From a bacterium (GTDB lineage: Bacteria > Patescibacteriota > Dojkabacteria > JAKAPS01 > JAJZLI01): a stretch of 49,952 nt of DNA. Each line of letters begins with the position of its first letter. Position 1 is the first letter of the stretch. The notes beneath the pieces were generated by a model. That model was not told where the DNA came from. It ran no database searches and saw only the letters and a program-made list of their open reading frames with translations. Positions 1 to 49,952 of this stretch are shown piece by piece. A program made the translations under genes and the position numbers. The stretch is taken from the NCBI GenBank assembly GCA_021785355.1, contig JAJYFR010000007.1, positions 1 through 49,952 on the forward strand, written 5' to 3'.

Positions 1-3000
1 CGATGAATCCTGGAACCTATTATTATGAAGTATTAGCACAAAATCCATCAGGCCAATCATTTCCATCGCAGTCAATATCAGTAACATTAAATACAGATGT
101 TACAGCACCTACAGGACTTACAGCAAGTGTAGGTACGTCAGGTGGTGTAGGATCAAATCTAGTAGCATCTACAACATATTATTATAAGATAACGGCAACA
201 ACATCACTAGGAGAGAGTACCGCATCAACGGAGGTATCAGCAACAGAGGGAACGACAGCATATCCGATAGCACTTTCATGGAGTGCAGACAGTGGAGCTA
301 CAGGATATAATATATATAGATCAACGACATCAGGAAGTGAAGTATTTCTAGCATCAGTAGGAAACACTACGAGTTATACAGATTCAGGCAATGTAGGACC
401 AAGTAGTAGTAGTCCTCCTACTAGTAATACAGCTCTAACGAATACAAATGAAGTATCCTTGAGTTGGAATGCAGTACAGGGTGCGAGTGAATATATAATA
501 TATAGATCAAACAGTACAAATTTCACTAATTCTGCAGAATATATATCTACAACAAATAGTTATACAGATACAGGAGTGCTTTCAACAAATCCTATTCCTG
601 TAGCTAATTCATATGCTACATCCATTACATATAATGGATACGTATATGAGGTAGGTGGTGTTAATGTTAATGTATATTATGCTCCCATAAACTCAAATGG
701 AACAATAGGTGTATGGAATACAACAACTTCGCTTCCAGCAGCTATTAATTCTGCAACGTCAGTAGAATACAATGGATATATCTACGAGATTGGAGGAGAA
801 AATGCTACAACTTTGGTTGCGACAGTCTATTATTCTCAAATTCATTCAAATGGAACACTTGGAACATGGAATACGACGACATCCCTTCCCGTTGCAATAA
901 TTTTTGCAACATCAGTAGAATATAACGGATATGTATATGAAATAGGAGGTACAACAACTTCAGGAGATGTGGCAACAGTATATTATGCTCAAATAAATAG
1001 TAATGGAACATTGGGGATATGGAATACAACAGTATCTCTTCCTATTACCATTCGTAGAGCGACAAGTATAAAATATATGAATAATATATATGTTGTAGGA
1101 GGAGATAACGGAGGTTCTGCATTGTCCACAGTATATTATGCTTCCATAAATCCGAATGGAACATTAGGTGCTTGGTCTATTACGAGTTCACTTCCTGTAG
1201 GTATAAATGATGCTACATTGGTAGAATATGGAGGATTCATTTATGAGATAGGAGGAGCTTTATATTATACATACAGTACTATATCTTCAATATATTATAC
1301 TCAAATATTGAGTAATGGTACTTTAGGTACATGGACAGCAACAACTTCTCTTCCTACTGCTATAGATGGAGCTACTTCAGTAGTGTATAACGGATACATA
1401 TATGAGATAGGAGGCTCTAATGGTGGCAATTTAGCTTCAGTGTACTATTTTCCAGTATCTTCTACGGGAGGAATATATGGAAATATATCAACAACAACTA
1501 CGAATGCAATAACAGTAACACAGGGTAATGGAGGGAGTGGAAATATATCCAATAACCTAACAGTAGGAGGGAGTCTATTAGTAGGAGGGAGTTCGATATC
1601 AGGAGGAAATATATCATTAACGAATGGAAGTGGATCTAATATATCGTCAACATCATCATTATCTCTGAATTCTACGAATTTTGGATTAAATATGGGAGCA
1701 GTAAATAACAATACCATAGGACAGGTAGGAGAATGGAATAGTACTACATCTTTACCTGAAGATATAATGTCTGCAACTTCAGTAGAATATAACGGGTATG
1801 TATATGAGATAGGAGGATTTATATTATCTGGTAGTACAATGACTGTATTGACTAATAACGTTGTTTATTCCCCAATTCAAAATAATAGAATTTTAGGATT
1901 ATGGAGTACAACCTCAAATATACCATCCGTAGTTTGTAGTGCAACATCAGTAGTATATAATGGATATATTTATGTTATTGGAGGTAGTAATGGAGGAGGT
2001 TACTGTGGGTCAGGACTTTTATCTACAGTGTATTATTCTCAAATAAATAGTAATGGAACACTTGGAGTATGGAATACAACAACCTCTCTTCCTATAGCTA
2101 CAGAAATTGCGACCTCAGTAGTATATAATGGGTATGTGTATGAAATTGGTGGTTGTATTTCTAGTCAATTTTGTACTAGTTTTTCGTCTACAGTATATTA
2201 TTCTCAAATAAATAGCAATGGAACACTTGGTGTATGGAATACAACAACCTCTCTTCCTATAGCTACAGAAATTGCGACCTCAGTAGTATATAATGGGTAT
2301 GTGTATGAAATTGGTGGAGTAAAAAGTCAAGGCATCACTCTTTCAACCGTAGAATATGCTCCTATTAATAGTAATGGAACATTAGGAGTATGGACAACCA
2401 CAACATCTTTACCTCAAGTTACGGATGAAGCTACATCTGTTGTATACAAAGGATATGTATATGAAGTTGGAGGCTCTTCAAGTCAAGGAAGTGCAGTTTA
2501 TAATACTGTATACTATTCTCAGATTCAGAGTAATGGAACACTAGGAGCGTGGACAGCAACTACTCCTCTTCCACAAGCAATAAGTAATAATTCTTTGGTG
2601 GTATATAAAGGATATATATATGAAATTGGAGGTAATAGTAGTTCTTCATATAGTTTAAACACAGTCTATTCTTCTCAAATTCAGTCGAATATATCAAACA
2701 TATTTAGTGTAACATCCAATAACAATGGTGTAATAACACCATTGCTGAGTATAGATCAAAATGCAAATCTTACTGTTAACGGAAATACGTTATTAGCCTC
2801 CTCAGATTTGAATGTAGAGGGCTTATCTACGCCTACGGGACTTACAATGAGTAGTAGTTCTACAGTAGGAGGATCAATGAATCCTGGTACCTATTACTAT
2901 GAAGTATTAGCACAAAATCCATCAGGTCAATCATTTCCATCGCAGTCAATCACTGTAACAAATACTCCTGTATCAGTACCAACAGGGCTTACAGCAAGTG

Positions 3001-6000
3001 TAGGTACATCTGGAGGTGTAGGATCAAATCTAGCTGCATCTACAACATATTATTATAAGATAACGGCAACAACATCACTAGGAGAGAGTACCGCATCAAC
3101 GGAGGTATCAGCTACAGAGGGAACAACAGCATATCCGATAACACTTTCATGGAGTGCAGACAGTGGAGCAACAGGATATAACATATATAGATCAACAACA
3201 TCAGGAAGTGAAGTATTTCTTGCAAGTACAACATCTACAAGTTATACAGATTCAGGTAGTGTAGCTCCAAGTAGTAGTAGTCCCCCTGCTAGTAATACAG
3301 CACTAACGAATACGAATGAAGTATCATTGAGTTGGAATGCAGTACAGGGTGCGAGTGAATATATAATATATAGATCAACAAACACAAGCTTTACTAATTC
3401 TGCAGAATATATATCTACAACAAATAGTTACACAGATACAGGTATACTTTCTACGACATCATTACCTGTAGCTACAGATGGTGCAACATCAGTAGTATAT
3501 AACGGTTATGTGTATGAGCTAGGAGGGTATAACGGGAGTGCCTATCTATCGAGTGTATATTATGCCCCAATCAATAGTAATGGGACCCTAGGCACCTGGT
3601 CTACTACAACCTCCTTGCTTCAAGCTATAGGTTTTGCTACTTCAGTAGTATATAACGGTTATATGTATGAGCTAGGAGGATATAATGGTAGTACTGAATT
3701 ATCAACAGTATATTATGCGCGGATAGAAAGTGGAGGAGGTATTGGTACATGGAATACAACAACAGTTCTTCCTCAAGCTGCAATGCAAGCAACATCAGTA
3801 GAATACAATGGATATATCTATGAGATAGGAGGTGCTATAGATGCAGTATATTATACTTCCATAAATTCTAATGGTTCGCTGGGTGCATGGACAGCAACAA
3901 CATCTTTATCTCTTCCTGTAGCTTCAGCAACATCTATAATATATAATGGATATATATATGAGATAAGTATAGGTGGAAATTCTTCTGTAGATTATGCTCA
4001 GGTAAAAAATAATGGAAGTCTTGGAGTATGGGTTCCAACAACATCTCTTCCTATGGGTGTATATGAATCAACATCTGTAGAATACAATGGATATATATAT
4101 GAGATAGGTGGAGGAATCAATGGAGATGCAGGAACTACAGTATATTATACTCAGATAAAAAGTAATGGAAGTCTTGGTATATGGCAATCTACTACCTCTC
4201 TTCCTGCTCCTACAAGTTTTGCTACTTCAATTGAATATAATGGATACATATATGAGATAGGAGGATATAATGGAAGTGTGCCTCTATCATCAGTCTACTA
4301 TTTTCCAGTATCTTCTACGGGAGGAATATATGGAAATATATCAACAACAACTACGAATGCGATAACAGTAACACAGAATAATGGAGGGAGTGGGAATATA
4401 TCTAATAACCTAACAGTAGGAGGAAGTATATTAGTAGGGGGAAGTTCAATATCGGGAGGGAATATATCATTAACGAATGGAAGTGGATCTAATATATCAT
4501 CAACATCATCATTATCACTGAATTCCACGAATTTTGGATTAAATATGGGAGCAGTAAATAACAATACCATAGGACAGGTAGGAGAATGGAGTTCTGATAC
4601 TTCTCTTCCTACTGCAACGGTTTTATCAACCTCAGTAGAATATAAAGGGTTCGTGTATGAGATAGGAGGTCAAGATTCCAATGGATGTGTATCCGCAATA
4701 TATTATGCACAAATCAATTCAAGTGGACAGATAGGATCATGGATAGCAACAACACCTCTTCCTCAAGAAGAAAATAGATTAAGCTCTATCGCATATGCAG
4801 GATATATTTATGCAATAGGAGGCAGTGCATGTAATGGCACATCTTACGCATGGGTATATTATGCCCCTATAAATTCTAATGGTTCTTTGGGTGCATGGGT
4901 CGCAACAACGTCTCTTCTTACTGCTGTATATAATTCAACATCAGTTGTATATAACGGGTATATATATGAAATAGGAGGATATACAACTACTGCTACAGCT
5001 ATAGTAGAATACGCTCCCATCAATAGTGGGGGAGGAGTAGGCACATGGACAGATACAACATCACTTCCTCAAGCTACATATTATGGAACTTCTGTAGAAT
5101 ATAACGGATATATATATGAGATAGGGGGAGAAAATAGTTCTGTATTATCAATAGTATATTATGCTCCAATAAATAGTAATGGAACATTAGGTACTTGGAA
5201 TTCTACGGTCTCACTTCCGCAATCTACATATGGAGCAACATCTATAATATATAATGGATATATATATGAGATTGGAGGAGTAAATGGTAGTGGAGCTATA
5301 ATATCAACAGTATATTATGCTCCAATAAATAGTGAAGGAACGATAGGTCCATGGAATGGGACAACTTCTCTATCTTATATTGTGTATTCAGCAACTTCAG
5401 TTGAATACAAAGGATATATCTATGAGATAGGAGGTTTGGGTAGTAATACCTTATCTTCAGTCTATTCCTCCCAGATCCAGTCGAATATATCGAATATATT
5501 TAGTGTAACATCCAATAACAATGGGGTAGTAACACCATTGCTAAGTATAGATCAGAATGCGAATTTAACAGTAAATGGAAATACGTTATTAGCCTCATCA
5601 GATTTGAATGTAGAGGGCTTATCTACGCCTACGGGACTTACAATGAGTACGAGCTCTAATATAGGAGGATCGATGAATCCAAATACCTATTATTATGAAG
5701 TATTAGCACAAAATCCATCAGGCCAATCATTTCCATCGCAGTCAATGTCAGTAACGGTAAACACACCAGTTACAGCACCTACAGGACTTACAGCAAGTGT
5801 AGGTACATCAGGTACTGTAGGATCAAATCTAGCAGCATCTACAACATATTATTATAAGGTAACTGCAACAACATCACTAGGAGAGAGTACCGCATCAACG
5901 GAGGTATCAGCAACAGAAGGAACGACAGCATATCCTATAACACTTTCATGGAGTGCAGACAGTGGAGCTACAGGATATAACATATATAGATCAACAACAT

Positions 6001-9000
6001 CAGGGAGTGAAGTATTTCTAGCATCAGTAGGAAACACTACGAGTTATACAGATTCAGGCAATGTAGCTCCAAGTAGTAGTAGTCCCCCTACTAGTAATAC
6101 AGCGCTAACGAATACGAATGAAGTATCATTGAGTTGGAATGCAGTACAGGGTGCGAGTGAATATATAGTATATAGATCAACTAGCACAAATTTCACAAAT
6201 TCTTCAGAGTATATATCCACAACAAATAGTTATACAGATACAGGAGTGCTATCAACAACATCACTTCCTGTTAATACATATTATGCAACATCTGTGGAAT
6301 ATGCGGGATTCGTGTATGAGATAGGAGGATCTTCTAATGGGAACACAGTTGCAACAGTATATTATTCACCTATAAACTCAAATGGGACAATAGGTACATG
6401 GAATACAACAACACCTCTTCCTCAAGCTACATATGATGCTACATCCGTAGAATATAACGGGTATATATATGAAATAGGAGGGTATACAACTACAACAGTT
6501 GCAACAGTATATTATGCACCTATTAACAGTGATGGAACACTAGGAGCATGGGCTGCAACAACATCTTTTCCCGTAACTATATCTGCTGCAACATCTGTAG
6601 TATATAATGGATTTATTTATGTGAGTGGAAATAATTCATCATCAGTATATTATGTTCTAATCAATAGCAATGGTACCCTAGGAACTTGGACAGAAACAAC
6701 TTCACTTCCTATATCTTTAGAGAGCTCAACATCGGTAGAATATAATGGGTATATCTATGAGATAGGAGGAGGTCCAAATGGAAATCAAGGATCTAGTGTG
6801 TATTATTCCCCAATAAATTCAAGTGGAACATTAGGTTCTTGGGAAGTAACGACATCTCTTCCTGTAACTATATCTGATGCAACATCTGTTGTATATAATG
6901 GATATATTTATGAAATAGAAGGGTGTATTAATACTGTTTATTGTATGATATCTGGAATATATTATGTACCAATAAATAGTAATGGTACTCTGGGAACTTG
7001 GACAGCAACAATCTCACTTCTTGCTAATAGATATTTAGCAACATCAGTGGAATATAATGGATATATCTATGAGATAGGGGGATATAATGCAAGTAGTGGT
7101 TATGTATCAACAGTGTACTATTTCAAAGCCTTACAAGAGGGAGGGTTATCACAGATAGTAAAGGGAAGAGTTCAGACTAGTGTAGGATTAACTCAGAGTA
7201 ATGGAGGAAATATAAATCTGTCGGGGAGTATGAATATAGGAGGAGGTCTGTCGGTTCTAGGACAGAGTAATTTTGGATCATCTATAAATTTAACGAATCC
7301 GAATAACACCCTTATATCAGCGGCCTCTCCTTTAGATATACAATCATCAGGATTTAGTATAAATCTAGGGAAGAATAGTGTTACATCCCCTCCTATATAT
7401 ACGATATCTTCATGGCCAACAACAACCTCTTTACCTAATACTACCTATGAGGCTACATCAGTTACATACAATGGATACGTGTATGAGATAGGAGGAATAG
7501 TATCTTCTGCTTCTACTATAGTAGAATATGCAGCTATAAATTCGAATGGAACATTGGGTGCATGGACAACAACTACTCCACTACTTACTGCTACATACGA
7601 TGCAACTTCAGTAGTATACAATGGATATGTATATGAAATAGGAGGGTATACAACATCAGCTACTACTGAAGTAGAATATGCACCAATAAATGGTAATGGG
7701 ACACTGGGTGCATGGAGCACAACAACACCTCTACCTCAAGCTACATATGTAGCAACATCTGTAATATACAATGGATATATCTATGAAATAGGAGGGTATA
7801 CAACATCAGCTACTACTGAAGTAGAATATGCACCTATAAATTCGAATGGAACATTGGGTGCGTGGAGTACAACAACATCCATGCTTAATAGTACATACAA
7901 TGCAACTTCAGTAGTATACAATGGATATGTATATGAAATAGGAGGGTATACAACATCAGCTACTACTGAAGTAGAATATGCACCTATAAATGGAGGAGGA
8001 AGTATAGGAGTGTGGAGTACAACAACATCTCTTCTTGATGCGACTCAACAATCAACTTCAGTGGTATACAATGGGTATGTATATGAGATAGGTGGGTGTA
8101 ATAATTGTACTGTTATGTCAACAGTAGAATATGCACCAATAAATGGTAATGGGACACTGGGTGCATGGAGCACAACAACACCTCTACCTCAAGCTACATA
8201 TGTAGCTACATCAGTAATATACAATGGATATATCTATGAGATAGGAGGGGTAAATACTAGTGCTTCAACAACCGTATATTATTCATCACAGTTAGTATCA
8301 TCATCTACTCCCGGTTACTTTAGTGTATCGTCAAATACGTCGGGACAATTTCAGGATATATTTTCACTAGATCCGTATGGGAATGCGATATTTGGAGGGA
8401 GTATAACAACGGGAGGTCCAGCTGCAGATATAGCAGAAGAGGTAATAGGTAAGGGAGTGAGTGCAGGGGATATAGTATCAGTGAGTGGAGCAAATACGAG
8501 TTCAAATAATATAAACAATTTCACAGCGATACCGACGACGCATGTATCATCGAATAATATGTTAGGAGTGATATCGACGGATCCAGGGATAATATTACAT
8601 CAGGAGAATATACCAGGAGCAGTACCGTTAGCATTGGCAGGAAGAGTATTAGTAAAGGTAACAAATTATAACGGGAATATAACAGTAGGGGATATGATAA
8701 CAGGATCTCAGTTTGGAGGGTATGGACAGAAGGCAACATCCCCTGGAGAGGTAGTAGGGATGGCTTTAAATAGTTTAAGTCCATCAACGCCAGGAGTAAG
8801 TAGTTTTACATATAATGGAGTAAGTTATCTTAGAGGCGAGATATTAATGTTAGTAAAGAATGAATATTACAATCCATTAGTATCAAGCATGAGTGTATTG
8901 AGTATGTCGGGAGGAGTATTAGATATATCGAGTAGTGTCAATATATCTGATAATTTAGGAATAGGCGGGAATGTATCAATAACAGGGCATATAATATCTA

Positions 9001-9332
9001 TGGGAGGCAAGCCAAGTATCTTAGCGGATACGGGAGCAGGGTTAGGAGCTACAGCAAGTTTGAGTAGTAATTCAACAGATACGACAGGAGTAATAAGCCT
9101 AACAACAGGGACAAGCCAGTGGGGAGTAGGAAAGCAGTTGACACTAACATTCTCTCATCCATATGATGTTGCTCCAAATATTTTATTGACAGCTGCAAAT
9201 GCTACAAGTTCTCTTGCCTTTAGTGTAAGAGAGGTATTCTATACATCAACGAGTGTAAGTTTCAGTATAGATTTTGGAGTAGCAGATACCTCATCCAATA
9301 CATACTCTTGGAGTTATGTTGTAATGCAGTAA
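1..9332 (+). CDS. Giant FN3/kelch-repeat surface protein (5'-truncated by window edge)
   Basis: The reading frame is open at the left edge. The first ATG (base 3) is internal, because the same MNPGTYYYEVLAQ-like segment recurs at 2877 and, as MNPNTYYYEVLAQ, at 5673 in mid-protein. At least 3109 residues are visible. Three long modules (periods 2874 and 2796 nt) each hold a pair of FN3-like domains (GLTASVG..., then the SWNAVQGASEYIIYRS type), six kelch units, a Gly/Ser/Asn-rich linker and six more kelch units. Each kelch unit has a YNGYIYEIGG core followed by VYYAPINSNGTLG and a Trp. The C-terminal ~350 residues contain a segment starting ADIAEE, seen in other CPR surface proteins, and a final beta-rich domain. 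Inferred role: extracellular adhesion or glycan binding. It uses more GGA, GGG, ACG and AGT codons than the neighbouring housekeeping genes. Domain class is clear; ligand is unknown. Confidence 0.9.
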   Translation, partial: MNPGTYYYEVLAQNPSGQSFPSQSISVTLNTDVTAPTGLTASVGTSGGVGSNLVASTTYYYKITATTSLGESTASTEVSATEGTTAYPIALSWSADSGATGYNIYRSTTSGSEVFLASVGNTTSYTDSGNVGPSSSSPPTSNTALTNTNEVSLSWNAVQGASEYIIYRSNSTNFTNSAEYISTTNSYTDTGVLSTNPIPVANSYATSITYNGYVYEVGGVNVNVYYAPINSNGTIGVWNTTTSLPAAINSATSVEYNGYIYEIGGENATTLVATVYYSQIHSNGTLGTWNTTTSLPVAIIFATSVEYNGYVYEIGGTTTSGDVATVYYAQINSNGTLGIWNTTVSLPITIRRATSIKYMNNIYVVGGDNGGSALSTVYYASINPNGTLGAWSITSSLPVGINDATLVEYGGFIYEIGGALYYTYSTISSIYYTQILSNGTLGTWTATTSLPTAIDGATSVVYNGYIYEIGGSNGGNLASVYYFPVSSTGGIYGNISTTTTNAITVTQGNGGSGNISNNLTVGGSLLVGGSSISGGNISLTNGSGSNISSTSSLSLNSTNFGLNMGAVNNNTIGQVGEWNSTTSLPEDIMSATSVEYNGYVYEIGGFILSGSTMTVLTNNVVYSPIQNNRILGLWSTTSNIPSVVCSATSVVYNGYIYVIGGSNGGGYCGSGLLSTVYYSQINSNGTLGVWNTTTSLPIATEIATSVVYNGYVYEIGGCISSQFCTSFSSTVYYSQINSNGTLGVWNTTTSLPIATEIATSVVYNGYVYEIGGVKSQGITLSTVEYAPINSNGTLGVWTTTTSLPQVTDEATSVVYKGYVYEVGGSSSQGSAVYNTVYYSQIQSNGTLGAWTATTPLPQAISNNSLVVYKGYIYEIGGNSSSSYSLNTVYSSQIQSNISNIFSVTSNNNGVITPLLSIDQNANLTVNGNTLLASSDLNVEGLSTPTGLTMSSSSTVGGSMNPGTYYYEVLAQNPSGQSFPSQSITVTNTPVSVPTGLTASVGTSGGVGSNLAASTTYYYKITATTSLGESTASTEVSATEGTTAYPITLSWSADSGATGYNIYRSTTSGSEVFLASTTSTSYTDSGSVAPSSSSPPASNTALTNTNEVSLSWNAVQGASEYIIYRSTNTSFTNSAEYISTTNSYTDTGILSTTSLPVATDGATSVVYNGYVYELGGYNGSAYLSSVYYAPINSNGTLGTWSTTTSLLQAIGFATSVVYNGYMYELGGYNGSTELSTVYYARIESGGGIGTWNTTTVLPQAAMQATSVEYNGYIYEIGGAIDAVYYTSINSNGSLGAWTATTSLSLPVASATSIIYNGYIYEISIGGNSSVDYAQVKNNGSLGVWVPTTSLPMGVYESTSVEYNGYIYEIGGGINGDAGTTVYYTQIKSNGSLGIWQSTTSLPAPTSFATSIEYNGYIYEIGGYNGSVPLSSVYYFPVSSTGGIYGNISTTTTNAITVTQNNGGSGNISNNLTVGGSILVGGSSISGGNISLTNGSGSNISSTSSLSLNSTNFGLNMGAVNNNTIGQVGEWSSDTSLPTATVLSTSVEYKGFVYEIGGQDSNGCVSAIYYAQINSSGQIGSWIATTPLPQEENRLSSIAYAGYIYAIGGSACNGTSYAWVYYAPINSNGSLGAWVATTSLLTAVYNSTSVVYNGYIYEIGGYTTTATAIVEYAPINSGGGVGTWTDTTSLPQATYYGTSVEYNGYIYEIGGENSSVLSIVYYAPINSNGTLGTWNSTVSLPQSTYGATSIIYNGYIYEIGGVNGSGAIISTVYYAPINSEGTIGPWNGTTSLSYIVYSATSVEYKGYIYEIGGLGSNTLSSVYSSQIQSNISNIFSVTSNNNGVVTPLLSIDQNANLTVNGNTLLASSDLNVEGLSTPTGLTMSTSSNIGGSMNPNTYYYEVLAQNPSGQSFPSQSMSVTVNTPVTAPTGLTASVGTSGTVGSNLAASTTYYYKVTATTSLGESTASTEVSATEGTTAYPITLSWSADSGATGYNIYRSTTSGSEVFLASVGNTTSYTDSGNVAPSSSSPPTSNTALTNTNEVSLSWNAVQGASEYIVYRSTSTNFTNSSEYISTTNSYTDTGVLSTTSLPVNTYYATSVEYAGFVYEIGGSSNGNTVATVYYSPINSNGTIGTWNTTTPLPQATYDATSVEYNGYIYEIGGYTTTTVATVYYAPINSDGTLGAWAATTSFPVTISAATSVVYNGFIYVSGNNSSSVYYVLINSNGTLGTWTETTSLPISLESSTSVEYNGYIYEIGGGPNGNQGSSVYYSPINSSGTLGSWEVTTSLPVTISDATSVVYNGYIYEIEGCINTVYCMISGIYYVPINSNGTLGTWTATISLLANRYLATSVEYNGYIYEIGGYNASSGYVSTVYYFKALQEGGLSQIVKGRVQTSVGLTQSNGGNINLSGSMNIGGGLSVLGQSNFGSSINLTNPNNTLISAASPLDIQSSGFSINLGKNSVTSPPIYTISSWPTTTSLPNTTYEATSVTYNGYVYEIGGIVSSASTIVEYAAINSNGTLGAWTTTTPLLTATYDATSVVYNGYVYEIGGYTTSATTEVEYAPINGNGTLGAWSTTTPLPQATYVATSVIYNGYIYEIGGYTTSATTEVEYAPINSNGTLGAWSTTTSMLNSTYNATSVVYNGYVYEIGGYTTSATTEVEYAPINGGGSIGVWSTTTSLLDATQQSTSVVYNGYVYEIGGCNNCTVMSTVEYAPINGNGTLGAWSTTTPLPQATYVATSVIYNGYIYEIGGVNTSASTTVYYSSQLVSSSTPGYFSVSSNTSGQFQDIFSLDPYGNAIFGGSITTGGPAADIAEEVIGKGVSAGDIVSVSGANTSSNNINNFTAIPTTHVSSNNMLGVISTDPGIILHQENIPGAVPLALAGRVLVKVTNYNGNITVGDMITGSQFGGYGQKATSPGEVVGMALNSLSPSTPGVSSFTYNGVSYLRGEILMLVKNEYYNPLVSSMSVLSMSGGVLDISSSVNISDNLGIGGNVSITGHIISMGGKPSILADTGAGLGATASLSSNSTDTTGVISLTTGTSQWGVGKQLTLTFSHPYDVAPNILLTAANATSSLAFSVREVFYTSTSVSFSIDFGVADTSSNTYSWSYVVMQ
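590..1450 (+). repeat. Kelch block 1 (six units)
   Basis: Six successive kelch-like units, each with a (V/I)xYNGYxYEIGG-type core; one unit is degenerate (YMNNIYVVGG). This fits one six-bladed beta-propeller. The first unit is not preceded by a Trp-containing strand. Confidence 0.75.
1455..1730 (+). repeat. Near-identical linker repeat, copy 1 (copy 2 at about 4309-4584)
   Basis: The Gly/Ser/Asn-rich linker between kelch blocks 1 and 2 recurs between blocks 3 and 4 with only scattered substitutions. It encodes GGIYGNISTTTTNAITVTQ, then repeated GG-S-Ser motifs, and ends at GAVNNNTIGQVGEW. Such long DNA repeats could recombine or be collapsed during assembly. Confidence 0.85.
1720..2690 (+). 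repeat. Kelch block 2 (six units)
   Basis: Six kelch-like units preceded by GQVGEW. That strand supplies the Trp missing from the last unit, as expected if the ring closes by pairing the first and last strands. Units 3 and 4 are nearly identical at DNA level (compare 2033-2150 with 2201-2315), which suggests a recent duplication of a single unit. Confidence 0.75.
3450..4305 (+). repeat. Kelch block 3 (six units)
   Basis: Six kelch-like units after the second FN3-like pair. The fourth unit has an insertion in its diglycine strand (YEISIGG). Confidence 0.75.
4575..5480 (+). repeat. Kelch block 4 (six units)
   Basis: Six kelch-like units, again preceded by GQVGEW, as in block 2. It sits after a linker that nearly matches the linker before block 2. 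Confidence 0.75.
6250..7125 (+). repeat. Kelch block 5 (six units)
   Basis: Six kelch-like units after the third FN3-like pair. The third unit has lost the diglycine (YVSGNNSS) and the fifth reads YEIEG, so two blades are degenerate. Confidence 0.7.
7400..8285 (+). repeat. Kelch block 6 (six units)
   Basis: Six kelch-like units led by a Trp strand (ISSWPTTTSLP). Several units share long near-identical DNA stretches (for example 7640-7680, 7790-7830 and 7940-7980), so this block looks like the most recently amplified one. Confidence 0.75.
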
Positions 9333-9490
9333 AACTTTTACAAAATTTAGTAAGAATAGTGAAAATATCTCTAATATAAGCTTGCCTTATCTCTATATTT
9401 TTATATACATTTATGCTATCATAAAAGTATACTGAAACTGAATTTAGAAACTTCAGTTGTCTCCGATTAAATTGTTTATATAAAAATATT

Positions 9491-9961
9491 ATGGTCAATA
9501 AAAAACCAAGTGTTAGTCTACTTACAAAAGAAGCACTTGAAGCATTAAAAAAAGAATATGAAGAATGTAAACTTCAAAGAGAGAGGATTAATGAAGAGAT
9601 TAATCTTGCTAGAGCAGAAGGAGATCTTTCTGAGAATGAGGCATATCATTCAGGATTGCTAGCAAGAGATATTAATGAAGCAAGAATTTTTGAAATTGAA
9701 GAATTGTTAGAAAATTATAAAATAGTTGTAAAAAGTGATAATGGCACTGTTCAGTTAGGATCTCGTGTTAAGCTTAGAGTTAACGGACAAGAGAAAGAAT
9801 ATGAGATTGTTAGTACAAATGAGAGTAATCCTTTGGAAGGTAAAATATCTGCAGAATCTCCTATAGGGAGTGCTATTCTAGGAAAAAAAGTTGGAGATAT
9901 TGCACGTATAACTCTGAATGAATCTTTAGTTGAATACGAAATTTTAGGAATCAATAACTAA
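9491..9961 (+). CDS. greA: Transcription elongation factor GreA
   Basis: 156 residues, the usual GreA length. The first ~75 residues form the coiled coil that enters the RNA polymerase secondary channel. It carries the acidic tip motif GDLSENEAY (canonical GDLSENAEY), whose Asp and Glu activate transcript cleavage. The C-terminal half has the FKBP-like domain with ESPIGSAILGKKVGD. GreA rescues backtracked polymerase. Its stop codon (TAA, 9959-9961) is directly followed by the secA ATG, so the two genes are probably co-transcribed. The upstream gap is AT-rich and shows no convincing Shine-Dalgarno sequence. Confidence 0.97.
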   Translation: MVNKKPSVSLLTKEALEALKKEYEECKLQRERINEEINLARAEGDLSENEAYHSGLLARDINEARIFEIEELLENYKIVVKSDNGTVQLGSRVKLRVNGQEKEYEIVSTNESNPLEGKISAESPIGSAILGKKVGDIARITLNESLVEYEILGINN

Positions 9962-12610
9962 ATGTCTTTTTTCTCAAAATTATTTGATACAAACGAAAAA
10001 CAATTAAAGAAACTCTCTCCTATAGTGTCAGATATTAACCTATTAGAAGAGAGTATATCCTCGATGACAGAAGGAGAGATTAAAGATAGAATATTATCTT
10101 TGAGGAAAGAAGCTTCTAAAATAAAAGAAGAAGATATTCAAACTTTTCTAGATAAAAATATAACAGAAGTATTTGCATTAGTAAGAGAAGCTGCAAAAAG
10201 GTCATTAAATCATAGACACTATGATGTACAGTTAATGGCAGGATTAGCTCTCTCAAAAAGTAAGTTAATAGAACTTTCAACTGGAGAGGGAAAAACTCTT
10301 GTAGCAACTCTACCATTAGTACTCTACTCTCTATTTTCTAAAGGAACTCATATAGTAACAGTAAATGATTATCTTGCTAAGAGAGACTCTGAATGGTGTG
10401 GTTTTATATATAGCTATTTAGGCTTATCTGTTGGAGTTATAACTTCTTCTGCTTCATATAAGTACATCCCTATAGAAGATTTTGAAAAATATGGAAAAGA
10501 GCCTGTTTTGGATTATGATAAAAAACTTAATAATATGCATGGTCTATTTTTAGTAGAATGCGATAAGAAGGAAGCATATTCTTGTGATATTACATATGCA
10601 ACAAATAATGATTTAGGATTTGATTATTTGAGAGATAATCTAGTATTTAGTCTTAAAGATACAGTTCTAAGAGACTTATTTTTTTGTATAGTAGATGAAG
10701 CAGATTCTGTTTTAATAGATGAGGCAAGAACTCCTCTTATAATATCAGATCCTGTTGAGAGTAATACTTCTGAGTATATAAGATATTCTTCAATAGCTAA
10801 TCAAATGAAAATAGAAGAAGACTATCTTTCTGATGAAAAAACTCAATCTATTACTCTAACAGAAAAAGGTATAGATAAAATAGAGAAAATTTTACATGTT
10901 GATGATATATGGAGTAATTATTCTACTACTTATCATATAGAGAATGCACTTAAAGCTAAGACTTTTTTTATTAAAGATGATGAATATCTTGTAAAGGATG
11001 GAAAAATTGTTATTGTAGATGAATTTACAGGAAGATTAATGCCAGATAGAAGATTTTCAGAAGGATTACATCAAGCAATTGAAGCAAAAGAAGGGGTAGA
11101 AATTCTACAAGAAAGTAAGAATCTTGCAACTATTACATTTCAGAATTTTTTTCGTTTATATAAATATTTAGGTGGTATGACAGGTACAGCTCTTACGGAA
11201 GCTGAGGAGTTTTATAAGATATATAAGCTAGATACGGTAGTTATACCTACTAATAAAGAGAATATAAGGAAAGATTATTCTGACAGGGTATATAGGAATA
11301 GAGATGCAAAATTTAATGCCGTGCTAAAGGAAGTAGAAGAATTACATCTCAAAGGTGCTCCTGTATTAGTTGGAACTACTTCTGTGGATACATCAGAGGT
11401 ACTTTCAAAATTATTAACATCAAAAGGTATAGTACATAATGTTTTGAATGCTAAATATTATGAGAGAGAGGCTGAGATAATTTCTCATGCAGGAGAGAAA
11501 GGTCAAGTAACTATTGCTACAAATATGGCAGGAAGAGGTACAGATATAGCTTTGGGAGAGGGAGTTAAAGAACTGGGAGGGTTACATATTATAGGAACTC
11601 AAAGACATGAATCTCGTAGAATAGATAATCAGCTTAGAGGTAGAGCTGCAAGACAAGGAGATCCAGGTTCATCTAGATTTTATGTTTCTTTAGATGATGA
11701 TTTAATGAGAATTTTTGGAGGAGATTCTGTAGCTAAACTTTTAGGAGGTTTAGGAGTTTCAGATGATCTACCTATTGAGTCTTCTATAATAACAAGACAA
11801 ATTGAGTCTGCTCAAAAAAAAGTAGAATCATATAATTTTGATATAAGAAAATCTCTAGTAGACTATGATGATATTATGAATCAGCACAGAGAGGTTGTAT
11901 TTAAAAGAAGAAAAAAATTTCTAGAAAATATAGAAAATGATAAATTTAAATATAAAGAATTTGTTTTAGAAAAAATTTCTAAAGAAATAGATAATATAAT
12001 AAAAATACATTCTGATGATGATAGTAAAGATCAATTAGATATAATAATGAAAGATTTTTATGGAATACTCCCAAAGGAATTTTTAGAATCTATTCTTAAG
12101 AAAAATGGTGTATCACTTTCTCAATGGATGGAAATATTATTAAAAGATTCTAAATTTGTAAACTTTGAAATATTAAAAGGTCAATTACTCTTGATTATAG
12201 ATGAAGCTTTTGAAATTCAAGAAAATGTATTTACCAGAGATGTACTACGTCAAATTATAAAAGATCTATATCTTCAAGTATTATCATACTTGTGGACAGA
12301 TCATATAGATACTATAACTTATCTTCAACAGAGTATTAGGCTTCAAGGTTATGCTCAAATAGATCCTTTGGTAGCATATAAACAAGAAGCATTTAATATA
12401 TTTGATAGATTTATAAATACAATAGATTATGAATTTGTAAGAAGAGTATTTTATGTTCAAAAAATAGAAGTAGATAATAATCCAATGGAGTTAAATAATA
12501 ATAGTATTAATCAAGAATTAGAAGATACAATTCATAAAATAGGACGTAATGATTTATGTTTTTGTAATTCTGGAAAAAAATTTAAAAATTGTCATGGAAA
12601 AAATAAATAA
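9962..12610 (+). CDS. secA: Preprotein translocase ATPase SecA
   Basis: 882 residues. Walker A is STGEGKT at about 106-112. The DEAD-type Walker B (VDEADSVLIDEARTPL) lies near residue 243. Motifs MAGRGTDIALGEGV and GRAARQGDPGSSRF mark the second helicase domain. The C-terminus has the SEC-C zinc ligands C866, C868, C877 and H878. SecA drives secreted proteins through SecYEG, which is the expected export route for the large signal-peptide surface proteins at both window edges. An insert of roughly 30 residues near positions 165-205 precedes the ITYATNNDLGFDYLRDN motif. The start abuts the greA stop with no intergenic base, suggesting translational coupling. Confidence 0.98.
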   Translation: MSFFSKLFDTNEKQLKKLSPIVSDINLLEESISSMTEGEIKDRILSLRKEASKIKEEDIQTFLDKNITEVFALVREAAKRSLNHRHYDVQLMAGLALSKSKLIELSTGEGKTLVATLPLVLYSLFSKGTHIVTVNDYLAKRDSEWCGFIYSYLGLSVGVITSSASYKYIPIEDFEKYGKEPVLDYDKKLNNMHGLFLVECDKKEAYSCDITYATNNDLGFDYLRDNLVFSLKDTVLRDLFFCIVDEADSVLIDEARTPLIISDPVESNTSEYIRYSSIANQMKIEEDYLSDEKTQSITLTEKGIDKIEKILHVDDIWSNYSTTYHIENALKAKTFFIKDDEYLVKDGKIVIVDEFTGRLMPDRRFSEGLHQAIEAKEGVEILQESKNLATITFQNFFRLYKYLGGMTGTALTEAEEFYKIYKLDTVVIPTNKENIRKDYSDRVYRNRDAKFNAVLKEVEELHLKGAPVLVGTTSVDTSEVLSKLLTSKGIVHNVLNAKYYEREAEIISHAGEKGQVTIATNMAGRGTDIALGEGVKELGGLHIIGTQRHESRRIDNQLRGRAARQGDPGSSRFYVSLDDDLMRIFGGDSVAKLLGGLGVSDDLPIESSIITRQIESAQKKVESYNFDIRKSLVDYDDIMNQHREVVFKRRKKFLENIENDKFKYKEFVLEKISKEIDNIIKIHSDDDSKDQLDIIMKDFYGILPKEFLESILKKNGVSLSQWMEILLKDSKFVNFEILKGQLLLIIDEAFEIQENVFTRDVLRQIIKDLYLQVLSYLWTDHIDTITYLQQSIRLQGYAQIDPLVAYKQEAFNIFDRFINTIDYEFVRRVFYVQKIEVDNNPMELNNNSINQELEDTIHKIGRNDLCFCNSGKKFKNCHGKNK

Positions 12611-12699
12611 CTCTCCCCTACCTTGTGATTATACTCAGTTATTTTTAAAAGATTGAAAATGAATATATTTTATATGAATAAAAAAATAAACAGAGAAAA

Positions 12700-12726
12700 T
12701 TGACAATCTTACTCCCCTACTATAAT
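12700..12726 (+). promoter_or_regulatory. Promoter for the SpoU methyltransferase
   Basis: Consensus TTGACA (12700-12705) and TATAAT (12721-12726) are separated by 15 nt, slightly short of ideal. The predicted transcript would start about 13 nt before the ATG at 12746. No Shine-Dalgarno sequence is visible in that leader. Confidence 0.6.
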
Positions 12727-12745
12727 CTTACTATAGGTTTTTGTA

Positions 12746-13201
12746 ATGAAAGAGATATATATATTATTAAATAATGTGAGAAGTGCCTTTAATGTAGGTT
12801 CAATATTTAGAACTGCTGATGCTATTGGTGTAAAAAAAATATTTCTTTCAGGTTTTACTCCTTATCCCCCTGATTCTAAATTAGATAAAACAGCTCTTGG
12901 TGCGATAGATTTTGTAGATTGGGAATATAATAGAGATATTATCTTTACTTTAGATAAAATAAAATCTCTTGATATTCCAATTTATTCAGTAGAACAGTCA
13001 GATAGAAGTTTAATCTATACAGATTTATCATATCCTAATAAATTATGCATAGTTATGGGAAATGAAATTTCTGGAGTTGAACAAGAAATATTAGATGTAT
13101 CGGATAAAATAGTAGAAATTCCTATGTATGGAAAGAAAAATTCTTTAAATGTATCCGTAGCTTTTGGTGTAATAGCATATCATATAAAAAATTTTTCCTG
13201 A
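12746..13201 (+). CDS. SpoU/TrmH-family RNA 2'-O-methyltransferase
   Basis: 151 residues, a compact SPOUT-fold protein without an N-terminal extension. Motif 1 is NVRSAFNVGSIFRTADA (residues ~10-26, with the catalytic Arg). Motif 2 is IVMGNEISGVEQEIL near 100-115. Motif 3 is IPMYGKKNSLNVSVAFG near 125-142. Motifs 2 and 3 form the knot that binds S-adenosylmethionine. The substrate is ribose 2'-OH in tRNA or rRNA; which one cannot be told from sequence. It has its own promoter downstream of secA. It ends in TGA, evidence that TGA is a stop in this genome. Confidence 0.93.
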   Translation: MKEIYILLNNVRSAFNVGSIFRTADAIGVKKIFLSGFTPYPPDSKLDKTALGAIDFVDWEYNRDIIFTLDKIKSLDIPIYSVEQSDRSLIYTDLSYPNKLCIVMGNEISGVEQEILDVSDKIVEIPMYGKKNSLNVSVAFGVIAYHIKNFS

Positions 13202-13364
13202 TTTAAAATATACATCAAAAAATACGTTTATTAGATAATATTTTATGTATTGTCTATATCCTTCTAACTGGTCACCATGTTCTGACCCTTGCACAACATA
13301 TAATTCACAAATTACTTTATGTAATGTATGTATACATATGAATGTGAATATAGATTTATCTTAA

Positions 13365-13560
13365 GTAATTGGAGAAGTATTTTTTAATAACCATATATTT
13401 CTAGAAAAAATTAAACATTCAACCAAAGATGAGATACTATGCTTTAGGAAGAACTTTAAAAAACAGACATCTTACTATTTCTTTTATAAAAAGACATAAT
13501 AAAATCAGAGTCATATCTGCAAGAGATCAAGATAAAAAAATTTATATGAAAAATTGTTAA
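13365..13560 (+). pseudogene. Remnant of a BrnT-type toxin
   Basis: Two fragments in different frames join into the C-terminal part of a BrnT-like RNase toxin. 13365-13430 gives VIGEVFFNNHIFLEKIKHSTKDE, read in pieces as EVFFNNHIFLE and KIKHSTKDE. 13429-13560 gives MRYYALGRTLKNRHLTISF followed by KIRVISARDQDKK. The frames meet at about 13430, as if two bases (GA) were lost. The N-terminal half, including the usual WDxxK segment, is absent. BrnT toxins are normally inhibited by the antitoxin encoded just downstream, which is present here at 13565. The identification rests on the RYYALGRT and IRVISAR motifs. Confidence 0.75.
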
Positions 13561-13564
13561 ATAT

Positions 13565-13842
13565 ATGAATAAAATAAAACAAATACCAAAATTCAAAAAT
13601 GAAGATGAAGAAATAGCTTTTTGGGATAATCATTCTCTTGTAGATTATATAGACTTTTTAAAAAAGTAAATTTAAAGTTACCTAACCTAAAGCCTTCTAC
13701 AAAAAATATTAATTTGCGTATGATTGAATCTATGTATTTGCAATTAAAACAACTAGCTAATAAAAAAGATGTTCCTTATCAATCATTAGTAAAAATATTC
13801 TTAGATGAAAAAATTAAGGAAGAATATTCTGATTTAAAGTAA
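13565..13842 (+). pseudogene. CopG-type antitoxin (PF12441-like) interrupted by one -1 frameshift
   Basis: The frame from ATG 13565 reads MNKIKQIPKFKNEDEEIAFW ... DYIDFLKK and stops at TAA 13667-13669. In the -1 frame from 13666 it continues VNLKLPNLKPSTKNINLRM ... KKDVPYQSLVKIFLDEKI to TAA 13840-13842. Together this is a full-length antitoxin of the CopG family that partners BrnT: an N-terminal toxin-binding part, then a ribbon-helix-helix with the VPYQSL motif. The break lies exactly at A AAA AAG (13660-13666), a classic slippery heptamer, directly before the stop. Decay is the simpler explanation because the neighbouring toxin is broken too, but a -1 slip would restore the protein. Confidence 0.75.
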
Positions 13843-13931
13843 GACTTTATTATAATTTTATATATCATTCATTCTGAACATATTTCTATTAATCTGTCCC
13901 AAAAACTAAAGTTGATTCGAACTGTTAATAC

Positions 13932-13990
13932 GTCAATTAATGCGACACCCCCGCTTGAAACGTCCCGAATGTATTGATATACTGGGCTAC
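13932..13990 (+). repeat. Direct repeat flanking the RelE-type pair, left copy
   Basis: About 59 nt resembling 14737-14795 in the same orientation, offset 805 nt. The two share GTCAANTAATNCGACACCC and an identical 18-nt core CCCGAATGTATTGATATA. About three quarters of positions match. Together they bracket the only intact pair in this region. Confidence 0.8.
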
Positions 13991-14021
13991 AAGTATGAGT
14001 TTAAATGTTAATGGAAAATTA

Positions 14022-14315
14022 TTAATTATAAACTTTCCCTTTTCCAGAGTGTCCACCTATAGTTAAAGCTATGATAGTAGTTCTGTTGTCAAAAAAATCC
14101 CAAATAATTCGTAGATCTCCTGTTATTCTTGAACTATATCTTACACCATAATTTCTTGTATTTACTTTATGTGTTTTTAAGTTATTTGAAAAAGGATTTT
14201 CTGTAAGTATTATAATTTTTTTATCAATTATTTTTTTTAAACTTGTATTTCCTTTTACATACTTTTTATAAGATCTTTCAAATTCTTTTGTTATAGTAAA
14301 TTCATAGATTGTCAT
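14022..14315 (-). CDS. RelE/YafQ-type mRNA interferase toxin
   Basis: 97 residues, typical for RelE-fold toxins. Visible family features are the N-terminal strand (YEFTITKEFERSYKKY), the basic helix region (LKKIIDKKI), NPFSNNLKTHKV, and a C-terminal sheet with GDLRIIWDF and GGHSGKGKVY. These toxins cleave mRNA, usually in the ribosomal A site. The gene starts 6 nt after the antitoxin stop, the usual operon order. It is intact, unlike the other toxin remnants in this region. The exact subfamily (RelE, YafQ or HigB) is not resolved. Confidence 0.85.
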   Translation of the reverse strand: MTIYEFTITKEFERSYKKYVKGNTSLKKIIDKKIIILTENPFSNNLKTHKVNTRNYGVRYSSRITGDLRIIWDFFDNRTTIIALTIGGHSGKGKVYN

Positions 14316-14321
14316 ATAGTC

Positions 14322-14612
14322 TTATTTACCTATTTTGTTAAGATGATCTTTGATCTCACTTATAGATTTTAATCTTGTTACTCTTCCTGTTTCAATATCA
14401 TCCAATGCTTTTCCGATACTTTCTTCGGTATCTAAATCAACCATAGGAATGTCTTTATATAATGGTTTAATATCTTCAATTACTAGGTGTCTTATATATT
14501 CAGGTGTAGAAATACCTAACTGTTCAAGTCTTACCTTTATTAATTCAAATAAAGGTTGTGGAAATCCTACTTGTCTTATAATTGTATTTTGTGTTTGATT
14601 ATTTGTACTCAT
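14322..14612 (-). CDS. RelB/RHH-type antitoxin of the RelE pair
   Basis: 96 residues from the ATG at 14612 (MSTNNQTQNTIIRQVGF). A longer in-frame ATG exists at 14651, but it lies upstream of the predicted -10 box, so it cannot be the start if that promoter is used. The N-terminal half looks like a ribbon-helix-helix DNA-binding fold (IRQVGFPQPLFELIKVRL ... YIRHLVIEDI). The C-terminal half is an acidic toxin-binding tail (ESIGKALDDIETG). It should neutralise the downstream toxin and repress its own promoter. Confidence 0.8.
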   Translation of the reverse strand: MSTNNQTQNTIIRQVGFPQPLFELIKVRLEQLGISTPEYIRHLVIEDIKPLYKDIPMVDLDTEESIGKALDDIETGRVTRLKSISEIKDHLNKIGK

Positions 14613-14626
14613 AATTATATAAATGT

Positions 14627-14655
14627 ATTGTAGCACATGTGTGGCAAACATTCAA
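14627..14655 (-). promoter_or_regulatory. Promoter and operator of the RelE/antitoxin operon
   Basis: On the minus strand TTGAAT (14655-14650) and TACAAT (14632-14627) are separated by 17 nt. The spacer contains the palindrome CACATGTG, a plausible site for antitoxin autorepression. The -10 box ends 14 nt before the ATG at 14612, leaving a leader of only about 7 nt. Confidence 0.65.
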
Positions 14656-14736
14656 TATATGTTTATAACTGTTTGTATATTTCTATTACTTTAGTAATCC
14701 AAATTAAAAGTAGGTTCTATTCTGAGGCACCTTAAG

Positions 14737-14795
14737 GTCAAGTAATACGACACCCACTACAGAAATATCCCGAATGTATTGATATAATAGGCTAA
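14737..14795 (+). repeat. Direct repeat flanking the RelE-type pair, right copy
   Basis: Partner of the repeat at 13932-13990, in the same orientation. The shared core is CCCGAATGTATTGATATA followed by a GGCTA motif. The outer sequences on either side differ. Confidence 0.8.
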
Positions 14796-15138
14796 AAGTG
14801 AGGTTCGAAATCACTGGTAAAATTTGAGGCAAATATCGAATTGAGAAGAATTCTTAATAACTTGCACAGCAATATTCTCAGAATTTGTTCTTGTAGTTAT
14901 AATTTCCTATAGGATGATATATTAGTATGCCATTTTAACATTTTTCTATCATTTTGTGGCGCTAATACAATATCACAAATCTATACCTCACATCTTTTGG
15001 GAAGTCAGGAAACACTCTAATAGGTCTTCCCCACATTGCAGTACTTTCAAGTTTATAAAAAGGTTATAGAATTAAATCTTTTAATGCCTCATATACAAAT
15101 AATTAAATAGTAATTACTATTTATCCAATGGAATGTTT
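14796..15138. other. Degenerate intergenic stretch, no gene recognised
   Basis: No intact gene is visible. On the minus strand 15051-14962 reads LESTAMWGRPIRVFPDF and runs on for about a dozen codons to a stop. A different frame then reads LAPQNDRKMLKWHTN. This looks like an eroded coding region, but I do not recognise the family. Confidence 0.4.
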
Positions 15139-15405
15139 TTATTCATAATGGTTTAATCCTTCAATAAAATCTTCTAAATTTATTCTGTTTATATTGTTTT
15201 TAATTATTTTAACAATTTCTTCTTGAATTATTATTCTCTTTTCTGAAGCTGAGGAAGCAACACTTTTTGCTAATTTGTATAATTCCTTCCCTCTCATGTC
15301 TATCCAAAATTCATTAATCGCTAAGAATGTTAATAAAGAAACACTTGCTACTCTTTTATTTCCATTAATAGAAGGATTTAATTTAATAATTTCATAAAAT
15401 AATAC
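15139..15405 (-). pseudogene. C-terminal fragment of a Doc/Fic-type toxin
   Basis: The minus-strand frame reads VLFYEIIKLNPSINGNKRVA, then SLLTFLAINEFWID, a helical tail, and stops at TAA (15141-15139). This matches the Doc/Fic core HPFxDGNKR, but with NPSINGNKR: the catalytic His is Asn and the Asp position is Asn. Nothing upstream of about 15405 belongs to the family, and an in-frame TAG lies there. It is therefore a 5'-truncated toxin, probably inactive. Confidence 0.8.
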
Positions 15406-15416
15406 CTACATATATA

Positions 15417-15503
15417 CTTTTGAAACTAAAAGAAGAAGCTAATAGTAAAGATATTCCTTATCAAAGCTTGATAAAGGAATTTATTATACAAGGATTAGGA
15501 TAA
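15417..15503 (+). pseudogene. C-terminal fragment of a CopG-type antitoxin
   Basis: The plus frame reads LLKLKEEANSKDIPYQSL followed by IKEFIIQGLG and TAA (15501-15503). It is the ribbon-helix-helix tail of the antitoxin family seen at 13565-13842 (compare LKQLANKKDVPYQSL there). It starts about 12 nt from the truncated Doc fragment on the opposite strand, so two unrelated wrecks meet head to head. Confidence 0.75.
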
Positions 15504-15763
15504 TATATAATTTTATTGTTTTTATTATTTCTTCTTACAGTAATCTCTAGTCCAAGTACTTATGTAATGAGGCGATGTTATCATAAAATTTTTATCTATT
15601 CATCAATATCTCAAGTGTTTTAATTATGGATATTCTTTTCCACTATTTGTTAAGTCTTTTTATCTAAATATTTTAATCTTAAAACTAATCCAATTATTGT
15701 AGATGAAATTTGATTAAAATATTTTTATATATTTAACATACTTATTTGAATCTAATACGATTA
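15504..15763. other. AT-rich intergenic DNA, nothing recognised
   Basis: No open frame, RNA gene or strong hairpin could be supported between the antitoxin fragment and the serS promoter. Confidence 0.5.
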
Positions 15764-15792
15764 TTAACCTTTTTATGTTTTTATGGTATATT
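15764..15792 (+). promoter_or_regulatory. serS promoter, predicted leaderless
   Basis: TTAACC (15764-15769) and TATATT (15787-15792) are separated by 17 nt. A start 7 nt downstream of the -10 falls at or next to the ATG at 15800. No Shine-Dalgarno sequence is present. Confidence 0.55.
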
Positions 15793-15799
15793 ATAGCTT

Positions 15800-17146
15800 A
15801 TGTTAAGTATAGATTATATAAGAAAAAATACAGATAAAGTAAGAGAAAATATCTTAGATAGAGGTCTTAGTCTTGATAAATTAGAAGAACTTTTGATTGT
15901 TGATAAAAAAAGATCTGAATTAATAGAGTCTCAATCTTCTATAAATAGAAGAAGAAATGAGATAGCTTCTATTCTTAAGAATAAAAAAGATGATACTTTA
16001 ATTGAAGAAGGTAGATCTCTTAAAATACAAAGAGATATTATAGATAAAGAATTGAATGTGATAGAAGAAGAATATCAGAATCTTCTTTATTGGATCCCTA
16101 ATATATTTCAGGATGAAATGCCAAAAGGTGAAGGAGAAGAGGATAATGTTGAAATTTATGCATGGACTCCTAAAGATAAGGAGTTGGATAAAAAATTATT
16201 AGGAAAAAACAATAAATCTAAGTCTCATATGCCATCAATGCCAATAAATAGTAAAAAAGATTTTATTCTAAAAGATCATATTGAATTAGGAGAAATGAAT
16301 GACATTATAGATATAAAGCAATCAGCAAAAGTCTCAGGATCAAGATTTTCATATATAAAGAAAGAAGGAGTTATACTACAGTGGGCTTTGGCTAGTTTTC
16401 TTTCTCAAAAACTTATAAAAGAAGGTTTCTATCCTATTAACCCTCCTCTATTGGTAAAAGAAAAAGCACTTTTTGGAACAAGTCATTTTCCTGTAGATCA
16501 AGATCAAGTTTATCAAGTTGATTCATCAAAGATTGAAGATAATAATAAACTATATCTAGTAGGATCATCTGAACCTACTAATTTTTCATATTTTATGGAT
16601 AAGATTCTAGATTCACTTCCTCATAAATTTTTTGCAAATACTGTTTGTTTTAGAACTGAAGTTGGATCTTGGGGAAAAGATGTAAGAGGTATAAAAAGAG
16701 TACATCAATTTGATAAATTAGAATTAGCAGTAGTAACTCATCCAGATAAATCTAATGATGCTTTTTATGAACTTTTAGATATTAATAAATGGTTTTGGGA
16801 AAGTTTAGAGATACCTTTTCATGTAATTCTAAAATGTAGAAAAGATTCAGGATACTATGCATCTTCCCTTCAAGCAGACATAGAAACATGGTTACCTTCT
16901 CAAAAAACTTTTATGGAAGTTGGAACCTGTACTAATACAACAGATTATCAAGCAAGAAGATTAAATATTAGGTATAAAGACAGTAATGGTAAATTACAGT
17001 ATGCTCATACTATAAATGATACAGGAGTGGCACTAGGAAGGGCTCTTATTACTCTTATAGATAATTATCAACAAGAGGATGGTAGTATTATAATACCTTC
17101 TGTTCTAAGACCTTACACGGGCTTTGATATTATCAAGAAAAATTGA
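15800..17146 (+). CDS. serS: Seryl-tRNA synthetase
   Basis: 448 residues, slightly longer than the usual ~425. The N-terminal long coiled coil (about residues 28-105) clamps the tRNA-Ser variable arm. The class II catalytic domain follows: motif 2 is FRTEVGSWGKDVRGIKRVHQ with FDKLE, and motif 3 is TGVALGRALITLIDNYQ with the C-terminal VLRPYTGF. It charges tRNA-Ser (and tRNA-Sec where present) with serine. The preceding 2.6 kb is decayed accessory DNA, so serS must have its own promoter, and one is visible immediately upstream. hpf follows after 12 nt. Confidence 0.97.
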   Translation: MLSIDYIRKNTDKVRENILDRGLSLDKLEELLIVDKKRSELIESQSSINRRRNEIASILKNKKDDTLIEEGRSLKIQRDIIDKELNVIEEEYQNLLYWIPNIFQDEMPKGEGEEDNVEIYAWTPKDKELDKKLLGKNNKSKSHMPSMPINSKKDFILKDHIELGEMNDIIDIKQSAKVSGSRFSYIKKEGVILQWALASFLSQKLIKEGFYPINPPLLVKEKALFGTSHFPVDQDQVYQVDSSKIEDNNKLYLVGSSEPTNFSYFMDKILDSLPHKFFANTVCFRTEVGSWGKDVRGIKRVHQFDKLELAVVTHPDKSNDAFYELLDINKWFWESLEIPFHVILKCRKDSGYYASSLQADIETWLPSQKTFMEVGTCTNTTDYQARRLNIRYKDSNGKLQYAHTINDTGVALGRALITLIDNYQQEDGSIIIPSVLRPYTGFDIIKKN

Positions 17147-17158
17147 TATCATGTAAGT

Positions 17159-17698
17159 ATGGATATAAGATATGCTACACTCGGTTATCTACTTACAGAT
17201 GCTGAGAAAAGTTTTATAGAAGATAAATTATTAAAACTTTCTCATCTGATTGAGCCTGATTCTGTTATTAATATCAAAATAAAAGAAGAGAAAAAAGGTT
17301 TATATAAAATAGAAATCTCAGTTGCTGTACAAGATGTTATCATTAGGGTCTCTAAGACAGATACTAAGTTTTATAATTGCGTAGAAGATACAGTACTAAC
17401 TCTAAAAGAAAAAATTAATAGATATAAAGATAAAAGTAAAGAATATTTCATTGGAAATAGAGATTGGGATGAGTTTTCAGAAGAAAGACATGAAGAAATG
17501 TCAGATATGGAGTATAGACCAATTGTAAAAGTAAAGAAATATGAAGATGATACTCCAATACATCCACAGGAAGCAATAGAGAGAATGATACTACTTGGAC
17601 ATGATTCTTACTTATTTAAAAATATTGAAACAGGAAAATATTCTATGGTTTACAAAAGAGAAGATGGTATTTCTTTTGGACTTGTAGAACCATCATGA
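17159..17698 (+). CDS. hpf: Long-form ribosome hibernation promoting factor
   Basis: 179 residues. The N-terminal ~100 residues fit the S30AE/RaiA fold (beta-alpha-beta, IKIKEEKKGLYKIEISVAV). The C-terminal domain (RPIVKVKKYEDDTPIHP, then LGHDSYLFKNIETGKYSMVY) is the long-HPF dimerisation domain that joins two 70S ribosomes into 100S dimers. It inactivates and protects ribosomes during starvation. It follows serS by 12 nt, so the two are probably one transcript. Its 3' end overlaps the convergent small membrane protein by 6 nt. Confidence 0.93.
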   Translation: MDIRYATLGYLLTDAEKSFIEDKLLKLSHLIEPDSVINIKIKEEKKGLYKIEISVAVQDVIIRVSKTDTKFYNCVEDTVLTLKEKINRYKDKSKEYFIGNRDWDEFSEERHEEMSDMEYRPIVKVKKYEDDTPIHPQEAIERMILLGHDSYLFKNIETGKYSMVYKREDGISFGLVEPS

Positions 17699-17974
17699 TT
17701 TATGTAAAAGTATTTTTGTTGTTATTGAATTAAAAATATTAGTAATACCCTTATTTATAACCCCAATAAAATCTTTATAGTAGCTTATATTTAGCGCAGG
17801 ATAGAGTATTATTAAAAGTATTATAAATATAAAGAATGATATTGTTATATTTATAATATAGTTTTTTACTAAATATTTTCTTACTAATATAAAAGATAAT
17901 ATTGCTAAAATTAAAGCTACAGGATAATCAATAGATATAATATATATCATTTGAAAAAATGTAGAAACATTCAT
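17693..17974 (-). CDS. Small two-helix membrane protein of unknown function
   Basis: 93 residues; I do not recognise the family. Two hydrophobic segments are visible at about 15-32 (YPVALILAILSFILV) and 39-58 (IINITISFFIFIILLIIL), separated by a basic linker (RKYLVKN). A polar, slightly basic tail follows. It starts 5 nt after the PspC-domain gene, so it is probably the last gene of the same minus-strand operon and may act with it at the membrane. The 3' end overlaps hpf convergently by 6 nt. Confidence 0.6.
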   Translation of the reverse strand: MNVSTFFQMIYIISIDYPVALILAILSFILVRKYLVKNYIINITISFFIFIILLIILYPALNISYYKDFIGVINKGITNIFNSITTKILLHKS

Positions 17975-17979
17975 ATCAG

Positions 17980-18459
17980 TTAAAAGTACCCGTTATAAGG
18001 ATAAGGAAGATTATTTGAAAGATAAAGACCTATATTATTAATTATTATTGTGAGTATTATTGATATTACAAGAATAACTATTACAGATAATATAGTAAAC
18101 TTTTTCTCACTTCGTATTATATTCAGTCCAGAAAGAATTAAAAATATTCCCCAAAATAGAGCAGAAGAAATTATTCTAAATAAAGATGAATATGATAATA
18201 GAATTATTAATCCTAAGAAAATTAATAATGAAGCTAGATTCTTTTTATTCTGATCAATATCTATAACTTTACTACTACTCTTAGTATAATCAGAACTCAT
18301 AAGTAATGCGAGCACTATATATGCTAATATTCCTATTCCAAATGTAAGAGTAAATAATATAAATACAATTCTTATCATCGTAACATCTAGATTATAATAC
18401 TCTGCAAGTCCAGAACAGACTCCTAAAATTATTTTGTTATCTAATTTTCTTTTTGGCAT
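17980..18459 (-). CDS. PspC-domain membrane protein
   Basis: 159 residues. The N-terminal ~58 residues are a PspC domain: basic start, then ILGVCSGLAEYYNLDVTMIR and a transmembrane helix (VFILFTLTFGIGILAYIVLA). Two or three further hydrophobic helices follow (about 73-95, 98-110, 118-140). PspC proteins sense or respond to envelope stress in other bacteria. It lies 38 nt downstream of the Kef-type antiporter and two-component genes on the same strand, which fits a membrane-stress role, though that is inference. Confidence 0.85.
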   Translation of the reverse strand: MPKRKLDNKIILGVCSGLAEYYNLDVTMIRIVFILFTLTFGIGILAYIVLALLMSSDYTKSSSKVIDIDQNKKNLASLLIFLGLIILLSYSSLFRIISSALFWGIFLILSGLNIIRSEKKFTILSVIVILVISIILTIIINNIGLYLSNNLPYPYNGYF

Positions 18460-18497
18460 ATGTTGGTATTTTAATAAAATATATGTTTTTTTGCAAA

Positions 18498-20174
18498 TTA
18501 CATAGAAGATAAAATATATTCTATCTCTTTGCTTCTTTTTCCCATAGTTCTTAGTAGTATAGCAGTAATGCTTTTAGCTGTTTCCTTTTCTGGTTCTATT
18601 ATATGATCTACACCTGTTGAGCTTAGAATATCTTTATGCTTTGGAAGATGAGATCTTGCTATAATTTTTATCTTCGGATTTATATTCTTTGCCATTTTAC
18701 TTATCTTATAATTAATATCAATATCAGGTGTTGTTATTATTAAAACATTAATTTTATCTATATTGGCAATTTTTAAAATATCTAATGATTCAGCATTACC
18801 ATATATAAATTTTATATATTTATTATCACTTCCTTTCATTAAATTTTCATTAAAATCTATAACTGTAACATTGATTAAATTTTTAGATAATGTTTGCACA
18901 ATAGATCTCCCTACCCTTCCATATCCTATAACTACAATATTTTCTTTAATCTTTGTTCTAAAATTTGAAATATTTAAAGCCTCTTTGTTATATTTCTTTA
19001 TAAAAGGAAAATGTTCTCTTATAAAATTATATATTTTAATATCATTTTTTATAACAAGAGGTGAGAATATTATAGTTATTATAGTAATTGATAAAAGTAA
19101 GTGATAATCATAGAATGATATAAATTTATAAGAGTATGCAATAGATGCTAGTATAAATGAAAATTCTCCAGCTTGAAACATATTTAGCGATATAATAAAA
19201 GATTCAAGAGGGTGTAATTTGAAATTTTTTAACGTTACAAAAGTTATAAATGTTTTTATCAGTGATACTAAGATGACTATTAATATAATAGTTATAATAT
19301 TTTGAAGAATAAAAGATATAGGTGTAAGTGTTCCTATTAAAACAAAGAAGAATATAGAAAAAATATCTTTCATAGGCCTTATTTCTGAGGCTATTTCATG
19401 ATTTAACATCCCTTTAGATATGGACAGTCCTGCTATAAAGGCTGCTATTACAGGGGATATACCTATAAAAGATGCAAAGGTTATCATTATAAATAATATT
19501 GTTATTACTGCGACTATTAATAGTTCTTGTACTTGAGTTTTTGCAATTTCTCTTAATATTTTAGGAATTATAAAACTCGCCAAATAATATATTACAATAA
19601 GAATCAATATAGTCTTTAGTATTATTAATGATATAGAAAGTATAAAACTAGTACCTATGTATTTAGAAGAGAATCCTTCTATGAATAGTATTATAGGTAT
19701 TGATATTAGATCTTGTAGCATTAACCATGCTATAGTAATTTCTCCCTCGTTTGAATAGTTCCTGTCTAAATCTTTTAAAACCTTACTTACTATGATTGTG
19801 GAACTAAATGATAGTGCTAGAGATATTATGAAACTTTGTAAAAATGGTATTCTAAAGAGGAATAATAAGATAGTTATTATTAGTGTATTTACTATGAATT
19901 GAATAAAGATAGATCTAAGTAGTATTTTTTTATAGCTAATTATTTTAGATATTGAGAATTCAGTTCCTGTATAAAAAATTAAAAGAGCTACCCCTATTAA
20001 AGATAAATTTTGTATATAGCCTTCTGATATCTTATTTCCTAAAATAAAACTTCCAGCTATCATACCTATTATTATATATCCAACTATTGTATATTGTTTT
20101 AATCTTACTGAAATATAGCCCCCTATTAAGGCTAGTGTTAGTGTTATTGTTGTATAAATTACTAATGTATTCAT
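18498..20174 (-). CDS. Kef-type monovalent cation:proton antiporter with TrkA-N domain
   Basis: 558 residues. Residues 1 to ~380 form a CPA2 sodium/proton exchanger-type membrane domain with about 12 helices. Conserved parts include GMIAGSFILG, LLIFYTGTEF and FIAGLSIS. A cytoplasmic RCK/TrkA-N domain follows from about residue 395 (VVIGYGRVGRSIVQTL, then VIDFNENL), a Rossmann fold that binds NAD(H) or another nucleotide and gates transport. It probably exports K+ or Na+ in exchange for protons. Its start overlaps the response regulator stop by 4 nt, so it is translationally coupled to a signalling pair, and osmotic or pH control is a reasonable guess. Confidence 0.9.
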   Translation of the reverse strand: MNTLVIYTTITLTLALIGGYISVRLKQYTIVGYIIIGMIAGSFILGNKISEGYIQNLSLIGVALLIFYTGTEFSISKIISYKKILLRSIFIQFIVNTLIITILLFLFRIPFLQSFIISLALSFSSTIIVSKVLKDLDRNYSNEGEITIAWLMLQDLISIPIILFIEGFSSKYIGTSFILSISLIILKTILILIVIYYLASFIIPKILREIAKTQVQELLIVAVITILFIMITFASFIGISPVIAAFIAGLSISKGMLNHEIASEIRPMKDIFSIFFFVLIGTLTPISFILQNIITIILIVILVSLIKTFITFVTLKNFKLHPLESFIISLNMFQAGEFSFILASIAYSYKFISFYDYHLLLSITIITIIFSPLVIKNDIKIYNFIREHFPFIKKYNKEALNISNFRTKIKENIVVIGYGRVGRSIVQTLSKNLINVTVIDFNENLMKGSDNKYIKFIYGNAESLDILKIANIDKINVLIITTPDIDINYKISKMAKNINPKIKIIARSHLPKHKDILSSTGVDHIIEPEKETAKSITAILLRTMGKRSKEIEYILSSM

Positions 20175-20530
20175 TGTAATGCTCTTTTAACTTCTTCTAT
20201 AATCTGAGAGGGGAGCATTTCATCTTTCATTAAATAAGCTGTAATTCCTAATAGATAAGCTTGATTAATTATAGCAGGTACTTCTAAGTTTGATATAATT
20301 ATTACTTTTACAGTATTACTTTTTTCTCTTATTTTCTTTAGAACATCTATACCAGATATATCAGGTAACATCATATCTAACATTATTAAATCATACTCTG
20401 TCTCTTGATTTTTTTTAATAGCATCTTCTCCGTTCTCAGATATATCAAAATCTAAATTAGCAAATTTCAATTCTTCCTTATATATATTTAATAGATCTTT
20501 ATTATCTTCAACTAATAATATTTTGCTCAT
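20171..20530 (-). CDS. Single-domain (CheY-like) response regulator
   Basis: 119 residues, a receiver domain only, with no DNA-binding output. The acidic pocket is E8/D9, the phospho-acceptor is D52 in LIMLDMMLPD, the switch Ser is S80 (VIIIS) and the conserved Lys is K102 (YLMKDEM). With no output domain it must act by protein contact, possibly on a partner encoded elsewhere. It overlaps the histidine kinase upstream and the antiporter downstream by 4 nt each, so the three are tightly coupled. Confidence 0.93.
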   Translation of the reverse strand: MSKILLVEDNKDLLNIYKEELKFANLDFDISENGEDAIKKNQETEYDLIMLDMMLPDISGIDVLKKIREKSNTVKVIIISNLEVPAIINQAYLLGITAYLMKDEMLPSQIIEEVKRALQ

Positions 20531-21771
20531 AATGGTAAATTGATTTTAAAAGTAGTACCTATTCCTTCGATAGATATGATTTCAAAACCTCCTTTATGTG
20601 CTTCAATTATTAAGTGTGTAATATACAAATTTAATCCTCTATCTTCTAAATCCCTTATTGTATCAAATATCTCCTTCTCTTTTTCTAGTATTCTTTTTAT
20701 CTCAGTTTTATTTATACCGACACTATCATCTTTAATCTCTATGAACCAAGTTCTATTATTTATATATGAATTTAGACTAACTGTTGTTCTGGCTTTATCA
20801 AAAGAATATGAAAGTAAATTAGAAAGTGCTATTTTTATCTTTTCATCATCAAAAGATCCTAATTCTTTATTATTTATATCTATATCAACTAGATATTTAA
20901 TACCTTTTAATTTTTCAGTTGCACTAAATTCATATTTCATCTCTTCAATTAATTTATACGGATAATTTTCACTAGGGGCTATTGTTATCTGGTTATTTTG
21001 CAGAGTTAATACACTCAAAAGATCAGATAAAAGCATATCCAATTTTCTTGCATTATCATTTATTTTTAATACATAATCCTTCTGATTCTGATTTAATTTA
21101 CCTACTCTTTCATTTAAAAGTAGTTCTATATATCCTTCAATTACAGATATAGGGGTTTTTACTTTATGAGCACTTATATTTATAAAAGCATTTTTCAGTT
21201 TATTTAACTTTCTGGCCTTTTTATCTCTTAGTATAGTGTTATGTAATATTTTTTCACTTTTATTTACTTTCTCTGATAACCATCCTGTAATAATACCTAT
21301 GAATATTATTATTATTACTTTTGTTATTGTATCTGCATAATTTTGAGATAAAAAGGATTCTATAAAGGCAAATGAGATTCCCGCTGTAAGGCCTTCTGCC
21401 ATAGCTGCATTAATTCCATATTCAATAGTATCAAAAGTTATAGAAAGGATTATAAACAAGTAAAGATCAGTTCCTAATAGATTTGTGTAATATAATAAAA
21501 GAACTATAATAGCTCCATCAATTGCTGATACTATAGATCCTATTGCTTCATCTGGAAATTTTTTAAGAGAAGATAGTATAGTTCCTACATTTCTATATAT
21601 TTCTGTAATCAAAAATATAAATATTATTATAAAAAGAGAAGCTAGAGATACTCTGAAATATATAGCAGACAACAATAAGAGAACCTTGATAAGTATTCTA
21701 AGAAAAATTAAGGATGCTACAGGCACAGATATTTGTGCTTGATTTATATATTTAGAAAACTTTTTGAGCAT
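20527..21771 (-). CDS. Membrane histidine kinase with degenerate ATP-binding domain
   Basis: 414 residues. About five or six transmembrane helices span residues 15-165. The dimerisation domain has the H box INISAHKVKTPISV with H202. The catalytic domain is recognisable but degraded. The N box reads SNLLSYSFDKA (canonical NLLxNAxK), so the Mg-binding Asn is Tyr322. The G1 box reads KDDSVGI, with Ser for the first Gly. The G2 box reads RGLNLYITHLI, with Asn for Gly. It ends in a normal GTTFKINLPL strand. It may be a weak kinase, a phosphatase or a pseudokinase. It overlaps the response regulator by 4 nt. Confidence 0.85.
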   Translation of the reverse strand: MLKKFSKYINQAQISVPVASLIFLRILIKVLLLLSAIYFRVSLASLFIIIFIFLITEIYRNVGTILSSLKKFPDEAIGSIVSAIDGAIIVLLLYYTNLLGTDLYLFIILSITFDTIEYGINAAMAEGLTAGISFAFIESFLSQNYADTITKVIIIIFIGIITGWLSEKVNKSEKILHNTILRDKKARKLNKLKNAFINISAHKVKTPISVIEGYIELLLNERVGKLNQNQKDYVLKINDNARKLDMLLSDLLSVLTLQNNQITIAPSENYPYKLIEEMKYEFSATEKLKGIKYLVDIDINNKELGSFDDEKIKIALSNLLSYSFDKARTTVSLNSYINNRTWFIEIKDDSVGINKTEIKRILEKEKEIFDTIRDLEDRGLNLYITHLIIEAHKGGFEIISIEGIGTTFKINLPL

Positions 21772-21782
21772 AATTCATATTA

Positions 21783-21809
21783 TTATAAAGGAAAGAGTAT
21801 TTCAACCTC
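21783..21809 (+). repeat. 27-nt direct repeat, copy A, downstream flank of the AbiEii pair
   Basis: Identical over 27 nt to 22908-22934. On the minus strand it spells the last eight codons and the stop of the other histidine kinase (EVEILFPL, stop), left as an orphan scrap 12 nt before the start of the degenerate kinase gene. Confidence 0.9.
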
Positions 21810-21972
21810 TTTAGTAAAATGAGAGAATATATTACTTTGGTGAGGATAAAAATATATAAAAAAGATTACCTTAATTTATTTAAATTTAGAGTAATAAAAA
21901 TAATTTGTAAGAATATTTTTTATATAACTAATTTCTTCTTTTTCCTCACAATATCTATTTAAAATATTGGCA

Positions 21973-22599
21973 TTAAGAGTCTAGAAGTTTTTTAGATTCT
22001 AGAATTATGAAATTTTTTACATCTTGCCAATTAACAGGTTTTAATAATTGAAGATTTGAAGGTTTTTCTGCATTTTCAAAAAAGGCAAGACTTTTAATAT
22101 AATGGTATGTATTAAAATCATCAATTCCATATTTAGTAGGGAATTGATCAAAGAGTTCTTTAAGTGAAATATTAAATTTACAGATAAAATAAAGATCTAT
22201 AAAATCTTTTTTTAAACCTCTATCAGCTATTGCAAGAATCTTCATTAAACCTATATCTTTTAATTGTGCAATATTAATTCCATCTTCTTTTCTAAATACA
22301 TCAATTAGCTTATAAGGAAATCGGATAAAACTTATTTCACAATCATTATAAAATCCTCTTAGAGTAAAGTTATTTGTAGAAATATTTTGTAGATTTATGC
22401 CACTTTGATTAAGAGAGTATAGTAAATCTAAAGGAATGAACTCATCTTTTATAAAAAAATCTAGATCAAATGATACTCTATGTCCAATTTGCCATGCTAA
22501 AGCTGTTCCACCTGCAAGATAAAATTTGTCAATTTCCGGATTTTTCGTTAATAAATCCAAAGCTTTTCTTGCTTTTTTGTCAATGGCATTGTCAAACAT
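21973..22599 (-). CDS. AbiEii/AbiGii-type nucleotidyltransferase toxin
   Basis: 208 residues. The N-terminal nucleotidyltransferase core shows FYLAGGTALAWQIGHRVSFD followed by LDFF (residues 27-49), with G30/G31 and the metal-binding D45 and D47. The middle (LKDIGLMKILAIADRGLKKD FIDLYF) matches the AbiEii helical part. AbiEii-type enzymes act as toxins in type IV toxin-antitoxin and phage-abortive systems, by nucleotidyl transfer to tRNA in studied cases. The start overlaps the upstream partner by 52 nt. The whole pair sits between 27-nt direct repeats inside an otherwise signalling and glycan operon. Confidence 0.88.
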   Translation of the reverse strand: MFDNAIDKKARKALDLLTKNPEIDKFYLAGGTALAWQIGHRVSFDLDFFIKDEFIPLDLLYSLNQSGINLQNISTNNFTLRGFYNDCEISFIRFPYKLIDVFRKEDGINIAQLKDIGLMKILAIADRGLKKDFIDLYFICKFNISLKELFDQFPTKYGIDDFNTYHYIKSLAFFENAEKPSNLQLLKPVNWQDVKNFIILESKKLLDS

Positions 22600-22841
22600 T
22601 TTATTGGTTCTTGAATATTAAAATAATACTTCCAAAAATATCCTGTACGTTTAGATATTTCTGTTGAATTTTTTACAATTTCAATTATATCTTCTGATGA
22701 GTATAAAGAAAGAATTTTTTTTACATCTCTAAGATTTCCATGTTCTAAGACTCTAGAAATGATAAGATATTTATAAGTTTCAATATCCATGTCATTTACT
22801 CTGCTATCCCATAAATATTTTTTGAATTCTTTAGGTATCAT
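22548..22841 (-). CDS. Putative antitoxin partner of the AbiEii-type protein (DUF6922-like)
   Basis: 97 residues. It begins MIPKEFKKYLWDSRVNDMD, continues with a helical ILEHGNLRDVKKILSLYS-like part (here RVLEHGNL), then ISKRTGYFWKYYFNI and IKCL. This resembles small DUF6922-type proteins found beside AbiEii toxins in CPR genomes. It shares 52 nt with the toxin gene in another frame, a strong coupling signal. The assignment as antitoxin rests mainly on position and family resemblance from memory. Confidence 0.65.
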   Translation of the reverse strand: MIPKEFKKYLWDSRVNDMDIETYKYLIISRVLEHGNLRDVKKILSLYSSEDIIEIVKNSTEISKRTGYFWKYYFNIQEPIKCLTMPLTKKQEKLWIY

Positions 22842-22907
22842 TTATACTACTATTATAACAAATAGCATGATAATAAACTACCCTAATGATCAATAAAATA
22901 TATGTAT

Positions 22908-22934
22908 TTATAAAGGAAAGAGTATTTCAACCTC
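22908..22934 (+). repeat. 27-nt direct repeat, copy B, upstream flank of the AbiEii pair
   Basis: This copy is the genuine 3' end of the intact histidine kinase gene (minus strand, last eight codons plus TAA). It is identical to 21783-21809; the offset is 1125 nt. Confidence 0.9.
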
Positions 22935-24095
22935 AGTACCTTTATCTTTCTCTGATGATATATTTATTTTCCCTTTTTCTTCATTAATCAAATTTTTTAC
23001 TATATATAATCCTAATCCAAAACCTTCAAAATTAGAGTTCAGTACATTTGTTGATTTATGATATTTAGAAAATATATTTTCCATCTCTTCTTTACCTATA
23101 CCAGTTCCATAATCTTTTATTCCAATAGAAACCACATTATTTATAGTCTTAAGTGTTATATCTATAGAAGAGTTAAGATGAGAATACTTTATTGCATTAT
23201 CTAATATATTGCTTATTATAATTTTTAATTTACTGTCATTTATTGCAACTTCAATTTGTTGTGATTCAAAATTTTTATTAATAACTATTCTTTTTGAATT
23301 TATTTCAGGATCCATTCTTTCTATAATTTCAGATATTATTAAACTTACATTTGTTTTTATTTTAGTATCTTTTTTTGTGTTATCTATAATATCTAAAACT
23401 TCTTCCACTAAAGAATATAATTTATTTACATTATTATTTAATAAATTAAAATAATTTTTCTTTAATTCCTCATCTTTAGTATATTCTATTAATTGTAAAT
23501 ATCCTCTTATAGTTGCAACAGGGGTTCTTAAATTATGAGATACAATAATTGTAAATTCATCTTTTATATCAGATGTATTATTAAATTCATCAATCTCAAG
23601 ATTATTTTTAGTAAGATCTTCTGTAGGTGTAATTTTCTGTATTTTTATTGATTGATAGAAATATTTAAATAATAATCCTAATATTGATGACAGTATAACT
23701 AAAAATATTGAAGCATTTGCCTTGGAAGACAATATTTCTAGTATAGATAAAATAGGGATAAGTATTATTCCTATATATATACTCTCATCTTCAAAGATAA
23801 TAGTATTAACTATAATTAATGCAAGTAATAAGAATGTCAATATGTATATATTAGAACTAATAAAAATGAATATGAAAAATATCTCTAAACCTATAAGTAT
23901 AGAATTTATAGAAAATTTAAGTATTCTATAAATAATTTGTTCTATATACATGAAAAAAATCTTTACTATTTCTATAGATATTATTATTTCAAAAAATTTA
24001 GAATTTATATTAAAGCTTAAAAAAGTAAATATTATAAGAAACGTAAATAAATACTGAGTAATGTATCTAGTATTTATTTTAAAATTGTTATTCAT
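22908..24095 (-). CDS. Membrane histidine kinase
   Basis: 395 residues. Five to six transmembrane helices span residues ~12-148. The H box is FTIIVSHNLRTPVATIRGYL with H187. The catalytic domain has an intact N box (ISNILDNAIKYS), G1 box (IKDYGTGIGKEEMENIF) and G2 box (GFGLGLYIVKNLI). No response regulator is adjacent now. If the AbiEii insert is removed, this gene would lie 12 nt upstream of the degenerate kinase and its response regulator, so all three probably formed one unit. It starts 2 nt after the glycosyltransferase stop. Confidence 0.95.
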   Translation of the reverse strand: MNNNFKINTRYITQYLFTFLIIFTFLSFNINSKFFEIIISIEIVKIFFMYIEQIIYRILKFSINSILIGLEIFFIFIFISSNIYILTFLLLALIIVNTIIFEDESIYIGIILIPILSILEILSSKANASIFLVILSSILGLLFKYFYQSIKIQKITPTEDLTKNNLEIDEFNNTSDIKDEFTIIVSHNLRTPVATIRGYLQLIEYTKDEELKKNYFNLLNNNVNKLYSLVEEVLDIIDNTKKDTKIKTNVSLIISEIIERMDPEINSKRIVINKNFESQQIEVAINDSKLKIIISNILDNAIKYSHLNSSIDITLKTINNVVSIGIKDYGTGIGKEEMENIFSKYHKSTNVLNSNFEGFGLGLYIVKNLINEEKGKINISSEKDKGTEVEILFPL

Positions 24096-24097
24096 AA

Positions 24098-25180
24098 CTA
24101 TTTTATATATTTTAATATTTTTTTTGCAGTTTTTTTCCAGCTATAATAATTTAATCTTTTTTCAGCTTCTTTTACAAGCTTCTCTCCAATTTCCTTATTC
24201 TGAGCTATTCTATACATGTTTAATGCCACATCTTCTTTATCTTTATTGTCTACAAATAATGCTCCTTCATCTCCTATTACTTCTCTTAAAACTTCTATAT
24301 CAGAGCAAATAATAGGTACCTTAACATATGTAGCTTCTAGTAAAGGTAAACAGAATCCTTCTTCTTCACTAAGAGTTATAAGTGCAGTTGATTTTTTTAA
24401 TATCTCAAATTTTTCTGTATTATTAATATCTTTTAATATATATACATTTTCTAAATTTCCTGAAATTTGATTTTTATCAACGCCTATGAGAACAAGGCTA
24501 TCTTTTTTGTTATATTTTTCCCTATATTCTTCAAATGAATCTATTAATATATTTAGGTTTTTGTGAGGTTTACTATTACCTATATATATAAAAAATGAAC
24601 TATTAATATTGTATTTATCTAAGACATCTATACCTTCATAATAAGATTTAGGAATACTTACTCCCTCTCCTGTAACTTTAATTTTCTTTATATTCCTTCC
24701 TCCAAAATATTTAATTATATCTGATTTTACAGCATGCGTAGGTACTAGTATTTTTAATGCATGAGACATAGTCCACTTTAAGTGTAGAGAATTATATAAT
24801 CTATATTTAACACTTACATATTTAGGATTTTTAATTCCTATAATATCATGTAAGGTTATTATATAAGGTACTGGTAAGATGTAAGCACTTCCCCATATAT
24901 GAGTCCAAAAAAGATCAATTTTAAGTTTTTTTAATTCTTTCCCTAATATAAATTCTGATTTCAAACTTTGAGATTTTGATTTTATAGCAACAACTTTAAC
25001 ATTTTTATTATTCTTATATAAACTTTTATATCTCTCATAAGTTTTTCCTTTATTAAAAATAAGATAATATACGCTTTTTTTATCGAGTTTTAATATTTCT
25101 TGTGTAAGATTTTTAGTATAATTTCCTATACCTGTTTCAGCTTCTAAAACTTCTCTGAAATCAATACCTATATATTTCAT
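24098..25180 (-). CDS. GT4-family glycosyltransferase
   Basis: 360 residues, GT-B fold. The N-terminal domain starts IGIDFREVLEAETGIGNYTK, typical of mannosyl- or rhamnosyl-transferases of the GT4 type. The C-terminal donor domain has FIYIGNSKPHKNL and the E-x7-E-like motif (LSEEEGFCLPLLEA). Inferred role: adding a sugar from a nucleotide-sugar donor in surface glycan assembly. It overlaps galE by 4 nt, so the epimerase and the transferase are coupled. The donor sugar is not deducible. Confidence 0.9.
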   Translation of the reverse strand: MKYIGIDFREVLEAETGIGNYTKNLTQEILKLDKKSVYYLIFNKGKTYERYKSLYKNNKNVKVVAIKSKSQSLKSEFILGKELKKLKIDLFWTHIWGSAYILPVPYIITLHDIIGIKNPKYVSVKYRLYNSLHLKWTMSHALKILVPTHAVKSDIIKYFGGRNIKKIKVTGEGVSIPKSYYEGIDVLDKYNINSSFFIYIGNSKPHKNLNILIDSFEEYREKYNKKDSLVLIGVDKNQISGNLENVYILKDINNTEKFEILKKSTALITLSEEEGFCLPLLEATYVKVPIICSDIEVLREVIGDEGALFVDNKDKEDVALNMYRIAQNKEIGEKLVKEAEKRLNYYSWKKTAKKILKYIK

Positions 25181-26175
25181 ATACTTGAAAAACCTTCTGG
25201 ATTATTTTTATACCAATTCCAAGCAGTTTCTATTATATCTTTAATATCATACTGAGCCCTCCATCCAAATTCTTTTTGAATAAGCTCACTGTTAGCAACT
25301 AGAAATGCAGGATCTCCAGATCTTCTGGGCATTATTTTAGAAGGGATATCAATTCCTGTTATTTCTTTTGAAAGATCTAGTATTTTTTTTACGGAATAAC
25401 CTTCTCCTACTCCAAGATTAAATATATGACTTTCTCGGTGTTCTATAAGATTATCTATTGCAAGAACATGAGCTTCAGCAAGATCATCTACATGGATATA
25501 ATCTCTTATACATGTTCCATCTGGAGTATCATAATCATCTCCATAGATATTAATAGCATCTCTTTGTCCTAGAGCAGTTTTTAAAATTAATGGGATTAAA
25601 TGAGTTTCATTTAAATGATTTTCTCCTATATTTTTAAAATGTGAAGCTCCTGATGCATTGAAATATCTTAGTGAGATAGATTTTATTCCAAATATACTGT
25701 CATAAAAATATAATATATCTTCAAAAACTGATTTTGTTAAACCATACATATTGATAGGATTTTTTTGTGTATTTTCTTTAATTTCTTTATCTTTATTTCC
25801 ATAAACAGCAGCAGAGGAAGAAAATACAAAACTTTTTATATTTGCGTCTTTCATAAAGTCTAAAATTTCAGTAGGTACTGTTATATTATTTGATACATAC
25901 TTTGAAGGATTAATCATTGATTCTCCAACCTCTATATATCCTGCCAAATGAATTATCCCATCTATTTTTCCAAATTTTTTATTTATTTTCTCCAGATTTT
26001 CTCTGTTTATATCTCCTATAACAACTCTGTCTTTTAAATATTCTACTGCTTTAATATGTCCTGAATATAGATTATCTAAAATAATGATTTTATATTTTTT
26101 ATTATACAGTCTTTCTACCACATGGGATCCTATATACCCTGCTCCTCCTAGGACTAATATTTGTTTATTTTGCAT
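25177..26175 (-). CDS. galE: UDP-glucose 4-epimerase
   Basis: 332 residues, an extended short-chain dehydrogenase. The NAD-binding GGAGYIGSH is at residues 10-18. The catalytic triad positions are S120/S121 (FSSSAAVYG) and Y144-x3-K148 (YGLTK). Family-specific motifs include SLRYFNASGA, TPDGTCIRDYIHVDDLAEAH and the C-terminal RRSGDPAFLVA. It interconverts UDP-glucose and UDP-galactose (or the N-acetyl forms), supplying sugars to the neighbouring transferases. It is the first gene of the minus-strand run, divergent from the plus-strand glycan locus with 43 nt between them. Confidence 0.95.
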   Translation of the reverse strand: MQNKQILVLGGAGYIGSHVVERLYNKKYKIIILDNLYSGHIKAVEYLKDRVVIGDINRENLEKINKKFGKIDGIIHLAGYIEVGESMINPSKYVSNNITVPTEILDFMKDANIKSFVFSSSAAVYGNKDKEIKENTQKNPINMYGLTKSVFEDILYFYDSIFGIKSISLRYFNASGASHFKNIGENHLNETHLIPLILKTALGQRDAINIYGDDYDTPDGTCIRDYIHVDDLAEAHVLAIDNLIEHRESHIFNLGVGEGYSVKKILDLSKEITGIDIPSKIMPRRSGDPAFLVANSELIQKEFGWRAQYDIKDIIETAWNWYKNNPEGFSSI

Positions 26176-26203
26176 CTTTATGTTTCTTGTAATGTATTTT
26201 TAA

Positions 26204-26212
26204 TGATATAAT
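26204..26212 (+). promoter_or_regulatory. Extended -10 promoter, leaderless start of the glycan locus
   Basis: TGATATAAT, a perfect extended -10 (TGnTATAAT), ends 6 nt before the ATG at 26219. Transcription would begin at or beside the start codon. It sits in the 43-nt gap between divergent galE and the glycosyltransferase. Confidence 0.65.
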
Positions 26213-26218
26213 CATATT

Positions 26219-27304
26219 ATGAAATATGCAATAGTTCATGATGATTTCATACAATTTGGTGGAGCAGAGAGGGTTGTCGTATCACTGAACGATATTTTCA
26301 AAAATTCAGATGTATTTAGTTCTATTTCTAGTGAAGATAATTTAAAATTATTTGAAAATTTTTATCTTTCTTCTGCACAAAAATATTCTTTATTTAAAAA
26401 GTATTCAAAACAACTATTTTTTATCTATCCTTATATTTTTGAAAGTTTTAATTTCAATGATTATGATATTGTTATATCGTCTTCATCTAGATTTGCACAT
26501 GGCATAATAACTCAACCTAGTACTATGCATATATGTTATATGCACTCACCTTCAAGATATATATGGGATTATGAAGATTATATAAAAGAGAAGAAATTAA
26601 ATATTTTAGAAAGAATATTACTTCCTGTATTTAAATCATATTTAATGATGTGGGATTATGCTGCAGCTCAAAGAGTAGATTACTTTATAGCAAATTCTTC
26701 GTATACAAAAGATAGAATTAAAAAATTTTATGGAAAAGAGAGTGTCGTGATATCACCTCCTGTAAATATAGATAAATATCTTGAAATTAAGGATACTAAA
26801 GGAAAATATTATTTATATGTAGGACGTATAGTACCTTGGAAAAGATTAGATATAGTGATTGATGCATTTAGAGAAAATGGCAAGAAATTATGTATAGTGG
26901 GAAGAGGAGAAAAAGAGTATATATCTTTACTGAAAAGTAAATCATCTTCTAATATTAAATATATTGAAAACGCTACAGATGAAGATTTAGTTAATATATA
27001 TGCAAATTCAAAGGCTTTAATATTTCCTTCAAAAGAAGATTTCGGAATTGCACCTGTAGAATCTATAGCTTCAGGAAAACCTGTTATTGCATATAAGGAG
27101 GGAGGGGTGAGTGATAGCATAGTAGATGGTAAAAATGGAGTATTATTCCCCACACAAGATAAAGATTCTTTAAATATTGCAATAGAGAGATTAGAGAGTT
27201 TGAATCTTAAATCCGCTGATATTAAGAAAACTTCTCATAAATTTTCTGCAAAGAATTTTAAGAGTAATATGGAAAAATTCATAGATATATGTCAAAAAAA
27301 ATAA
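26219..27304 (+). CDS. GT4-family glycosyltransferase
   Basis: 361 residues, GT-B fold. The N-terminal part shows HDDFIQFGGAERVV and CYMHSPSRYIWDY. The C-terminal donor domain has YLYVGRIVPWKRLDIVIDAF and the catalytic E-x7-E segment (SKEDFGIAPVESIASGKPVI). It probably transfers mannose or a related sugar during surface glycan assembly. It overlaps the next glycosyltransferase by 16 nt, and the following genes are also coupled, so four to six genes form one transcript. Confidence 0.92.
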   Translation: MKYAIVHDDFIQFGGAERVVVSLNDIFKNSDVFSSISSEDNLKLFENFYLSSAQKYSLFKKYSKQLFFIYPYIFESFNFNDYDIVISSSSRFAHGIITQPSTMHICYMHSPSRYIWDYEDYIKEKKLNILERILLPVFKSYLMMWDYAAAQRVDYFIANSSYTKDRIKKFYGKESVVISPPVNIDKYLEIKDTKGKYYLYVGRIVPWKRLDIVIDAFRENGKKLCIVGRGEKEYISLLKSKSSSNIKYIENATDEDLVNIYANSKALIFPSKEDFGIAPVESIASGKPVIAYKEGGVSDSIVDGKNGVLFPTQDKDSLNIAIERLESLNLKSADIKKTSHKFSAKNFKSNMEKFIDICQKK

Positions 27305-28368
27305 AATTAGCTATTATTACAGATCCATTAAAAACTTATGGTGGGCTAGAAAGATTACTTTTAGGTATATTAGAATTATATCCTGAATCTTTTGTATATA
27401 CACCTTTTTATAAAAAAGAATCTCTACCTAAAGAATTTTCTTTATATACTATTGTTGAATCAAAGTATGCTTCTTTATTAAAAAAAATTGGACCTTTAGC
27501 TGTTCTTTTATATCCTTTATCCTTTGAATCTTTTTCTTTTTTAGATGATTTTGATATATGTTTTTCTATAACTTCTGGATTTGCTAAAGATATAAATACA
27601 AAAAATAAGCCTCATATCTCATATATAATGACGCCTCCTAGATTTTTATGGAATTTGCCTAATAGTAACCAAGATAGATTTAGGTTTAAAAAAATTCTTC
27701 TTTTTATTAATAATACTCTTAGATTAAAAGATTTTTATTCTTCACAATTACCTCAAAGATTATTGTCTATCTCAGTTACTGTACAGAAAAGAATTAAAAA
27801 ATTTTATAGAAGAGATTCTTTTGTATTATATCCTTTTGTAGACACAGAACTTTTTAATATAAATAGTAAGTATAAGGATGGAGATTATTTTATTATAATA
27901 TCTCGTCTAGAAAAATATAAGAATATTGAGACTGTTATAGATATATGTAATAAATTAAAACTTAAACTTATTATTGTGGGAAGAGGATCATATCAAAAGT
28001 ATTTAGAATCTATTGCTAATAGAAAATATATAAAATTTTTAGGGTATATTAAAGATAGGGATATGATAGATATGATAAATGCTTCTCGTGCTTTAATATT
28101 TCCAACAGCAGAAGATTTTGGATTGGTTCCTGTAGAAGCTTTAGCTTGTGGTAAAAGTGTTATTGCATATAATAAGGATGGAGCAAGTGAAGTTATAGTA
28201 GATAAAAGTAATGGATATCTTTATAATACTAAACATGAGCTGGAAAATATATTAATTAATTTTGATAGTAGTTTATTTGATAGATATAAGCTCAGAGAGA
28301 GTAGTATGAGATTTTCAAAAGAAGTATTTAGAAAAGAATTAAATAAAATATTAGAATCATATGAATAA
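27289..28368 (+). CDS. GT4-family glycosyltransferase, paralogue of the preceding gene
   Basis: 359 residues. It shares architecture and motifs with the gene upstream: GGLERLL near the N-terminus, ISYIMTPPRFLWNLP, then FIIISRLEKYKNIETVIDIC and TAEDFGLVPVEALACGKSVI. The acceptor-binding N-terminal half differs clearly, so it probably adds the next sugar in the chain. It overlaps both neighbours (16 nt upstream, 8 nt downstream). Confidence 0.9.
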   Translation: MSKKIKLAIITDPLKTYGGLERLLLGILELYPESFVYTPFYKKESLPKEFSLYTIVESKYASLLKKIGPLAVLLYPLSFESFSFLDDFDICFSITSGFAKDINTKNKPHISYIMTPPRFLWNLPNSNQDRFRFKKILLFINNTLRLKDFYSSQLPQRLLSISVTVQKRIKKFYRRDSFVLYPFVDTELFNINSKYKDGDYFIIISRLEKYKNIETVIDICNKLKLKLIIVGRGSYQKYLESIANRKYIKFLGYIKDRDMIDMINASRALIFPTAEDFGLVPVEALACGKSVIAYNKDGASEVIVDKSNGYLYNTKHELENILINFDSSLFDRYKLRESSMRFSKEVFRKELNKILESYE

Positions 28369-28996
28369 ATTTATAATAAGATTTTTAGATATATTAGGAT
28401 CTATTGTGGCCTTAATCATATTTTCACCTTTTATGATTATTATAATCATAGCTATAAAAATAGATACTAAAGGACCTGTGTTTGCTGATACTCCAGAGAG
28501 AGTAGGTTTACATTATAAACCTTTTAAATTTTATAAATTTAGATCAATGATTCAAAATGCACATACTATTCTTAAAACTGATCCTAAATATAAGGATATA
28601 TATGAAGAATATAAAAAAAATAATTATAAATTAAAAAATGATCCTAGGATTACTAAAGTTGGTAAGTTTATACGGAAATATAGTTTAGATGAACTTCCTC
28701 AATTTATAAATGTATTGAAAGGTGATATGAGTTTAGTAGGTCCAAGAGCTTATTATTTTGATGAATTGGATTATTATATAGCGAAGAAAAAGAAATTTAA
28801 AAAAGATATACAAATCATAACTTCCATAAAACCAGGAATTACTGGAGTATGGCAAGTGTCAGGTAGATCAAATATACCTTTTGACAAGAGGATCCAAATT
28901 GATTTAGAATATGCAATGAATTATTCTATAAAACAATATTTTCTAATTCTTTTGAAAACACCTATGGCTGTTTTTTCTAAAAAGGGAGCTTACTGA
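28361..28996 (+). CDS. Bacterial sugar transferase (polyprenyl-phosphate glycosyl-1-phosphate transferase)
   Basis: 211 residues, the minimal catalytic form of the WcaJ/PglC-type family. One N-terminal membrane helix (about 8-32) is followed by the conserved catalytic domain: YKFRSM, LRKYSLDELPQ-like segment (here IRKYSLDELPQFINVLKG), MSLVGPRAY, PGITGVWQVSGR and the D-x-x-Y segment near the C-terminus. It starts glycan assembly by placing a sugar-1-phosphate on a polyprenyl phosphate. It overlaps the glycosyltransferase upstream by 8 nt; its TGA stop shares a base with the next ATG. Confidence 0.94.
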   Translation: MNKFIIRFLDILGSIVALIIFSPFMIIIIIAIKIDTKGPVFADTPERVGLHYKPFKFYKFRSMIQNAHTILKTDPKYKDIYEEYKKNNYKLKNDPRITKVGKFIRKYSLDELPQFINVLKGDMSLVGPRAYYFDELDYYIAKKKKFKKDIQIITSIKPGITGVWQVSGRSNIPFDKRIQIDLEYAMNYSIKQYFLILLKTPMAVFSKKGAY

Positions 28997-30867
28997 TGTC
29001 TGTTATAACTTTAGATAAATACAAGGGAGAGGCTTTTAGAAAAATGCCGATCTATAAAAGAAAGTGGTTTTTAATAACTATACCTTCTGTTATTGTTGTT
29101 ATACTTTTTTTATATATTTTTTTATTCTCAAAGCTTATAGGTCTATATAAGTCATATGAAGGAATAAAGGGATCCTTGACTCTTATAACCTATTATAAGG
29201 ATAAGAAAGATTTATCTGGCATAGAATCTCAAATACCTAATATTAATAATAACTTAATTTTAATGAGAAGTGATATTAATGCATTGGGTTATTTGAACTA
29301 TATTCCTTTTTTAAATAATTACTATAAATTAGGATTTAATCTTATTAATACAGGTTACTATGCTTCATCTGGTTTTATGAAAGTTGAAGGAGGTTTGAAT
29401 AATATAGCTCCTCTTTTTGGATATAGTACAACTTCAAGTACACAAGCACATACAATTACAGGTCAACAAAAAATATATGAGATCGTACAGTCTCTTCCTC
29501 AATTATCTAAAATTTTTAAAAAAGCATACCCTGAATTCCTAAAGGCTAATAGTTATATGCAAAATGTTGATGTTCAATATATCCCTTCCTCTGAGGAAAA
29601 GAAATATAATGTATCTTCTTTAAAGACGGCATTTGCAGGCGTAATTGCTTCTTTGCCAACTTTATTTAATTCAACTCAAACATTAGATAGTATATTGGGA
29701 GTTCCTACTCCTCAAAGATATTTATTGATGTTTGAAAACAGTGGAGAGATAAGACCTACAGGAGGTTTTATGACAGCTTTTGGTTTTGTTAATTTTGATC
29801 AAGGAAAATTAGGAAGTATTACTGCAACAAATATTTATAATATATCTAATGTTATTAATTACAGACCTTTAGCCCCAAGAGCTTTATATGTTTATAATGG
29901 AACTAAGCACTGGTATCTGAGAGATGCAAATACATCCTCTGATGTTCCTGAATCAGTTCAAAATATATATAAATTCTATAACTCTATATATAATGCCCCT
30001 ACAATTGATGGTGTTATTTTTATAAATACATGGTTTGTAGATGATTTAATTAATGCTGTTGGTGGCATTACAATGCCTTCAGCATATGGAAATAATTTGG
30101 TTTTGACAGCTAATAATGCTAATTACTATATGGAGTATATGGCTGAAAAATCAAATCTTCCTCAACAAGAAAGAAAAGATTTTATATCCATAATGATGCA
30201 TACATTAATATCAAAAGTTTTTCATTCATCAGGAAATAAAATATTCAATGTACTTAATGTTGTTATAAAAGATTTATCACAAAAACAAGTTTTGCTTTAT
30301 TTCAATAATCCTAAATCAGAAAGTTTAATTGCTAAGTATGGATGGGGAGGGATTATTCCAACATCAAACAAGTATGATTATTTGCAAATATCTGAAGCTA
30401 ATCTGGCTGGAGCAAAAGATAATTATTTTATGGGAGAAACTGTTAATGTAAATATATCAAAAGTAGCAAATCATTATGTGCAATCAGTATCTGTTACATG
30501 GGTTAACCCTGCTGTATATGATGATTGGTTGGTAGGTCCTTATCTTGCTTGGGTTAGGATGTATACACCTCTGGGTTCTAAATTAATATCAATGAAAGGT
30601 GTTAATGGATTTGTACAAAATTATACTAATAGTATTGTTCAAAAAACGGTATTTGGTAATCATATAAGAATAGCTCCAAGGCTTTCTAAATCAGCTCCTC
30701 CAGCTTCAGGAACTCTTACATATACATATGACCTACCTTCTAATATTAATTTATCTAAATTTATATTTCAAAAACAACCAGGAATAAAAGGAGAGTGGTT
30801 AAATGTTAATTTTGGTAATATTCATAAATCTGTATATATTACATCAGATGTAACTTTGGATTTATAA
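28996..30867 (+). CDS. DUF4012-domain membrane-anchored protein
   Basis: 623 residues. A cytoplasmic basic stretch and one transmembrane helix (about residues 26-47, FLITIPSVIVVILFLYIFLF) anchor a large extracytoplasmic domain. The DUF4012 core is recognisable at RYLLMFENSGEIRPTGGF. The function of DUF4012 is unsettled; it recurs in CPR glycan loci and is often placed near glycosyltransferases, as here, so a role in attaching or ligating surface glycan is plausible but inferred. The start overlaps the sugar transferase stop by 1 nt, with GGGAG-like sequence 8 nt upstream, one of the few Shine-Dalgarno-like signals in the window. Confidence 0.88.
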   Translation: MSVITLDKYKGEAFRKMPIYKRKWFLITIPSVIVVILFLYIFLFSKLIGLYKSYEGIKGSLTLITYYKDKKDLSGIESQIPNINNNLILMRSDINALGYLNYIPFLNNYYKLGFNLINTGYYASSGFMKVEGGLNNIAPLFGYSTTSSTQAHTITGQQKIYEIVQSLPQLSKIFKKAYPEFLKANSYMQNVDVQYIPSSEEKKYNVSSLKTAFAGVIASLPTLFNSTQTLDSILGVPTPQRYLLMFENSGEIRPTGGFMTAFGFVNFDQGKLGSITATNIYNISNVINYRPLAPRALYVYNGTKHWYLRDANTSSDVPESVQNIYKFYNSIYNAPTIDGVIFINTWFVDDLINAVGGITMPSAYGNNLVLTANNANYYMEYMAEKSNLPQQERKDFISIMMHTLISKVFHSSGNKIFNVLNVVIKDLSQKQVLLYFNNPKSESLIAKYGWGGIIPTSNKYDYLQISEANLAGAKDNYFMGETVNVNISKVANHYVQSVSVTWVNPAVYDDWLVGPYLAWVRMYTPLGSKLISMKGVNGFVQNYTNSIVQKTVFGNHIRIAPRLSKSAPPASGTLTYTYDLPSNINLSKFIFQKQPGIKGEWLNVNFGNIHKSVYITSDVTLDL

Positions 30868-30871
30868 AATA

Positions 30872-31564
30872 ATGCAGGAGGGTGTAATACTCAAGTACGT
30901 TGATTATAAAGAAAATGATAGAATAATAACTATTTTTACTAAAGAAGGAAAAATATCTGTTATAGCAAAGGGACTGAAAAATAATAAAAGATTTAATTCT
31001 TTAGATATTGGAAATTGGATAAACTTTCAAAGTATAAAAACAAAGGGAATTCCTATAATAACAACAACAAAATTAATTGATTCTTTTGCTAAGACAAAAG
31101 AAAAATACTCTTTATATGTTTTTTTTCTACTAGAGATAATACAAAAAATTCAAAGAGAGGGTGAGGATGAAGATTTATTATATAAGTTATTGATATACTC
31201 TTTAAAAAATTTAGAAAAAAATCCTAAGATATATTCTTCATTATTTTTAGTAAAAATACTTATATATGAGGGAGTTTTTATAGATCTTAATAATTGTAAT
31301 ATATGTAAAAAAAAATTATCAGAGAGTAATAGATTTATAATTTCTTCTGAAGGTATTTCTCATGAAGAATGTAACATGGGTAATCTCTATATATCTTTGT
31401 TTTCTTTGAAATTATTGAAATATTTTTCTTTATTTGATATAGAAATAAATTCTATTAATTTTGAAATAGAAGATGAAATAAAAAAAGAAACATTATTCTA
31501 TATGATATCTTTTATGGAAAATTTTTTAGGAAAGGAGATAAATTCTAAAAAATATATTATATAA
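30872..31564 (+). CDS. recO: DNA repair protein RecO
   Basis: 230 residues. The N-terminal OB fold begins MQEGVILKYVDYKENDRI and continues FTKEGKISVIAKGLK. The helical C-terminal part carries zinc-ligand candidates C142, C145 and C167 (NCNICKKKL ... HEECNMG). RecO loads RecA on SSB-coated gaps with RecR. It follows the DUF4012 gene by 4 nt, an odd companion for a glycan operon but consistent with compact gene packing. Confidence 0.9.
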   Translation: MQEGVILKYVDYKENDRIITIFTKEGKISVIAKGLKNNKRFNSLDIGNWINFQSIKTKGIPIITTTKLIDSFAKTKEKYSLYVFFLLEIIQKIQREGEDEDLLYKLLIYSLKNLEKNPKIYSSLFLVKILIYEGVFIDLNNCNICKKKLSESNRFIISSEGISHEECNMGNLYISLFSLKLLKYFSLFDIEINSINFEIEDEIKKETLFYMISFMENFLGKEINSKKYII

Positions 31565-31583
31565 ATAAAACAAAAGATTAAAT

Positions 31584-31616
31584 TAAAAAATATACCTATT
31601 GAATCTTAGGGTATAT
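31584..31616 (-). terminator. Intrinsic terminator between convergent recO and the RND gene
   Basis: On the minus strand ATATACCCTA pairs with TAGGTATAT (one bulged base), followed directly by TTTTTT. It terminates the RND transcript. On the plus strand the same hairpin is followed by TTATTTTTTT and may also stop recO. Confidence 0.7.
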
Positions 31617-31620
31617 ACAA

Positions 31621-34611
31621 TTATTTTTTTAAGGAAGCATATATAACAGGAACTATAAACAAAGTTAAAATTGTAGATGTAAATAAACCTCCAATTACTG
31701 TTATAGCTAATGATTGACCTATAAGTGTAGATGATGATGCAAATATTGCCAGAGGAAGTAGTGCAAATATTGTTGTTATTGCTGTCATAAGAATAGGTCT
31801 TAATCTTATTTTTCCACTTTCTACTAGAGAATCATAAACACTCATATTTTTATCATCAATATTTTGTCTTACTTTAGTTAATAGTACTATTGCATTAGTT
31901 ACAACAATTCCTATAAGCATAAGCATTCCTATTAATGATGGTAAATTTAGAGTTGATCTTGTTATAAATAAACCTACTAAAACTCCAATAATAGTTACAG
32001 GAAGTGAGAATAATATAGCTATAGGTTCTGATATAGATGAGAATGTTGCTATCATTATTATTAGTACTATAAATACTGATATTCCCATTGCTTCAAATAA
32101 AGAATTGAAAGAAGAAGTTTGAGTAGATGAAGATCCTTGATTTACTATTGTTACTCCATATTTATTTTCAGTTTCATTTAAATATTTAGTAATAGTATTA
32201 TTTGTAGTCTGTGTATTTCCTGATGAAATTAAAGCATTTATATTTACAGCTCTTATTCCATTTTGATAAGTTATATTGGATGTGTATGATTTATCTTGTA
32301 TTGATGCTATTTTAGATAGATCTATAGATTGTCCAAATATATTTGTAACCTTGATGTTAGCAAGATTTGATATATTATTAAGATATATATATGTATTATA
32401 TGTATTGTTTGCTATTCTATAACCTGAAATATTTTGAGGAATAAAGTAAGGGGATATTTCTCCTAATACTTGTTGTGAAGAAAGAGAATACTGTTGTAGT
32501 TTTTTGTTATTAAGTATTATTTCTTTCTGGTAAGTATTAGTATTTAGATTAGAAGAAAGGTTACTTAAATTTTTAAGACCCTTTAATTTATTCATAAAAT
32601 ATTTATTAGCACTATAAAGTTTATTATTGGAATTAGAATTTATAGTTAAAGAAACAGTATTAAGATTTCCTACAGCAGAAAGTAAGTTGACTTGTGAATC
32701 TAAATTTTTTATTTTATTATCATAATTTTCTATATTAGTAACAGTACTATTAATATTATTTGAATTGCTAAAAGCTAGATATATTTGAAAATTATTATTT
32801 TCTTGGTTACCTCCAATAGATGCAGTAGGACTTTTAGAAGAAGCAGAAGCTCCAACTTGTACAGTATAGGATGATAGATTTGAAATTCCTTTAAGATAAT
32901 TTGTTATTTTTGTTGTAGTTTGTATTGTTTTTGCTTGAGAAGTTCCTAAAGGAAGAGACCCTGTTATTACTGCATCTGGTTGTTGAGGTGATGGAATGAA
33001 TCCTGTCTGTATATATGGTATTAAGAATAGAGATGCAATTACAATAATAAATGTTACTGATATTGTGTAAAATTTATGATTTAGAGAATATTTTAATGCT
33101 TTTTCATAGTATTTTGCTAAGAAAAATTCTTTTTCTTCAATTTTCTTTGTTTTTTTCCTAATTAAAAAGATTTTACTAAATACAGGTATTACTATTATAG
33201 CTGTAAATAAAGATGCTATAAGAGCTGATACAGCTGTAAATGCAAATGGATTAAAGAATGATGAAGTAATTCCACCTACAAAAGCTATAGGAAGAAATAC
33301 ACCTATTGTTGTTAAAGTAGAGGAAGTAATAGCTCCTCCTACTTCTTTTACCGAATTTATTATAATATTCTCATTAGGATTATTACTTTCTGATATATGC
33401 CTGAAAATATTTTCAATTACAACAATACTATCATCAACTATTCTTCCTAATGCAACCGAAAGACCTGAAAGAGACATTATGTTAAATGTTATATTTTGAA
33501 TATTCATTAAACTTAGTGTGAAAACAAAAGATATAGGTATAGATAAAGAAGCTATAAGAGTTGTATTAGGACTTCTTAAAAATAGAAATATTATTATTAT
33601 TGCAAGTATTATACCTTGTAAAGTTTCATCTACGATTCCTGATATAGTGCTTTGTATGGTCTGTGTATCGTTACTTAATGTTATATACTCAACCCCTTTA
33701 GGAATAGTAGAGTTTATTTTATTTATAATTGTCTGTATTGTAGAGATAGTATTAATATTTTGTTGTCCTGTAACAGATATAACTATAGATTTCTTTCCAT
33801 TAGTACTTACTACTTGATTTCTGTAAACAGAAACAATAGATGTTTTTGCTACATCTGAAAGTTTAATAGGTTTTCCATTTACATTTCCTATTACTGCATT
33901 ATTTAAGTTATTTATACTTCCTATATTAGAATAAATAGTAAGTACTTGAGAAAGACCATTCTTGCCTTTTACATTTCCTATAGAAGAGCTTATATCAAAT
34001 GATTTTATTATATTAACAAGAGTAGTGTAGGATATATTATATTTATTGAGTTTTAAATAATTAACATTAATATGTAGTTCTCTTGTTGTATTTCCATAAT
34101 AGGATACTTGAGATACTCCACTTACATTATTTATATCAGGAATTAATTTATTTATTGCATAATTCTGAAACCCTTTTCCCGATAAAGAGATTTCAAGTAT
34201 GGGTAGATTAGTGAAATTAAATTGAGATACTTGAGGTGTACTAGCTCCTAGAGGAAGTTTAATAGATTGTATATTTTGATTTAATTGTTGTTCTAAAGTA
34301 TTCTGATCTACTCCATAATTAGAAGTTACAATAAGAGTAGTAAAACCATTATTAGAATTTTCTTGAACTGTTTGGATTCCATTTACAGATTTTATTGCAT
34401 TATATATAGGCTCTGTTAATTGAGTATATACTTGTGATGCATTCTGATTTGGATATGATGCTTGTATTATTAATGTATCTAAATTAACATTTGGAAAAAT
34501 TTCTCTATCTGCTGTAATATATGCATATGCGCCAAATAGTACTAAAAATATAAGTACTACAAATACTAAAATTTTATTCTTTATAGAATATCTGACAATT
34601 TTTTCTATCAT
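31621..34611 (-). CDS. RND-superfamily efflux transporter (AcrB-type)
   Basis: 996 residues. The pattern of one N-terminal helix, a large extracytoplasmic loop, a six-helix group, and the same again gives 12 helices. Conserved proton-relay segment GRIVDDSIVVIENIFRH lies in helix 4 (residues ~390-405). Other family features are DREIFPNVNLDTLIIQASYP near the start and IGMLMLIGIVVTNAIVLL near the end. It probably exports hydrophobic compounds or lipids using the proton gradient. No membrane-fusion protein or outer-membrane channel is encoded next to it. It ends at a strong terminator. Confidence 0.92.
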   Translation of the reverse strand: MIEKIVRYSIKNKILVFVVLIFLVLFGAYAYITADREIFPNVNLDTLIIQASYPNQNASQVYTQLTEPIYNAIKSVNGIQTVQENSNNGFTTLIVTSNYGVDQNTLEQQLNQNIQSIKLPLGASTPQVSQFNFTNLPILEISLSGKGFQNYAINKLIPDINNVSGVSQVSYYGNTTRELHINVNYLKLNKYNISYTTLVNIIKSFDISSSIGNVKGKNGLSQVLTIYSNIGSINNLNNAVIGNVNGKPIKLSDVAKTSIVSVYRNQVVSTNGKKSIVISVTGQQNINTISTIQTIINKINSTIPKGVEYITLSNDTQTIQSTISGIVDETLQGIILAIIIIFLFLRSPNTTLIASLSIPISFVFTLSLMNIQNITFNIMSLSGLSVALGRIVDDSIVVIENIFRHISESNNPNENIIINSVKEVGGAITSSTLTTIGVFLPIAFVGGITSSFFNPFAFTAVSALIASLFTAIIVIPVFSKIFLIRKKTKKIEEKEFFLAKYYEKALKYSLNHKFYTISVTFIIVIASLFLIPYIQTGFIPSPQQPDAVITGSLPLGTSQAKTIQTTTKITNYLKGISNLSSYTVQVGASASSKSPTASIGGNQENNNFQIYLAFSNSNNINSTVTNIENYDNKIKNLDSQVNLLSAVGNLNTVSLTINSNSNNKLYSANKYFMNKLKGLKNLSNLSSNLNTNTYQKEIILNNKKLQQYSLSSQQVLGEISPYFIPQNISGYRIANNTYNTYIYLNNISNLANIKVTNIFGQSIDLSKIASIQDKSYTSNITYQNGIRAVNINALISSGNTQTTNNTITKYLNETENKYGVTIVNQGSSSTQTSSFNSLFEAMGISVFIVLIIMIATFSSISEPIAILFSLPVTIIGVLVGLFITRSTLNLPSLIGMLMLIGIVVTNAIVLLTKVRQNIDDKNMSVYDSLVESGKIRLRPILMTAITTIFALLPLAIFASSSTLIGQSLAITVIGGLFTSTILTLFIVPVIYASLKK

Positions 34612-34702
34612 GATTTTTACGTTTTTATTTAGTTTGTCTAATAAATAGACCTCCTAAGTATTCTAACATATATTTTCAAAATTTCAAATTTGTTATCAAA
34701 TC

Positions 34703-34711
34703 TGATAGAAT
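34703..34711 (+). promoter_or_regulatory. Extended -10 promoter of glyQS, near-leaderless
   Basis: TGATAGAAT (extended -10) ends 10 nt before the ATG at 34722, so the predicted leader is only about 3 nt. Confidence 0.5.
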
Positions 34712-34721
34712 ACCTTGTAAT

Positions 34722-36074
34722 ATGGATAAAATAGTATCATTAGCTAAAAGAAGAGGATTTGTATATCCCGCATCTGAAATATATGGAGGTCTTTCTAATT
34801 CCTGGGATTATGGACCTTTGGGTGCAATTCTAAAAGAAAATATTAAAAATGAATGGCTAAAAGAATTTGTTTTATCCAAAGAAAATATGCTTCTTTTAGA
34901 TAGTGCTATTATTCAGAATCCAAAAGTTTGGGAAGCTTCAGGTCATTTAGAAAAATTTTCAGATCCTCTATCCGAATGTAGTAGTTGCCATAAAAGGTAT
35001 AGATCAGATAATCTTATAGACGAGGCTTTAGAAATAGATGTAGATGGATTTTCTCTTGAAGATATAGATTCTTTAATAGATAAAAATAATATAGTTTGTC
35101 CTAATTGTAAAAAAAGATTTTTACCTACACAAAACTTTAATTTAATGTTTCAAACTTTTTTAGGTCCAGTTAAAGATTCTTCAGAGATTGTTTATCTAAG
35201 ACCTGAGACTTGTCAGGGAATTTTTACTAATTTTGATAATATACAAAAGAGCTCAAGAGTTAAACTTCCCTTTGGAGTTGCTCAGGTAGGAAAGTCTTTT
35301 AGAAATGAAATTACTCCGGGAAATTTTATATTTAGAACTTTAGAATTAGAACAATTAGAAATAGAATATTTTACATATCCTGATAGAGCAGAGGATGATT
35401 TTAATATATGGCTTGAAAATTTCGAAAATTGGTATGAGAGAATTGGTATAAAAAAGGAAAATCTTAAAAGAGTTGAATTGAATAAAGATCAAAGAGCTCA
35501 CTATTCACTGCGTACAGTTGATCTATATTTTAATTTCCCTTTTGGATTTAAAGAATTACAATCTTTTGCAAATAGATCAGATTATGATCTTAAAGCACAT
35601 TCAAAATTATCAGGGAAAAAACTTTCTTTTTATGATGAAACTCAAAAAAAAGAAATTATACCTTTTGTTGTAGAACCATCAGTGGGATTAGGAAGATTAT
35701 TCTTAGCTCTACTTTCAAATGGGTATAGAGAGGAGAAGACTCCTACTGGTATTCGTACAGTTCTATCTCTATCTTTTAGAATTGCTCCTTTTCAAATTGC
35801 TGTATTTCCATTAATGAATAAAAATGGAATAGATGTATTATCAAAAAAAATATATACAGATTTGAAAAATTATTTTAGAGTTGTTTATGATGAATCTGGA
35901 TCAATAGGGAAAAGATATAGAAGACAAGATGAAATAGGCACACCTTTGTGTATTACGGTTGATCAGGAAAGTATTGATAATAATACAGTTACTATAAGAG
36001 ATAGAGATTCTATGAAACAGGTGACTCTACGTATAGAAGGTATTAAAGAATATATAGATAAATGTTTTATATAA
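34722..36074 (+). CDS. glyQS: Glycyl-tRNA synthetase, homodimeric class II type
   Basis: 450 residues. Motif 1 region is RRGFVYPASEIYGGLSNSWD then YGPLG. A zinc knuckle has C86/C89 (CSSC) and C126/C129 (CPNC). Motif 2 is SFRNEITPGNFIFRTLEL with EQLE. Motif 3 is PFVVEPSVGLGRLFLALL. The C-terminal anticodon-binding domain follows (APFQIAVFPL). This is the alpha2 form, unlike the alpha2-beta2 enzyme of E. coli. The start codon overlap with rsmI (13 nt) couples the two. Confidence 0.96.
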   Translation: MDKIVSLAKRRGFVYPASEIYGGLSNSWDYGPLGAILKENIKNEWLKEFVLSKENMLLLDSAIIQNPKVWEASGHLEKFSDPLSECSSCHKRYRSDNLIDEALEIDVDGFSLEDIDSLIDKNNIVCPNCKKRFLPTQNFNLMFQTFLGPVKDSSEIVYLRPETCQGIFTNFDNIQKSSRVKLPFGVAQVGKSFRNEITPGNFIFRTLELEQLEIEYFTYPDRAEDDFNIWLENFENWYERIGIKKENLKRVELNKDQRAHYSLRTVDLYFNFPFGFKELQSFANRSDYDLKAHSKLSGKKLSFYDETQKKEIIPFVVEPSVGLGRLFLALLSNGYREEKTPTGIRTVLSLSFRIAPFQIAVFPLMNKNGIDVLSKKIYTDLKNYFRVVYDESGSIGKRYRRQDEIGTPLCITVDQESIDNNTVTIRDRDSMKQVTLRIEGIKEYIDKCFI

Positions 36075-36724
36075 TACCATCTCCATTAGGATCATTAGAT
36101 GATATATCTAAAAAAGTTATAGATACAATTAAAAGTTTAGATATTTTATATTGTGAAAATCCTTCTCATACATCAAGAATACTTTCTAAATTTGATATTC
36201 AAGGAGTTTTACTTAAAAAATATGTAGATCAAAGAGAATTAATTTTGATTCCTCAAATAATAAATGATCTGAAATCTCACAAAAAAATTGGTTTAATTTC
36301 TGATGCTGGATATCCTACAATATCTGATCCTGGATATAAACTTATAAGAGCATTAGTAAATGAAAATATTAATTTTGAAGTTTTACCAGGTCCTACAAGT
36401 ATCATTCCTGCTTTGATATATTCAGCACTTCCTTCAAATAAATTTATATTTATAGGGTTTTTATCAAAGAAAAAAAATAAAATAAAAGAAGAATTAGAAA
36501 GTTCTAGAGGTATAACTACTATTTTTTTTGAATCTCCTCATAGATTACATAAAACACTAAATTTTTTAGAAGAGGAGTATCCTTTATCATCTATTACAAT
36601 ATGTAGAGAAATGTCTAAGTTGCATCAAGAAATAATTCATGGAACTCCTAAAGAAATTTTAGATTCAAATAAGCTTAAGGATAAAATAAAAGGGGAGATA
36701 ACTATTGTAATTTATATACCTTAG
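36062..36724 (+). CDS. rsmI: 16S rRNA 2'-O-ribose C1402 methyltransferase RsmI
   Basis: 220 residues, a tetrapyrrole-methylase fold. Family motifs are IPSPLGSLDDIS at the start, LISDAGYPTISDPGYKLI (canonical DAGTPxISDPG), VLPGPTSIIPALIYSALPS and FIFIGFL. The usual EDTRxT motif reads ENPSHT here, a notable change in the active-site region. It methylates C1402 in 16S rRNA together with RsmH, which is also encoded in this window. Its 3' end is partly repeated at 38418-38440, bounding an accessory segment. Confidence 0.9.
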   Translation: MFYIIPSPLGSLDDISKKVIDTIKSLDILYCENPSHTSRILSKFDIQGVLLKKYVDQRELILIPQIINDLKSHKKIGLISDAGYPTISDPGYKLIRALVNENINFEVLPGPTSIIPALIYSALPSNKFIFIGFLSKKKNKIKEELESSRGITTIFFESPHRLHKTLNFLEEEYPLSSITICREMSKLHQEIIHGTPKEILDSNKLKDKIKGEITIVIYIP

Positions 36725-36725
36725 T
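36703..36725 (+). repeat. 23-nt direct repeat, left copy (rsmI 3' end)
   Basis: Matches 38418-38440 at 21 of 23 positions (TATTGTAATTTAyATAyCTTAGT). It is the last part of rsmI including the stop. Both copies hold TTGTAA followed 17 nt later by a -10-like hexamer (TATTAT here, TACAAT in the right copy). Confidence 0.65.
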
Positions 36726-36888
36726 GTTATTATATGATTATATGCGATTGATGTATTTGATGACAAAATTTAGAGATGTGGAATATGGATGTATAAGTCT
36801 ATAAATAGTAGTATAATAGATTATTAAAACCTACCGAAATGAAAATAGGAAAGGATAAAAATTTTAGAGCAATTAAAATTAATAAAAT

Positions 36889-37578
36889 ATGACATTTAAA
36901 GATAAAATTATAGTAATAACAGGTGCAAGCCAAGGATTCGGCAAGGCACTTGCTCAAGCATTAAAAAAAGAAGATGCTCAAATTATTATTTCCAGTGATA
37001 ACGAGAAAAATCTAGAAAACACAGCAAAAGAATTATCTGTTGATTTTTTTCTTGCCGATGTAACTGTCTTTGAAAATGTCAAAAAACTTAGTGAATATGT
37101 CATTAAAAAATATAGGAGAATAGATTTTTGGATTAACAATGCAGGAATTCAGATTGCTCCAAGTTTAGTTGAAGAAATTGATATACAAAAATTACATCAT
37201 CTTTTTAATGTGAATTTCTTTGGATATTTCTATGGATGTAAAATTGCACTTTCGCAAATGAAAAAACAGAGACATGGAGTGATTATAAATATCAACTCAA
37301 CTGCTGGACTTGAGGGAAAACCAGATCTATCTGCTTATGTTTCATCAAAATTTGCAATTAAAGGATTAACTGAGTCAATCCGCAAAGAAATTAAAGATTT
37401 AGATATAAAAATTTTGGGAGTATTTCCAGGTGGTATGCAAACTGATATTTACAAAGAAAAATATCCTAACGATTTAAAAGATTACATGGACGTTGATTCT
37501 GTAGTAGAAAAAGTTATAATTAATTTAAAATCCGAAATTCCAGAAATTGATTTTGTCATCAATCGCCCAAATAAATAA
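36889..37578 (+). CDS. Short-chain dehydrogenase/reductase
   Basis: 229 residues. The dinucleotide-binding motif TGASQGFG is at 11-18, NNAG at 83-86, and the catalytic Ser-Tyr-Lys at S137, Y150 and K154 (YVSSK). It has the PGG motif after the sixth strand. It probably reduces or oxidises a small carbonyl or alcohol with NAD(P)(H); the substrate is unknown. It lies inside the segment bounded by the rsmI 3'-end repeat, together with a toxin-antitoxin wreck, so it looks like acquired cargo. Its base use (more C and fewer ATA/TTA runs) differs slightly from rsmI. Confidence 0.92.
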   Translation: MTFKDKIIVITGASQGFGKALAQALKKEDAQIIISSDNEKNLENTAKELSVDFFLADVTVFENVKKLSEYVIKKYRRIDFWINNAGIQIAPSLVEEIDIQKLHHLFNVNFFGYFYGCKIALSQMKKQRHGVIININSTAGLEGKPDLSAYVSSKFAIKGLTESIRKEIKDLDIKILGVFPGGMQTDIYKEKYPNDLKDYMDVDSVVEKVIINLKSEIPEIDFVINRPNK

Positions 37579-37593
37579 AGGATTTCTCACAAA

Positions 37594-37618
37594 AAACAAA
37601 ATCTGTAAAATTTTGTTT
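37594..37618 (+). terminator. Possible terminator hairpin after the SDR gene
   Basis: AAACAAAAT and ATTTTGTTT form a 9-bp stem with a 7-nt loop, 16 nt after the stop. It is almost all A-T and lacks a long U tract, so the call is weak. Confidence 0.35.
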
Positions 37619-37759
37619 AGAGGGTTATCTCTCACGAAAAACTTGAAATTGTCCTTTCCTCTCACAAAGAGTTCCGTTCGAATATTTTCAAACAGATACC
37701 AACCTCCATTTTAATCCGATAAAATTAATACCCAACTTTTAAAAATATCTGGTTAAAAT

Positions 37760-38039
37760 ATAGGTATGATAAAAAGAGATATTATCAATACAATTATTCA
37801 CTTTTCACCTTATTATGAATTTATTTTTCTTGCAAAAAGATTATCTTAATAATTTTGTATTAATCTATACTTCTACTTATAAACTTCTTTATGATTTCCT
37901 AGTGTGTTCTCAGTGATGGATGATAAGGATTATTTATAAAAAAGTCTATCTTCTTATCAATTTTGAGAGTGAGTTTCTTGTTAGTTTTTATTAATTCTTT
38001 ATACTGATTAGTAAATTTTGATGAATAATTTATTATCAG
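37760..38039 (-). pseudogene. Decayed RelE-type toxin next to an intact antitoxin
   Basis: Minus-strand sequence directly after the antitoxin stop reads LIINYSSKFTNQYKELIK, then KKLTLKIDKKIDFF and NNPYHPSLRTH before an in-frame TAG (37901-37899). This is the N-terminal half of a RelE-fold toxin. A frame change then gives LGNHKEVYK, and further out YRLIQNY and FARKINS-like pieces with more stops. The initiation codon seems lost (CTG ATA in place of ATG). The toxin is dead while the antitoxin and its operator remain. Confidence 0.8.
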
Positions 38040-38041
38040 CT

Positions 38042-38302
38042 TTAAGATACCGTTTTAATAAAATCTTTGTGATCAGTAAACTTTTCAAGTTTTCCAGTTT
38101 CATATTCTTGTAATCCATCAGCAATATACTTTTCGGAATATTTAGAGGCTTGATATGTTGAAATACCCTCATCTTCAATATTCTTTATAAGTAGATATTT
38201 TATGAAAGTAGAAGTCTGCATATCAAATTCTGTTGCTTTTGAATCATAATAATCTTTTATCTTTTTTGGTAATGTTAGTTTTACTTGTACTGTTGTAGCC
38301 AT
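38042..38302 (-). CDS. RelB/RHH-type antitoxin (orphaned)
   Basis: 86 residues. The N-terminal ribbon-helix-helix is MATTVQVKLTLPKKIKDYYD ... FDMQTSTFIKYLLIKNI. The C-terminal acidic part (YIADGLQEYETGKLEKF) is the expected toxin-binding tail. It sits directly before the decayed RelE-type toxin and behind a near-consensus promoter overlapped by a 13-bp inverted repeat. It may survive as an autorepressor or as an anti-addiction protein against similar toxins. Confidence 0.82.
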   Translation of the reverse strand: MATTVQVKLTLPKKIKDYYDSKATEFDMQTSTFIKYLLIKNIEDEGISTYQASKYSEKYIADGLQEYETGKLEKFTDHKDFIKTVS

Positions 38303-38325
38303 ATAATTATTTCTAAACTACTTAT

Positions 38326-38366
38326 ATTATACCACACTAATTAGTACCGTCAAGTACCAATTAGTG
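38326..38366 (-). promoter_or_regulatory. Antitoxin promoter overlapped by an inverted-repeat operator
   Basis: On the minus strand TTGACG (38353-38348) and TATAAT (38331-38326) are 16 nt apart. The arms CACTAATTAGTAC (38335-38347) and GTACCAATTAGTG (38354-38366) form a 13-bp inverted repeat with one mismatch, and its 6-nt centre is exactly the -35 box. Bound antitoxin would occlude the polymerase. Confidence 0.8.
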
Positions 38367-38417
38367 ATTGTATATTACCACCTTCTTAATGGTCACCTCA
38401 AGTTTTTTCCGATTGAA

Positions 38418-38440
38418 TATTGTAATTTACATATCTTAGT
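38418..38440 (+). repeat. 23-nt direct repeat, right copy
   Basis: Partner of 36703-36725, the 3' end of rsmI, here located just before the ABC transporter gene. It supplies that gene's -35 box. Confidence 0.65.
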
Positions 38441-38448
38441 TCTACAAT
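38420..38448 (+). promoter_or_regulatory. ABC exporter promoter, near-leaderless
   Basis: TTGTAA (38420-38425) and TACAAT (38443-38448) are 17 nt apart; the ATG is at 38458, giving a leader of about 3 nt. Confidence 0.6.
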
Positions 38449-38457
38449 ACAATTTGT

Positions 38458-39213
38458 ATGTCAGTTATTGAAGTAAAAAATATAAAGAAAAAATATGGAG
38501 ATTTAGAAGCTGTAAAAGGTGTGACATTTGAGGTTAATAAAGGTGAAGTCTTTGGTCTATTAGGTCCAAATGGAGCAGGAAAGACAACAACAATAGAAAT
38601 GCTTGAAGGAATTAGTAAGATAGATTCTGGTGAAGCTTTTATATCAGGAATAAAAGTTTCTCAAAATAATCATCCTCTACAAAAAATTATAGGAGTATCT
38701 CTTCAAAGTAATAATTTTTTTGACTCCCTTACTTTATCTGAAATTCTTCTTTTATTTTCTCATTTCTTCAATGTTAAAATAGATCCTTCTGATTTTTTAA
38801 AAGAAGTTGAATTAGAAGAAAAACGTAAAACTTATTATAAAGAACTTTCAGGTGGACAGAAACAGAGATTTACTATAGCTCTTTCATTGATAAATGATCC
38901 TCATGTATTATTTTTAGATGAACCAACTACAGGATTAGATCCTCAATCAAGAAGACATATATGGGATATAGTATCAAACCTTAAGAAAAAAGGTAAAACT
39001 ATTATACTTACAACTCATTTTATGGATGAAGCAGAAGTATTGGCAGATAAAGTAGCAATAATGGATAATGGATTAATACTAAAAATGAATACACCTCGTG
39101 CACTTATAGAAGAACTCATAAAAAAAGGGTTTAAAAAGAAAGTTGTATCTGATAAAAGAGCAAATTTAGAAGATGTATTTATAGATCTTACTGGAAAAAA
39201 TTTAAGGGATTAA
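38458..39213 (+). CDS. ABC-2 type exporter, ATP-binding subunit
   Basis: 251 residues. Walker A is GPNGAGKT (36-43), the signature is LSGGQ (130-134), and Walker B is LFLDEP with E155, followed by the D-loop and H-loop (TTHFMDEAE). It is of the drug/polysaccharide exporter (DrrA/CcmA-like) type and powers the permease encoded 4 nt downstream. The C-terminal ~35 residues contain the short tail (NLEDVFIDLTGK) typical of this subfamily. The transported compound is unknown. Confidence 0.95.
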   Translation: MSVIEVKNIKKKYGDLEAVKGVTFEVNKGEVFGLLGPNGAGKTTTIEMLEGISKIDSGEAFISGIKVSQNNHPLQKIIGVSLQSNNFFDSLTLSEILLLFSHFFNVKIDPSDFLKEVELEEKRKTYYKELSGGQKQRFTIALSLINDPHVLFLDEPTTGLDPQSRRHIWDIVSNLKKKGKTIILTTHFMDEAEVLADKVAIMDNGLILKMNTPRALIEELIKKGFKKKVVSDKRANLEDVFIDLTGKNLRD

Positions 39214-39217
39214 TAAT

Positions 39218-40381
39218 ATGGTTAAAAGAATTTTTTATTTTACAATTGCAAGTTTGAAGATGACATTTAGAAATAGATTCGCTCTATTTTCTTCTTTTCT
39301 ATTTCCAATTGCAATAATGTTTGCCTTTAGTTTTTATACACAAACATCTACTCCTAAGTTAAATATACAAATACTTTATAACCCTACAAGTAAAATTTTT
39401 GTAGAAAAATTAAAAAATGAACTTCAAAAAACTTCAAATGTAAGTGTTCTTAGTATAAATAAAAAATCTTCGGCACTCAAATCTTTAAAAAATGAAAAAA
39501 CAGATTTGATTATTAGTATTATTCCTTCGAAAAATAAAGTAATACAGCCTGTATATAACAGATATATATATCAACCAGCTCCTATATCTTCTCTGAAAGT
39601 AGGCGCGAGTAATTATAATGTAGTTTTCTATCTAAATCACTATTCTACAAATCTTTTTTATGAAGAGATATTCGTTACAAATATAGAGTATAATTTCTTG
39701 AAAAATAGTATCTCATCTTTAGGGATAAAATCTCCTTTTGTATTTAGACAACAGTTTATAAAAAATTCTCAAACATATAGTTATCTTGATTTTTTAATAC
39801 CAGGTATATTAGCTCTTTCTTTGATGCAAGGGATAATATTTGCAGTTATAAATATTATTGTAAATTATAAAGATTTAGGTGTTTTGAGGAGATTAGCAGT
39901 TACACCTCTTACAAAATCAGATTTTCTAGCATCCCTTACACTTACTAGATTGATCTTTGGATTGATACAAGTAGCTATATTAATATTTATAGCCTCAGTA
40001 TTTATTAAAGTAATTCCACAAGGAGGAATATTAGGCTTTCTTAACCTTGCAATTATAGTAATACTAGGCTCTTTAATGTTTGTAACACTTTCATTACTTA
40101 TATCATCAATTTCTAATAAAACAGAAACTGTATTCCCAATAGCAAATCTAATAACTTTGCCTATGTTGTTTCTTTCTGGAGTATTTTTTTCTGTACAAGG
40201 TTTGCCTGTATGGCTTCAAAATATAGTTCAATTTTTTCCATTAACGTATCTTGCAAATTCTCTAAGAGGTGTGTATGAACATGGATATTCTCTTTTTATA
40301 CTTAGGGGAGATATTATCGGTATGATAATTTGGGTAATTATCTTATTTGCTCTTAATGTTAAATTTTTTAAGTGGGAATAG
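39218..40381 (+). CDS. ABC-2 type exporter, permease subunit
   Basis: 387 residues. An N-terminal helix (about 20-38) is followed by a large extracytoplasmic domain (40-185). Five more helices follow, starting YLDFLIPGILALSLMQGIIF, with the family segment LRRLAVTPLTKSDFLASL and FPLTYLANSLRGVYEHG near the end. It pairs with the ATPase 4 nt upstream. The last 49 nt of coding sequence, up to the stop, are duplicated at 42239-42287 beyond the three-gene island, so the island seems to have entered at this gene's 3' end while preserving it. Confidence 0.94.
   Translation: MVKRIFYFTIASLKMTFRNRFALFSSFLFPIAIMFAFSFYTQTSTPKLNIQILYNPTSKIFVEKLKNELQKTSNVSVLSINKKSSALKSLKNEKTDLIISIIPSKNKVIQPVYNRYIYQPAPISSLKVGASNYNVVFYLNHYSTNLFYEEIFVTNIEYNFLKNSISSLGIKSPFVFRQQFIKNSQTYSYLDFLIPGILALSLMQGIIFAVINIIVNYKDLGVLRRLAVTPLTKSDFLASLTLTRLIFGLIQVAILIFIASVFIKVIPQGGILGFLNLAIIVILGSLMFVTLSLLISSISNKTETVFPIANLITLPMLFLSGVFFSVQGLPVWLQNIVQFFPLTYLANSLRGVYEHGYSLFILRGDIIGMIIWVIILFALNVKFFKWE
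40332..40380 (+). repeat. 49-nt direct repeat, left copy (permease 3' end)
   Basis: Identical to 42239-42287 at 48 of 49 positions (only 40346 T versus 42253 C differs). Offset is 1907 nt. It encodes the permease C-terminus ending NVKFFKWE and runs to the middle of the stop codon; both copies keep a stop (TAG here, TAA in the other). Confidence 0.95.
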
Positions 40382-40419
40382 TCTAATAAATTTAGTAGAT
40401 ATTATAAATTTCAATTTAT

Positions 40420-40428
40420 TGCTATAAT
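40420..40428 (+). promoter_or_regulatory. Extended -10 promoter of the three-gene island
   Basis: TGCTATAAT matches the extended -10 consensus TGnTATAAT and ends 10 nt before the ATG at 40439. The island is thus independently transcribed with a leader of about 4 nt. Confidence 0.6.
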
Positions 40429-40438
40429 ATATCTACAT

Positions 40439-41002
40439 ATGAATAAGAAGAAACTTGGAGTATATATTAACTTTATTGGTAGTATAAATGAAAAGATTTC
40501 TAGTTTACTTATCTCCTTGTTAACAGAACAGTTAAGCTCTGGAGTAAAGTTATATAGGATAAATATATCTTCAGTTGGAGATATTGTTTTTTATGCAGCA
40601 TCATTATTCAATTTTATATCAGGATTAAAAGATGTTATTGTGAATACTCATAATATTAGACAAACAGATTCAACCTCTAATTTATTATTTTTCTCTGGAA
40701 CAAAAAGAATTGTAAATAGATCATTTGGATTTTTTTTACATTCACTAGAAATAATTATACAAAGTCAAATCCCTTTATTTTTAGAATTTTTAAAAGAAAA
40801 GGTAGAAGGGGAGGAAAAAGATGAATTAAAAATGGCAAAGATTATTTTTAATAAGATTAATAAGAATATAGATGAAATTTTAAAAATGTTCAAAGAGAGA
40901 AAGACATATTCAGCTCAAGAATCAAAAAAATCAGGTTTTATATTAGATATTAAAGATTCTGTAGGTTTTTCAGATATTCCTATTTATACTATTACTAATT
41001 AA
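40439..41002 (+). CDS. ClpP/crotonase-fold protein (ClpP-like serine peptidase or derivative)
   Basis: 187 residues, the size of a ClpP subunit. Similar landmarks appear in order: LYRINISSVGDIVFYAASLF (ClpP: INSPGG and the following helix), NIRQTDSTSNLLFFSGTKRI (the nucleophile-elbow region, with S78 at the Ser position), FGFFLHS with H101 at the catalytic His position, and KTYSAQESKKSGFILDI (ClpP: FLSAxEAxEYGLVD). The oxyanion GG is GD, and the usual Asp before the last motif is not evident, so activity is uncertain. There is no signal peptide. It is the first gene of a compact island with an ATPase and a STAS-like protein, 12 nt apart. Confidence 0.7.
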   Translation: MNKKKLGVYINFIGSINEKISSLLISLLTEQLSSGVKLYRINISSVGDIVFYAASLFNFISGLKDVIVNTHNIRQTDSTSNLLFFSGTKRIVNRSFGFFLHSLEIIIQSQIPLFLEFLKEKVEGEEKDELKMAKIIFNKINKNIDEILKMFKERKTYSAQESKKSGFILDIKDSVGFSDIPIYTITN

Positions 41003-41014
41003 TCCTAAATAATA

Positions 41015-41893
41015 ATGATACAAATTAATAAAAATAGTAATACATTATTGAGAATAAAAGAACTTATAAATAATTTAAGATATTTGGAAGGTATATCTCA
41101 AAATTCAAATATAAATATAGCTTCTTTTTCATTTATTACTCCATTATCAATAACTCCAATAGCTTCTATAATTAATAGTAAATCTTTAAAATATATTTAT
41201 GAAGATAATAATAACTCTTATCTAGAAACAATATTATTTCCAAATGGAATAAATATGTATGATAATATTTTTACAAATAAAACTTATATCCCTATTATAC
41301 ATTTAGATATTAACCATTTATCTGAAAACGAATTAAATTCTCAATTAAATTTACTAAATGATAATTATATGAGTATATTAAAAACCAATATTATTACAGA
41401 GAAAAGATTTATAAAATTAATTACAGAAACAACAATTAGTTATTTTTTAGGAGAAATGTTTGCTAATATAGAAGAACATTCAAAGGCTAAAAATATTTAT
41501 ATCTTTTCACAATATTGGCAGAAATCTAATTCATGTGAAATTTGTATTATTGATGATGGTCAAGGTTTATATAATTCTCTGAAAAATGCAGGGAGAAATG
41601 TTATTAATAGTAAAGATGCACTAAGTAGTATATTAGAAAGAGGTTTATCTGCAAAAAATGAATTTGGAGAAATACAAAGAGGAACAGGTTTGAAAACCAC
41701 AAAAGCATTACTAATTAATAATGAACTTAAAGGTGAATTTTTTATTATGTCTGGAAATGCGGCTTATTTTCAATCAAGTAAAGATAAAGGAATATTTATT
41801 AACTTGTCAAATTATTCATGGCAAGGTACAATTATAATGTTAAAATTTAAAAGTCCAATTAATCAATTTAGTTTATATGATTATGTTAAGTAA
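41015..41893 (+). CDS. GHKL-type ATP-binding protein
   Basis: 292 residues. The N-terminal ~130 residues have no recognisable domain. A histidine-kinase-like ATPase domain follows, with an N box FLGEMFANIEEHSKAKNI (N151), a G1 box IIDDGQGL (D180 to G184) and a G2 box RGTGLKTTKALL (G223 and G225). There is no dimerisation or phospho-accepting His domain and no membrane helix, so it is not a sensor kinase; it is closer to the RsbW/SpoIIAB-like serine-kinase group or a stand-alone GHKL ATPase. It overlaps the STAS-like gene by 17 nt. Confidence 0.85.
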   Translation: MIQINKNSNTLLRIKELINNLRYLEGISQNSNINIASFSFITPLSITPIASIINSKSLKYIYEDNNNSYLETILFPNGINMYDNIFTNKTYIPIIHLDINHLSENELNSQLNLLNDNYMSILKTNIITEKRFIKLITETTISYFLGEMFANIEEHSKAKNIYIFSQYWQKSNSCEICIIDDGQGLYNSLKNAGRNVINSKDALSSILERGLSAKNEFGEIQRGTGLKTTKALLINNELKGEFFIMSGNAAYFQSSKDKGIFINLSNYSWQGTIIMLKFKSPINQFSLYDYVK

Positions 41894-42212
41894 AAATATT
41901 GATTTATATAATTGTTTTAATTCTTCAAGTCTGATAACACGTAAATCTGCAAGTATTATTTTTGATGAAATATCTAAAATTCAAGAGGATAATATTATTC
42001 TAGATTTTCATGGCATAAAATATACTTCTCGCTCATTTCTTAATGAACTTATTAGTAAAGATAGTAAATTTCATTTATTAAATAAAAATGTTGATTATGT
42101 TAATATGTCTTCTGATATTAGTAAATTGTATAATTTAGTGAAAAATAGTTCTGGTTTGAAAAGTAGTGTCACATATCCAAGTTTGGCAAAAGCTAAAACA
42201 ATAACTATATAA
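41877..42212 (+). CDS. STAS-like domain protein (DUF4325 type)
   Basis: 111 residues. The pattern SLITRKSASIIFDEI, then NIILDFHGIKYTSRSFLNEL, and a C-terminal strand and helix (VDYVNMSSDISKLYNLV) fits the STAS-like DUF4325 family, which often sits beside GHKL ATPases. In partner-switching systems an anti-anti-factor with this fold is phosphorylated on Ser by the ATPase; S52 and neighbours in YTSRSF occupy the equivalent turn. The start overlaps the ATPase gene by 17 nt. Its stop lies in a 16-nt palindrome (AATTTGAGTTCAAATT, 42211-42226). Confidence 0.78.
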   Translation: MIMLSKNIDLYNCFNSSSLITRKSASIIFDEISKIQEDNIILDFHGIKYTSRSFLNELISKDSKFHLLNKNVDYVNMSSDISKLYNLVKNSSGLKSSVTYPSLAKAKTITI

Positions 42213-42238
42213 TTTGAGTTCAAATTAAATGTTTTATA

Positions 42239-42287
42239 GGGTAATTATCTTACTTGCTCTTAATGTTAAATTTTTTAAGTGGGAATA
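42239..42287 (+). repeat. 49-nt direct repeat, right copy
   Basis: Right boundary of the three-gene island. It repeats the permease 3' end, and on the minus strand encodes the last residues (FPLKKFNIKSK) and the stop of the convergent membrane protein. Confidence 0.95.
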
Positions 42288-42984
42288 AGAGTAATAATAC
42301 AAATATAGAAAGAAATAACGAAAAGATTATCAAATCATATCCCCATCCTAGAATAAGTATTATAGGTGTGATGAGTATTAGTGTGAAATTATCTGATCCA
42401 TTAAATGATAAAGATTCTGTAATGGAAAGTATTCCTGCAAGTATCATAGTGGGTATATAATTTATATTCGAAGCTATAAATATAAATGTAGTTGATATGA
42501 AAAATATAAAAGTTCCCATTATAGACTTGTTATCATTAAGTATATTGTATTGTTTGATAGGTATATTTATTCCTGTAAGTGCTGCAAGAGAATCTGAGAT
42601 ACCTGTTACTAATAAAGCTTCTCTTATAAGATATGTTTGCTTATAAAAGATGAGGGCTATTATTATTAGAGCTAATGCATAAAATATTCCTCCCCAATTT
42701 CCTTTCTTTGACCTACTATCATTTAGAGAATGAAAAATATGTAAATATTTTGAAACTATTACAGATATTAAAGACTCAATTACAAGTAAAATAAAAAAAA
42801 ACTGATTAAGTGTAAAAGTCGCTAATATAAAAAGAATACTAGTCTCTATATGAGTTAATTTTCTTAAATACTCTTTAGATTTATTTGTTTTACATTCTTT
42901 TTTAAATAAAAATTCAGATGTTAAATAAACAAATATAAAAAACAGATTAAGTATTATAAGATATACTATATTAGTATGTAACAT
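42250..42984 (-). CDS. Dolichol/phytol kinase-like or CDP-diglyceride synthase-like membrane protein
   Basis: 244 residues with about seven membrane helices. The family signature is clear: RKLTHIE near residue 41, SDSLAALTGINIPIKQY near 130-146, and NDNKSIMGTFIFF near 150. These match the SEC59/VTE5/phosphatidate cytidylyltransferase superfamily. It likely phosphorylates a polyprenol or makes an activated lipid for glycan assembly; sequence alone does not decide which. The C-terminal 12 codons lie in the 49-nt repeat, so before the island arrived it probably overlapped the ABC permease gene convergently. Confidence 0.82.
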   Translation of the reverse strand: MLHTNIVYLIILNLFFIFVYLTSEFLFKKECKTNKSKEYLRKLTHIETSILFILATFTLNQFFFILLVIESLISVIVSKYLHIFHSLNDSRSKKGNWGGIFYALALIIIALIFYKQTYLIREALLVTGISDSLAALTGINIPIKQYNILNDNKSIMGTFIFFISTTFIFIASNINYIPTMILAGILSITESLSFNGSDNFTLILITPIILILGWGYDLIIFSLFLSIFVLLLLFPLKKFNIKSK

Positions 42985-43078
42985 AATTTATCAGTATGAT
43001 ACTACAATTAATTAAAAAATTATATATGGTATTGTTGGTATGAATGTGTAATGACGCAGATTCTCATTATTTATGTTT

Positions 43079-43681
43079 TCAAGAATTTAGAACTAAATTT
43101 TCAGGTATCTTATATTCTTTGAATTCTTCTATTAAATTTTTGCCATATATTAGTCTAGAAAAAGCCTCTGCTTCCATAATTGCGCCTGTGAGTGCATTAT
43201 GAGGATTAGGCTCTTCTGGCATTCCAAGTAGAGTATATATCCTATTTGTATTGAGACTATTTATTTTTGTATTTATATTATTTTTAATTATATAAAAAGC
43301 AGTGAGAGTATTGAGATCTATAGTTCTAAATGTAAATGGAAATCTAATTTGATATCTTTCACATGTATATATCAGAAAGTCTCTATCAAAACTTGGATTT
43401 TGACCAGCTATAATAGCGTCTGAATCTCTTTGTTCTTTTACCCAGTCTAAAAACTCAATAAGTGCATTTCTCAAAGTTTTTTTATCCTTATTTTCAAAAG
43501 ATATCTCTGCTTTAGTAAACCCATTTATTTTTAAAGATTCTAGGTTTATTTCTGCACCCTCAAATATCTTGCATTCTGAATAGAATTTTTTTTTAGGATG
43601 TTTAAAATTAACAGCTCCTATACTTATGATTGAATTTTTTTGAGGATTTATTCCTGTTGTCTCTATATCTACAACAAGCAT
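43079..43681 (-). CDS. DnaQ-like (DEDDh) 3'-5' exonuclease, one catalytic residue altered
   Basis: 200 residues. Exo I is VVDIETTG with D5 and E7. Exo II is AGQNPSFDRDFL with D99 (canonical HNxxFDxxFL). Exo III reads PHNALTGAIMEAE: H161 is present, but the metal-binding Asp expected five residues later is Gly166. It is otherwise the right length for a stand-alone proofreading-like or RNase T-like exonuclease. It may be inactive or use a nearby Glu. It starts 2 nt after the YbjQ gene stop, so the two probably share a transcript. Confidence 0.87.
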   Translation of the reverse strand: MLVVDIETTGINPQKNSIISIGAVNFKHPKKKFYSECKIFEGAEINLESLKINGFTKAEISFENKDKKTLRNALIEFLDWVKEQRDSDAIIAGQNPSFDRDFLIYTCERYQIRFPFTFRTIDLNTLTAFYIIKNNINTKINSLNTNRIYTLLGMPEEPNPHNALTGAIMEAEAFSRLIYGKNLIEEFKEYKIPENLVLNS

Positions 43682-43683
43682 AA

Positions 43684-44028
43684 TTAATTTTTATTGAAAA
43701 TTACAGCAGTACCATAACATAAAACTTCTGCAATACCTTGAGCTAATTCATTTGTGTCATATCTCATAGATATAATTCCGTTTGCACCTAAATCTTTTGC
43801 ATGCTGACACATTAAATTGTATGCATCATCTCTAGATTTTTCACAAAGTTGAGTATATAAACTAATATTACCACCTAATATAGTCTGAAAGCTCGCACCG
43901 ATATTACCTAATATACTTCTAGACCTTACTATGATCCCTTTTACTACACCTTTATTAAGAACAATTGTGTATCCTGGAATTTCAAATCCTGTTGTAACTA
44001 AAGAGTGATCAAATACTTCATTTTCCAT
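43684..44028 (-). CDS. YbjQ/DUF74 family protein
   Basis: 114 residues, the normal length. Conserved pieces are TTGFEIPGYTIVLNKGVVKG, then SRSILGNIGASFQTILGG, a central YTQLCEKSRDDAYNLM helix and DLGANGIISMRYDT. These small proteins form a pentameric beta-rich ring; function is unknown, with heavy-metal binding sometimes proposed. It is divergent from the RimK-like gene, 46 nt away, and leads a two-gene minus-strand unit with the exonuclease. Confidence 0.92.
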   Translation of the reverse strand: MENEVFDHSLVTTGFEIPGYTIVLNKGVVKGIIVRSRSILGNIGASFQTILGGNISLYTQLCEKSRDDAYNLMCQHAKDLGANGIISMRYDTNELAQGIAEVLCYGTAVIFNKN

Positions 44029-44031
44029 ATG

Positions 44032-44061
44032 TTTACATGTATAATATTTTCATTATATATT
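44032..44061 (+). promoter_or_regulatory. Promoter of the RimK-like pair
   Basis: TTTACA (44032-44037) and TATATT (44056-44061) are 18 nt apart; the ATG is at 44075, leaving about 7 nt of leader and no Shine-Dalgarno sequence. Confidence 0.5.
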
Positions 44062-44074
44062 ATATCAATCATAA

Positions 44075-44974
44075 ATGAAAATAGCTATTCTATCTAGAGC
44101 TAAAACATATGAAGTTCTCTCTATGAAGATTGAGGCTCAAAAGAGAGGTCATTTAGTCGATATACTAGATCCTAAAGATTTAGTGTTTAGTGTTATTAAT
44201 AATCAGTTTAAAATCTTTTTAGATTCAGGAATTGATCTGTTAGAATACGAAGCATATATTCCTAGGTATTTTGGAATTACAGTGACTTCGAATAATAAAA
44301 AAAATTCAAAAAGTTTGATAGTAAAATATCTTCTAGATAATAATAAAATTGTTTTAGATAAAATTGAAGGAGAAAGACTAGGTGGAACAGGCAAAATATA
44401 TTCTTTTTCTAAATATATAGGAGAAAATATTCCTCTTATACCTACTCTTTTTTCTTATCATTTAGAAAATTTAAATTTTATAGAAGAACAATGTAAATCA
44501 TTAAATATTTCAGCTCCATATATTCTTAAGGATATCAATGGTGCTCAAGGAAGGAATATATTTAAAATAGAAACTCTAAAAGAAGTAAAAGAAATATTAA
44601 AAGAGAATCCTTCTGTTTATTTTATGTTACAACCATATATTGAATTTAAAAATGATTTGAGAATTCTTGTTCTCGGTGGGAAAATTTTAGGAGTAATGGA
44701 TAAGATACACAGTGAAGATAATTTTAAAGGTAATATATCTCAAGGTGCAATAGGGAAAAATTTTATTATTACAGATGATATTAAAGATATAGTATATAAA
44801 TCTTATTTTACTAATAAAGCTGATTTTGTAGGTATAGATATAGGCGTTTGGAAAAACTCTTTATATCTTTTGGAAGTAAATAGATCTCCTCAGTTTCAAG
44901 GAGTAGATAAATATTTAGGTATAAATGTAGCACAAGAAATTATAAAATATTTAGAATATCAATATATATTATGA
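44075..44974 (+). CDS. RimK-like ATP-grasp ligase, paralogue 1
   Basis: 299 residues. The N-terminal pre-ATP-grasp domain (MKIAILSRAKTYEVLSMKIE) is followed by the ATP-grasp fold: YILKDINGAQGRNIFKIE, FMLQPYIE, DLRILVLGGKILGVMDKIHS and the metal-binding end FVGIDIG ... LLEVNRSPQF. RimK-type enzymes add glutamate to a protein C-terminus, or ligate amino acids to small molecules. The acceptor is unknown here. A near-duplicate follows with 4 nt overlap, and a 55-nt block is identical between them. Confidence 0.9.
   Translation: MKIAILSRAKTYEVLSMKIEAQKRGHLVDILDPKDLVFSVINNQFKIFLDSGIDLLEYEAYIPRYFGITVTSNNKKNSKSLIVKYLLDNNKIVLDKIEGERLGGTGKIYSFSKYIGENIPLIPTLFSYHLENLNFIEEQCKSLNISAPYILKDINGAQGRNIFKIETLKEVKEILKENPSVYFMLQPYIEFKNDLRILVLGGKILGVMDKIHSEDNFKGNISQGAIGKNFIITDDIKDIVYKSYFTNKADFVGIDIGVWKNSLYLLEVNRSPQFQGVDKYLGINVAQEIIKYLEYQYIL
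44695..44749 (+). repeat. 55-nt block shared with 45606-45660
   Basis: Identical over 55 nt to the matching place in the tandem paralogue. It encodes MDKIHSEDNFKGNISQGA, part of the ATP-grasp active-site loop. Sequence on both sides has diverged strongly. Confidence 0.95.
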
Positions 44975-45888
44975 AGATTTGTTTAATAATAAGGTCAAAT
45001 AAAGGAGGGAATGTTAATAATTTTTTTGATGTGAATACTATAAAAGAAGCTAGTATTAAAAATGGACATGAATTTTTTTTATTAGATCCAAAAGATATAG
45101 TATTCTCCTTCAAAGGTGATGAATTATTTATAAAAACTATAAACGGTTCGGATATATTAGATTTCGATGCTTATATCCTGAGAATAAATATAATTAAAGA
45201 TAAATATAAAAAACAAACTGATAAATTTACTATATCACAGTATCTTAGATCTCATAATAAATTTGTCTTTAATTACGCAGAAACAATAAGAGCTTCTAGT
45301 AGAAGTAAAATATATGATTTTTATAGATTAAATAAATTTAAAATTCCTCTTATTCCTACACTTTATGTTGAATCTTCAAAATTTGAGAGTACTAAAAAGT
45401 TTTTAGAAAAATCAGAAATTAAATATCCATTAATTTTAAAATCGAATAAGGGTTTACAGGGAAAGAATCTATTTAAAGTCGAAAATGAATCAGAATTAAA
45501 AGATATATTAGAAAATAAAAAATCTGTCTCTTTTCTGCTGCAACCATATTTTAAAATATTACATGATTTAAGAGTATTAGTATTGGGAGGTGTGGTACTT
45601 GGTGCAATGGATAAGATACACAGTGAAGATAATTTTAAAGGTAATATATCTCAAGGTGCATTAGGTAAAGTATTTGATTTATCTTTGGAATTAAAAGATT
45701 TAGCGATAAGAGCTGCGAGAGCAGATGGTTCTGATTTTGTAGGAGTTGATATAGCAATAACTGATAATGGGATTTTTGTATTAGAAGTAAATAGATCTCC
45801 AGGATTTGAAGGTTTTTCAAAATATTTAAATATAGATGTTGCATCGAAGATAATAGAATTTTTGGAAAATAAAGTATCCGAAGAATAA
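44971..45888 (+). CDS. RimK-like ATP-grasp ligase, paralogue 2
   Basis: 305 residues, same layout as the gene before it: MKICLIIRSNKGGNVNNFF, LILKSNKGLQGKNLFKVE, LLQPYF, DLRVLVLGGVVLGAMDKIHS and VFVLEVNRSPGF-like end (here FVLEVNRSP). It overlaps its paralogue by 4 nt. The two probably act in sequence or as a hetero-oligomer on the same acceptor. They differ mainly in the N-terminal half, which chooses the acceptor. Confidence 0.9.
   Translation: MKICLIIRSNKGGNVNNFFDVNTIKEASIKNGHEFFLLDPKDIVFSFKGDELFIKTINGSDILDFDAYILRINIIKDKYKKQTDKFTISQYLRSHNKFVFNYAETIRASSRSKIYDFYRLNKFKIPLIPTLYVESSKFESTKKFLEKSEIKYPLILKSNKGLQGKNLFKVENESELKDILENKKSVSFLLQPYFKILHDLRVLVLGGVVLGAMDKIHSEDNFKGNISQGALGKVFDLSLELKDLAIRAARADGSDFVGVDIAITDNGIFVLEVNRSPGFEGFSKYLNIDVASKIIEFLENKVSEE
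45606..45660 (+). repeat. 55-nt block shared with 44695-44749
   Basis: Second copy of the identical block, in paralogue 2. Perfect DNA identity in otherwise diverged genes points to local gene conversion. Confidence 0.95.
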
Positions 45889-46026
45889 ATATATCATAAA
45901 TATAAATTTCATATTCTCCATTTTTCATTTATTTCATAATTTAAAGATTTTAATACCCTATAAGTAAAAGTACTTGTAATTTTTATGTCAATTTATCCTT
46001 TTTTGATAATATTTTTGTATATTTCC

Positions 46027-46095
46027 TTGACTCTTTTTATCCTTAGTATTATAGTGGTTGAAAGTGGTGATTAATGGTGATAATTATAGTATGAT
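46027..46095 (+). promoter_or_regulatory. mraZ promoter with three MraZ-binding repeats
   Basis: TGG boxes start at 46055, 46065 and 46075, an exact 10-nt period (TGGTTG, TGGTGA, TGGTGA). This is the known layout of MraZ operators. Possible promoters are TTGACT (46027) 17 nt from TATAGT (46050), just upstream of the boxes, and a -10-like TATGAT (46090-46095) ending 6 nt before the ATG. MraZ bound here would repress the cluster. Confidence 0.8.
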
Positions 46096-46101
46096 AAATT
46101 T

Positions 46102-46536
46102 ATGATTTTAGGAGAATATACATCAAAATTACAAGAAAAAAATAGAGTAGTAATGCCTAAGAAATTTAGGTCTGAAATCGGAGATAATATTATCATAACT
46201 AAAGGGTATGAAGAATGTTTGATTGTAGTACCACTAGATAAGTGGGATTTAATGATAAAAGATATTATCTCAAAACCTTTTACTGTAAGCAGTGTTAGAG
46301 ATACTTCTAGATTTATATTAGGATCTGCAAATGATATTAATCTAGATGAACAGGGTAGATTTGTTATTGGAAGTTCTTTGATTGAGCATGCTAATTTATC
46401 CGGAGAGATAATATTTTTAGGATTGATGAATTTTATTGAAGTCTGGGATTTTTCTAAGTGGAAAGAGAGAGAAAAATATTTAAGAGATTCAGGAGCTAAT
46501 ATAGCAAATGAGCTATCTTCGTTGGATGTATCATGA
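46102..46536 (+). CDS. mraZ: Transcriptional regulator MraZ
   Basis: 144 residues, with two tandem AbrB-like swapped-hairpin domains. The first is LGEYTSKLQEKNRVVMPKKF and the second NDINLDEQGRFVIGSSL, each with the DxxGR-like turn (KNR and DEQGR). MraZ represses its own division-and-cell-wall operon by binding TGG repeats, and three such repeats lie directly upstream. It is the first gene of the mraZ-rsmH-ftsL-ftsI cluster and overlaps rsmH by 11 nt with the start chosen here. Confidence 0.96.
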   Translation: MILGEYTSKLQEKNRVVMPKKFRSEIGDNIIITKGYEECLIVVPLDKWDLMIKDIISKPFTVSSVRDTSRFILGSANDINLDEQGRFVIGSSLIEHANLSGEIIFLGLMNFIEVWDFSKWKEREKYLRDSGANIANELSSLDVS

Positions 46537-47431
46537 AAGTGTTCTTTTACAAAAAGTTATAAATAAGCTTGATATCAAAAAAAACGGTATCTATATTGAT
46601 GCAACTTTGGGCGGTGGAGGTGTAAGTTTTGAAATACTCAGAAGATTAAGCGGAGGAGTATTAATTTGTTTTGATATAGATGAGGATGCAATTAAAAATT
46701 TTAAATCTTTGTTTTATTTAGAATATAAAACAAAATTTAAAGGTATGGAGGATAGTATAAATGGGAATAAAATATTTCTATTTAGGGAAAATTTTTCTAA
46801 TATAAAAAATAGTTTAGATACGATTAATATTAGTAAAATAGATGGAATAGTATATGATTTCGGGGTCTCATCTTTTCAAATCGATGATGCGAGTAAAGGA
46901 TTTAGTTATATGCAAAACAGTATATTGGATATGAGAATGAATAAAGATTTGAAAATTACTGCCCAAGATCTCGTGAATGGAATGTATGAGAGTGAGCTTG
47001 AAGGAATATTTAGAATATATTCTGAAGAGCCATTCTCTAAACAAATAGCTCGAAATATAGTTAAATCAAGAAAAATGGAAAGAATAGAAACTTCGGATCA
47101 ATTAGTTGCTATTATAAAAAAAAGTATTAGAAATCAAGCTTATCTCTATCATCATGTATCAAGAATATTTCAAGCATTAAGGATCAAGATCAACAATGAG
47201 TTGGGCGTTATATTTGATTCCTTGCTCCTACTGCCCGATATTCTAAAGCATGGTGGTAGAGTAGTTCTTATAACTTTTCATTCCGGTGAAGATAGGATTG
47301 TAAAAAACTATTTTTCTGAGAGTGAAGAATTTTTTAATTTAGAAAAAAAGATTATATTACCTACAGATGAAGAAATCTTTATGAATAAAAGAGCTAGATC
47401 TGCAAAAATGAGAGTTTATGAAAGAAAATAA
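46526..47431 (+). CDS. rsmH: 16S rRNA N4-cytosine-1402 methyltransferase RsmH
   Basis: 301 residues from ATG 46526 (MYHESVLLQKVI). The family normally begins M-x-H-x-PVLL, so the six extra codons from 46508 are less likely. Motifs: IDATLGGGG (SAM binding), DGIVYDFGVSSFQID, GFSYMQNSILDMRM, FQALRIKINNEL and VLITFHSGEDRIVK. It N4-methylates C1402 of 16S rRNA, the same base whose ribose RsmI methylates. It overlaps mraZ by 11 nt and ftsL by 14 nt. Confidence 0.95.
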   Translation: MYHESVLLQKVINKLDIKKNGIYIDATLGGGGVSFEILRRLSGGVLICFDIDEDAIKNFKSLFYLEYKTKFKGMEDSINGNKIFLFRENFSNIKNSLDTINISKIDGIVYDFGVSSFQIDDASKGFSYMQNSILDMRMNKDLKITAQDLVNGMYESELEGIFRIYSEEPFSKQIARNIVKSRKMERIETSDQLVAIIKKSIRNQAYLYHHVSRIFQALRIKINNELGVIFDSLLLLPDILKHGGRVVLITFHSGEDRIVKNYFSESEEFFNLEKKIILPTDEEIFMNKRARSAKMRVYERK

Positions 47432-47717
47432 AAAATCAAACAATTTAGTAATAATATTAATAGTCTTCCTATTTACTTTAATAGTTGGACAATTATATTT
47501 GATGAATAATATAGATTCGTATAGCTATAATGTACAGAATCTTGTTTCTGAATATAATTCTCTAAATATTAAAAATCAAAATCTACAAACAGAAATATCA
47601 TCTAATCAGTCTATTGTTAATATAAGAAACAATGTACTAGGTAAGGGGTATAAAAATGTAAATAATATTAATTATCTTCCTCAGAATGCATATAGTTTCA
47701 ATATTGCTTCAAAATGA
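47418..47717 (+). CDS. ftsL: FtsL-like division protein
   Basis: 99 residues. A short basic cytoplasmic N-terminus (MKENKKSNN), one transmembrane helix (about 10-29, LVIILIVFLFTLIVGQLYLM) and a coiled-coil-like extracytoplasmic part (VSEYNSLNIKNQNLQTEISS). Sequence similarity in this family is weak; the call rests on topology and on the conserved place between rsmH and ftsI. It would help link FtsI with the divisome. It overlaps rsmH by 14 nt and ftsI by 4 nt (ATGA). Confidence 0.78.
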   Translation: MKENKKSNNLVIILIVFLFTLIVGQLYLMNNIDSYSYNVQNLVSEYNSLNIKNQNLQTEISSNQSIVNIRNNVLGKGYKNVNNINYLPQNAYSFNIASK

Positions 47718-49435
47718 AAGAGTCTGTTTTTACTAGAAAAATCTTAATATTACTTTTTTTATTATTTTTAGGTTTCTTAGTTTTAGTATATAGGTTATTT
47801 AATATTCAAATTATAAACAATGCTAAATATGTTCAATTAGCATCTTCAGAGAATTCTTTTTCAAATACAATGTCTCCTCTAAGAGGTATAATAGAAGATT
47901 CTTCAGGAGGAATTTTGGCAGGAAATAGACCTGTATACTCAGTATTTGTTTCTTTAAATAATGTGATTGATAAAAAATCTTTTATAAATGAAGTTTCTTC
48001 CGTATTAGGATTAAATAAGAAATATGTATCCTCTTTATTTAAGACAAAACTTATTTGGGTACAGCTTGCAGCAAATGCTACTAACTCTCAGAAGAGTAAA
48101 TTATCTAATCTAGCGTCTTTGACATTTCAAGAACATGAATTACGTTTTTATCCTAATAATACTTTATTTGCACACATACTAGGATTTTTAGGTAAAGATT
48201 ATCAAGGTGATATTTCAGGATTTTATGGTGTGGAGGGATATTTTAATGGAGCACTGTTGGGAACAACAGGATATTCTAAAGGAATTGAAAGTGCTTTAGG
48301 TATACCTTTACTTAATCATAACTATAGTTTTGTTCCTCCGCAGAATGGAGATACTATAAAATTAACAATTAATCCTGCTATACAAGAGATAGTATCGACA
48401 TCAATTTCATATTGGACTAAAAAAGAAGATGCTGTATCTGGTGCTGCAATTGTAATGGATCCTAAAACTGGAGCTATACTTGCAATGTCTAGTTATCCTA
48501 GTTTTAATCCTAATACTTATTGGAAATATAAATATGCAAATTTTCAAAATAATGCTATCTCTTTTATATACGAGCCTGGATCTGTTGGAAAACTTATTAT
48601 GGCAGCAGCAGCACTACAAACTGGAGCTATGACTCCTGCTACTACAGTAAATGATGCTACCGGTATATTTCCTGTGGGAGGTCAGAATATATATAATTGG
48701 AATAAGCAACCTGATGGAGTTATGAATTTGGGAAAAATACTTCTTTTATCTTCAAATGTAGGTGCTAGTATTGTCGCTACTAAATATTTATCCTCAAAGA
48801 TAATGTATAATTTTTCAAAAAGTTTTGGATTTGGAAAACTTACAGGTATAACTCTTCAAGGGGAAGAGACAGGGATTATACCTAATTATACATCGTGGAA
48901 TGAATCAAATTTAGCTACAGATGCTTTTGGACAATTTGTATCAGTATCTCCTCTTCAAATTATAGACGCATATGATGCTCCTGCAAATGGGGGTAAAATT
49001 ATGCAACCATATATTGTTCAAAGTATAACTTCATCTTCAGGAAAAACAGTAAATTATACGCCACAAGTTCTTTCTACTCCAATATCTTCAAATGTTGCAG
49101 GTGAACTTACTTCAATGCTTACATATACAACTCAAGGAGAACCTAATTGGGCTTTACATACAGAAGGTGTAGGTGCATATATGCCTATTATTGCAGGTAA
49201 AACAGGTTCTGCTCAAATGCCTTCTAAAACTCATCCAGGTCAATACAGTACTCATAACTATGTAATGACATATGTAGCTTATGCTCCTGCTAAAAATCCT
49301 AAATTTATACTATTAACAATGATGAATTCTCCTCAAAAACCACTTCTAAACCAATATTATGCTGCAACTACAGCTTGTGTAGAGTGGGGACAAATAGCAA
49401 ATAAACTCTTTCCTTATTTTAATATTACACCTTAA
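47714..49435 (+). CDS. ftsI: Peptidoglycan transpeptidase FtsI (class B PBP)
   Basis: 573 residues. One N-terminal membrane helix (about 9-30) is followed by a PBP dimerisation domain (LRGIIEDSSGGILAGNRPVY). The transpeptidase domain has the SxxK motif at S290-K293 (YEPGSVGK), SxN at 346-348 (SSN) and KTG at 496-498 (GKTGSAQ). It cross-links septal peptidoglycan. Its presence with mraZ, rsmH and ftsL shows that this organism makes a peptidoglycan wall. It overlaps ftsL by 4 nt. Confidence 0.95.
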   Translation: MKESVFTRKILILLFLLFLGFLVLVYRLFNIQIINNAKYVQLASSENSFSNTMSPLRGIIEDSSGGILAGNRPVYSVFVSLNNVIDKKSFINEVSSVLGLNKKYVSSLFKTKLIWVQLAANATNSQKSKLSNLASLTFQEHELRFYPNNTLFAHILGFLGKDYQGDISGFYGVEGYFNGALLGTTGYSKGIESALGIPLLNHNYSFVPPQNGDTIKLTINPAIQEIVSTSISYWTKKEDAVSGAAIVMDPKTGAILAMSSYPSFNPNTYWKYKYANFQNNAISFIYEPGSVGKLIMAAAALQTGAMTPATTVNDATGIFPVGGQNIYNWNKQPDGVMNLGKILLLSSNVGASIVATKYLSSKIMYNFSKSFGFGKLTGITLQGEETGIIPNYTSWNESNLATDAFGQFVSVSPLQIIDAYDAPANGGKIMQPYIVQSITSSSGKTVNYTPQVLSTPISSNVAGELTSMLTYTTQGEPNWALHTEGVGAYMPIIAGKTGSAQMPSKTHPGQYSTHNYVMTYVAYAPAKNPKFILLTMMNSPQKPLLNQYYAATTACVEWGQIANKLFPYFNITP

Positions 49436-49465
49436 AAACACTATAAAACGTAGAGTAGGATATAA

Positions 49466-49494
49466 TTGACAAGGTTTTAAAAATCTCATAATAT
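49466..49494 (+). promoter_or_regulatory. Strong sigma70-type promoter of the right-edge surface protein
   Basis: TTGACA (49466-49471) and TAATAT (49489-49494) are 17 nt apart. The predicted start near 49501 leaves a leader of about 19 nt containing a purine-rich AGAAAGAG. It is the best promoter in the window, fitting a highly expressed surface protein. Confidence 0.75.
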
Positions 49495-49519
49495 ATAAGG
49501 AATAGAAAGAGAATAAAGG

Positions 49520-49952
49520 ATGAAAAGAATCACAACAATACTGAGTGTATTATTGGTAGTATCAATGAGTATGATACTCTCTACTAGTACTGTATTAGCA
49601 TCACCGCAATCGTTATTAAATTATCAAGGGAGACTAGAGAATTCAGCGGGTAATTTATTAACGGGGAATTACTATATAGCATTTTGTATATATACGAGTA
49701 GTACAGCCACATCGTGTACACCAGGAGCAACACCTACGGTAGGAGGGATGAGTAGTGCAGGGACAACATCAGGAACATTGAATGGAGCGGTGTGGGGAGA
49801 GGTGCAATATTTTTCGAATACGAATAGTCCATCGAATGAGATAAGTAATGGAGTATTTAATGCGCAGTTAGGGGAGTATTCTTCATTAACGGGGAGTTTA
49901 TTTGAAGGATCATCTAATTACTATTTAGGAGTGAATGTATATAACGGAAGTG
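49520..49952 (+). CDS. Secreted surface protein, N-terminal part (3'-truncated by window edge)
   Basis: 144 complete codons run off the right edge. The start is ATG 49520 after a promoter and short leader. A signal peptide is clear: MKRITTILSVLLVVSMSMIL then STSTVLA, with likely cleavage before SPQ. The mature part begins LLNYQGRLENSAGNLLTGNY, a motif typical of CPR surface proteins, and is Ser, Thr, Gly and Asn rich. Codon use (ACG, GGG, GGA, AGT) matches the giant protein at the left edge and differs from the ftsI cluster, so it is probably a paralogue of that protein. Exported by SecA/SecYEG and displayed on the cell surface, by inference. Confidence 0.9.
   Translation, partial: MKRITTILSVLLVVSMSMILSTSTVLASPQSLLNYQGRLENSAGNLLTGNYYIAFCIYTSSTATSCTPGATPTVGGMSSAGTTSGTLNGAVWGEVQYFSNTNSPSNEISNGVFNAQLGEYSSLTGSLFEGSSNYYLGVNVYNGS

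Follow-up and report, generated by a model that had tools for sequence, protein, structure and literature searches.

A recombinase-less accessory cassette bracketed by a duplicated gene junction in a Dojkabacteria genome

A cassette of 1858 bp (40381..42238) is inserted between two convergent genes in the window, by which we mean the whole 49,952-nucleotide stretch of Dojkabacteria DNA analysed, and the 49-nt direct repeat that brackets it preserves both gene ends. The cassette is not a one-off, as the same genome holds at least five other small islands bracketed by repeats. Our best reading is that these are a variant of the recombinase-less accessory cassettes already known in kind, and that a new insertion pathway is possible.

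Results

A cassette in the overlap of two convergent genes

The cassette follows an ABC-2 permease gene (39218..40381, plus strand; PF12698, 98 bits) with orthologues in both same-genus genomes (G001 and G002). The left copy of the repeat (40332..40380) codes for the permease C-terminus and ends the gene with TAG. The right copy (42239..42287), at a spacing of 1907 nt, provides the last codons of a convergent membrane protein gene on the minus strand (42250..42984) that overlaps the permease gene in the relatives. On the plus strand the right copy reads NVKFFKWE and then TAA, a native flank that is the same in both relatives. The two copies are identical at 48 of 49 positions. The initial annotation had described a 49-nt direct repeat with one mismatch at a spacing of 1907 nt, the left copy completing the permease and the right copy encoding NVKFFKWE plus a stop and the C-terminus of the convergent gene; the alignment and the reading frames confirmed both descriptions. 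The convergent gene, which it had called polyprenol-kinase-like, has no Pfam match.

We searched the 883-kb assembly for further copies of the repeat, allowing up to 3 mismatches over a 30-nt core, and found none. Ten third-order Markov versions of the window, with its first 9 kb excluded, contained no exact direct repeats of at least 22 nt at spacings of 0.4–6 kb. Diverged internal repeats form long tracts in paralogous genes at window positions 1-8300 and at C1:90000-100000.

Neither same-genus relative has the cassette at this locus. In both, the permease gene lies directly next to the convergent gene and overlaps it by 30 nt. The initial annotation had proposed looking for such an empty site in related genomes, and it is present in two of two. 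The same annotation had pictured the one-copy state as two tightly convergent genes; they are indeed convergent, but with one copy they would overlap by 39 nt rather than merely abut. The 49-nt repeat spans this whole overlap except for the final base of the permease stop codon; the cassette supplies this base as G (TAG for TAA). An insertion at this overlap without a duplication would have truncated both proteins.

The single mismatch, at position 15 of the repeat, is T in the left copy and C in the right. Both relatives carry T, the ancestral state; the derived C is synonymous (Lys) in the convergent gene that the right copy serves. The copies differ from each other by 1 nt, from G002 by 8–9 nt and from G001 by 12–13 nt. 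They are each other's closest relatives, showing that duplication of the overlap took place in this lineage after its split from G001 and G002.

Genes of the cassette

Three genes lie between the copies, as the initial annotation had stated, and in agreement with it none of the three encodes a recombinase. The first encodes a ClpP-like peptidase subunit of 187 aa (40439..41002, plus strand). Its Pfam match is weak (CLP_protease, E 1.3e-3, below the cut-off for that family); it also matches PDB chain 9uxt_A, 'Clp protease' (E 9.5e-10), and in the 9uxt alignment the putative nucleophile Ser and catalytic His positions are roughly in register. The second encodes a 292-aa GHKL ATPase of the histidine-kinase/anti-sigma type (41015..41893, plus strand; Pfam HATPase_c_2, E 4e-3, below cut-off), with the motifs EMFANIEEH, DDGQGL and RGTGLKT. 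Its homologues occur in phages and in other Patescibacteria, and a search of genome contigs yielded no close relative. The third encodes a STAS-like DUF4325 protein of 111 aa (41877..42212, plus strand; PF14213, 26.9 bits against a cut-off of 23), whose SRSF motif is common to the cassettes at three loci elsewhere (L111-L113). A GHKL ATPase gene is thus followed by a STAS-like DUF4325 gene, which makes up the two-gene cassette scored below; phages also carry GHKL/DUF4325 pairs.

PADLOC models matched none of the three genes. The cassette is probably a defence-type accessory. The GHKL and STAS proteins may form a kinase/antagonist switch over the ClpP-like peptidase, perhaps directed against phages. 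Literature searches on DUF4325 function, on long target duplications in bacteria and on mobile-element repeats in Patescibacteria turned up no account of this arrangement.

Other islands of the genome

We compared the genome with itself and scored near-identical repeat pairs around small islands. Such pairs bracket a VapBC-like pair (contig C7, 95-nt repeat), an AbiE island (C6, 93 nt), an RHH/YafQ pair (C3, 27 nt) and a gene of 413 aa (C1, 84 nt). The window itself holds a second island. Its 27-nt repeat copies (21783..21809 and 22908..22934) are 100% identical, the right one being the 3' end of a histidine kinase gene, and between them lie an AbiEii-type toxin gene and a DUF6922 gene (21973..22841, minus strand; PF08843, 46 bits, and PF21956, 51.2 bits). 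The corresponding empty site is found in G002 at C17:2082/2098. The repeats of these other islands measure 27–95 nt, are unrelated in sequence and derive from the ends of neighbouring genes.

An unbiased synteny scan of 471 neighbour pairs conserved between this genome and G002 revealed 14 inserts in this genome, three of them with boundary repeats (scores of 91, 54 and 50, against a null maximum of 30). All three repeat-bearing inserts sit where the G002 gap is at most 13 nt. Two of these sites are convergent overlaps, one of 30 nt and one of 39 nt; the latter holds an AAA+ ATPase gene (C13:44864-46172) bracketed by a 53-nt repeat. Boundary repeats were absent from all 10 inserts in gaps of at least 27 nt, and from the 8 inserts of G002. 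The association between repeats and tight junctions gave a Fisher's exact value of ∼0.011, computed by hand on few events for a comparison that we picked after seeing the data.

Arrays of toxin-antitoxin (TA) pairs with repeated 30–70-nt elements between them, resembling cassette arrays, were seen at C2:23419-27300, C8:7292-9167 and C13:76957-79679. We kept these out of the evidence, as they may represent cassette arrays of a different kind. Contig C3 (335 kb) has a GC content of 20.7%, versus 25–30% in all other contigs, yet carries genus-conserved genes.

Cassettes elsewhere in the phylum

The DUF4325 family occurs in 3 of 86 genomes of the class and 68 of 380 genomes of the phylum. Counting best matches only, with thresholds of our own choosing and in draft genomes that include few strain-level pairs, we found ∼41 GHKL/STAS cassettes. 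In the 307 kb around these cassettes, all eight repeat pairs that passed a fixed strength threshold bracket the cassette, with none elsewhere. About four fifths of the cassettes (∼33/41) have no strong bracketing repeat; in those, the duplication was either not obligatory or has since decayed.

Several of the cassettes that we inspected have long repeats on both sides. The repeated stretches, whose host genes we named by our own reading of the translated ends, are of several kinds: the 3' ends of polA (54 and 98 nt, in two families), of an M16 peptidase gene (113 nt) and of a DUF47 gene (76 nt); the 5' ends of a DUF167 gene (52 nt) and a GH1 gene (54 nt); a stretch spanning a promoter and a start region (77 nt); a terminator-like hairpin stretch (69 nt); and the 3' end of an apparent tRNA gene, identified by sequence only (L234, 117 nt). 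Repeats of 5' ends occur at L195, L220 and L238, and also at C1:14431 in this genome. AbiEii loci, which carry another cargo, behaved partly alike: among 30 loci, L263 has an 86-nt repeat (94% identity), and there are a few weaker pairs.

In two different families, at L201 and L207, the polA 3' end is the insertion point of MerR-GHKL-STAS cassettes. In the outgroup G208, a mutM-like gene directly follows polA. When the two polA copies of G108 were compared with an outgroup, most changes in the copy joined to the gene proved to be synonymous, and in the remnant most were non-synonymous. This is the pattern that a target duplicated on the spot would show once one copy had decayed.

IS1634-family elements and recombinases of the genome

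Four IS1634-like insertions in this genome are flanked by target duplications of 88 nt (C5:25535-25622 with C2:27611-27698), 106 nt (C3:126-231 with C6:125-230), 124 nt (C8:11324-13183) and 284 nt (C6:76958-78992 with C5:1-99), three of the four being read across contig ends. IS1634-family insertions probably explain those contig breaks. Repeats of 8–514 bp have been reported for IS1634/IS1549, with no model of how they are made (PMC2266710). Long target duplications of variable length are seen at the cassette (49 nt) and at the IS1634 copies (88–284 nt). Those at the IS1634 copies support the view that long duplications can arise in this genome, not that IS1634 moves the cassettes. We also considered whether the islands carry IS1634 ends (CCTGACTTCCCCAAT), and this was ruled out, as the island ends do not match them. 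The left copy of the AbiE island (C6:125-230, 1660-1752) coincides, give or take a few bases, with the 106-nt IS1634-like target duplication.

A genome-wide search with two Pfam models, PF00589 and PF00239, returned only three recombinase genes, at C3:158735, C3:79111 and C1:28003; the last corresponds to a large serine recombinase-like open frame of 586 aa (C1:28003-28314). A single att site serving one recombinase was rejected as a candidate, since the 49-nt repeat is unique in the assembly and the repeats of the other islands are unrelated to it.

Discussion

Proposed insertion with a long target duplication

On balance we lean, by a narrow measure, towards a cassette that inserted without sequence specificity, with a long and variable target duplication and with selection for intact neighbours. 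A small accessory cassette entered where two convergent genes overlap, and a stretch of 49 bp, longer than the whole overlap, was duplicated in this lineage and left the ends of both genes intact; the empty site and the recurrence of this layout with unrelated repeats are established as well. The duplication may have been made at insertion, the target strands being opened tens of bases apart and then filled in. Because the genome has almost no intergenic room, the only insertions to survive would be those whose duplication covers a gene junction, and the repeats would hence seem to lie 'exactly' at gene ends.

We found no common motif among the cassette termini or the repeats, either for the islands of this genome or for the cassettes of the phylum, which is at odds both with an integrase att site and with a transposon that has terminal repeats. 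The unrelated termini and repeats, together with the location of repeats at 3' ends, 5' ends and one apparent tRNA end, argue against a site-specific recombinase and for nonspecific insertion. Selection among target-duplicating insertions accounts better for the intact gene ends. A point against nonspecific insertion is that the polA 3' end was used in two different families, a hint that some targets are preferred.

The main rival is one-sided homologous recombination, which we consider unlikely. On DNA uptake, an incoming gene end with its attached cassette would recombine homologously, the other side would be joined illegitimately, and the recipient's own gene end would become the second copy. 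No cassette-encoded enzyme is required for this, the repeats are mostly gene-boundary sequence, and repeated use of polA would be expected were the cassette to move together with that gene. Some copies also differ by 13–20%, several of the differences being synonymous (L195, L207). Against this, the window copies are 48/49 identical and are sisters to each other with respect to the relatives, and the pattern of change at L207 fits a duplication followed by decay.

It is improbable that an IS1634-family transposase moved transposase-less cassettes in trans and left long target duplications behind. The genome does carry IS1634-family elements with target duplications of 88–284 nt, these lengths overlap those of the island repeats, and one copy at the AbiE island almost coincides with an IS1634 target duplication, but the island ends are unlike the IS1634 ends and unlike each other.

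We give an equally low rank to a trans-acting recombinase that would have integrated the cassette at a specific site, as for a satellite or a CIME-like element that restores the 3' end of a gene. The initial annotation had likened the island to a site-specific element, a view that was not supported: the repeats are unrelated to one another, range from 27 to 117 nt and occur at gene 3' ends as well as 5' ends, and at the 3' end of an apparent tRNA gene. An empty site and a restored 3' end are present at the cassette; an adjacent recombinase and a shared att core are absent. Att-like repeats of 27–117 nt at gene 3' ends and at the apparent tRNA 3' end (L234) do speak for this mechanism, as do the recombinases encoded in the genome, two of the tyrosine type and one of the large serine type. 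Against it stand the presence in a single genome of at least six repeats that are unrelated and have no shared core, the repeats at 5' ends (L195, L220, L238 and C1:14431), and the specificity of each repeat found for its own host gene.

An assembly artefact or a chance repeat is very hard to credit: the genome is a 13-contig draft, but both junctions lie within one 50-kb contig, the predicted empty site occurs in two independent relatives, similar structures recur in unrelated genomes and no such repeat arose in shuffled sequence.

More tentatively, and with doubts that outweigh our confidence, we suggest that Patescibacteria gain defence and TA cassettes by an undescribed, sequence-nonspecific insertion pathway with target duplications of ∼27–130 bp. 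If this were true, long duplications would admit foreign genes to a near-gapless genome with both neighbours unbroken. Ultra-compact genomes offer little room for insertion yet gain defence cassettes; a long target duplication would explain how, as it would render insertions close to gene ends harmless. The repeat signature would also be a simple way to spot recently gained cassettes. The question ties in with that of the mechanism by which duplications as long as 514 bp arise at IS1634-type elements (PMC2266710).

Comparison with known systems

Fragment IFa of Methanothermobacter phage psiM100, annotated as inserted, contains a GHKL gene (ORFB) that matches the one in our island, along with further genes. 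Phage psiM2 matches just 28% of the psiM100 stretch that we queried. A bracketing repeat was sought around IFa and no clear one was found, only a one-sided tandem array of 125-bp repeats; in this IFa differs from the cassette described here.

IS1634 and IS1549 resemble the cassettes in inserting with long direct repeats of the target that vary in length. Unlike these elements, the cassettes have neither a transposase nor the elements' inverted terminal repeats.

CIMEs and recombinase-less satellites flanked by attL and attR carry a small cargo between direct repeats, restore the 3' end of a gene and contain no recombinase. The cassettes are like CIMEs in their cargo between direct repeats, their restored 3' end and their lack of an internal recombinase; they differ in having no common att core, repeats at 5' ends as well, and many unrelated repeats per genome.

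The minimal mobile elements of Neisseria are accessory cassettes without mobility genes, exchanged between two conserved neighbour genes, and they spread via homologous recombination in the flanking genes. Unlike for the cassettes described here, a duplicated gene end is no part of their definition; the likeness is that both are small accessory cassettes, free of mobility genes, set between conserved neighbours.
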